DNA of 36,023 bases from an uncultured Clostridia bacterium (GTDB lineage Bacteria; Bacillota; Clostridia; Oscillospirales; Oscillospiraceae): assembly GCA_946061515.1 (NCBI GenBank), contig CAMGRL010000018.1:1-36023 (forward strand). The letters run 5' to 3'. Positions 1-36,023 of the stretch are shown in pieces. Made by a program: the position numbers and the translations under genes. The first letter of the stretch is position 1, and each line of letters opens with the position of its first letter. Under the pieces are notes generated by a model. It had not been told where the DNA came from. It saw nothing but the letters and a program-made list of their open reading frames with translations, and made no database searches.

Positions 1-54
1 TGCCGGGCGGATTCGGGACTTTCACCCTTTAGAACGGGCGCTCACCGGGCGCAC
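1..54 (-). mobile_element. Group IIC intron, 5' end only (runs off the left edge)
   Basis: Read on the minus strand from position 54 leftwards, the sequence begins GTGCGCCCGG and continues through AAAGGGTGAAAGTCCCGAA to the window edge. From memory, this parallels the start of the Oceanobacillus iheyensis group IIC intron, which begins GTGTGCCCGG and has AGGGTGAGAGTCCCGAA at the same distance. Group IIC introns are ribozymes that splice out of RNA and insert just downstream of intrinsic terminator hairpins. Here a 17-bp perfect hairpin (59-95) ends four bases before the proposed 5' splice site. The reverse transcriptase and the catalytic domains would lie outside the window, so completeness cannot be judged. 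Confidence 0.8.
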
Positions 55-58
55 TGCA

Positions 59-95
59 AAACCTGCCCGGCAAGCGTTGCTTGCCGGGCAGGTTT
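59..95 (-). terminator. Intrinsic terminator downstream of the yihY-like gene
   Basis: Positions 59-75 and 79-95 form a perfect 17-bp stem with a three-base loop. On the minus strand the stem ends in TTT followed by TGCA, after which the proposed intron begins. It lies about 50 bp past the stop of the YihY-like gene. The U-run is short, possibly because the intron interrupts the original 3' flank. Confidence 0.7.
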
Positions 96-146
96 GCGTT
101 TCACTTTACTCTTCCATGCAGCTCTATGCACTGCCGATAGTTTTGT

Positions 147-1013
147 CTACAGGCTGTCATTCTCTTCTTCCTTGGGCTTCAGTTGGTTCCGGTTGAAATC
201 CCGCAAGGCCACGTTGTAGGCCGCGCCGCAGAGGATGACCATGCAGCAGGTATAGAGCCACAGCATCAGCAAGATCACCGCCGCAAGGGAGCCGTAGACC
301 AAAGGATATTTTGTGGAAGCGCCGATGAAGGTGGAAAAAGCCATGCTCACCGCCACCAGCATCACCGAGGCGGCCAGAGCCCCCGGCCAGGTGCGGTAGG
401 GGTCCTCCCGGCTGACGGAGACCCAGTACACGCCCCAGACGGTGACAAACAATATTCCGCCCAGCAGAAGAAAGCGCAGATAATTCCAGGAATCGGAGAT
501 GTCGATCAAGGGAAGGTAGCGGTTTAACAGGTCGATCAGCTCGCCGCCTGTCAGCATGACCAGGATGGAGAAATAGATGGCGGCCAGAAAGATCAGGGAA
601 AACACGATGCTGAAGGCAAAGCCCAGCAGGCCCTGAAAGCGCTGGCGGCCCTGCATCTCGCCGATGGTGCCCTGCAAGGTGCGGATGGCCGCGGAAGAGG
701 AGGTCACCAGAATGGCCAGGCTGCCGAACATCATGGCCTTGTTGTTGTTCTCCGCCACATAGCGCAGGAAGTCCTTCAGGTACCCGGCGGTCTCCGCCGA
801 GATAAAGCCCCGGACAAAGCCCAGAAGCATCACGACCCGGTCGTAGCTGCTGCCCAGCATGGTGTACAGGCAGATGACCAGGGGGAAAAAGGTCATGGTG
901 AGATAATAGGACAGGGCCGCCGAGGCTCTGGGGATCCGCTTTTGGGCGTAGAGCTCCGCCATGCTCTCCAGAATATTCAGTTTCCTTTTCATCCGTAGAT
1001 CACTGGCTTTCAC
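147..1013 (-). CDS. yihY: YihY/BrkB-family integral membrane protein
   Basis: This 288-residue protein has about six hydrophobic segments and the family's typical N-terminus, with a short basic stretch followed by a segment containing ASAALSYYLTMTFFPL. YihY/BrkB proteins are inner-membrane proteins of unsettled biochemical role; they were once called RNase BN, an assignment since withdrawn. The start taken is GTG at 1013, which has AGGAG eight bases upstream; ATG at 992 is possible but has no clear Shine-Dalgarno. That AGGAG lies in the 3' arm of the terminator hairpin following ftsZ, so translation may depend on read-through transcripts. It is the last gene before a terminator and an apparent intron insertion. 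Confidence 0.85.
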   Translation of the reverse strand: MKASDLRMKRKLNILESMAELYAQKRIPRASAALSYYLTMTFFPLVICLYTMLGSSYDRVVMLLGFVRGFISAETAGYLKDFLRYVAENNNKAMMFGSLAILVTSSSAAIRTLQGTIGEMQGRQRFQGLLGFAFSIVFSLIFLAAIYFSILVMLTGGELIDLLNRYLPLIDISDSWNYLRFLLLGGILFVTVWGVYWVSVSREDPYRTWPGALAASVMLVAVSMAFSTFIGASTKYPLVYGSLAAVILLMLWLYTCCMVILCGAAYNVALRDFNRNQLKPKEEENDSL

Positions 1014-1015
1014 CG

Positions 1016-1054
1016 AAAAAGCTCCTCCGTCCCGTTGGATGAAGGAGCTTTTTT
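1016..1054 (-). terminator. Terminator after ftsZ, overlapping the yihY ribosome binding site
   Basis: Positions 1016-1026 and 1043-1053 pair as an 11-bp stem (AAAAAGCTCCT with AGGAGCTTTTT). On the minus strand this gives a hairpin ending in a U-run, 16 bases past the ftsZ stop. The distal arm contains AGGAG, positioned to serve as the Shine-Dalgarno of the next gene. Confidence 0.8.
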
Positions 1055-1069
1055 CCTTTTTACGCTCAA

Positions 1070-2233
<1,164 letters not shown>

Positions 2234-2265
2234 GTTCTTGCCTCCCTGTATTTTTACCCACAAAA

Positions 2266-2280
2266 CTGTGATTATTTATA
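2266..2280 (-). repeat. 15-bp element shared by the ftsZ and murA upstream regions (copy 1)
   Basis: The minus-strand sequence TATAAATAATCACAG lies 33 bases upstream of the ftsZ start and is identical to a 15-mer at 4508-4522 upstream of murA. Both copies are in short AT-rich gaps of the same cluster. Function unknown; it could be a protein-binding site or a -10-like element. Confidence 0.6.
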
Positions 2281-2297
2281 TATTTTCGGTATTGAAT

Positions 2298-2326
2298 ATA
2301 TTATTACATTTTTTCGCTGCGGTCAA
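2298..2326 (-). promoter_or_regulatory. Candidate sigma-A promoter for ftsZ
   Basis: On the minus strand TTGACC (2321-2326) is separated by 17 bases from TAATAT (2298-2303), giving a start site near 2291 and a leader of about 57 bases before ftsZ. The ftsQ-ftsZ gap is unusually AT-rich for this genome, as expected for a promoter region. Confidence 0.6.
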
Positions 2327-2337
2327 TAGCTTTTTTC

Positions 2338-2351
2338 GTTTTGTCGAAAAC
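2338..2351. promoter_or_regulatory. Spo0A-like box upstream of the ftsZ promoter
   Basis: The plus strand contains TTTTGTCGAAAAC, which includes the Bacillus Spo0A box core TGTCGAA (2342-2348) exactly. It is centred about 54 bases upstream of the predicted ftsZ start site. In Bacillus subtilis, ftsAZ transcription rises at sporulation onset. A role for Spo0A here is inferred from the motif and the presence of sporulation genes. Confidence 0.45.
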
Positions 2352-2381
2352 TTTTGTAAGCAATTTGTAAATTTTCAAGTT

Positions 2382-3173
2382 TTAATTAGGAATAAAATGG
2401 GCACTTGTGCCATCAGACACGTCGATGGTGCCCACGTCTCCCTCCTTCAGCTGGTTCATCACGGAGACGATCATGCCGAATTTATACTCAACATTGCTGC
2501 TGCCGCCGATTTTGAAGGCAAATCGGCCATCGCCGTAGGCGATTCTGACGGAATAGGGGTTGGAAAAATCGATCTTGTTGACCCGGGAGGCAAGTCCCCT
2601 CTCCTGGAGCTGATAAAGAACCTGGGAGATAAAGTTCACCAGCTCCTCGTTGTTGTCGGAAGTAGTGAGCTTTTCTCCGATCATCAGCGTACCGGGGGAC
2701 ACACCCAGAATGGGGATCAGGTCCCCGGTCTCCGCTTCGGTGGCTTTGCCCAGGATCTTGCAGCTGTGGTCGATGGCCCATTCCTCGTCGCCCACCTGGA
2801 GATAGGCCAGGGCCTTGCATTCCTGCACCGAGATGATGACCTTGTTGGGCAGCTGCCGTTCAACGGAGACCTCCTCGATATAAGGGAGCTTGGCAAAGAC
2901 CCGGCTGGTGGCCGCGATGCGGTCAAAGAAGAACAGGTTGTCGCCCTCTTCGATGACGACGGCCTTGATGATCTCACTGTCGGTATAATGCTCGTTACCC
3001 TCCACCTGAATTTCGGTGACGCGGAAGAAAACGCTCATCACAAAAATAGCGGCCATGATGACCAGCAGAAAGGTCAGCAGAGCGCCGACGCCGGTTTTTC
3101 TGCGCCGGGACGGCTTGCGGTATTCGTCGTGCTTGCTGGCCGGCGGCTGGTTCTTATGCAAATTATAAGCCAT
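2382..3173 (-). CDS. ftsQ: Cell division protein FtsQ/DivIB
   Basis: FtsQ (DivIB in Gram-positives) is a bitopic membrane protein that joins FtsL and FtsB/DivIC in the divisome core. The 263-residue product has a basic cytoplasmic N-terminus (about 1-30), one transmembrane helix (about 31-50) and a POTRA-like domain starting at ITEIQVEGN-type sequence near residue 53. An extracytoplasmic beta domain follows. This order is diagnostic of the family even though sequence identity is usually low. The start at 3173 has AAAGGA upstream. It follows murA by 26 bases and is the last gene before the ftsZ promoter region. Confidence 0.92.
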   Translation of the reverse strand: MAYNLHKNQPPASKHDEYRKPSRRRKTGVGALLTFLLVIMAAIFVMSVFFRVTEIQVEGNEHYTDSEIIKAVVIEEGDNLFFFDRIAATSRVFAKLPYIEEVSVERQLPNKVIISVQECKALAYLQVGDEEWAIDHSCKILGKATEAETGDLIPILGVSPGTLMIGEKLTTSDNNEELVNFISQVLYQLQERGLASRVNKIDFSNPYSVRIAYGDGRFAFKIGGSSNVEYKFGMIVSVMNQLKEGDVGTIDVSDGTSAHFIPN

Positions 3174-3199
3174 AGGACAGTTCCTTTCGCTTTATCTTG

Positions 3200-4453
3200 T
3201 CAGTATTCCAGGCTGATATCCGCGCCAAGGGCGCGCAGGCGCATGTCAAAGCGCTCATAGCCCCGGCTGATGTGCCCGTCGTCGCAGATCAGGGTCTCTC
3301 CCTCAGCGGACAGGCCTGCCACGATCATGGCAGCGCCGCCCCGCAGGTCGGTGGCGGTGAGGGCCGTGCCGTGCAGGCAGTCCACGCCCCAGATCTCCGC
3401 GATTTTGCCGTGGGTCACGATGTCCGCGCCCAGACGGCACAGCTCCGGCACCTGGCGGTAGCGATTTTCAAAGATGTTTTCCGTAATGCGGGTCAGCCCC
3501 TTTGCTTTGAGCAGGGCGGCCATCAGCACCGGCTGGGCGTCGGTGGGAAAACCGGGATAAGGGGCGGTGGAGATCTCCCCCACGGCCTTCAGTTCTCCCG
3601 GCGAGCGGAGCCTGACACTGCGGTCCGTGCTTATTATATCACAGCCCGCCTGATTTAGGAAGTGCAGAACGGTAGAAAAATGCCGGGGATCGATGCCCCG
3701 CAGCTCCACATTGCCGCCGGTACAGGCCGCGGCGCAGGCGATGGTGGAGGCCACGATCCTATCGGGGATGATGCGGCAGGCGATATGCTTCTCCGGTGAA
3801 AGGCTCCCGATGGTCACGGTGTCCGTGCCCGCGCCCCGGATCTGCGCGCCCATGGCCTTCAGATAGTCCTGCAGGGCCACGATCTCCGGCTCCCGGGCCG
3901 CGCCGTGGATGACGGTCTCCCCTTTTGCCGCGCAGGCGGCCAGCATGATGTTCTCCGTGGCCCCCACGCTGGGGAAGGGCAGAACGATCTCCGCACCCTT
4001 CAGCGCCTCCGAGCGGCATAAGATCTCTTCCCTGTCCTCGTCGATCTCCGCCCCCATCTGCCGCAGGGCGGCCAGGTGCAGGTCGATGGGCCGCTTGCCC
4101 AGCTGACAGCCGCCGGGCAGGGACAGCCGCGCCTCCCCGCAGCGGGCCAGAAGGGCCCCCATAAAGATCACCGAGGAGCGCATCTCCACCATCAGACTGT
4201 GGGGAATATTACAGCAGGACAGGTTCCGGGAGTCTATGGTCACCTCTCCGCCCCGCTGCTCCGCCGAGCAGCCCAAATGCCGGAGGATGCGCAGCGCCGC
4301 GTCCACATCCCGCAGCTGGGGGACGTTCAGCAGCTCCGTGCTTGCCGGGCAAATGATCGACGCCGCCAGGATCGGCAGCGACGCGTTTTTGGACCCCTGC
4401 ACAAAGCAGGCGCCTTCCAGCCGGTTTCCTCCCCTGATGTGCCATAGTTCCAT
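3200..4453 (-). CDS. murA: UDP-N-acetylglucosamine 1-carboxyvinyltransferase MurA
   Basis: MurA transfers enolpyruvate from PEP to UDP-GlcNAc, the first committed step of peptidoglycan synthesis, and is the fosfomycin target. The 417-residue length is typical. The N-terminus MELWHIRGGNRLEG aligns with the family start, SKNASLP (21-27) carries the substrate-contacting Lys-Asn pair, and the catalytic-loop cysteine is present as Cys116 in LPGGCQLG, so fosfomycin sensitivity would be expected. Clostridia often have two MurA copies; this one is embedded in the dcw cluster between murG and ftsQ. Its only purine-rich ribosome binding candidate, GGGGGG at 4461-4466, is part of the hairpin at 4463-4500. 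Confidence 0.96.
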   Translation of the reverse strand: MELWHIRGGNRLEGACFVQGSKNASLPILAASIICPASTELLNVPQLRDVDAALRILRHLGCSAEQRGGEVTIDSRNLSCCNIPHSLMVEMRSSVIFMGALLARCGEARLSLPGGCQLGKRPIDLHLAALRQMGAEIDEDREEILCRSEALKGAEIVLPFPSVGATENIMLAACAAKGETVIHGAAREPEIVALQDYLKAMGAQIRGAGTDTVTIGSLSPEKHIACRIIPDRIVASTIACAAACTGGNVELRGIDPRHFSTVLHFLNQAGCDIISTDRSVRLRSPGELKAVGEISTAPYPGFPTDAQPVLMAALLKAKGLTRITENIFENRYRQVPELCRLGADIVTHGKIAEIWGVDCLHGTALTATDLRGGAAMIVAGLSAEGETLICDDGHISRGYERFDMRLRALGADISLEY

Positions 4454-4455
4454 AG

Positions 4456-4500
4456 AAAAACCCCCCGCGCATTGAAATCATGCCATACTATGCGGCGGGG
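4456..4500 (-). terminator. Terminator-like or attenuator hairpin just before murA
   Basis: On the minus strand CCCCGCCGCAT (4490-4500) pairs with ATGCGCGGGG (4463-4472) with one bulged base. GG and a run of five T residues follow, then the murA ATG at 4453. The hairpin thus has terminator form but lies inside a cluster, and its distal arm overlaps the only Shine-Dalgarno candidate of murA. Confidence 0.6.
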
Positions 4501-4507
4501 AGTATTT

Positions 4508-4522
4508 CTGTGATTATTTATA
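4508..4522 (-). repeat. 15-bp element shared by the murA and ftsZ upstream regions (copy 2)
   Basis: TATAAATAATCACAG on the minus strand begins three bases past the murG stop and matches the copy at 2266-2280 exactly. It precedes the hairpin before murA. Confidence 0.6.
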
Positions 4523-4525
4523 CAA

Positions 4526-5644
4526 TCAATGGAGCAGATCCAGAATGATCCCGCAGATTTTTTCGGTGGCGTCGGGCACAGCCAGGGAGCGCATGGCCGT
4601 GGACATGCCGCTCAGCTTTTCCTCATCGGCAAGCAGGGCTTTCAGCTCATCCAGGAGGGAGTCCGCGTCAAATTCGCCCTCTAAGAGCACTTTGGCCCCT
4701 CCTGCCCGCTCCAGAACCCGGGCGTTTTTCTCCTGGTGGTTGTTGGTCACGTTGGGCGAGGGCACGATGATGACCGGCTTTCCCATATAGGTCAGCTCCG
4801 CCAGGGTGGAGGCTCCGGCGCGGCACATGATCAGGTCAGCCGCCGCCATGACCCGGGGCATGTCGTAAATGTATTCCTTCACGTCCACGCCGTATTCCCC
4901 GTGGTCCGGGGCGGTCTCGCTGAGCTTTTCGCACACATCCTTATAATACATGCTTCCGGCGGAGTGGATCAGGCGGAAATCGTCCTGCCCCCGGAGCTTG
5001 GGGATCATCTCCGTCACGATTTTGTTCATATGTCCCGCGCCCAGAGAGCCCCAGACGGAGACCACCAGGGGCTTATCCGCCGGCAGGCCCAGCTGGGCCT
5101 TGGCGGAGTCCTTGGTATAGCAGGAAAACTCGCCCCGCACCGGGGTGCCGGTAACTTCCACCCGCTCGGGGTTTTTGTAATACTGCCGGCTCTCCTCAAA
5201 GCCCACCATGATCTTGTCCACATGGGCAGAGAGCATTTTGGTGGTCAGGCCGGGGACGGCGTTGCTCTCGTGGACGGCGGTGGGGATATGGAGCTTGGAA
5301 GCTGCCATCAGCACCGGGTAGCACACATAGCCGCCGGTACCGATGACCACGTCGGGCTTGAAGTCCTTCAAAATCTTTTTGGTCTCCCGGGTGGCCCCGG
5401 CCACGTTTTTGACGGTCTGAATATTGTGCACCAGGGCCTTGACGCTTTTGCCCCGGCTGATGTTGGTGATTTTCAGGGGCTTGATGTCATAGCCCGCCAT
5501 GGGCACCAGCTGCATCTCCATCTTGCCCTCGGCGCCCAGGAAGAGAAACTCGCTGTCGGGCAGCAGCTCGCGGAGCCTGCCCGCCACAGCCAGGGCGGGG
5601 TTGATATGTCCGGCGGTACCGCCGCAGGTGAAAACAAAACGCAT
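4526..5644 (-). CDS. murG: Lipid II synthase MurG (undecaprenyl-PP-MurNAc-pentapeptide GlcNAc transferase)
   Basis: MurG adds GlcNAc to lipid I on the cytoplasmic membrane face to make lipid II. The protein (372 residues from ATG at 5644) begins MRFVFTCGGTAGHINPALA, the glycine-rich acceptor-binding loop of the family. It has a second-domain donor site around CRAGASTLAELTYMGKP, typical of GT-B fold family 28 enzymes. ATG at 5653 is also in frame, but only two bases separate it from the GGAAAGG Shine-Dalgarno, while 5644 is 11 bases away; 5644 is preferred. It lies between ftsW and murA. Confidence 0.96.
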   Translation of the reverse strand: MRFVFTCGGTAGHINPALAVAGRLRELLPDSEFLFLGAEGKMEMQLVPMAGYDIKPLKITNISRGKSVKALVHNIQTVKNVAGATRETKKILKDFKPDVVIGTGGYVCYPVLMAASKLHIPTAVHESNAVPGLTTKMLSAHVDKIMVGFEESRQYYKNPERVEVTGTPVRGEFSCYTKDSAKAQLGLPADKPLVVSVWGSLGAGHMNKIVTEMIPKLRGQDDFRLIHSAGSMYYKDVCEKLSETAPDHGEYGVDVKEYIYDMPRVMAAADLIMCRAGASTLAELTYMGKPVIIVPSPNVTNNHQEKNARVLERAGGAKVLLEGEFDADSLLDELKALLADEEKLSGMSTAMRSLAVPDATEKICGIILDLLH

Positions 5645-5668
5645 ATGTCTCATATCCTTTCCAATGGA

Positions 5669-6829
5669 TCATTTTTCTGTCAGTATTGTTCTGGACGCGC
5701 TGAGGATGATCCCCATCTCGCCCAGCTGGATGAGCAGGGCCGTGCCGCCGTAGCTGAAAAAGGGCAGGGATATGCCGGTGCAGGGCACAAGGTTTGTGAC
5801 CACCGCCACATTCAAAAAGACCTGAATGGCAAGCAGGGTGCTGATGCCCGCGCAGACCAGAAAATCATAGCGGTCCCGGCAGTGCAGGGCGATCCAGTAG
5901 CCCCGTAAAATCAGCAGCGCGAAGAGGGTGAGGATCAGCACCGCGCCGATAAAGCCCAGCTCCTCGCAGGCCACGGCGAAGATAAAGTCGTTATGCTCCT
6001 CCGGCAGATACAGGAATTTCTGCCGGCTGCCCCCCAGGCCCAGGCCGCTTAAACCCCCGGAGCCGATGGAATAGAGGGACTGGACGATCTGATAGCCCTC
6101 GTCCGAGGAGCTGGAGAAGGGGTCCCGCCAGGTGGTGATGCGGCTGGAGGCATAGGGGAAAAAGGCCAGCAGCACCGCCAGCGCCCCTCCCGCGGCCGCC
6201 GCCGCGCCGATAAACCAGCCCAGCCGGACGCCGCCCAAAAACAGCATCACGCCGCCTATGGCGATAATGATGATGGAGGCGGAAAAGTGGGGCTCCAGCA
6301 CCAGAAGGCCCACAATGGCGCAGAGAATGGCCGCGAAGGGCAAAATGCCGTAACGGAAGGTCTTCATCCTGCCCCGCATTTTACAGATCAGCACGGAGAA
6401 GGACAAAATCACCGCCAGCTTTGCCAGCTCCGAGGGCTGAAGCGTCATTCCCCCCACGCCAAGCCAGCGCCGTGAGCCATTGACCTTGACGCCCACAAAG
6501 GGCACCAGCATCAGCAGCACCAGGGCAAAGGCCAGAAAGGGGAAGGAATAGCGCCGGTAAAAGCCCATCGGCAGTTTAGACGCCAAAAGCATGACGCCGG
6601 TTCCCAAAAGGGCAAATAAAAGCTGACGCACGAAATAATAGGCGGCGTTGCCGCCGGTGATGTTGCCCGGGTCATAATAGGCCCTGGCGAAGCTGGCAGA
6701 CAAAACCATCACCACGCCCATGGTCAGCAAAATCAGCACCAAAAGGAAAAAAGGCGTGTCAAAGCCTGCCTTTCTCTCCTTCACGGCCGTATCGGAAAAG
6801 CCGGTGAGGCGGGCACTGTCGTAACGCAT
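5669..6829 (-). CDS. ftsW: SEDS-family peptidoglycan polymerase FtsW
   Basis: FtsW polymerises lipid II at the division septum together with a class B PBP. The 386-residue protein has about ten membrane segments and the SEDS signatures WLGVGGMTLQPSELAKLA, GSGGLSGLGLGGS and PEEHNDFIFAVACEELGF, then PFFSYGGTALL near the C-terminus. The start at 6829 is supported by GGGAGGTGGG three bases upstream; the upstream ATG at 6853 lacks one. RodA is a close paralogue, but position between mraY and murG favours FtsW. It is the natural partner of the PBP at 9386-11713. murD, which often separates mraY and ftsW, is missing. Confidence 0.93.
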   Translation of the reverse strand: MRYDSARLTGFSDTAVKERKAGFDTPFFLLVLILLTMGVVMVLSASFARAYYDPGNITGGNAAYYFVRQLLFALLGTGVMLLASKLPMGFYRRYSFPFLAFALVLLMLVPFVGVKVNGSRRWLGVGGMTLQPSELAKLAVILSFSVLICKMRGRMKTFRYGILPFAAILCAIVGLLVLEPHFSASIIIIAIGGVMLFLGGVRLGWFIGAAAAAGGALAVLLAFFPYASSRITTWRDPFSSSSDEGYQIVQSLYSIGSGGLSGLGLGGSRQKFLYLPEEHNDFIFAVACEELGFIGAVLILTLFALLILRGYWIALHCRDRYDFLVCAGISTLLAIQVFLNVAVVTNLVPCTGISLPFFSYGGTALLIQLGEMGIILSASRTILTEK

Positions 6830-6863
6830 TTTCCCACCTCCCCGGCTTTTCAATCAAAAGTCT

Positions 6864-7877
6864 TTACAGGGCGTAACGCTGGAACACCCCAATAAAGGAT
6901 ATGATTGCAAAGAGCAGAGATATGCCTGTGAAGAGGACAAAAAGCTCTTTTTCGCTCCACTTTTTTCCGGTCCAGCCGCCCATCTCCAGATGGTGGTGGA
7001 AGGGGGCCATTTTAAACACCCGCTTGCCGTGGCTGAGCTTGAAATAGCCCACCTGGATAATGTCGGACAGGGTCTCGATAATGTAGATGATGCCCAGGGT
7101 GATGAGGACCAGGGGCATATCGTAGGCGAAGGCCAGAGCCGACACCGCGCCGCCCAAAAACAGGGAGCCGGTGTCCCCCATGAACACCTTGGCCGGGTTG
7201 AAGTTATACACCAGAAAGCCCATCAGGCCGCCCAGCAGTCCCGAGGCGAAAATGCCCAGCTCCAAAAACTCCTGGCCCCAGGCGAAGGTGATCGCCACGA
7301 AAAACAGCATCACCGGCAGAGAGGTGCCGGTGGCCAGGCCGTCCACGCCGTCGGTAATGTTCACGGCGTTGACCGTGCCCACGATCACAAAGGCCGCGAA
7401 CACGAAATACAGCCACTCAGGCAGCGGAACGGTCTTTCCGGAGAAGGGGATGAAGAGGTTAGGCCGCACATAGCCCAGAGAGCGCATCAGCAGCACGAAC
7501 ACCAGAGCCGCCGCCAGCTGGAGCAGGAACTTTTTCTTGGCCGTCAGGCCCAGATTCTGCTTGTTCTTGATCTTTTCCCAGTCATCCAAAAAGCCGATGG
7601 CGCCGAATACCAGGGCGAAAAGCAGCACGAAAATGTGGACAAAGTTGCCCTTTAACATGCTGGGAAAGCCGATGGTCAGGCAGACGAAGGTGACGGCCAG
7701 AATAAACATCACACCGCCCATGGTGGGGGTGCCGCTTTTGGCCATATGCCAGGTGGGGCCGTCTTTTTTGATCTCCTGTCCCGCCTTCTGCTTCCGCAGC
7801 CAGGGGATGTAATACTTTCCGAAGGCCGTGGCAAACAGAAAGGCCAGAATAAACGCGCAGATCAGCTTTATCGTCAT
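6864..7877 (-). CDS. mraY: Phospho-N-acetylmuramoyl-pentapeptide transferase MraY
   Basis: MraY moves phospho-MurNAc-pentapeptide from UDP to undecaprenyl phosphate, forming lipid I. The 337-residue integral membrane protein shows the family hallmarks: TMGGVMFI near residue 52, NAVNITDGVDGLATG with the catalytic Asp residues, VFMGDTGSLFLGG, and the APFHHHLEMGGW histidine loop. It starts with ATG at 7877 after GAGGAAAG. In many genomes murF lies between murE and mraY; here only 56 non-coding bases separate them. Confidence 0.97.
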   Translation of the reverse strand: MTIKLICAFILAFLFATAFGKYYIPWLRKQKAGQEIKKDGPTWHMAKSGTPTMGGVMFILAVTFVCLTIGFPSMLKGNFVHIFVLLFALVFGAIGFLDDWEKIKNKQNLGLTAKKKFLLQLAAALVFVLLMRSLGYVRPNLFIPFSGKTVPLPEWLYFVFAAFVIVGTVNAVNITDGVDGLATGTSLPVMLFFVAITFAWGQEFLELGIFASGLLGGLMGFLVYNFNPAKVFMGDTGSLFLGGAVSALAFAYDMPLVLITLGIIYIIETLSDIIQVGYFKLSHGKRVFKMAPFHHHLEMGGWTGKKWSEKELFVLFTGISLLFAIISFIGVFQRYAL

Positions 7878-7933
7878 GTTTCTTTCCTCTTTTCCTCTTT
7901 TTCCGGCAAGGGGCGCTTCAAGCCCCCACAGAT

Positions 7934-9382
7934 TCAGGGCTGTGCCGCAAGGTATTCGGCCACGATCTCTCTCTCGTCCATGTGGCGCTTCTCATGGCCC
8001 ACAACCTGGTAGTCCTCGTGACCTTTTCCGGCAAGTAATATTACATCGCCCGGCCCTGCGTTGTCAATAGCCCAGTGAATGGCCTCCACCCGGTCGCAGA
8101 GCACTTTTACCGGGGTGCGCTTGCCCTTCGTGCCCTCCACGATCTCCCGGATGATCTCATCCGGGTCCTCGGTGCGGGGGTTATCGCTGGTGACAACGAC
8201 AATGTCCGCATTGTCGGCGGCAATAGCACCCATAATGGGCCGCTTGGCCTTATCCCGGTCGCCGCCGCAGCCGAAGAGGGCCATGAGCCGGCCCTTGGTG
8301 ACGGGCTTCAGGGTCTTTAAGACGTTTTCCAACGCATCGGGCTTGTGGGAATAGTCGATGATGATGGAATAATCCCGGTCGGTGGGGACGATCTCCAGCC
8401 GGCCCTTCACGCCCTTGGCGCTGGACATGGCGTCGGCGCAGTCGTCCAGGCTGATGCCCAGAGCCAGGCCCACGGACATGACCCCCAGAGCGTTGTGCAC
8501 GGAGAAGAGGCCGGGGATCGAAAGCTTCGTCAGGGCAAGGCCGCTGTCGGTGACGGCGGCAAAGCGGACGCCGTTTGCGGAAAGGCGGATGTCCTTTGCG
8601 GTCAGATCCGCGTCGTTTCGTTCCAGGGAGAAGGTGCTGATGGGGCACTTGGCGCCGTCCATCATGAATCCGGCCCATTTGTCGTCCAGATTCACGCAGC
8701 CCTTTTTGCACTGGCGGAAGAGCAGCCGCTTGGCGGCGGCGTATTCCTCCATAGTCTTGTGAAAATCCAGGTGGTCCTGGCTCAGGTTGGTATACAATCC
8801 CACATCGTATTCGATCCCGGCCACCCGCTCCAGCGTCAGGGAGTGGGAGGACACCTCCATGACCACATGAGTGCAGCCCGCGTCCGCCATGGAGCGAAAC
8901 AGCCTGTGCAGCTCATAGCTCTCCGGGGTGGTGTGCTCGGTGTGGAGAAATTCATCCCCGATCATGTTGCCGTTGGTGCCGATCAGGCCCACCTTGGCGT
9001 CCAGCTTGCTCTCCAGCAGGTGCTTGATCAGGTAGCTGGAGGTGGTCTTGCCGCTGGTGCCGGTGATGCCGATCATGGTCATCTCCGCGGCCGGGTTTCC
9101 GAAAAACTCCCGGCTGGAAAGGGCCAGACCCAGACGGCAGTCGGCTATGCGCATATAGGGCGTGCCGTCCTCCGGCGCCGCCTCGCAGAGCACCGCCGCG
9201 GCCCCCTTCTCCAGGGCCTTGGGGATGTAGCGGTGGCCGTCGGATTCAAAGCCCCGGATGGCCACGAACAGGTCCCCCGGCTGGGTTTTCCGGGAATCAT
9301 AGCTTATGCCCTTGATTTCCATAGCCATGTCGGCGTTGGCGTCAAGGATATTTAAGTTTTTTACAATCTCTTTCAGTTTCAT
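7934..9382 (-). CDS. murE: UDP-MurNAc-tripeptide synthetase MurE (meso-diaminopimelate adding)
   Basis: MurE ligates the third stem-peptide residue onto UDP-MurNAc-L-Ala-D-Glu using ATP. The 482-residue protein has the Mur ligase P-loop GTSGKTT (108-114), the central-domain motif ending in SHSLTLERV, the lysine in AAAKRLLF that is carbamylated in the family, and DNPRTEDP at 400-407. The DNPR motif marks meso-diaminopimelate-specific MurE, whereas L-lysine enzymes differ there. So a DAP-type wall is expected, as in most Clostridia. The start at 9382 has GGAAGG eight bases upstream, within the end of the PBP gene three bases away. Confidence 0.96.
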   Translation of the reverse strand: MKLKEIVKNLNILDANADMAMEIKGISYDSRKTQPGDLFVAIRGFESDGHRYIPKALEKGAAAVLCEAAPEDGTPYMRIADCRLGLALSSREFFGNPAAEMTMIGITGTSGKTTSSYLIKHLLESKLDAKVGLIGTNGNMIGDEFLHTEHTTPESYELHRLFRSMADAGCTHVVMEVSSHSLTLERVAGIEYDVGLYTNLSQDHLDFHKTMEEYAAAKRLLFRQCKKGCVNLDDKWAGFMMDGAKCPISTFSLERNDADLTAKDIRLSANGVRFAAVTDSGLALTKLSIPGLFSVHNALGVMSVGLALGISLDDCADAMSSAKGVKGRLEIVPTDRDYSIIIDYSHKPDALENVLKTLKPVTKGRLMALFGCGGDRDKAKRPIMGAIAADNADIVVVTSDNPRTEDPDEIIREIVEGTKGKRTPVKVLCDRVEAIHWAIDNAGPGDVILLAGKGHEDYQVVGHEKRHMDEREIVAEYLAAQP

Positions 9383-9385
9383 TTT

Positions 9386-11713
9386 TCAATACCTTCCCAG
9401 CATCGAATCGTCTCCGCTGACCAGCGTCACCTCAACGATGCTGCCGTGTCCCACCACTGTGCCGGCCGTTATACTCTGGCTGCTGACCTTTTGGGTCTCA
9501 GCGTCGGTGACGGGACTTGCCGTTTGTATGTATATCCCATAGTAGGACAGGGTGTCTCTGGCCTGGGCGTAGCTCATGCCACTGAGCTCCGGCACAGTCT
9601 CCCTGTCCGCGGAGGGCTCCGCTTCAAAATAAAGAATGATCTGGGTTCCGGCGGCGATGCTCACGCCCGCAGCGGGGAGCTGCCCGGTGACAAGGCTGCC
9701 TTCGCCGATGGTCCGGAAATCCAGGCCCGCCTCTTTCACGGCGGCGGCCGCCTCTTCCCGGCTCAGACCGGTGAAGTCCGGCACGGTCACGTCCATGCTC
9801 CCGGCCTCCCCTTCATCAAGCACCGGCTCCACGCCCAGGTAGGGCAGGATATCCGCCATCATGTTCCCCACCACGGGGGCCGCCATCTGTCCGCCGCTGA
9901 CATAAATCCCGGACTTGTTGGAGGGCGTATCCAGAAACACCAGCAGGGCGATCTGCGGGTCGTCCGCCGGGGCAAAGCCGATAAAGGAGACGATGTACTC
10001 CTTCTCCCCCGTCTGGGCCTCCAGACTGACCTTTTCGCTGGTGCCGGTCTTGCCGCCGATGCGGTATCCGGCCACGGCGGCGTTTCTGCCGGTGCCGTCA
10101 TTGGGGTCGCCTACCACCTGCTCCAGAATACTGCGCACCTTTGCGGAGGTCTCTTCGCTGATGACCTGGCGCACTAATGTGGGCTCCCGCTCATAGGCCG
10201 CCGTGCCGTCGGGGTTTCGCATCTGCCGCACCACATAGGGCTGCATCAGCTTTCCGCCGTTGACGCAGGCGCTGACCGCGGTAATGAGCTGCAAAGGCGT
10301 GATGGTAAAGGTCTGGCCGAAGGAGGCCGCCGCCAGCTGCGACAGATTTTTCTCCGAACAGAAGGTATTCTGGCTCCACCAGATGCTGCCGCTCTCCCCC
10401 GCAAGGTCGATGCCTGTGGTGGCGGTCAGATTTTCGTCGGGATCGCCGGTAATGTTCAAAAAGCCGAAGGCTTCGCAGTATTTGTAGAAGGTCTCCGCCC
10501 CCACCCGAAGGCCGATGTTCACAAAGGCCACGTTGCAGGAGTGCTGCACCGCCTGGGTCAAATTCTGGGAGCCGTGGCCCCCGTCCTTCCAGCAGCGGAT
10601 GGGACTGGTGCGGCCCAAAACGCTGACGTTGCCGCCGCAGTAGAAGCTGTCGCGCAAATCCACTGCCCCCTCTTCCAGGGCCATGGACAGGGTGATGATC
10701 TTGAAGGTGGAGCCGGGCTCATAGGTGTCGGACAGGGCCTTGTTGCGCCACTGTCTGGCCTGGGCCTGTTGGAGCAGCTCCGCCGCCTCCTCTTCGGTGG
10801 CGGCCTGGTCGATGAGGGCCTGGGCCTCGTCGCTGACGGACAGAAAATGGTTCAGATCATAGCCGTCGATGGAGGCCATGGCTAAAATTCCGCCGGTATT
10901 CACGTCCATGGCGATGGCCCCGGCGCCGTTTTGGATGTCGTAATCCTCCACGGCCTGTTTTAAGTGCTTTTCCACATAGTACTGTATGGTGGAGTCCACC
11001 GTCAGCACCAGGTCATAGCCGTCCTCCCCGGGGCTGTACTCCTCAAAGGAGCCGAAAAGCAGCTCTGTGCCGTAGGCGTTGGTGGCCCGCAGGGTCCTTC
11101 CGGCGCTGCCGGAAAGGGCGGAGTCGTATTTGGCCTCGATCCCTTCCAGACCGGTGTTGTCCATGCCCACAAAGCCGATGAGATGGCAGGCAAGGCAGGA
11201 ATTGGGGTAATAGCGCTTGGTGTCCGTCTCCAGGCGGACGCCCTTCAGGCCGTTTTCCGTCTTGAAGCGGCGGACCTCGTCCGCCTGCTCGGCCTCCACC
11301 TTCCGGGCCACGGTCACATACCAGGAGCCGGTACGGCCGGTCTTTTCCAGTATATCATCGTAGTCAAGCCCAAGGATCTCCGACAGGCCCCGGGCGATCA
11401 GCTCCCGGTCCTCGCCGTACATCTCGATCTCCGCCGGGCTGAGATAAATGTTGTCCACCGACGCGCTGACCGCCAGTGGGTTCATGTTGGTGTCAAAAAT
11501 CGTGCCTCTCGCCGGAGAGGTGGCAGCCTCCCGAAGCTGCTGCTGTATGGCCAGCTCCTCGTAATATTCGTGGTCGATGATCTGGAGCTTATACAGCCGG
11601 ATGAGCAGCGCCAAAAAGGCGGCGATGCCGCAGAGGGCCATCAGGGCCAAAGTGCGGCGGAGCATCTGACGGTTGGGGCCTCCGCCCCTCCCCTTTTCCA
11701 CTGATTCGGACAT
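9386..11713 (-). CDS. ftsI: Class B penicillin-binding protein with two PASTA domains (FtsI/SpoVD type)
   Basis: This transpeptidase cross-links septal peptidoglycan. Of 775 residues, about 21-43 form the membrane anchor, followed by a pedestal domain beginning with PARGTIFDTN. The transpeptidase motifs are STFK (335-338, catalytic Ser335), SCN (392-394) and KTG (555-557). Two PASTA repeats follow at about 641-698 and 704-766. Bacillus has two such genes here (pbpB and the sporulation-specific spoVD); this cluster has only one, so it could serve division, sporulation or both. Upstream is ftsL and downstream murE. The start at 11713 has GGGAG eight bases before it. The MurNAc-pentapeptide polymerase partner is probably FtsW at 5669-6829. 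Confidence 0.94.
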   Translation of the reverse strand: MSESVEKGRGGGPNRQMLRRTLALMALCGIAAFLALLIRLYKLQIIDHEYYEELAIQQQLREAATSPARGTIFDTNMNPLAVSASVDNIYLSPAEIEMYGEDRELIARGLSEILGLDYDDILEKTGRTGSWYVTVARKVEAEQADEVRRFKTENGLKGVRLETDTKRYYPNSCLACHLIGFVGMDNTGLEGIEAKYDSALSGSAGRTLRATNAYGTELLFGSFEEYSPGEDGYDLVLTVDSTIQYYVEKHLKQAVEDYDIQNGAGAIAMDVNTGGILAMASIDGYDLNHFLSVSDEAQALIDQAATEEEAAELLQQAQARQWRNKALSDTYEPGSTFKIITLSMALEEGAVDLRDSFYCGGNVSVLGRTSPIRCWKDGGHGSQNLTQAVQHSCNVAFVNIGLRVGAETFYKYCEAFGFLNITGDPDENLTATTGIDLAGESGSIWWSQNTFCSEKNLSQLAAASFGQTFTITPLQLITAVSACVNGGKLMQPYVVRQMRNPDGTAAYEREPTLVRQVISEETSAKVRSILEQVVGDPNDGTGRNAAVAGYRIGGKTGTSEKVSLEAQTGEKEYIVSFIGFAPADDPQIALLVFLDTPSNKSGIYVSGGQMAAPVVGNMMADILPYLGVEPVLDEGEAGSMDVTVPDFTGLSREEAAAAVKEAGLDFRTIGEGSLVTGQLPAAGVSIAAGTQIILYFEAEPSADRETVPELSGMSYAQARDTLSYYGIYIQTASPVTDAETQKVSSQSITAGTVVGHGSIVEVTLVSGDDSMLGRY

Positions 11714-11731
11714 AGCACACTCCCGCTTTTT

Positions 11732-11752
11732 GAATATACCATCAGTATATTC
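11732..11752 (-). other. AU-rich hairpin in the ftsL-PBP gap
   Basis: GAATATAC (11732-11739) and GTATATTC (11745-11752) form an eight-bp inverted repeat in the 68-bp gap before the PBP gene. CCGCT/AGCGG flanks can extend the stem, and its outer edge abuts the GGGAG Shine-Dalgarno, so it might modulate initiation. No U-run follows, so it is not a terminator. Confidence 0.4.
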
Positions 11753-11781
11753 AGCGGCTTATCCGGTTAAAACTTCGTGCT

Positions 11782-12075
11782 TTATCCCAAATGCTCTGTG
11801 ATCTCTATGGTTCTGATCTGCCCCGGGGCCGGGCGCTGCATCCCCAGCTCCTCCAGGGCATAGGTCTCCAGCTCTTCAAGGCTCAGGCTGTTGTCCAGCC
11901 GGGTCTGCAAGATCTGGTTTTCGGTTTTCAGTCGTTCATTTTCCTTTTCCAGCGCCGCCGCCTGGTCGTTCACCGCGGCCGTCTCCACCGCGCAGAGCAG
12001 GGACAGCACCAGCAGCACCGCCGAAAACAAGGCGGCTATGGTGTTAAAAAGAAGCTCTGAGGTTCTTTTTTCCAT
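11782..12075 (-). CDS. ftsL: FtsL-like cell division protein
   Basis: This 97-residue bitopic protein has the FtsL/DivIC layout: a short basic cytoplasmic tail, one transmembrane helix (about 12-30) and a coiled coil with leucine heptads (about 35-66, NERLKTENQILQTRL). A short C-terminal region with LEELGMQRPAPGQ follows, a typical FtsL ending. FtsL bridges FtsQ/DivIB and FtsW-PBP. Identification rests on size, topology and position between rsmH and the PBP gene, since the family diverges quickly. The ATG at 12075 starts two bases past the rsmH stop, with GGAGAG nine bases upstream. Confidence 0.85.
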   Translation of the reverse strand: MEKRTSELLFNTIAALFSAVLLVLSLLCAVETAAVNDQAAALEKENERLKTENQILQTRLDNSLSLEELETYALEELGMQRPAPGQIRTIEITEHLG

Positions 12076-12077
12076 GC

Positions 12078-13013
12078 TCACACTCTCTCCGCCACGCGGA
12101 GCTTGGCGCTTCTTGAGCGGGGATTGCTCTCCGTCTCCTCCGGGCTGGGCAGGATGGGCTTTCGGGAGACGCTTTTCAGGGTCTGTACAAAGCCGCAGGT
12201 GCAGATGGGAGCCTCTCTGGGGCAGGTGCAGCCGTTTTCCCTTGCGGCGATGCCGGTTTTGATGATCCGGTCCTCCAGGGAGTGGAAGCTGATGACGCAA
12301 AGCCGGCCGCCCTTTTTCAGCTTGTCCGGGGCCGTGTCCATCATGCGCTGGATGGCGCCCAGCTCGTCGTTGACGGCGATGCGGATGGCCTGGAAGCTGC
12401 GCTTGGCCGGGTGCTGCTTTTCCCGCAGGGCGGCGGCGGGCATGGCGCTTTTGATGATCTCCACCAACTCCAGAGTGGTCTCTATGGGCTTTTTCGCCCG
12501 GGCGGAGAGGATGGCGGCGGTGATGCGCCGGGCATAGCGCTCCTCGCCGTAGTCCCAGAGGATGCGGTTGAGCCGGTTTTCATCCCAGCTGTTCACCACC
12601 TCATAGGCCGTCAGGCTGTCGGAGGCGTCCATGCGCATGTCCAAAGGCGCGTCATGGAGATAGGAAAAGCCCCGCTGCGTCTCATCCAGCTGGGGGGAGG
12701 ACACACCGAGGTCAAAAAGCATGCCGTCCACAGCGTCGATCCCCAGAGAATCCAGGATCTCCGCCGCGTCGCTGAAATTGCCGTGGACAAAGGTCACTTT
12801 GTCCCCAAAGGGGGCCAGGCGCTTTCCCGCCCGCTCGATGGCGGTCTGGTCCCGGTCAATGCAGATAAGCCTTCCGCCTTCAAGGCGGGAGGCTATCTGA
12901 TACGAATGTCCGCCCAGGCCGAGAGTACCGTCCAGATAGATCCCGTCGGGCTTTATGTTCAGGTTTTCAATGCACTCATTCAGGAGTACGGAAACATGGC
13001 GCGGTTCATCCAT
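12078..13013 (-). CDS. rsmH: 16S rRNA (cytosine(1402)-N(4))-methyltransferase RsmH
   Basis: RsmH (MraW) methylates N4 of C1402 in the 16S rRNA P-site region using S-adenosylmethionine. The 311-residue protein carries the family signatures HVSVLLNECIENL at the N-terminus, DGTLGLGGHS (SAM-binding loop), DLGVSSPQLDE, and the C-terminal region with VISFHSLEDRIIK and KPILPSPEE. Its ATG overlaps the mraZ stop by one base (TAATG), implying translational coupling. Confidence 0.97.
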   Translation of the reverse strand: MDEPRHVSVLLNECIENLNIKPDGIYLDGTLGLGGHSYQIASRLEGGRLICIDRDQTAIERAGKRLAPFGDKVTFVHGNFSDAAEILDSLGIDAVDGMLFDLGVSSPQLDETQRGFSYLHDAPLDMRMDASDSLTAYEVVNSWDENRLNRILWDYGEERYARRITAAILSARAKKPIETTLELVEIIKSAMPAAALREKQHPAKRSFQAIRIAVNDELGAIQRMMDTAPDKLKKGGRLCVISFHSLEDRIIKTGIAARENGCTCPREAPICTCGFVQTLKSVSRKPILPSPEETESNPRSRSAKLRVAERV

Positions 13014-13429
13014 TAAAATTCCAGCTCCTCCATTACGGCGGCGATATTCTCAGGCGTGGTCTCCGCTTCAAAGATGGCGTTCCAGGCGTCGCTGTCCCAC
13101 AGCTCCGCGTGGTTGTTGCAGCCGACCACAGTGACGCTCTTGGTCAAGCCCGCGTATTCCCGCAGATTCTGGGGGATCAGGGCCCGGCCCTGGCTGTCCA
13201 GCTCGCAGCGGGCCGCGTGGGCAAAGAGCGGGCGCATTTTCCGCTGTTTCACAAAGGGCATGGCGCTGACCTTGTCGGAAAAGATCTTCCAGTTCTCGGC
13301 GCTGTAGGCACAAAGGCAGCGATCCATGGAGAGGGTGATGAAAAATACCTCGCCCAGCTCGTCTCTGAGCTTGGCAGGTATAAACAGTCTCCCCTTATTG
13401 TCCAGCGAGTGCTGGTATTCACCTGTCAT
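13013..13429 (-). CDS. mraZ: Transcriptional regulator MraZ
   Basis: MraZ is a DNA-binding protein with two AbrB-like half-domains that forms a ring and represses its own dcw operon in Escherichia coli. The 138-residue protein begins MTGEYQHSLDNKGRLFIPAKLR and its second half repeats the pattern as ARCELDSQGRALIPQNLR, the two copies of the DxxGRxxIP motif. It is the first gene of the cluster. The region 13462-13485, between promoter and gene, contains three TGG direct repeats with ten-base spacing that fit MraZ operators. The ribosome binding site is a G-run about eight bases upstream. Confidence 0.96.
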   Translation of the reverse strand: MTGEYQHSLDNKGRLFIPAKLRDELGEVFFITLSMDRCLCAYSAENWKIFSDKVSAMPFVKQRKMRPLFAHAARCELDSQGRALIPQNLREYAGLTKSVTVVGCNNHAELWDSDAWNAIFEAETTPENIAAVMEELEF

Positions 13430-13461
13430 GGACTGCGCCCCCGTTTCTGTGGTTTTTTACT

Positions 13462-13485
13462 CCATTTTTCACCACTTCTAACCAC
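13462..13485 (-). promoter_or_regulatory. MraZ operator: three TGG direct repeats
   Basis: On the minus strand GTGG, GTGG and ATGG occur with exactly ten-base periodicity (plus-strand CCA at 13462, 13472 and 13482). They lie just downstream of the mraZ promoter. MraZ of E. coli binds TGGG-type direct repeats separated by five bases, the same ten-base period, in the same location. This supports autoregulation of the dcw cluster. Confidence 0.75.
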
Positions 13486-13496
13486 CGTGTGTTTTC

Positions 13497-13525
13497 ATTA
13501 TAGGGGGAGTTAACATAAAAATCAA
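13497..13525 (-). promoter_or_regulatory. Sigma-A promoter of the dcw cluster
   Basis: TTGATT (13520-13525) and a perfect TATAAT (13497-13502) are 17 bases apart on the minus strand, predicting transcription from about 13490. It is the strongest promoter match in the window and precedes mraZ by about 60 bases. Confidence 0.85.
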
Positions 13526-13532
13526 GAGAAAC

Positions 13533-13568
13533 TTTTTGTCATTTTTCTTGCATTTTTTGCCATTTTTT
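13533..13568 (-). promoter_or_regulatory. Phased A-tracts (UP-element-like) upstream of the mraZ promoter
   Basis: Four runs of five or six T on the plus strand start at 13533, 13542, 13553 and 13563, a spacing of 9-11 bases, immediately upstream of the -35 element. Helically phased A-tracts bend DNA and can bind the RNA polymerase alpha C-terminal domain. The effect here is inferred. Confidence 0.55.
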
Positions 13569-13633
13569 CACGACCACAAGATATAGCGCCGGGGCCTTCC
13601 GTGGGCTACAAATCGGGCGTATTGGCCTTCTAC

Positions 13634-13663
13634 CTCTTCACTATTCACTATTACCTCTTACTT
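13634..13663. repeat. Family C repeat: TTCACTATT-type
   Basis: TTCACTATTCACTATTACC followed by TCTTACTTT contains a near-tandem seven-base unit. Related sequence occurs at 30730-30765 and, inverted, at 35998-36023. Two of the three copies directly abut a family A element. Confidence 0.65.
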
Positions 13664-13664
13664 T

Positions 13665-13741
13665 GACAGCTCCCCCTAATGGGGAGCCTTTATGACCCCT
13701 CAGTCACGCTGCGCGTGCCAGATCCCCTTTCAGGGGAGCCT
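13665..13741 (-). repeat. Family A structured repeat, copy 1
   Basis: On the minus strand it has GGGGATCTGG, a five-bp hairpin (13705-13709 with 13713-13717, CACGC/GCGTG) and then TGAGGGG. This is the pattern shared by the family A copies at 18034, 21173 and 21341, each with a different but still paired stem. Two GGCTCCCC..GGGGAGC hairpins flank it. Confidence 0.75.
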
Positions 13742-13742
13742 A

Positions 13743-13775
13743 TAAAAAAGGAGAACAGAAAAAATCTGTTCTCCT
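13743..13775 (-). terminator. Terminator of the uvrC-rsmD-coaD operon
   Basis: An 11-bp perfect stem (13749-13759 with 13765-13775) is followed on the minus strand by six T residues. It begins 21 bases past the stop of the coiled-coil gene. Confidence 0.9.
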
Positions 13776-13795
13776 GAAGCTATTCAAGACTGAAT

Positions 13796-14302
13796 TTACT
13801 TTTTGGTTGGCTGATCGGCCTTTGCTGCCATATCGGCGGCCCTGAACGCATTGTGAGAGGCCTGAATGGTGCTGAGGGCGCTGCTCACGCTCTCCTCCGC
13901 CTGGCGCATGATGTCGTCCACATACTCGCTGGCCACACGGCGCAGCTCGTTGGACTTGGCCTCGGCAGAGGCGATCATCTCCGCACTGCGGGCCCGGGCC
14001 ACGCGCACGACCTCCTGCTCCTCTACCATGGTGCGGGCCTTCTCCTCCGCGCTCTTGCGCAGAGCCTCGGCCTCCCGCTTGGCGTTGCCGATAAACTCGT
14101 CCCGCGCAGCCACAAGGCGCTTCGCCTCAGCAAGGGCGGAGGGCAGATTGGCCTTGATGTCGTTGATGATCTCGATGGCCTTTTCCCGTTCAATGATGCA
14201 CTTGTCGTTTCCCAGAGGGACGCCCCAGGCTTCCGTTACCATGCCGTAAAGGATGTCCAGCAGCTCGATAATATCATTATTATTGTCCATATTATCCATC
14301 AT
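13796..14302 (-). CDS. Conserved clostridial coiled-coil protein (ATP synthase b-subunit/DivIVA-like)
   Basis: This 168-residue protein is charged, alanine-rich and almost wholly helical. A long predicted coiled coil spans about residues 45-150, with repeats of the type AKREAEALRKSAEEKARTM. It has no transmembrane segment. Similar proteins encoded next to coaD in Clostridia are often labelled ATPase or DivIVA-like because of the coiled coil; no function is established. The start at 14302 has GGAGG six bases upstream and overlaps the coaD stop by 11 bases; ATG at 14299 is equally possible. It is the last gene before a strong terminator. Confidence 0.8.
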   Translation of the reverse strand: MMDNMDNNNDIIELLDILYGMVTEAWGVPLGNDKCIIEREKAIEIINDIKANLPSALAEAKRLVAARDEFIGNAKREAEALRKSAEEKARTMVEEQEVVRVARARSAEMIASAEAKSNELRRVASEYVDDIMRQAEESVSSALSTIQASHNAFRAADMAAKADQPTKK

Positions 14303-14792
14303 TCCGCCTCCATTGCTTCGCTTTTATTTCAATATCGGACTTGATCTCATCCGGCACAAGGCCGGTCAGATCGGCGCCGTATTTCGCCATTTCACGCACA
14401 ACGGAGGAACTGAGGAAGGTATACTTTCCGCTGGCCGTCAGAAATATGGTCTCAAGCTCGGGGTTGATGTTTTTATTGATCAGATCCATTTGGAACTCAT
14501 ACTCAAAGTCGGAAGCGGCGCGCAGTCCCTTGACCACCACAGCGCCCTCAAACTGCCTTGCGTACTCTGCCAGAAGTCCGTCCGAGGTATCCACGGTCAC
14601 GTTGGGGTATTTTCCCACTGTCCGCCTGACCATGTCCGCCCGCTCCTCGATGGAGAACATGGGCGAGGTCTTGGTGGAGTTTACCATGATGCACACCACA
14701 ACCCTGTCAAAAAGCTGGGCGGCACGGCGGATAATGTTCAGGTGGCCCAAAGTGATCGGATCAAAGCTTCCCGGGCAGATGGCGGTTCTCAT
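14292..14792 (-). CDS. coaD: Phosphopantetheine adenylyltransferase CoaD
   Basis: CoaD adenylates 4'-phosphopantetheine to dephospho-CoA, the penultimate step of CoA synthesis. The 166-residue protein starts MRTAICPGSFDPITLGH, with the nucleotidyltransferase motif TLGH at 14-17, and has the distal FLSSSVVREMA motif. The ATG at 14792 overlaps the rsmD stop in TGATG; a longer in-frame start at 14819 would prepend nine residues not seen in the family. Coupled to rsmD upstream and the coiled-coil gene downstream. Confidence 0.97.
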   Translation of the reverse strand: MRTAICPGSFDPITLGHLNIIRRAAQLFDRVVVCIMVNSTKTSPMFSIEERADMVRRTVGKYPNVTVDTSDGLLAEYARQFEGAVVVKGLRAASDFEYEFQMDLINKNINPELETIFLTASGKYTFLSSSVVREMAKYGADLTGLVPDEIKSDIEIKAKQWRRNDG

Positions 14793-15331
14793 CAGAGGCT
14801 CTCCTTGGTATACAAGCATAGCTTGACCTTGCCGTACACATATTCTTTCCTTTTCCTGTACGGCGGGGTCATCTCCGGCAGCGCCCTGTCACGGCGTGCT
14901 TCGCACAATATTATACCACCTTCCGACAATATGTCAACCAATTTGACGGTTTCCAGCACCGATTCATACAAATTTGAATCATAGGGCGGGTCTACAAAAA
15001 TGATATCGAACCTGCCGCAGTGGCGCAGAAAGCTCAGCGCGTCCTCCTGCACCACAGTGCCCTTCAGTCCGCAGAGCTTCAGATTCTCCTTCACGATCTG
15101 GATGGCCGCCCGGTCCTTATCCACAAACACCGCGCTCTCCGCGCCCCGGCTGAGACATTCAATGCCCAGCTGGCCGGTGCCCGCGAACAGGTCCAGCACC
15201 CGCCTGCCCTCGATATCGAACTGGATGATGTTGAAAACCGACTCCTTCACGTTGTCCGTGGTGGGCCGGATGTCGTAATTTTCCGGGGTTTTCAGTTTTC
15301 TTCCTCTTGCCGTTCCGGTGATGACGCGCAC
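14792..15331 (-). CDS. rsmD: 16S rRNA (guanine(966)-N(2))-methyltransferase RsmD
   Basis: RsmD methylates G966 of 16S rRNA. The 179-residue protein starts MRVITGTARGRKL, as is characteristic, and contains RPTTDNVKESVFNI, the SAM-binding FAGTGQLG (49-56) and the catalytic DPPY (114-117). rsmD-coaD pairing is common in Firmicutes. Its first 40 bases overlap the end of uvrC in another frame, and the conserved N-terminus shows the overlap is real. Confidence 0.95.
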   Translation of the reverse strand: MRVITGTARGRKLKTPENYDIRPTTDNVKESVFNIIQFDIEGRRVLDLFAGTGQLGIECLSRGAESAVFVDKDRAAIQIVKENLKLCGLKGTVVQEDALSFLRHCGRFDIIFVDPPYDSNLYESVLETVKLVDILSEGGIILCEARRDRALPEMTPPYRKRKEYVYGKVKLCLYTKESL

Positions 15332-17148
15332 GGGTCTTCACTCTCTTTCTTGTTGAAGTAATCATACACAGCCTGGGCCGTGTTTTTCGGCACCACCAGA
15401 CGGAGCTGCTCCAGACTGGCGGCACGGATAGCTTTTACGGATTTGAAGGCTTTTATCAGATCGTCCCGGCGCTTTGCCCCCACGCCGGGGATCTTGTCCA
15501 GACTGGAGCCGTAGGCCTCGCTGCGCAATGAGCGCTGATACTCGATGGCAAAGCGGTGGGTCTCCTCCTGTATGCCGCCGATCAGGGCGAACACGGCCTG
15601 ATTGCCGCTGATGCCGATCTCCCGTCCGTCGGGGGTGATCAGGGCTCTTGTGCGGTGCCTGTCGTCCTTCACCATGCCGAACACCGGCACATGGACATTC
15701 AGGGCTTCCATGGCCTCCAGGGCAACAGAGGCGTGCCTGTCGCCGCCGTCGATCAGCAGCAGGTCGGGCAGGGGGGAAAACTTCTCGTCCCCCTCCACAA
15801 AGTGCTTTAAACGCCGGTACACCGCCTGGTACATGCTGGCATAGTCGTCCTGGCCCTCCAGGTCCTTCATGCGAAATTTCCGGTAATCCCGTTTCAGGGG
15901 CTTGCCGTCCACATGGACGGTCATGGCGGCCACAATGCCCGTGTCGCCCAGGTTGGACACGTCAAAGGCCTCTATCCGCTGGGGGAAATTCTCCAGCTCC
16001 AGGGCCTTCTGGAGCCATTCCAGGGTCTTGGAGCGCCGCTGGGCGGCGGTGGTGCGCCGCTGGATCTCCTCTTTTGCGTTCAGCGCTGCGCTCTCAATGA
16101 GCCGCAGCCGCTCTCCCCTTTTGGGCGTCTCAATATAGACCCGCCGGCCGGCGGTCTCGCTTAAAAGCTCCTCCAGCTCCTGCCGGTCCTCGATCTCGCA
16201 GGGCAGCAGAATGGACTTGGGCCAGCCGCCCCGATGGGCGGTGAAATACTGGCGCACCAGGTCGGAGACGGCCTCGCTGTCCTCCTCGATGGGCTCGTCC
16301 ATCATCTCCACGTCCTTGCCCACCAGGTCCCCGTCCACAAAATGCAGCACGGTAAAGCAGCTCTTGGCCCCACGGCAGAAGCCCACCGCGTCGGTGTCCG
16401 CAAAGGCCGTGGAGATGACCCGCTGGCGGTTGGCCAGGCGCTCGATAGCCCGGAGCCGGTCCCGGATCTCCGCCGCCCGCTCAAAGCGCAGCTCCTCCGC
16501 CGCCTGCTCCATCTGGGCTTTCAGCTCGTCTATCAGCTCCCCGCTCTTTCCTTCCAGGATCAGCACCGCCTGCTGCATACTGCGGCGGTAATTCTCGGCG
16601 GAGCTGTCTTTCAAACACCAGCCCGCGCAGCTGCCCATGTGGTAGTTTAAGCAGGGCCGCTCCTTGCCGATGTCCCGGGGGAATTTGCGGGAGCAGTCCG
16701 GCAGAAGCAGCGCCTTGCTGATGGTGCTGATGATGTCCCGGGTCTGGCTCCGGCCGCCGTAGGGGCCGAAGTATCTGGCCCCGTCCTTCCCGGCCTTATT
16801 GGACAGGGTCATGGCGGGGTACTCGCTTTTCATGTCCACCCGGATGAAGGGGTAGCCCTTGTCGTCTTTTAATAAGATGTTGTAGTGGGGCTTGTGCCGC
16901 TTGATGAGGGAGTTTTCCAGCACCAGGGCCTCAAACTCGCTGCCGGCCACAATGACGTTGAAATCCGCCACCTTGTCCACCATGGCCTGCACCTTGGGCA
17001 GATGCTCGCCGTGGAAATAGCTGCTGACCCGGTTTTTCAGCTTCTTGGCCTTGCCCACATAGATGACCTGGCTCTGCTCGTCCAGCATGATGTACACGCC
17101 GGGGAGCTGGGGCAGGTTATTGGCTTTTTCTCTCAGCGTATCAAGCAT
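15292..17148 (-). CDS. uvrC: UvrABC excinuclease subunit C
   Basis: UvrC makes both incisions around bulky DNA lesions in nucleotide excision repair. The 618-residue protein has the N-terminal GIY-YIG nuclease domain (LPGVYIMLD then VIYVGKAKKLKNRV, about 15-45), a UVR motif at about 200-238 and the RNase H-like second nuclease (FDVSNLGDTGIVAAM, LLIDGGDRH). Paired helix-hairpin-helix motifs (IPGVGAKRRDDLIKAF) lie near 550-600. Only uvrC is present; uvrA and uvrB are not in the window. Its start overlaps the end of the upstream transporter gene by eight bases. Confidence 0.97.
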   Translation of the reverse strand: MLDTLREKANNLPQLPGVYIMLDEQSQVIYVGKAKKLKNRVSSYFHGEHLPKVQAMVDKVADFNVIVAGSEFEALVLENSLIKRHKPHYNILLKDDKGYPFIRVDMKSEYPAMTLSNKAGKDGARYFGPYGGRSQTRDIISTISKALLLPDCSRKFPRDIGKERPCLNYHMGSCAGWCLKDSSAENYRRSMQQAVLILEGKSGELIDELKAQMEQAAEELRFERAAEIRDRLRAIERLANRQRVISTAFADTDAVGFCRGAKSCFTVLHFVDGDLVGKDVEMMDEPIEEDSEAVSDLVRQYFTAHRGGWPKSILLPCEIEDRQELEELLSETAGRRVYIETPKRGERLRLIESAALNAKEEIQRRTTAAQRRSKTLEWLQKALELENFPQRIEAFDVSNLGDTGIVAAMTVHVDGKPLKRDYRKFRMKDLEGQDDYASMYQAVYRRLKHFVEGDEKFSPLPDLLLIDGGDRHASVALEAMEALNVHVPVFGMVKDDRHRTRALITPDGREIGISGNQAVFALIGGIQEETHRFAIEYQRSLRSEAYGSSLDKIPGVGAKRRDDLIKAFKSVKAIRAASLEQLRLVVPKNTAQAVYDYFNKKESEDPCASSPERQEEEN

Positions 17149-18001
17149 GTTCTTCTCCCGCGGCCGCCTTCTCCTTGCCGAAGATGCACCAGAGGGTGAC
17201 AGAGACGATGACGATCACGCTGCCGATCAGGGCGAAGATGCCGGGCCGCTCTCCGTCGAACAGAAAGACCCAGACGGGGTTGAGAAGGGGCTCCACCGCG
17301 CCCAGCAGGCAGCAGGCCAGAGGCGGGCAGTACACGCTGGCCTTGACGTAGAGGATATAGGAAATGCCCAGCTGAAACACGCCCAGGGCCAGAATGCAGC
17401 CCATGGTCTGGGCCGTCAGCTCCGGCTTTGTGGCAATGACAAAGGGCAGGCCCACCAGGAAGGTGAGCATCTGGCCGATGAAAATGGCGCTGAAGCGCTC
17501 CTCCCCCTGCATCTCCCCCACGGTGACGAACATGCCGGCCATGAACATGCCGGCCACGATGGCCACGCAGTTGCCCAGAATATAGCCGGGTTTGAGCTGG
17601 TCGAAGAAGAACAGGGCCACGCCCAAAAGGGTAAACAGCACCGCCGCCAGATCGGCCCGGCGGATCTTCTTATGGAAAAACAGGGCGGAGAAGATCACGA
17701 TAAACACCGGGGAGGTGAACTGGAGCACGATGGCGTTGGCCGCCGTGGTCAGCTTGTTGGCCAGCACAAAGCAGGTGTATACGCAGGCGGTGAACACCCC
17801 GGAGAGAAAGGTGCGGCGGCTGAGCATAAAGCGGTATTTTTTCAGGAGCATGTACACGCCCATGGTGGCCCCGGCGATGAGGGAGCGCAGCCCGGCCACG
17901 GCAAAGCCGTTCCAGGGCAAAAGTTTGATGAAGATCCCGCCGGTGCTCCACAGCGTGGCGCAGATCAGCATTTCAATGATGGCTTTGTTTTCTTTTTTCA
18001 T
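17141..18001 (-). CDS. EamA-family (DMT superfamily) transporter
   Basis: The 286-residue protein has ten hydrophobic segments arranged as two EamA repeats. The first begins with an ATLWSTGGIFIKLLPW segment and the second ends in the typical PLLNPVWVFLFDGERPG loop. DMT transporters export or import small metabolites such as amino acids; the substrate cannot be read from sequence. It is the first gene of the chain EamA-uvrC-rsmD-coaD-coiled coil and has only a weak GAGG site about 11 bases upstream. A family A repeat starts 33 bases upstream and may include or insulate its promoter. Confidence 0.88.
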   Translation of the reverse strand: MKKENKAIIEMLICATLWSTGGIFIKLLPWNGFAVAGLRSLIAGATMGVYMLLKKYRFMLSRRTFLSGVFTACVYTCFVLANKLTTAANAIVLQFTSPVFIVIFSALFFHKKIRRADLAAVLFTLLGVALFFFDQLKPGYILGNCVAIVAGMFMAGMFVTVGEMQGEERFSAIFIGQMLTFLVGLPFVIATKPELTAQTMGCILALGVFQLGISYILYVKASVYCPPLACCLLGAVEPLLNPVWVFLFDGERPGIFALIGSVIVIVSVTLWCIFGKEKAAAGEEHA

Positions 18002-18033
18002 ATTGGCTATTGCCTCGGTTTAATTTGGATAAA

Positions 18034-18155
18034 GGCTCCCCATTAGGGGGAGCTGTCAGCGAAGCTGACTGAGGGGGGTACCACCGCAGCTTCAACTTCC
18101 GGTTTGCCCCCTACCGTCTGCCCTTTGGGCAGACACCTCCCCCTGAGGGGGAGGC
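18034..18155. repeat. Family A structured repeat, copy 2 (long form)
   Basis: The plus strand reads GGCTCCCC-GGGGGAGCTG, hairpin GTCAGC-GAA-GCTGAC (18055-18069), TGAGGGGGGTAC. A middle section is followed by CCCCCTACC, hairpin GTCTGCCC-TTT-GGGCAGAC (18116-18134) and ACCTCCCCCTGAGGGGGAGG. The two ends are inverted relative to each other, as in a small non-autonomous transposable element. The copy at 21341 has the same layout with different stems. Confidence 0.8.
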
Positions 18156-18158
18156 TTT

Positions 18159-18184
18159 GGGCCGTCGGGGACGCCGGCCCCTAC
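18159..18184. repeat. Family B repeat, single arm
   Basis: A 26-base sequence beginning GGGCCG and ending CGGCCCCTAC matches one arm of the inverted family B elements at 30590 and 26373. It is joined directly to the right end of the family A element. Confidence 0.55.
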
Positions 18185-18189
18185 ACTGT

Positions 18190-18220
18190 AAAATAGGGGC
18201 GTGTTTTCACACGCCCCTAT
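18190..18220 (-). terminator. Terminator of ptsH
   Basis: A 12-bp perfect stem (18193-18204 with 18209-18220) with a four-base loop is followed on the minus strand by TTTACA. It lies 20 bases past the HPr stop. Confidence 0.75.
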
Positions 18221-18239
18221 AAGTGGTTTTCTCTTAAAA

Positions 18240-18503
18240 TCACTCGGAAAAGTCGGAATCTATGAGTTCGGACAGGGTTGCGATGGCAGCATCTTCATCT
18301 GCGCCGTCGGCAATGATGGTTACTGTCGTACCCTTGACGATGCCCAGGGACAGAACGCCCAGAAGGCTTTTAGCATTTACGCGTCTTTCTTCTTTCTCGA
18401 CCCAGATGCTGCTCTTGAACTCATTGGCTTTCTGAATGAAGAAAGTCGCGGGTCTGGCATGAAGACCTACCTGATTGTTAATGACTACCTCTTTGGTTAT
18501 CAT
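18240..18503 (-). CDS. ptsH: Phosphocarrier protein HPr
   Basis: HPr carries phosphate from enzyme I to sugar-specific enzyme II proteins and, when phosphorylated on serine, works with CcpA in catabolite repression. With ATG at 18503 the 87-residue protein has the active-site histidine exactly at position 15 (GLHARPA) and the regulatory serine exactly at 46 (NAKSLLGVLSLG), which confirms the start; GAGGAG is eight bases upstream. Presence of His15 argues against a Crh-type regulatory paralogue. Here it is a single-gene unit with its own promoter and terminator; ptsI is not adjacent. Confidence 0.96.
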   Translation of the reverse strand: MITKEVVINNQVGLHARPATFFIQKANEFKSSIWVEKEERRVNAKSLLGVLSLGIVKGTTVTIIADGADEDAAIATLSELIDSDFSE

Positions 18504-18551
18504 ACTCGCCACTCCTCATTTTTATACAAGATGACCTTTCGGTACTCCCAT

Positions 18552-18580
18552 ACCTTAACAAATTTTAAGGCAATCGTCAA
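18552..18580 (-). promoter_or_regulatory. Candidate promoter of ptsH
   Basis: TTGACG (18575-18580) is 17 bases from TAAGGT (18552-18557) on the minus strand, about 48 bases upstream of the HPr start. The -35 is strong and the -10 weak. Confidence 0.5.
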
Positions 18581-18636
18581 CCGGTTTCGTCCAATTTGTT
18601 GTTTTTCACATTTCTTGCAGCTGCTTAACAAAAATT

Positions 18637-21009
18637 TTATTTCAGTTCGACAACGGTCACGCCCGTCTCTCCCTCGCCGTACCGGCCCAGACGGAAGGAT
18701 TTTACCGCCTTGTTGCGCTTAAGCATCTGCTGCACGGCGGCGCGGAGAGCGCCGGTGCCCTTGCCGTGGATGATGGTCACGGTGCTGAGTTTTGCCATGA
18801 CGGCGCTGTCGATATAGCGCTCGGCGGCGGTGACGGCCTCGATGGCCTCCATGCCCCGCAGGTCGATCTGGGGCTCCACCCGCATCAGGCGCAGCTGGGC
18901 GCTGCTGTTTGCGGAGACGGTCTTTTTGTCCGGGGCGGCCTTGCCCTCGATCAGCAGCACCTCGTCCTCCCGGGCCGTCACATTCATTATACCCGCCCGG
19001 AGCGTCAGTATCCTGTCGGAAGAGATCTCCGTGACGGTGGCCTTCATGCCCATGGACTTGATCTGCACCGTGTCCCCCACCTTCACCGGGCGGGCGGACT
19101 TCTTGTCCTCCACCGGCTCCGGGGCCGGGCGCAGGGCCTCTGCCGACCGGTTCAGGCGGCGGCGAAGCTCGCTTCGGGCCTCATTGATGCGCTGGGCGTC
19201 GTCCTCTTCGTTTGCGTGCTTTTTCATCTCGTCCAGCTGGGCGAAGGTCTCCTCGGCGGTGGCTCTGGCCTCGGCAATGATCCGCTCCGCCTCCCGGCGG
19301 GATTTCTGATCCGCCTTTTCCAGCCGTACCTCCAGCTCCGCCTTCAAAAAGGCTGCCTTTTTGGCGCTCTCCTCCGCCTGACGCAGCTTGATGGCGGCCT
19401 CGTTTCTGTCCTTTTCCAAAAGCCGCCGGGTCTGCTCCAGCTTCTCGATGGTGGCTTCAAAGCTGGCGTTTTCCGTGCCCACCCGCTTTTTGGCGTCCTC
19501 GATGATGTCCTCCCCCAGGCCGAGACGCCGGGAGATGGCAAAGGCGTTGGATTTGCCGGGGATGCCCACTAAGAGATGATAGGTGGGCCGCAGGGTCTCC
19601 ACGTCGAACTCGCAGGAGGCGTTCTGTACGCCCTTCTCGTTGGTGGCGTAGACCTTCAGCTCCGCGTAGTGGGTGGTGGCGGCGATCATGGCCCCCTTCT
19701 GCCGGGCGTACTCGATGATGGAGATGGCCAGGGCCGCGCCCTCGGTGGGGTCGGTGCCCGCGCCCAGCTCGTCAAAGAGGATGAGGGAGCGCTCGTCGCA
19801 CTCGGAGAGGATGCTGACGATGTTGGTCATGTGGGCGGAGAAGGTGGAGAGGTTTTGCTCAATGCTCTGCTCGTCGCCGATGTCGGCCAGAATGTGGCTG
19901 AACACCGGCAGACAGCTGCCGTCGGCGGCGGGGATGTGCAGGCCGCACTGGTTCATGGCCGACAAGAGGCCGATGGTCTTTAAAGAGACGGTCTTGCCGC
20001 CGGTGTTGGGGCCGGTGATCACCAGGGTGTCGAAGTTTTCCCCCAGCTCCACGTCGATGGGCACGGCCTTGGCCTGATCCAGCAGCGGATGCCGGGCCCG
20101 GCGCAGAACAATGCCCTCCCCTTCCAGGCTTGCCTCCTGGCAGTCCAGTTTATAGGACAGCTTGGCCTTGGCAAAGATCAGGTCCAGCTGCACCAGCACC
20201 TGATAGTCCGAGTCGATGTCGTCCCGGTGCTCGGCGCACTCGGCGGAGAGCTCTGCCAGGATCCGCTCGATCTCCAGCTTCTCCTTGGCGGCCAGCTCCC
20301 GCAGCTCATTATTGGCCTTGACAGCCGCCATGGGCTCGATAAACAGCGTCATGCCCGAGGCGGAAACGTCGTGCACCAGACCCGGCACCGCGCCCTTGTG
20401 GTCGGCCTTTACGGGCACCACAAAGCGGTCGGAGCGCATGGTGATAATGGGCTCCTGCAGGGCCTTGGCGTAGGAGGGAGAGGAGATGATCTTCTGCAAA
20501 GCGTCCCTGGCCCGGGAGGCCGCCGCCCGCATCTGGCGGCGGATGGAGGCCAGCTCGTGGGAGGCCCCGTCGGCGATCTCGTCCTCGCCTACGATGGAGG
20601 TATTGATCTTCTCCTCCAGAAATTTATTGGCGTGCAGGGCGTAAAACAGATAGTCGATGGGGGTCTTGCCCACCGTGTCGTCGGCGATGTAGCCCCGGAC
20701 CAGCCGGGCGCACTGCAAAACCCTTGCAATGTCCAGCAGCTCCCGGGTGTTCAGCGCGCCGCCCAAATCGGCTCTGGCCAGGGAGGGGCGCACGTCCTTT
20801 ACGCCGGAGAAGGAGGGGCTGCCCCGGACCACCATCATGGTCTTGGCGGCGGTGGTCTCGTCCAAACGGCGCTTGACCTCCGCCCGGTCGCCGGAGGGCG
20901 TCAGGGCAAGAGCCTGTTCCTTGGCCGTCTCCCCCACCGCCTGCTGGGAGAGCATGTCCAGCACCGCCGGCAGCTCCAGCGTTGTCAATGATTTTTCAAA
21001 AAAGCTCAT
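18637..21009 (-). CDS. mutS2: Endonuclease MutS2
   Basis: MutS2 is the Firmicutes MutS paralogue without mismatch-recognition domains, implicated in limiting recombination and, in Bacillus, in rescue of collided ribosomes. The 790-residue protein has the core and clamp regions, the ABC-type ATPase with Walker A GPNTGGKT (333-340) and LFDELGAGTDPTEGAAL as Walker B/D-loop. A charged coiled coil spans about 520-625, and a C-terminal Smr nuclease domain (about 713-790) contains IDLRGMEAIEA and HGKGTGALR. All expected parts are present. Confidence 0.97.
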   Translation of the reverse strand: MSFFEKSLTTLELPAVLDMLSQQAVGETAKEQALALTPSGDRAEVKRRLDETTAAKTMMVVRGSPSFSGVKDVRPSLARADLGGALNTRELLDIARVLQCARLVRGYIADDTVGKTPIDYLFYALHANKFLEEKINTSIVGEDEIADGASHELASIRRQMRAAASRARDALQKIISSPSYAKALQEPIITMRSDRFVVPVKADHKGAVPGLVHDVSASGMTLFIEPMAAVKANNELRELAAKEKLEIERILAELSAECAEHRDDIDSDYQVLVQLDLIFAKAKLSYKLDCQEASLEGEGIVLRRARHPLLDQAKAVPIDVELGENFDTLVITGPNTGGKTVSLKTIGLLSAMNQCGLHIPAADGSCLPVFSHILADIGDEQSIEQNLSTFSAHMTNIVSILSECDERSLILFDELGAGTDPTEGAALAISIIEYARQKGAMIAATTHYAELKVYATNEKGVQNASCEFDVETLRPTYHLLVGIPGKSNAFAISRRLGLGEDIIEDAKKRVGTENASFEATIEKLEQTRRLLEKDRNEAAIKLRQAEESAKKAAFLKAELEVRLEKADQKSRREAERIIAEARATAEETFAQLDEMKKHANEEDDAQRINEARSELRRRLNRSAEALRPAPEPVEDKKSARPVKVGDTVQIKSMGMKATVTEISSDRILTLRAGIMNVTAREDEVLLIEGKAAPDKKTVSANSSAQLRLMRVEPQIDLRGMEAIEAVTAAERYIDSAVMAKLSTVTIIHGKGTGALRAAVQQMLKRNKAVKSFRLGRYGEGETGVTVVELK

Positions 21010-21063
21010 GTTGATTATCCTTTTTTATTTTATAAAAGAACATTATAGCCACCCTTAATAATA

Positions 21064-21172
21064 CCAAATCGAAGCCCAACGAAGTGGGTTCGATTTGGAG
21101 AGGAAGAAGGAAGGAGCGGAGTGCAGTTTTCCGCGAACAGCGGGAAACGGAACGGCGCGAGTTTCTTCTGAC
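21064..21172 (+). repeat. Family D structured element, copy 1
   Basis: This 109-base element begins with a long hairpin (21064-21073 with 21089-21098, plus an inner CCCA/TGGG). A purine-rich linker with GAGGAAGAAGGA follows, then a second hairpin (TTTTCCGC-GAACA-GCGGGAAA), and it ends GTTTCTTCTGACG. A second copy of equal layout lies inverted at 26401-26508. Paired stem positions differ between copies yet remain complementary. GAAGAA in the linker can also pair with TTCTTC near the end. Confidence 0.8.
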
Positions 21173-21321
21173 GAAAGGGGAGCTGGCACGGCGAAGCCGT
21201 GACTGAGGGGTTTGCAGAAGTTACCACCGCGATAACGTAGAGCGTTTGCTGGTTTTCGCTGCGGTTTTAAACCCCTCCGCCTCACTGCGTTCGGCACCTC
21301 CCCTTTCAGGGGAGGCATTCT
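21173..21321. repeat. Family A element, copy 3, with long inverted ends
   Basis: The left end reads GAAAGGGGAGCTGG, hairpin CACGGC-GAA-GCCGTG (21187-21201), TGAGGGGTTT. The right end, from about 21269, reads AAACCCCTCCGCCTCA and closes with GGCACCTCCCCTTTC. The ends are imperfect inverted repeats about 40 bases long around a 60-base core, like a miniature inverted-repeat element. Confidence 0.75.
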
Positions 21322-21340
21322 GGGAGCGCACCATAAAGGT

Positions 21341-21455
21341 GCCCCCTTGGGGGGAGCTGCCGCCGCAGGCGGCTGAGGGGGGGTACTAACGCACTGCCGA
21401 CTTTGCCCCCTACCGTCTCCGCCTGCGGCGGAGACACCTCCCCCTCAGGGTGAGG
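21341..21455. repeat. Family A structured repeat, copy 4 (long form)
   Basis: It has the same layout as the 18034 copy: GGGGGGAGCT, hairpin GCCGCC-GCA-GGCGGC (21359-21373), TGAGGGGGGGTAC, then CCCCCTACC, hairpin GTCTCCGCC-TGC-GGCGGAGAC (21415-21435) and ACCTCCCCCTCAGGG. Both internal stems differ from copy 2 but remain perfectly paired. Confidence 0.8.
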
Positions 21456-21467
21456 CTTTAAGCGGTC

Positions 21468-22205
21468 TTATTTTACGCTCTTCCAGTAATCCAAAGTGCC
21501 GAAGCGGCGCTCGGTCTGGGTCAGGAGGTATTGCTCGGCGGCGGCGGACAGCCGGTTCAGGGCCCCGTCGGACAGTCGGAAGGAAAACAGCTGCTTTGCC
21601 GGGGCGGAGACGATATAGCGCATGGCCTCCAGACTCTCCGTGTCAAGCTGCACGGTGCTTCCGGCGTTCCGGCAACGGCGGCAGCTGATGTGGCCGTCGG
21701 CCAGGCTGAGAATCGGCTCCTCCGGCGCTTCGCTGCCGCAGACAGCGCAGGCCGACAGATTGGGCTCATAGCCCGCAAGGCACATGAGCCGCAGCTCAAA
21801 GGCGGCCTTGATGTGCCTGGGGGGATACATTTTTTTGCTCAGGGCATAGAGGGAGTTCAGGCCCAGCTGCAAAAGGGCTGCGTCCGGCTGGTCCTCCACG
21901 CTGAGGGCCTCCAGACACTCGGCAAAATAGCAGCCCAGGGCAAAATCCGCAATGTCCGTGCGCAGACCGGAAAAAGGCTCGATCACGCTGGCCTCGTTCA
22001 CCGTCCATTTGCCCCGGTTTCCAAACAGGGTCATCTCCCCGTAGGTGAGCTGCTGGGTGGCGGCGGCGGTTTTGCTGCCCTTGCGCAGCGCGCCCCGGGC
22101 CTTGGCCGTGATCTTCCCGTCGGTGGAGGTAAAGAGGGTGAGCATCCGGTCGGCCTCCTTGTACCTTACCTCCCGCAGCACAAGGGCCTTTGTGGTGTTG
22201 AACAT
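21468..22205 (-). CDS. recO: DNA repair protein RecO
   Basis: RecO anneals single-stranded DNA and, with RecR, loads RecA at gaps. The 245-residue protein has the N-terminal OB-fold (TTKALVLREVRYKEADRML, residues 4-22) and a helical C-terminal domain. A zinc site is formed by Cys153, Cys156, Cys175 and Cys178 (CAVC and CRRC). Placement beside yqzL and era is the standard Firmicutes order. Confidence 0.95.
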   Translation of the reverse strand: MFNTTKALVLREVRYKEADRMLTLFTSTDGKITAKARGALRKGSKTAAATQQLTYGEMTLFGNRGKWTVNEASVIEPFSGLRTDIADFALGCYFAECLEALSVEDQPDAALLQLGLNSLYALSKKMYPPRHIKAAFELRLMCLAGYEPNLSACAVCGSEAPEEPILSLADGHISCRRCRNAGSTVQLDTESLEAMRYIVSAPAKQLFSFRLSDGALNRLSAAAEQYLLTQTERRFGTLDYWKSVK

Positions 22206-22216
22206 TTATGTAACTC

Positions 22217-22366
22217 TCAGTCCTCGGGGCGGGGGTCAGACCCCGTCCCCGCTCTATCCTTATCGTCTTTTGGCCTGGCTTTGCGCTGGACGCTCTTGTA
22301 GAGCATATAGCAGAGCGGATCCCCGGTATCGGCAAAGGCACGCCAGACTGCGTCAGCTTTCAACAT
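22217..22366 (-). CDS. yqzL: YqzL-like small protein
   Basis: A 49-residue ORF starts at ATG 22366 with AGGTGG close upstream and stops with TGA at 22217-22219, between era and recO. Its N-terminal part MLKADAVWRAFADTGDPLCY is the YqzL pattern (short protein with MLKAxxxWxxFxxTG, then YLxYK-like MLYK). The C-terminus is a charged, poorly conserved tail. YqzL has no known function but is a marker of the era-recO interval in Firmicutes. It is easily missed because of its length. It ends 11 bases before the recO start, so the three genes are probably cotranscribed. Confidence 0.85.
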   Translation of the reverse strand: MLKADAVWRAFADTGDPLCYMLYKSVQRKARPKDDKDRAGTGSDPRPED

Positions 22367-22431
22367 GACCACCTCTCATGCTCATAGTATCTGCATGAGC
22401 GCCTGGCCTTATTGCTGGCAGATTTTTTCAA

Positions 22432-23325
22432 TCAATCATTATTAAAGCCGAAGTTGCGAAGCTGGGCCAGGGAATCCCGCCAGTTCTCCTTGACCTTCAC
22501 CCAGGTCTGAAGATACACCTTGGTGCCCATAAAGGCCTCAATATCCGTGCGGGCCAGTTCCCCGATCTTTTTCAGCATAGCGCCCTTTTTGCCGATAATA
22601 ATGCCCTTATGGCTGTCCTTTTCGCAGTAAATGGTCACTTCCAGGTCGATAATGCCGTTATCCCGCTCGGAAAATTTGGTGACCTCCACAGCGGTGCCGT
22701 GGGGGATCTCCTTGTCCAGGCACTGCAGCAGCTTTTCCCGCACCAGCTCGGCGCAGATCTGCCGCTCCGGCTGGTCGGTGATCATATCGTCGGGGAAGAG
22801 ATGGGGGCCCTCCAGGGCGTATTTCTCCATCTCGTCCATCAGCTCCTCCAGCCCCTCGCCGGTTTTGGCGGAGACGGGGATGACGGCGTCAAAATCGAAG
22901 GCCTGGGCGTACAGGGCCATGACGGAAAGGAGCCGGGTCTTGTCCACGGTGTCGATCTTGTTGATGACCAGGATGGCGGGGGCGCCGGTGCTTTTCAGGC
23001 GCTGGATCAGTTCCTCCTCCTGGGGGCCGATGGCGGCCACAGGCTCCACCAGCAGCAGAACCGCGTCCACATCCGCCACACTCTCCTTCACCACGTTCAC
23101 CATGTAGTCCCCCAGCCGGGTACGGGGCTTGTGAAAGCCCGGGGTGTCCATCAGCACAAACTGGGTGTTCCCCCGGCTGACGATGGCGGTGATGCGGTTG
23201 CGGGTGGTCTGGGGCTTATTGGATACGATGGCGATCTTTTCGCCCACAAGGGCGTTGGTCAAAGTGGATTTTCCCACATTGGGTCTGCCGCAGATGGTAA
23301 TCATGGCGGCTTTGGTGTTTGTCAT
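22432..23325 (-). CDS. era: GTPase Era
   Basis: Era binds the 3' end of 16S rRNA and couples 30S assembly to GTP hydrolysis. The 297-residue protein has G1 GRPNVGKS (13-20), G3 DTPG (60-63) with FHKPR after it, G4 NKID (122-125) and a C-terminal KH domain ending VKVKENWRDSLAQLRNFGF. The start lies one base past the ybeY stop. In Bacillus, cdd and dgkA lie between ybeY and era; here they are absent. Confidence 0.97.
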   Translation of the reverse strand: MTNTKAAMITICGRPNVGKSTLTNALVGEKIAIVSNKPQTTRNRITAIVSRGNTQFVLMDTPGFHKPRTRLGDYMVNVVKESVADVDAVLLLVEPVAAIGPQEEELIQRLKSTGAPAILVINKIDTVDKTRLLSVMALYAQAFDFDAVIPVSAKTGEGLEELMDEMEKYALEGPHLFPDDMITDQPERQICAELVREKLLQCLDKEIPHGTAVEVTKFSERDNGIIDLEVTIYCEKDSHKGIIIGKKGAMLKKIGELARTDIEAFMGTKVYLQTWVKVKENWRDSLAQLRNFGFNND

Positions 23326-23326
23326 A

Positions 23327-23809
23327 TCAGTCTTTATCTCCCATAATTTCTTTTTCTCTCTGTCTCATCTGGCGCTTCATTTCGCCCTCGTCCACATGGT
23401 CGTAGCCCAGCAGGTGCAGCACGGAGTGGACCGTCAGATACATGATCTCCCGCTCGTAGCCGTGGCCGAATTCCTCGCCCTGCTCCTCACACCGGGGGAC
23501 GGAGATCATCATATCCCCCAGCAAAATGAGGCCGCTGTCCGGTTCGGTTTCGCAAATGTCCGGGTCAAAGTCCCCCGGCGTCAGCTCGTTCATGGGGAAG
23601 GACAGCACGTCGGTTGCCCGGTCCACGTCCCGGAATTCCCGGTTTACCCGGCGGATGCCCTCGTCGTCGGTGAGCATGACGCTGACAAGGCAGGGCACCG
23701 TTACCCCCTCGGCTTCAAGGGCCATGTTCACGGCCTTTTTGATGAGGGCGGCGGAATTGTTGTGGCCCAGGTTTTTCACTTCCCGGCTGATCTCTATCTG
23801 ATGCTCCAT
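23327..23809 (-). CDS. ybeY: Endoribonuclease YbeY
   Basis: YbeY is a zinc-dependent RNase acting in 16S rRNA maturation and ribosome quality control. The 160-residue protein has the metal motif HSVLHLLGYDH, with His128, His132 and His138, and the upstream DVLSFPMNE strand typical of the family. AGGGG lies six bases before the ATG at 23809, and the gene starts two bases past the phoH stop. Confidence 0.96.
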   Translation of the reverse strand: MEHQIEISREVKNLGHNNSAALIKKAVNMALEAEGVTVPCLVSVMLTDDEGIRRVNREFRDVDRATDVLSFPMNELTPGDFDPDICETEPDSGLILLGDMMISVPRCEEQGEEFGHGYEREIMYLTVHSVLHLLGYDHVDEGEMKRQMRQREKEIMGDKD

Positions 23810-23811
23810 GT

Positions 23812-24816
23812 TTATCCCCTCTTATATTTTTTCGGCGGCAGCTTTTTCACCGAGGGCGCGGGGTTTTTCTTGTCGTACTCCTCGTAGGCCTCGATGATCT
23901 TCTGCACCAGCCGGTGGCGCACCACGTCCGCGCCGGTGAGCTTGCAGATGGCGATGTCCTCGATGCCGTCCAGCACCTTCATGGCCACCTTCAGGCCGCT
24001 GGTCTTGTCCTCCGGCAGGTCGATCTGGGTGATGTCGCCGGTGATGACCACCTTGGAGCCGAAGCCGATGCGGGTGAGAAACATCTTCATCTGCTCCCGG
24101 GAGGTGTTCTGGGCCTCGTCCAGGATGATGAAGCTGTCGTCCAGGGTCCGGCCGCGCATGTAGGCCAGGGGGGCCACCTCGATATTGCCCCGCTCCAGAT
24201 ATTTCTGGTAGGTGTCCGCGCCCAGCATGTCGAACAGGGCGTCGTACAGGGGGCGCAGGTAGGGGTCAACCTTGCTCTGCAGGTCGCCGGGCAGAAAGCC
24301 CAGCCGCTCCCCCGCCTCCACCGCCGGGCGGGTCAGGATGATGCGGTTGACCTCCTCGGCCCGGAAGGCGGCCACGGCGGCGGCCACCGCCAGATAGGTC
24401 TTGCCGGTGCCGGCAGGGCCGATGCCCAGGGTGATGGTGTTTTCGGCGATGGCCTCGCAGTACTCCTTCTGGCCCAGGGTCTTGGGCTTGATGGGCTTGC
24501 CCTTGGCGGTGATGCAGATCACGTCCCCGGCCAGCTCGTTGATCTTGGTCTCCTTGCCCTCGCCCACCAATTTCAAAATGTAGCGCACGTTCTGGGCGTC
24601 GATGTTCTCCCCCTTGGCCGCCAGGGTCAGCAGGCCGTTGATGGCCTTTTCCGCCAGCATGACGTTTTCTGCCTCGCCGCAGATGTGGATCATGTCGTCC
24701 CGGTCCAGCACCTTTACCCCCAGCTCCGTCTCGATGATGCGCAGATTCTGGTCAAAGGAGCCGAACACGCTGATCACATGCTCCATTCTCTCCACTTCAA
24801 TGGTTTTTTCTATCAT
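23812..24816 (-). CDS. phoH: PhoH-family ATPase
   Basis: PhoH-like proteins are P-loop ATPases with a likely RNA-helicase role, usually encoded beside ybeY. The 334-residue protein has an N-terminal KH-like segment (about 10-65), Walker A GPAGTGKT (133-140), VEAGERLGFLPGDL and the Walker B DEAQN. A basic C-terminal tail (PPKKYKRG) follows. All motifs are intact. Confidence 0.94.
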   Translation of the reverse strand: MIEKTIEVERMEHVISVFGSFDQNLRIIETELGVKVLDRDDMIHICGEAENVMLAEKAINGLLTLAAKGENIDAQNVRYILKLVGEGKETKINELAGDVICITAKGKPIKPKTLGQKEYCEAIAENTITLGIGPAGTGKTYLAVAAAVAAFRAEEVNRIILTRPAVEAGERLGFLPGDLQSKVDPYLRPLYDALFDMLGADTYQKYLERGNIEVAPLAYMRGRTLDDSFIILDEAQNTSREQMKMFLTRIGFGSKVVITGDITQIDLPEDKTSGLKVAMKVLDGIEDIAICKLTGADVVRHRLVQKIIEAYEEYDKKNPAPSVKKLPPKKYKRG

Positions 24817-24842
24817 AAACGTTTCCTTTTCCGGGGAGAGGC

Positions 24843-26018
24843 TCAGCTCTCCTCCTGTTTTACCTCTCTCGTTTCCGCGATATTTTCCAGACAGTGGGCG
24901 TGCATGGTGACGCAGAGAAGCTCCCCGCCGTCATTGACCGAAAAATCCGCCGACAGCACTTCCCCGTCCACCGTCTCCGCCAGGTAGGCCCGAAGAGCCG
25001 CCTCCATCTCTGCCCCGGCGGCGCTGGGCTGCGCCTCCGTTTCGTAAAAGGACAGCTCCTCCTTTATTATGCTCACCGGCAGGAGAAACAGCCTTTCTAT
25101 GCCTATTTTATATTCATAGATGATTTTATCACACTCGTCAAGTTCATTTCTACCACTGACATACAAATTTATTCGTTTTTCTCCGAATTTCAGGGCAAAA
25201 CGGAAAATTTTTTTGGTCTGGCCGGTTTTATGGCTCTCCACAGCCGGGCGGACGGCGCTGAGCTCCGTCCAGGTCTCCGCCGTAACGCTGCCGGCGGCCC
25301 GCACCTGCCGGGGCAGAGCGGTGATGCTGTCCATGGTGCTGCTGACCAGCAGTTCCCCCTCCACCACCGCCTGGCCGGGGGTGACTTGCGGCTTGCCGCT
25401 GAGCACCGACATTCTGGCAATGACGCCGGTTTTTGCGGCCACAATGTCCGCCGCGTCCGCTTCCTCAACAATTTCCGGCTTTTCCTCCCGCTCTAAAATC
25501 AGAACCGTTGCCCGGGAGCCACGGACGTTCACCGTCATCCAGGCGATCTCCGGCAGCTCCACTAAAACGCGGCTTCGCACCAGGTCGGAATTGAGGCCGA
25601 AGCGGAAGCTGCCCTGCTCCACGCCGCAGCTGGCCAGGGCCCGCAGCACCTGGGCCTGGGTCAGCTTCTGGCAGCCCAGCACCTGAATGTCCCAGATGAA
25701 AAGGGAGCTGAGAAACAAAAGCCCCGCCGTCAGCAGCGCAAAGATCAGCAGCAGCATTCGCCGCTTCACCAGTCTCCGGCTTTTGCTGCCGCCGCTCTGG
25801 CTCAGCTTCTCCGTCTCGCACATGCAGCGGCGGGAAAGGGTCTGAAATTCCTCCGCCCGGTTTTCAAACACCGTTACCCGCAGGGTACAGGCGTCGATGC
25901 TTTCCAGGTCCATCAGCTCCAGGGCCTGCATGGCGCAGGCGTTCAGTACCGACTCCGGGCAGGCCCCGCAGAGCTCATAGCGGACCGTGCCTCTCACTTT
26001 CCGGTCAATTCTGCTCAT
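24843..26018 (-). CDS. yqfD: Sporulation protein YqfD
   Basis: YqfD is a mother-cell sporulation membrane protein of unclear biochemical role. The 391-residue protein has an N-terminal cytoplasmic domain (1-85), a single transmembrane helix (about 88-109, after SRRLVKRR) and a large extracytoplasmic part. That part begins with a strand such as IWDIQVLGCQKLTQAQVL, resembling the POTRA-like region of the family. Its ATG directly follows the yqfC TGA (TGATATG), and phoH follows after 26 bases. The yqfC-yqfD-phoH order is the Firmicutes norm. Confidence 0.92.
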   Translation of the reverse strand: MSRIDRKVRGTVRYELCGACPESVLNACAMQALELMDLESIDACTLRVTVFENRAEEFQTLSRRCMCETEKLSQSGGSKSRRLVKRRMLLLIFALLTAGLLFLSSLFIWDIQVLGCQKLTQAQVLRALASCGVEQGSFRFGLNSDLVRSRVLVELPEIAWMTVNVRGSRATVLILEREEKPEIVEEADAADIVAAKTGVIARMSVLSGKPQVTPGQAVVEGELLVSSTMDSITALPRQVRAAGSVTAETWTELSAVRPAVESHKTGQTKKIFRFALKFGEKRINLYVSGRNELDECDKIIYEYKIGIERLFLLPVSIIKEELSFYETEAQPSAAGAEMEAALRAYLAETVDGEVLSADFSVNDGGELLCVTMHAHCLENIAETREVKQEES

Positions 26019-26019
26019 A

Positions 26020-26301
26020 TCACTCCCACTCCACCGATTGCAGCTTCCCGCATATCAAAAGCTCCCCTTTGTTCATGGCCGCAAGCCGCAGATCGCTGCC
26101 CCGCAGGACGATTTTGCCCCGCTTCACAGCGATCTGGATCTGCTCCGGGCCGTATTCCAGTATGCCGCAGTGGTTTTCGATCAGGGCGCGGCGGTTTGCC
26201 GTCAGGGTCAGCTTTGCCGAGCCCAGCAGCGCCTCTCCCGGCAGGTCCAGCCTGTCGGCGATGTCCTCTCCCAGTCCTCTCCGCTTTCTCAGCGCCGCCA
26301 C
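26020..26301 (-). CDS. yqfC: Sporulation protein YqfC
   Basis: YqfC is a small sporulation protein (about 93 residues) with a conserved N-terminus and the motif LTLTANRRALIENHCGILEY followed by IQIAVKRGKIVLRG, all present here. The function is unknown; in Bacillus it is expressed in the mother cell under sigma-E. The start is uncertain. GTG at 26301 touches the GGGAG Shine-Dalgarno with no spacer, whereas a CTG codon at 26292 lies eight bases from GGAGG and begins RKRRGLGEDIADRL-like sequence matching the usual family start. Confidence 0.88.
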   Translation of the reverse strand: MAALRKRRGLGEDIADRLDLPGEALLGSAKLTLTANRRALIENHCGILEYGPEQIQIAVKRGKIVLRGSDLRLAAMNKGELLICGKLQSVEWE

Positions 26302-26372
26302 CTCCCTTTTTCAACATGCCTGTGCTTATCCTGTAAATTGCCGGCCGCCCGTAGGTTTGGGGGCCTCTTCGC

Positions 26373-26549
26373 GGGCCGCCACATAGGGCGGCCCCTACGT
26401 CGTCAGAAGAAGCTCGCGGCGCTCCGTTTCCGCTTTCAGCGAAAACTGCGCTTTGTTCCCTCCTTCTTCCTCTCCGATTTGAACCCATTTCATTGGGCTT
26501 CAAATCGGTCTTCATGGAGAACGGTAGGGGCGGCCCTGCGTGGCCGCCC
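26373..26549. repeat. Family B inverted-repeat element carrying a family D copy
   Basis: 26-base arms at 26373-26398 and 26524-26549 are inverted copies. The inner bases GCCGCCC/GGGCGGC in one arm are swapped to GGCCCTG/TGGCCGC in the other, so each arm keeps its own hairpin. Where other family B elements have about 20-27 bases between arms, this one has 125 bases, mostly family D. Confidence 0.7.
26401..26508 (-). repeat. Family D structured element, copy 2
   Basis: The reverse complement aligns end to end with 21064-21172. The first hairpin stem is CCGATTTGAA/TTCAAATCGG instead of CCAAATCGAA/TTCGATTTGG: compensating changes at more than one base pair. The linker GAGGAAGAAGGA is identical. 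Confidence 0.8.
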
Positions 26550-26672
26550 GTGGTTCTCCCCTCTGCTGTCATGCTGCATGCTGCGGCATACGAATGGCTT
26601 TGCCCCCTTTGTCTTTCCGTATAACTTTATGTTCTCACTCATAATTTGATACATGGACAAGGAGGTCTGACC

Positions 26673-27629
26673 ATGAAAAACCGCATCGCCGTTTTTGCCT
26701 CTCTCTGCGCGCTGTTCTGCCTGATCTTCGCCTCGCCGGAGGTGATCAGCTGCGCCCGGGACGCGCTGAAGCTCTGCGCGGAGCTGATTTTGCCCTCGCT
26801 CTTTCCCTTTTTTGTGCTGTCAATCCTGTTGAGCAAGCTGGGGCTGCCAAACCTGCTGGGCAGGCTCCTGGCCCCGGCGGCCTCCCGGCTTTTCGGCGTG
26901 TCCGGCGCCGGGGCCTCGGCCCTGTTCGTGGGCCTTTGCGGGGGCTATCCCATGGGGGCCGCCTATATTGCGGAGATGTTCGGCAGCGGAATCATCGGCA
27001 AAGAGGAGGCGGAGCGGCTTTTGGGCTTTTGCAACAACTCCGGCCCCGCCTTTATCGTGGGGGCCGTGGGGGCGGGGATTTTCGGCTCGCCCAGCGTGGG
27101 GCTGGCCCTCTACGGCATACATATTCTGGCGGCGGTGCTCACCGGGCTGCTGCTGCGGAAAAAGGGCTCTTCCCCTTCCGCCTCTGTCCCGGCGGCAGAG
27201 CCGCTGCCCTTTTCCGCCGCCCTGCCCCAGGCGGTGCGGCAGGCCGTCAGCGCGGCCCTTTCTGTGTGCGGCTTTGTGGTCTGCTTTACGGTGCTGGCAG
27301 GGCTTCTGGACGCTGTGGGCTGGTTTTCCCTGCTCTCCGGCCGGCTCTCCGTCCTCACCGGGGCGGAGCTGCACTTTTCCCGGGCCCTGCTCACCGGGAT
27401 TCTGGAGCTGGGCAGCGGCGTGGGGGCCATGCGGGGGCTGTCCGTCTCGCCGTTAAATCTCTCCCTTGCCGCCGGGATGCTGGGCTGGGGCGGCATTTCC
27501 GTCCATTTCCAGACTCTGTCCCTCTTCTGCGATACGGAAATTAAAAGCGCCCTGCATTTCGCAGGGCGCGTACTCAGCGCGATCCTTTCGGCGGCAATAG
27601 CCTGGCTGATCTCTTTCTTATTTTTATAG
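26673..27629 (+). CDS. YlbJ-like membrane protein with nucleoside-recognition (Gate) domains
   Basis: The 318-residue product has about eight hydrophobic segments. Its Gate-domain signatures are LPSLFPFFVLSILLSKLG near residue 36, GLCGGYPMGAAYIAEM and GFCNNSGPAFIVGAVG, and in the second half GILELGSGVGAMRG. These fit the family of YlbJ, a sporulation membrane protein, though Bacillus YlbJ is longer (about 400). Similar Gate proteins transport or sense small molecules; substrate unknown. GGAGGT six bases before ATG 26673 fixes the start. It is one of only two plus-strand genes and converges on moaB with a four-base gap. Confidence 0.8.
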   Translation: MKNRIAVFASLCALFCLIFASPEVISCARDALKLCAELILPSLFPFFVLSILLSKLGLPNLLGRLLAPAASRLFGVSGAGASALFVGLCGGYPMGAAYIAEMFGSGIIGKEEAERLLGFCNNSGPAFIVGAVGAGIFGSPSVGLALYGIHILAAVLTGLLLRKKGSSPSASVPAAEPLPFSAALPQAVRQAVSAALSVCGFVVCFTVLAGLLDAVGWFSLLSGRLSVLTGAELHFSRALLTGILELGSGVGAMRGLSVSPLNLSLAAGMLGWGGISVHFQTLSLFCDTEIKSALHFAGRVLSAILSAAIAWLISFLFL

Positions 27630-27633
27630 TGAA

Positions 27634-28137
27634 TTACTTTGCCGGGGCGGCGCAATCGGCGGAGCCGGAGGACAGCAGCATTTCCACCCCGTGGTGGATG
27701 GGGTCGATGACGGCGGCCAGATTTTCCCTGGCGGCCTTCTCGCTGCCCGGGAGATTGACGATCAGCGTCCGGCCCAGAATGCCCGCCGCGCTGCGGGACA
27801 GGCAGCCTCTGGGGGTGATCTGCAAGCTGGCGTAGCGCATGGCCTCGGGGATGCCCCGGGTCTCCCGCTCCACCACGGCCAGGGTGGCCTCCGGGGTCAC
27901 ATCCCGGGGAGAGAAGCCGGTGCCGCCGGTGGTCAGCACCAGATTGGCCTTCACCTCGTCGGCGGTTCTTATCAGTTCATTTTTGATCAGCTCGATATCA
28001 TCGGGCACAATGCTCTTGTAGATCACCTTCCAGCCATGCTCTTCCAGCATGGCGCAGACAGCGGGACCGCTGGTGTCCACCCGCTCGCCCCGGTAGCCTT
28101 TATCGCTTACGGTGATGACTGCTGCTGTGTATTCCAT
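27634..28137 (-). CDS. moaB: Molybdopterin adenylyltransferase-type protein (MoaB/MogA family)
   Basis: MoaB/MogA proteins adenylate molybdopterin before metal insertion. The 167-residue protein has the family core VLTTGGTGFSPRDVTPEAT and the NLPGSEKAARENL motif. The start at 28137 is chosen because AAAGG is about nine bases away; an ATG three codons upstream overlaps the Shine-Dalgarno. It begins one base beyond the moaC stop, completing moaA-moaC-moaB. Other molybdopterin genes (moeA, moaD, moaE) are not in the window. Confidence 0.92.
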   Translation of the reverse strand: MEYTAAVITVSDKGYRGERVDTSGPAVCAMLEEHGWKVIYKSIVPDDIELIKNELIRTADEVKANLVLTTGGTGFSPRDVTPEATLAVVERETRGIPEAMRYASLQITPRGCLSRSAAGILGRTLIVNLPGSEKAARENLAAVIDPIHHGVEMLLSSGSADCAAPAK

Positions 28138-28138
28138 A

Positions 28139-28621
28139 TCAAACATCCTTTCTGTGAAAATCTCCATGTACGCCGCCTGTTTTTTCGACCAGGCAGATGT
28201 CGCTGATGACCATGTCCTTCTGGACGGCCTTGCACATGTCATACACCGTCAGCGCGGCGGTGGATACGGCGGTCAGGGCCTCCATCTCCACCCCCGTGCG
28301 GCCATCACAGCTGACGGTGGCCAAAATCTCCACACAGAGCTTTTCCCGGTTCAGGGACAGCTTCAGGTCGATGCCGTCCATCAGAATGGGGTGGCACATG
28401 GGGATCAGGTCCGGGGTGTGCTTTGCGCCCATGACCCCGGCCACCTGGGCCACGGTCAGCACGTCGCCCTTTTTCATGCCGCCGCTCTGGATGAGGGCAA
28501 AGGTGTTTTCGTTCACGAATACCCGGGCCATGGCTGTGGCGGTGCGGCGGGTGATGTTCTTCTCCCCCACGTCCACCATCTTTGCCCGGCCCTGGTCGTT
28601 AAAATGGGTAAAATCCGACAT
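28139..28621 (-). CDS. moaC: Cyclic pyranopterin monophosphate synthase MoaC
   Basis: MoaC converts the MoaA product to cyclic pyranopterin monophosphate, the first stable intermediate in molybdenum cofactor synthesis. The 160-residue protein has MVDVGEKNITRRTA near its start, the PMCHPILMDGID active-site region and the GVEMEALTAVSTAALTVYDM motif. GGAGG stands eight bases before the ATG. It follows moaA by four bases. Confidence 0.96.
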   Translation of the reverse strand: MSDFTHFNDQGRAKMVDVGEKNITRRTATAMARVFVNENTFALIQSGGMKKGDVLTVAQVAGVMGAKHTPDLIPMCHPILMDGIDLKLSLNREKLCVEILATVSCDGRTGVEMEALTAVSTAALTVYDMCKAVQKDMVISDICLVEKTGGVHGDFHRKDV

Positions 28622-28625
28622 TGTT

Positions 28626-29579
28626 TCAGCCTCCGATCTGGTTCATGCTGCGCCCGGCGTGGCTCAGGCTCTGGGCGGACAGCTCCCCGTGGCAGGCGGG
28701 CTTTGCCAGAATGGCGGCGCGCATCTGCTCCAGCATCCCCTGGTAATCCAGGCCCTTGATGGGAAATTCCTGGTCGGAGTGCAGGCAGGGCTTGATCTTG
28801 CCGTCAGCGGTGAGCCGGATCCGATTGCAGGTGCCGCAGAAGTGGCTGCTGACGGGGCTGATGAGCCCGATGCGGCCCTGTGCCCCCGGCAGGCGGTAGA
28901 GCCGGGCCACGCCGTTATCCTGAGGCTCGGTTTCAAGCTCCGGCAGCTTCCGGCGTACCAGGTCGCAGGGGATGAAGGCCTCCGGGCCGAAGTCTTTGCT
29001 GTCCACCATGGGCATCAGCTCGATAAAGCGCAGGTCCACCGGGTATTTCCGGGTAAGCTCCGCCAGGGCGGGGATCTCGTCGTCGTTAAAGCCGCCGATG
29101 AGCACCGTATTGATCTTCACCTTGTCATAGCCCGCATTCAATGCGGCGTCGATGCCCCGCAGGGCCTCCTCCAGGCTGCCCCGGCGGGTGATGTAGGCAT
29201 ATTTCTGTGCGTCCAGGGTGTCCAGGCTGATGTTCACCCGGCTGACCCCGGCCTCCCGCAGAGGCCTGGCCAGCTCCGGCAGCAGGGTGCCGTTGGTGGT
29301 GATGCAGACCTCCTCAATGCCCTCCGTTCGGGCAACGCCCCGGCAAATGGACAGGATATCCCGCTTGACCAGGGGCTCGCCCCCGGTAACGCGGACCTTC
29401 GTAATGCCCAGCTCCGCCGCGGCCTTTACGGCGGCAAGCATCTCCTCCTGGGTCAGCATGTCCTCATGCCGCTTTTTGCACACCCCGTCCTCGGGCATAC
29501 AGTAACGGCAGCGCAGGTTGCACAGCTCCGTCACCGACAGGCGCAGGTATGTGATTTTTCTTCCGTAAGCGTCGATCAA
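28626..29579 (-). CDS. moaA: GTP 3',8-cyclase MoaA
   Basis: MoaA is a radical SAM enzyme that cyclises GTP with two iron-sulfur clusters. The first cluster motif is Cys20, Cys24 and Cys27 in CNLRCRYCMPE; the C-terminal cluster cysteines are in FCGTCNRIRLTADG with a further Cys in KPCLHS. The chosen start is TTG at 29579, giving 317 residues beginning IDAYGRKITYLRLSVTELC, the family's normal N-terminus, with GGAGGG six bases upstream. An ATG at 29711 would add 44 unrelated residues and extend past the promoter. First gene of moaACB. Confidence 0.95.
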   Translation of the reverse strand: MIDAYGRKITYLRLSVTELCNLRCRYCMPEDGVCKKRHEDMLTQEEMLAAVKAAAELGITKVRVTGGEPLVKRDILSICRGVARTEGIEEVCITTNGTLLPELARPLREAGVSRVNISLDTLDAQKYAYITRRGSLEEALRGIDAALNAGYDKVKINTVLIGGFNDDEIPALAELTRKYPVDLRFIELMPMVDSKDFGPEAFIPCDLVRRKLPELETEPQDNGVARLYRLPGAQGRIGLISPVSSHFCGTCNRIRLTADGKIKPCLHSDQEFPIKGLDYQGMLEQMRAAILAKPACHGELSAQSLSHAGRSMNQIGG

Positions 29580-29615
29580 AAGGAAACCCTCCGGTTTTTT
29601 TGTGATATTTGTTTT

Positions 29616-29644
29616 ATTATATTCTTTTTCCGCCCTCAATACAA
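29616..29644 (-). promoter_or_regulatory. Sigma-A promoter of moaACB
   Basis: TTGTAT (29639-29644) and a perfect TATAAT (29616-29621) are 17 bases apart on the minus strand, giving a leader of about 30 bases before the TTG start. The position excludes the longer moaA reading frame. Confidence 0.8.
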
Positions 29645-29681
29645 GAGCGAAAAGTGCCCGGCAGCAGATCGGTATGCATCC

Positions 29682-29709
29682 AAAAGAAAAAGCTCTCACC
29701 ATGGAGAGC
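29682..29709 (-). terminator. Terminator of the HAD phosphatase gene
   Basis: GCTCTC (29692-29697) pairs with GAGAGC (29704-29709), followed on the minus strand by TTTTTCTTTT. It lies about 20 bases past the stop. T-rich sequence on the other side could make it work in both directions. Confidence 0.8.
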
Positions 29710-29728
29710 ATTTTTCTTTATACGCTTT

Positions 29729-30556
29729 TTACGCTTCCTGGCGCAGAACCTCGTGCAGCTCCTTGACGCTGGGGAGGATGTAATCGGGCTTGCGCTCGGC
29801 GGCGTCCACCATGGCCATATCCGTCTCGCCGGAGAGGACCAGCACGGAGACCGCGCCCGCGTTCTGGGCCACGGCGATGTCGGTATAAAGCCGGTCGCCC
29901 ACGGCGCAGATCTTCTCATTGGGGATGCCGGTCATTTTGGAGATCACGTCTATCATGTTCCGGTTGGGCTTGCCGATGTAGGTGGGCTCTTTGCCGGAGG
30001 AGGCGGTGAGCAGGGCGCAGATGCTGCCGCAGTCGGGCAGGACCTCGTCGTCGGGCATGGGGCAGACCCAGTCCGGGTTCGCGGCGATGAAGGCCGCGCC
30101 CCGGCGCAGGAAGTGGCAGGCCTTGTCCAGCTTTTCATACACCAGCTCCGTGTCAAAGCCCTGAACCACCACGTCAACAAGGTCGGCCTCGGTGTGGCCG
30201 TTCTCGTCGTTTACCAGGTCGATGCCGTAGCTCACCAGCTCCCGGTAAAAGGCTTTGGTGCCAGCCAGATAGACCTTGGCCCCGGGGTGGTTCTGGTTTA
30301 AGTACATGCCGGTGGCCATGCCGGAGGTGAACACGTTTTCCGCCTCGCAGGGGAAGCCCAGGCGGCGCAGGCGGGTGATGTAGTCCGCCCCGGCCCGGGA
30401 GGAGTTGTTGGTCAGGTAGATGTATTTTTTACCCAGGGCGGGCAGGCCCTCCATCAGCCCGATGGCGCCGGGATAGACATTGTCGCCCAGGTAGAGTGTG
30501 CCGTCCATGTCAAAGAGGAACAGCTCGCAGGAACGGAGTTTGGTGTAGTCGGTCAT
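29729..30556 (-). CDS. HAD-IIA family phosphatase (NagD/PNPase-like)
   Basis: The 275-residue protein carries the HAD nucleophile motif DMDGTLYLGD (Asp16, Asp18), motif II LTNNSSR, and the distal AVGDRLYTDIAVAQNAG motif with acidic residues. A C2-type cap of the IIA subclass lies between. Relatives dephosphorylate sugar phosphates, nucleotides or p-nitrophenyl phosphate; the physiological substrate is not predictable. Glycerol-3-phosphate or phosphoglycolate phosphatases of this subclass would be compatible with the glpK neighbour, but that is speculation. The start at 30556 has AAAGGA eight bases upstream; a longer frame to 30601 reads into repeat sequence. Confidence 0.88.
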   Translation of the reverse strand: MTDYTKLRSCELFLFDMDGTLYLGDNVYPGAIGLMEGLPALGKKYIYLTNNSSRAGADYITRLRRLGFPCEAENVFTSGMATGMYLNQNHPGAKVYLAGTKAFYRELVSYGIDLVNDENGHTEADLVDVVVQGFDTELVYEKLDKACHFLRRGAAFIAANPDWVCPMPDDEVLPDCGSICALLTASSGKEPTYIGKPNRNMIDVISKMTGIPNEKICAVGDRLYTDIAVAQNAGAVSVLVLSGETDMAMVDAAERKPDYILPSVKELHEVLRQEA

Positions 30557-30589
30557 AGTTACAATCCTTTCTATCTGTTCGCGGGATGA

Positions 30590-30666
30590 GGGCGACCGCA
30601 AGGGTCGCCCCTACGGCTTCTTCTGTAGTTTCGGCGGAAATGTAGGGGCGACCCTTGCGGTCGCCC
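30590..30666. repeat. Family B element with perfect 25-bp inverted arms
   Basis: The arms at 30590-30614 and 30642-30666 are exact inverted repeats, separated by 27 bases. Each arm also contains its own hairpin (GGGCGACC-GCAA-GGGTCGCCC). It lies between HAD and glpK and resembles a miniature inverted-repeat element. Confidence 0.85.
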
Positions 30667-30729
30667 GCTTGCCCGGGAGAGAACCACGCAGCCGCCTGCG
30701 GTGAATGGTGAAGAAGCAGCAAAATCACC

Positions 30730-30765
30730 ACTTCTTCACTCTTCACTATTACTTATTACTTCAAA
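30730..30765. repeat. Family C repeat, TTCACTATT-type
   Basis: TTCTTCACTCTTCACTATTA followed by CTTATTACTTC lies directly after the glpK stop. It resembles the sequences at 13634 and at the right edge of the window. A nearby GGTGAAGAAG/CTTCTTCACC-like pairing (30707-30740) could form a hairpin. Confidence 0.55.
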
Positions 30766-30766
30766 T

Positions 30767-32317
<1,551 letters not shown>

Positions 32318-32325
32318 TTACCCAT

Positions 32326-32354
32326 ATTTTACAATGTTCGCCCCTACATTGCAA
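32326..32354 (-). promoter_or_regulatory. Promoter of glpK with an internal inverted repeat
   Basis: TTGCAA (32349-32354) is 17 bases from TAAAAT (32326-32331) on the minus strand. The spacer and edges contain CAATGT-N8-ACATTG, an inverted repeat well placed for a regulator. The leader is about 70 bases and includes a GTCCGG/CCGGAC hairpin (32276-32298). Confidence 0.7.
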
Positions 32355-32384
32355 CAGGCAAAATTTTTTATTCCGTATAGTGTC

Positions 32385-32422
32385 TTCAACGCCGCAATCC
32401 CTTCCGGGACTGCGGCGTTGAA
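32385..32422 (-). terminator. Strong hairpin after the alpha/beta hydrolase gene
   Basis: TTCAACGCCGCA (32385-32396) pairs perfectly with TGCGGCGTTGAA (32411-32422), and inner CCC/GGG bases extend it. It begins 18 bases past the hydrolase stop, but no U-run follows on either strand, so it may stabilise 3' ends or act as a weak terminator. Confidence 0.55.
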
Positions 32423-32439
32423 AATGCCTTGGATGAGAA

Positions 32440-34254
32440 TCAGCCGGTCAGGGTATTGGTTACGGCCAGAATGCAGGCGATCAGGCCCATGATGATGCCG
32501 CCGATGTAGGGGTTGTTGGTCTTTTTGTAGATCTTATGGCAGATCCAGGTGGCCAGAGGCAGGATCACCAGAATGGGATAGAGCCAGATGCCCATAATGC
32601 CGGTCATGGGGTCCAGTACCATGTAGCCGGTGTTGAAGAAGGTGACATACTGGACGATGACCATGATCTCCGGTCCCAGGAACACGAAGAACATCTGCAG
32701 CGCCACGCTGACCCAGGACTTTTTTCCCACCTGGAAGTAGTTGTAGCAGTTGGCGGCCACGCTGAGCACGATATAGTACACCAGCCAGAAGGGCACAAAG
32801 CGCAGAATCATGGTCAGGTGATCGGCGCTGAAGGCGCGGATGGTGGCAAAGCACCAGAGGCGATAGTCGGTGAGGAACAGGTAGTCAGACAGGAAGACCA
32901 GAGCGAAGGAGGCACAGACCACGGCCAGGGCCAGAACGATGGTCTTGCCCAGCTTGGCCCAGCCGATTTTGATGCCCCGCTCCACCTTGTCCACGGTGCC
33001 CTTCTTGTTGCTCAGGCGCAGCACCAGCAGCGTGAACAGACCGCAGAGCAGGCACCACAGTCCGATGATGCGGGAGGGCGCCTGGTTCCAGAAGGAGGAC
33101 TGCCAGACGGCGTAGCCCACAATGAAGGCCACAAAATAGGCGATGATGGCGAAGAGTACGCAGCAGATCTGGCCGATCCAGTAGCCGCGCTTGCCCTTGC
33201 CGCTGAGAGCGGGACGGGGCAGCACCTCTTTGTCGGCCTTCAGGCTGCTGAAATAGGAGGTGTCCAGCAGCGCCAGCGCGCAGAACACCACGAACATGAA
33301 GAAGCCCACCACGCCCAGGGCGTTGAAAGCGGCCTTCCACTGCCAGATCTGGTCATTGTCGGCAAGCGCTGTGGGCGCGCCCAGCGCCTGGTCAAAGAAA
33401 TCCACGCTGAAGGACACCACGTTCTTGGAGAAGTGTGCCCAGGGGTGGGTGATGGCCGGATTGTAAATGGCGCGGATGGCTTCCTCGCCGTCGATATCCT
33501 CGGTGTAGAACACACCGGCCTCTCTGGCCTCAAGTCCGGCGGGATCCTGGCCGAAGTACAGGAAGGACTGGGCCGTGGACTGCTTCAAAAAGTCCCGGGG
33601 GGCGGTGAAGCTGCCGTCAGCGCCGTAGACCCGGTGGAAAAATTCGTCGTACTGGCAGGCCACGATGGCGGCGTCACGGGAGCCGAACATGTTGTAAAAG
33701 CTGCCGTTTTCATCGGTGTAGACCGCGTCGTTGGAGACCAGCAGGGCGGCGGCGATCAGGCCCTCCTCGTCCTGCAGCACGGCCTCCCGGCAGGCCAGAG
33801 CGCCGTTGGAGTGGCCGGTGACGCCGATGCGGGAAGAGTCCACATAGGGCAGGCGGGACAGATATTTCACCGCGTCGTAAAGGCCGTTGGCGTTGTTCTC
33901 GTCATCCCACCAGGTGTTGGAGGCGATAACTTCCGAGTCGCCGTGGCCGTACATGCTGATGGCAATGACCACATAGCCCCGGCGGGCGTACTCCACATAG
34001 TTCAGATCCTGCATCTCCCGGTTGTTGTACCAGCCGTGGCTGACCACGATGGCGGGGGCGGGATTTTCCGCGGTGGCGGTCTCCGGCACCAGCAGCAGAG
34101 CGTCCAGCTCGTGGCCGCTGTCGGTGACGAAGGTCACATCGTGGTATTCCACGCTGCCACCGTTGGTCTGGACCAGGCACGCGCCGATGGAGCTGATCAG
34201 ACACAGCACCAGAGCGATGGCGACCCAGAAACGGGGACTCAATTTTTTCTTCAT
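32440..34254 (-). CDS. Membrane-anchored alpha/beta hydrolase with a multi-pass C-terminal domain
   Basis: The 604-residue protein has an N-terminal signal anchor (about 9-28), then an alpha/beta hydrolase domain. VVSHGWYNN (70-78) resembles the oxyanion loop, and the nucleophile elbow is GHSNG at 147-151 with Ser149. A histidine in THPWAHFS (about 270-274) is a candidate third triad member. From about residue 308 there are about seven further hydrophobic segments. The hydrolase part probably faces outside and may act on esters, peptides or lipids; no specific substrate can be named. ATG 34254 has GAAAGGAACG upstream; a longer frame to 34368 is not supported. It diverges from the AraC-type regulator. 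Confidence 0.8.
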   Translation of the reverse strand: MKKKLSPRFWVAIALVLCLISSIGACLVQTNGGSVEYHDVTFVTDSGHELDALLLVPETATAENPAPAIVVSHGWYNNREMQDLNYVEYARRGYVVIAISMYGHGDSEVIASNTWWDDENNANGLYDAVKYLSRLPYVDSSRIGVTGHSNGALACREAVLQDEEGLIAAALLVSNDAVYTDENGSFYNMFGSRDAAIVACQYDEFFHRVYGADGSFTAPRDFLKQSTAQSFLYFGQDPAGLEAREAGVFYTEDIDGEEAIRAIYNPAITHPWAHFSKNVVSFSVDFFDQALGAPTALADNDQIWQWKAAFNALGVVGFFMFVVFCALALLDTSYFSSLKADKEVLPRPALSGKGKRGYWIGQICCVLFAIIAYFVAFIVGYAVWQSSFWNQAPSRIIGLWCLLCGLFTLLVLRLSNKKGTVDKVERGIKIGWAKLGKTIVLALAVVCASFALVFLSDYLFLTDYRLWCFATIRAFSADHLTMILRFVPFWLVYYIVLSVAANCYNYFQVGKKSWVSVALQMFFVFLGPEIMVIVQYVTFFNTGYMVLDPMTGIMGIWLYPILVILPLATWICHKIYKKTNNPYIGGIIMGLIACILAVTNTLTG

Positions 34255-34313
34255 TTTCTCTCGTTCCTTTCTCTTTAAAAATTTTGCCTGTAATAGTACA
34301 ATTGTTTGAAATA

Positions 34314-34342
34314 ATAGTAAATCGCCGGGGAAGAAAAGGCAA
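34314..34342 (-). promoter_or_regulatory. Candidate promoter of the hydrolase gene
   Basis: TTGCCT (34337-34342) and TACTAT (34314-34319) are 17 bases apart on the minus strand. A second TACTAT 21 bases downstream (34293-34298) is paired with TTTACT, so there may be two overlapping starts. Each hexamer matches consensus at four of six positions. Confidence 0.4.
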
Positions 34343-34446
34343 TTAAGACGATTATTGTCAAGTAACACTATTTTGTGGTATAATTATATTCTAAGATAAG
34401 ATTTTACTATATAAAATAGGCAAATAATAAATTTGTACAATTTAAG

Positions 34447-34471
34447 GTGACACATTTTGGGCATGTGTTAC
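34447..34471. promoter_or_regulatory. Inverted repeat, candidate operator
   Basis: GTGACACAT (34447-34455) and ATGTGTTAC (34463-34471) are inverted with eight of nine positions matching and a seven-base spacer. The site lies upstream of both divergent genes. Confidence 0.4.
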
Positions 34472-34791
34472 AAGGCTTCAAAATATACTTGCCTATGTGG
34501 AAATACATTGCATTCCGGTCACTTTTCCGCTGTGTGGCAGAGCAGGGCCGATACAGGCAGGAAGAATGGGCTTTTGTGCAAAACAGCGGAAATCATCCGC
34601 TCTCGCTTTTAGTAGAATCAGGAAATATCAACATTTTGTCTGTGAAAACGGTAATATTTCACCGCAAAAAAGGGAAAAGCAAAAATAGTACATAAAAATC
34701 TTTATACAACAGGAAAAATAAGTGGAAGATTTATTTCCGGCGCTGAGATATACTGTATTAATAAGAAGAATAACCCGAAGGAAAAGGAAAA

Positions 34792-35811
34792 ATGAAAACA
34801 CAGGATCTGGATCTGAAAACCATACTGGACATCCCCATGTTTGAGCATCTCCAGGACGCCCTGGCCAAGGCCACCGGGACGGCCATCATCACGGTGGACT
34901 ACAAGGGCACGCCGGTGACAAAGCACAGCTGCCGCACGGAGTTTTGCAGTGTGATCCGGGAAAATCCCGTTTCCCGCAAGCGCTGCACCAAGTGCGACGC
35001 TCTGGCGGGGCTGGAGGCGGTGCGGCTGAACCGGCCCTATATCTATCTCTGCCACTGCGGCATTGTGGACGTGGCGGTGCCGGTGATGGTGGGGGAAAAG
35101 TACCTGGGCGCGGTGATGTTCGGCCAGGTGCGCCTCCCCAACGGCGACACGGACGCCAAGGTGGAGCGGCTGGTCAGCGAGATCAGCTCCTTTCAGGCCG
35201 AGGAGGAGACCACCCGCCGGGACCTGATGGAGAAATACGAGAAGATCCCGGAGATGGAGTATAAGCGCATCGTGGAGATCGCGGAGCTGATCGACACCGA
35301 GGTGCAGTATATCGTCCACCGGGCGGTGGAAGGCAGAAACAGAGCCCTGACTTACGAATGGATGCTGCGCAACGCCGCCGCTGCCGGTATGGCGGAAAGC
35401 CGCCTGCCCTCCATGCCGCAGGAGATTGGAAATATGGCGGAAATGCCGGAGGCAGAGCGCAGCGGAGAACGCATTGGCGTTCCGGAAAGCAGTCCGGTCT
35501 ATCCGGCGGTACGCTATGTCGAGAGCCACCGTGGGGAGATGGTCACCATGCGGGACATGGCAAACCTGTGTCACCTGAGTCCCAGCTATTTCAGCAAGAT
35601 CTTTCCCCGGGAAATGGGAGAGACTTTTACGGACTATGTGAACCGGTGCAAAGTGGAATGGGCAAAGCAGCGGCTCAGGGTCAGCGCCGAGAGCGTTTCC
35701 TCCATCGCCTTTGAGCTGGGCTATGTGGACACCAGCTATTTTATCAAGGTTTTCAAGAAATTTGAGGGCATCACGCCCTTGGCTTACCGCCAGCAGCGGT
35801 ATAAAGCATAA
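34792..35811 (+). CDS. PocR-domain AraC-family transcriptional regulator
   Basis: The 339-residue protein has an N-terminal PocR sensory domain (about 10-165). It shows the family's cysteine-rich stretch, with cysteines in CRTEFCSVI, RCTKCDAL and LCHCG, then MVGEKYLGAVMFGQV. A C-terminal AraC helix-turn-helix pair (about 235-337) contains RDMANLCHLSPSYFSKIF and VSSIAFELGYVDTSYF. PocR was first described controlling propanediol use in Salmonella; in Clostridia such proteins often control glycerol or diol genes. Candidate targets are the divergent hydrolase and perhaps glpK; neither is proven. AAGGAAAAGGAAAA precedes the ATG. Confidence 0.92.
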   Translation: MKTQDLDLKTILDIPMFEHLQDALAKATGTAIITVDYKGTPVTKHSCRTEFCSVIRENPVSRKRCTKCDALAGLEAVRLNRPYIYLCHCGIVDVAVPVMVGEKYLGAVMFGQVRLPNGDTDAKVERLVSEISSFQAEEETTRRDLMEKYEKIPEMEYKRIVEIAELIDTEVQYIVHRAVEGRNRALTYEWMLRNAAAAGMAESRLPSMPQEIGNMAEMPEAERSGERIGVPESSPVYPAVRYVESHRGEMVTMRDMANLCHLSPSYFSKIFPREMGETFTDYVNRCKVEWAKQRLRVSAESVSSIAFELGYVDTSYFIKVFKKFEGITPLAYRQQRYKA

Positions 35812-35846
35812 ACTACCGGCCGGACTTTGTGTCCGGCCGGTAGTTT
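35810..35846 (+). terminator. Terminator of the PocR-AraC gene
   Basis: A 16-bp perfect stem (35810-35825 with 35831-35846) overlaps the TAA stop and ends in TTTA on the plus strand. A-rich sequence on the other side could also stop minus-strand transcription. Confidence 0.75.
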
Positions 35847-35894
35847 ACATTGCTGACCCGTCAATCCTTTCGTCTACGCTTCAGATGCAGCAGG

Positions 35895-35967
35895 CGGGCA
35901 GGAGCAAGGGTCGCCTCTACGGTCCGACTAAAATAGATGCGTAGGGGCCGCCCTGTGTGGCGGCCCG
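35895..35967. repeat. Family B element, degenerate left arm
   Basis: The right arm (35941-35967) reads GTAGGGGCCGCCC with TGTGTGGCGGCCC and matches the family. The left arm (about 35895-35921) is related but mismatched (GGGTCGCCTCTAC), suggesting an older or recombined copy. Confidence 0.65.
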
Positions 35968-35973
35968 TAAAAA

Positions 35974-36023
35974 GGCTCCCCTTGTCAGGGGAGGTTTAAA
36001 GTAAGAGGTAATAGTGAAAAGTG
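35974..36023. repeat. Family A end joined to family C, running off the right edge
   Basis: GGCTCCCC-TTGTCA-GGGGAGG is followed by AAAGTAAGAGGTAATAGTGA, the reverse complement of the sequence at 13644-13663. At 13.66 kb the same two elements are adjacent in the opposite orientation. Confidence 0.65.

Follow-up and report, generated by a model that had tools for sequence, protein, structure and literature searches.

REP/RAYT elements are accompanied by a linked RAYT (Y1) gene and carry a GTAG or GGAG tetranucleotide at the foot of the hairpin. IS200/IS605-derived elements insert without target duplication, and MITEs combine terminal inverted repeats with a short target duplication of fixed length.

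Element D occurs in two copies in the window analysed here, which is the whole 36,023-nt stretch of DNA from an uncultured Clostridia bacterium. Like REP/BIME elements with RAYT, as these are generally known, D is short, folded, dispersed in spacers and found in inverted pairs. However, it is ~110 bp long, has three stems and long duplications, and does not lie near the RAYT genes tested; by eye, the GTAG/GGAG foot is absent from the D consensus of 67 contexts. In contrast to IS200/IS605 elements, D shows target duplications in 11 contexts (three others being set aside), with none in most contexts. It shares with MITEs, ERIC/IRU and BOX, in their usual description, a non-coding, structured and intergenic nature and a size of ~100–130 bp, and with BOX the arrangement in tandem modules. 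Judged only against such general descriptions, D differs from these families in docking at gene borders and in duplications of 24–123 bp. Furthermore, no matching terminal repeats can be seen by eye in the D consensus, whose two ends differ.

Two classes of retroelement also invite comparison, both from general knowledge: SINE-like elements, with the precise 3´ end and 5´ truncation common to D, and group IIC introns, which insert beside stem-loops. Nevertheless, five D-rich genomes lack RVT_1, the stop-codon sites of D show no consistent stem-loop, and Rfam scans of D loci gave no group II match. Finally, integrative elements at tRNA/tmRNA 3´ ends, as commonly described, use the same ends as D, with gene 3´ parts copied at the junction, but D is ~110 bp long, holds no integrase gene and has many different targets per genome. 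We describe D as a hitherto unassigned family of short, folded DNA elements that is widespread among clostridial bacteria.

Two Inverted Copies of D in the Window

A sequence-only reading of the window had described two inverted copies alignable end to end, and both are present as claimed. The borders given for copy 2 were right, while copy 1 proved to be one base longer, ending at 21173. The copies, their parts and their neighbours are as follows:

21064..21173, + strand: D copy 1, from hairpin 1 through to the GACG terminus (covariance model, 128.1 bits)
21064..21098, + strand: copy 1 hairpin 1 (arms 21064-21073 and 21089-21098, with a CCC/GGG tip extending them)
21105..21112, + strand: copy 1 stem P3, 5´ strand (folding, covariation)
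21126..21148, + strand: copy 1 hairpin 2 (folding, covariation)
21162..21169, + strand: copy 1 stem P3, 3´ strand, then directly GACG (21170-21173)
21174..21210, + strand: other-family repeat (AAAGGGGAGC..), a neighbour outside D, directly 3´ of copy 1 GACG
26401..26508, − strand: D copy 2, from hairpin 1 through to the GACG terminus (covariance model, 128.2 bits)
26474..26508, − strand: copy 2 hairpin 1 (folding, covariation)
26460..26467, − strand: copy 2 stem P3, 5´ strand (folding)
26405..26412, − strand: copy 2 stem P3, 3´ strand, then directly GACG (26404-26401)
26359..26399, − strand: REP-like hairpin (TAGGGGCC..), a neighbour outside D, directly 3´ of copy 2 GACG
26524..26550, − strand: inverted mate of the TAGGGGCC.. 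REP-like hairpin, a neighbour outside D, preceding copy 2

In a repeat search of the window, the two D copies came out as an inverted repeat of 72 nt with 81% complementarity. Searching this genome for an exact pattern that includes the conserved sequence at each D end gave four places, against none for the reversed-pattern control, so the pair goes beyond chance. The AAAGGGGAGC.. repeat after copy 1 has an inverted match ~7.3 kb away.

Fold and Covariation

The D fold comprises hairpin 1, a purine linker and a P3 stem enclosing hairpin 2, and terminates in GACG. In P3, CTTCTTCT/TTTCTTCT, close to the 3´ end, is the pairing partner of the linker stretch AGAAGGAG/A. This third stem, built from linker and tail, was missed by the sequence-only reading, which had correctly observed that both arms of hairpin 1 are altered between the copies with pairing retained, that hairpin 2 differs in sequence and still pairs, and that the purine linker GAGGAAGAAGGA is identical in both. 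Folding z-scores were −6.98 for copy 1 and −5.44 for copy 2, with 0 of 200 shuffles equally good.

In the many-copy alignment, double changes occur at 31 of the 33 pairs and amount to 677 cells, whereas shuffling gives 147 on average; the 67 independent contexts contain 354 double and 33 one-sided changes. The fold is therefore strongly supported by covariation, and the earlier view of a selected structure rather than decaying junk extends to alignments of many copies. A fold kept almost only by double changes is also well suited to asking whether it is DNA or RNA on which selection acts. With two fixed wobbles excluded, G.U accounts for 2.0%, 0.6% and 1.3% in the three stems, compared with 7.0% in 78 tRNAs. 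Since G.U is this rare and copies occur both sense and antisense to their neighbours, folded DNA fits better than a cis-acting RNA. Hairpin 1 has more G.U (26 cells) than A.C (4 cells), which is not expected from a strand-symmetric DNA process.

Distribution and Identity

Further copies of D are found by the covariance model at every level searched: 10 are in this genome (E<=2.5e-7), and 95 of the 102 genus genomes have a match (E<=1; seven without one, the filters being stricter above 40 genomes). Matches also occur in 67 of 394 genomes of the order and, in a sample of the class, in 28 of 391. This wide distribution, the third stem and the docking of the 3´ end are new beyond the sequence-only reading.

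The earlier statement that D is not a named RNA holds against Rfam 15 at the loci tested: D has no match at the gathering score, which in the D loci scanned was reached by tRNA and tmRNA alone. No phage or plasmid record matched D, and no account of it was recognised from titles and abstract openings in a literature search with most subscription papers outside its scope. The CTGACGA of D resembles CUGANGA of the hammerhead core, but the remaining core parts are absent by eye. Clostridiales-1 RNA (PMC2864571) was also rejected: one locus (L013) gave a weak match of 21.6 bits against a gathering score of 48, and a rescan of 18 loci including this one gave none.

Evidence of Mobility

Mobility, previously inferred from the flanking repeats, is now supported by orthologous tRNA spacers with and without D and by flanking duplications. 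Direct duplications of 24–123 bp, copying the 3´ part of a gene or tRNA, surround D in 11 of 125 contexts. A duplication starting within 12 nt of GACG was found in 14 of 125 contexts, compared with 3 of 2473 mispaired flanks, three of the 14 being set aside as likely paralogy; the other 111 contexts show no duplication by the flank test used. The test was run on clustered contexts, as the unclustered flank comparison mixed in tRNA paralogy.

Six D copies are 5´-truncated or internally deleted, all with the 3´ end kept; two of these are placed at the in-frame stop of an open frame, one of 252 and the other of 331 codons. At 12 of 60 places with a D 3´ end there was no strong match among the matches listed; the seven places read hold deleted or variant copies, not transposons.

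Search for a Mobilising Gene

The precise 3´ end, 5´ truncation and variable duplications that are hallmarks of retroelements are all present in D. They would agree with SINE-like, target-primed retroposition, in which D is copied from RNA by a reverse transcriptase acting in trans, as would arrays that start with a truncated unit (L013, L017, L022 and L034). This origin is nonetheless quite unlikely: G.U is depleted in the D stems, and RVT_1, present in 33 of 102 genomes, is absent from five with many D copies (G000, G088, G098, G109 and G114, all incomplete assemblies), on which ground a reverse transcriptase link was rejected.

Movement of D by a Y1 transposase, as a REP or IS200/IS605-type element, is highly improbable, even though its folded strand has fixed mismatches and 7 of the 10 copies in this genome adjoin the GTAGGGGC REP-like hairpin. 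Y1_Tnp, found in 56 of 102 genomes, is absent from the D-rich G098 and G109 (incomplete assemblies), and the 76302 bases around 20 divergent Y1 genes contain no D match at E<=1, so the RAYT link was likewise rejected. Moreover, duplications such as those at D are not expected of the IS200/IS605 type. No mobilising gene was found by this search, in which each of the two candidates is missing from some D-rich, incompletely assembled genomes, and no autonomous version of D was seen.

Docking of the GACG End at Gene Borders

Of 102 independent contexts, 28 have the GACG end of D within 6 nt of a stop codon or of a tRNA/tmRNA end, against 2.96 expected; in the other 74 it is not docked at a gene border. 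Just 4 of 126 clusters have a called gene within 6 nt on the hairpin 1 side. Docked GACG ends recur in other genera and families, in 7 of 29 order loci (plus one ending in GACA) and in 3 of 9 class loci.

It could be argued that this docking is only apparent, D inserting anywhere in spacers and deletions from its 3´ end stopping at selected DNA. Such trimming would account for stop codons, CCA ends and tRNA leaders alike as limits, and contexts away from gene borders do exist. However, in the Gly-Arg tRNA spacer of two loci (L030 and L118), ~24 nt are left on the far side of D, as much as the whole D-less spacers at 12 loci (13–25 nt), which argues that little was trimmed there. Nor does the hairpin 1 side show comparable trimming, and this explanation is unlikely.

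Whether it lies before or after a gene, D points toward it, and is thus sense in the first case and antisense in the second. This orientation speaks against D acting in cis as an RNA, for instance as a leader of tRNA, tmRNA or other transcripts or in their processing, and being held in place by selection. In favour of a cis-acting RNA are the maintenance of the fold by double changes and the tmRNA 5´ side, where 15 of the 26 loci that could be read contain D or a remnant; of those without D, several have a different hairpin. By eye, however, 10 of the 26 show none there, and together with the seven genus genomes lacking a match under the filters noted above, this makes a role of that kind distinctly improbable.

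Proposed Mechanism

The reading preferred here, to which we give a probability of roughly one half, is that D is a non-autonomous mobile element whose fold is read by an enzyme supplied in trans and whose GACG end is joined to DNA, gene borders being one favoured place. The plus strand would fold into hairpin 1 and a P3 stem closing around hairpin 2; a putative enzyme would recognise this fold and join the 3´ end GACG to DNA, favouring stop codons and positions just after the CCA end of a tRNA/tmRNA or ~4 nt before a tRNA/tmRNA 5´ end. The other end would be joined tens of bases away, which may duplicate 24–123 bp of the target; alternatively, part of D may be lost, giving copies with the 3´ end only. 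The copies, their fold and covariation, the docking above chance, the duplications and the truncated copies are all observed; from them we infer that D is mobilised in trans, that its 3´ end is the first to be joined and that the fold acts as single-stranded DNA rather than as cis RNA. Points against this reading are the failure to find a mobilising gene or an autonomous version, the contexts in which D is not docked and those with no duplication, the lack of a consistent hairpin at stop-codon sites, and the excess of G.U over A.C in hairpin 1.

If this is true, one unrecognised folded element shapes the spacers beside tRNA, tmRNA and many protein genes in a major gut lineage, often landing no more than a few bases from a gene border, and accounts for repeats left blank by annotation. 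It would also point to a putative mobilising enzyme with an unusual target rule, and to a natural route for inserting beside genes without breaking them. More tentatively, and with considerable doubt, D might represent a new class of Clostridia mobile element. Its insertion machinery would then recognise expressed genes by their ends, both structured RNA ends and stop codons, perhaps via the transcript, the ribosome or a nick formed there, and would attach the folded strand by its 3´ end first, producing long target duplications.

Features of the Target Sites

A hairpin is present at the docking site for tRNA, tmRNA and REP sites. At stop-codon docking sites there is no consistent hairpin, so a single target rule does not cover all sites, and a hairpin at every docking site was set aside as the rule. 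Complementarity of the left segment to the target was also rejected as a general rule, with 8.7% of 184 cases against 3.6% of 1818 mispaired ones at a score of 20. Individual target-complementary left segments are seen beside REP-like hairpins and, by eye, in four loci (L263, L268, L283 and L286).

Fold of D and selection on its structure

D, a folded element of about 110 bp, is a real, structurally selected element of Clostridia. The two inverted copies first described from the sequence alone are both present when read:

21064-21173, + strand: D copy 1
26401-26508, - strand: D copy 2

Both copies fold far better than shuffled sequence. Beyond the two hairpins, there is a third stem (P3), formed by the purine linker with the 3´ tail, so that the order of D is hairpin 1, P3 closing around hairpin 2, and the unpaired terminus GACG. 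Of the cells in an alignment of 131 copies, 127 of them distinct, 96.6% pair; double changes are found in 31 of the 33 pairs, and pairing falls to 50–58% when the partner is slid by one column. The covariation suspected from the first two copies was borne out in this alignment, with 677 double-change cells where shuffling gave a mean of 147. RNAalifold returns nearly identical stems from the same alignment, which was fitted to the model and is hence biased towards structure. When one copy is taken per independent right-flank context (67 copies), 354 double changes stand against 33 one-sided ones.

With two fixed wobbles set aside, the share of G.U pairs is 2.0% for hairpin 1, 0.6% for P3 and 1.3% for hairpin 2; stems of 78 distinct tRNAs from D loci have 7.0%. 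The fixed wobbles are G.T in 61 of 67 contexts and T.G in 58 of 66. Since these would be A.C on the other strand, the plus strand is the folded one, with one-sided steps being avoided. The low G.U content and the fixed wobbles fit folded single-stranded DNA better than RNA, without proving it. Template switching during palindrome repair is another route by which G.U could be lost from D; such repair, however, should not retain the two wobbles. A counter-signal to folded single-stranded DNA comes from hairpin 1, where G.U (26) still exceeds A.C (4).

Distribution of D

D is no named RNA, in line with the sequence-only reading, which did not recognise it as one: Rfam scans assigned it to no family, whether run on the window at gathering scores or with E-value cut-offs on sets of 5, 18 and 7 loci. 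The exact pattern with both conserved ends occurs in four places in this genome, against none for the reversed control, and in 43 stretches of the genome collection, including one from a record with the label Bacteroidales; two matches lie in viral contigs. The further copies expected in this genome were found with R1, a covariance model built from five copies, which gave 12 matches at E ≤ 10 and 10 at E ≤ 2.5e-7. TAGGGGC directly follows the GACG region in 7 of the 10 model copies in this genome.

Within the genus, R1 matches at E ≤ 1 are present in at least 95 of 102 genomes (with no more than 37 candidates per genome scored), and at E ≤ 0.01 five D-rich genomes have match counts of 85, 51, 40, 32 and 26. 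Three genomes picked for showing no D in the genus search again gave none when re-searched with R1. Matches extend to 67 of 394 genomes (43 of 169 genera) of the order at E ≤ 0.001, and to 28 of 391 genomes (23 of 223 genera) of the class sample at E ≤ 0.0001; 24 of these 28 are outside the order, the other four belonging to the order or nearer, including this genome. The main match ends in GACG in all nine class loci read. A blastn search of copy 1 against phage and plasmid records found nothing. Two viral-contig records (L080 and L079), putative phage or host DNA, carry four and three strong or moderate matches.

Docking of the 3´ end at gene borders

Next to the 3´ end of D lie the 5´ or CCA ends of tRNAs, tmRNA ends, stop codons and REP-like hairpins; D is antisense at tRNA CCA ends and at stop codons. 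Docking, defined as a GACG end within 6 nt of a tRNA or tmRNA end or of a stop codon, is the new, testable aspect of D. It was scored on 233 distinct copies from alignments A4–A7, after removal of duplicates and short matches; 200 of them carry GACG and form 126 right-flank clusters. In fractions that are valid for this sample, as genes were called with a home-made ORF scorer and aragorn at loci chosen by model score, the clusters comprise ORF stops (12), tRNA 3´ sides (10), tRNA 5´ sides (4), tmRNA 5´ sides (2), REP-like hairpins (7), ORF starts within 40 nt (8) and others (83). The GACG offset is 0 at 7 of the 12 ORF stops; 0, 0, 0, 0, 1, 1, 1, 3, 3 and 6 at tRNA 3´ sides; and 2, 4, 4 and 5 at tRNA 5´ sides. 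When the discriminator base and CCA are counted, GACG lies some 4–5 nt from the acceptor stem on both tRNA sides in most cases.

Both neighbours were called in 102 clusters. Of these, 28 dock within 6 nt, where placing and orienting D at random in its own spacer would yield 2.96; the hairpin 1 side comes this close to a gene in just four of all 126 clusters. Outside the genus, tRNA docking with GACG is seen in 7 of 29 order loci, and with GACA in one more; three of nine class loci dock at offset 0, at the CCA end of tRNA-Leu or tmRNA.

Orthologous sites with and without D

In the Gly-Arg-His-Gln-Lys tRNA cluster, spacers without D measure 13–25 nt for Gly-Arg (12 loci) and 3–64 nt for Gln-Lys (12 loci), and several genomes with a D-free cluster carry D elsewhere. 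Eight D-bearing loci from seven genomes were compared. CGTC, the reverse complement of the D end, begins 1 nt past the Gly CCA in all eight (three or four being a short remnant only) and 0 nt past the Gln CCA in seven, the distance being 3 nt in L229. Ahead of tRNA-Lys, GACG in sense orientation stands at a distance of 4 nt in six loci and of 2 nt in L229; L028 lacks it. Two genomes with no model matches (L126 and L128) have Gly-Arg spacers reading TTTTTGACGATAT, with GACG 4 nt before tRNA-Arg, as a remnant or by chance.

At ssrA, 26 of 30 loci were readable by script: D or a 3´ remnant lies at the 5´ side in 15 and at the CCA end in one, and D was not seen by eye in 10. For two of these 10 (L317 and L328) the model gives weak matches, at E about 0.002, that overlap the tmRNA 3´ region and may be due to chance. 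D-free ssrA often has a different hairpin directly before tmRNA (L319, L325, L329, L336, L342).

Duplications and truncated copies

In 14 of 125 contexts a duplication has its start no more than 12 nt from GACG; the same was seen for 3 of 2473 mispaired flanks. Those at L051, L104 and L274 may reflect tRNA or REP paralogy; in the other 11 contexts, 24–123 bp are repeated around D, with the whole gene before D and the remnant after it. Where checked, the repeated parts are the 3´ portions of genes for Ffh (L021), a short-chain dehydrogenase (L253), enolase (L263), triosephosphate isomerase (L268, L283) and flagellin (L286), the 3´ part of a tRNA (L266, L270), and a frame that had no Pfam match (L265).

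In six genomes, 60 places with the D 3´ end pattern were considered; for 12 of them no strong model match is among the matches listed. The loci read hold six copies that are truncated or carry an internal deletion but keep an intact 3´ end, as well as a pair of full-length variant copies in tandem. In two of the six, D adjoins an in-frame stop; the frames in question are open for 252 and 331 codons. Several D arrays bear GACG on the last unit only, the first unit being truncated. Together, the duplications, the copies retaining the 3´ end and the arrays suggest that the 3´ end of D is joined first.

Probable mobility and candidate mobilising genes

D is most likely mobile and behaves like a non-autonomous transposable repeat. 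REP/RAYT, IS200/IS605, MITEs and retroelements were each considered as its class; for each of them D lacks features that were tested, and it is therefore filed under none. RVT_1 occurs in 33 of the 102 genus genomes and Y1_Tnp in 56. RVT_1 was not found in genomes G000, G088, G098, G109 and G114, nor Y1_Tnp in G098 and G109; as the assemblies are incomplete, such absence counts as weak evidence. The regions around 20 divergent Y1 genes contained no D. The main gap is that these RVT_1 and Y1_Tnp searches, in the 102 incomplete assemblies, found no mobilising partner. RAYT-like frames (L198, L201, L207, L215, L216 and others) include stretches like RGDPCGRP, which look like in-frame REP hairpins; REP arrays precede some of these frames.

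Neighbours of D and other structured elements

Copy 1 is flanked by a MutS2-type gene (PF00488, PF01713) and recO (PF11967, PF02565), with another repeat directly after it. Copy 2 lies between a YabP-family gene, beside yqfD, and a gene whose sole Pfam match, Gate, is below cut-off; a REP-like hairpin follows it, and the inverted mate of this hairpin is on its other side.

In six loci (L057, L077, L061, L071, L102, L116), outward-pointing D pairs overlap in one common hairpin 1, forming a larger palindrome. A structured element of a second type, not assigned to any family by Rfam, is found between D and intact tRNA or tmRNA (L115, L261, L266, L270, L307, L333). It starts with a copy of the gene 3´ end, continues with hairpins over about 100 nt and closes with that gene segment in reverse complement. 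In a third type, located behind gene 3´ ends (L265, L269), a reverse-complemented gene segment comes first, then a shared core (TACAAGCGTTTT..AAAACCTTGG..CAGGCGGAAT) and lastly a copy of the gene 3´ end. Finally, positions 30574-30682 of the window hold two inverted arms of 41 nt each, separated by 27 nt and belonging to the GTAGGGGCGACC family.
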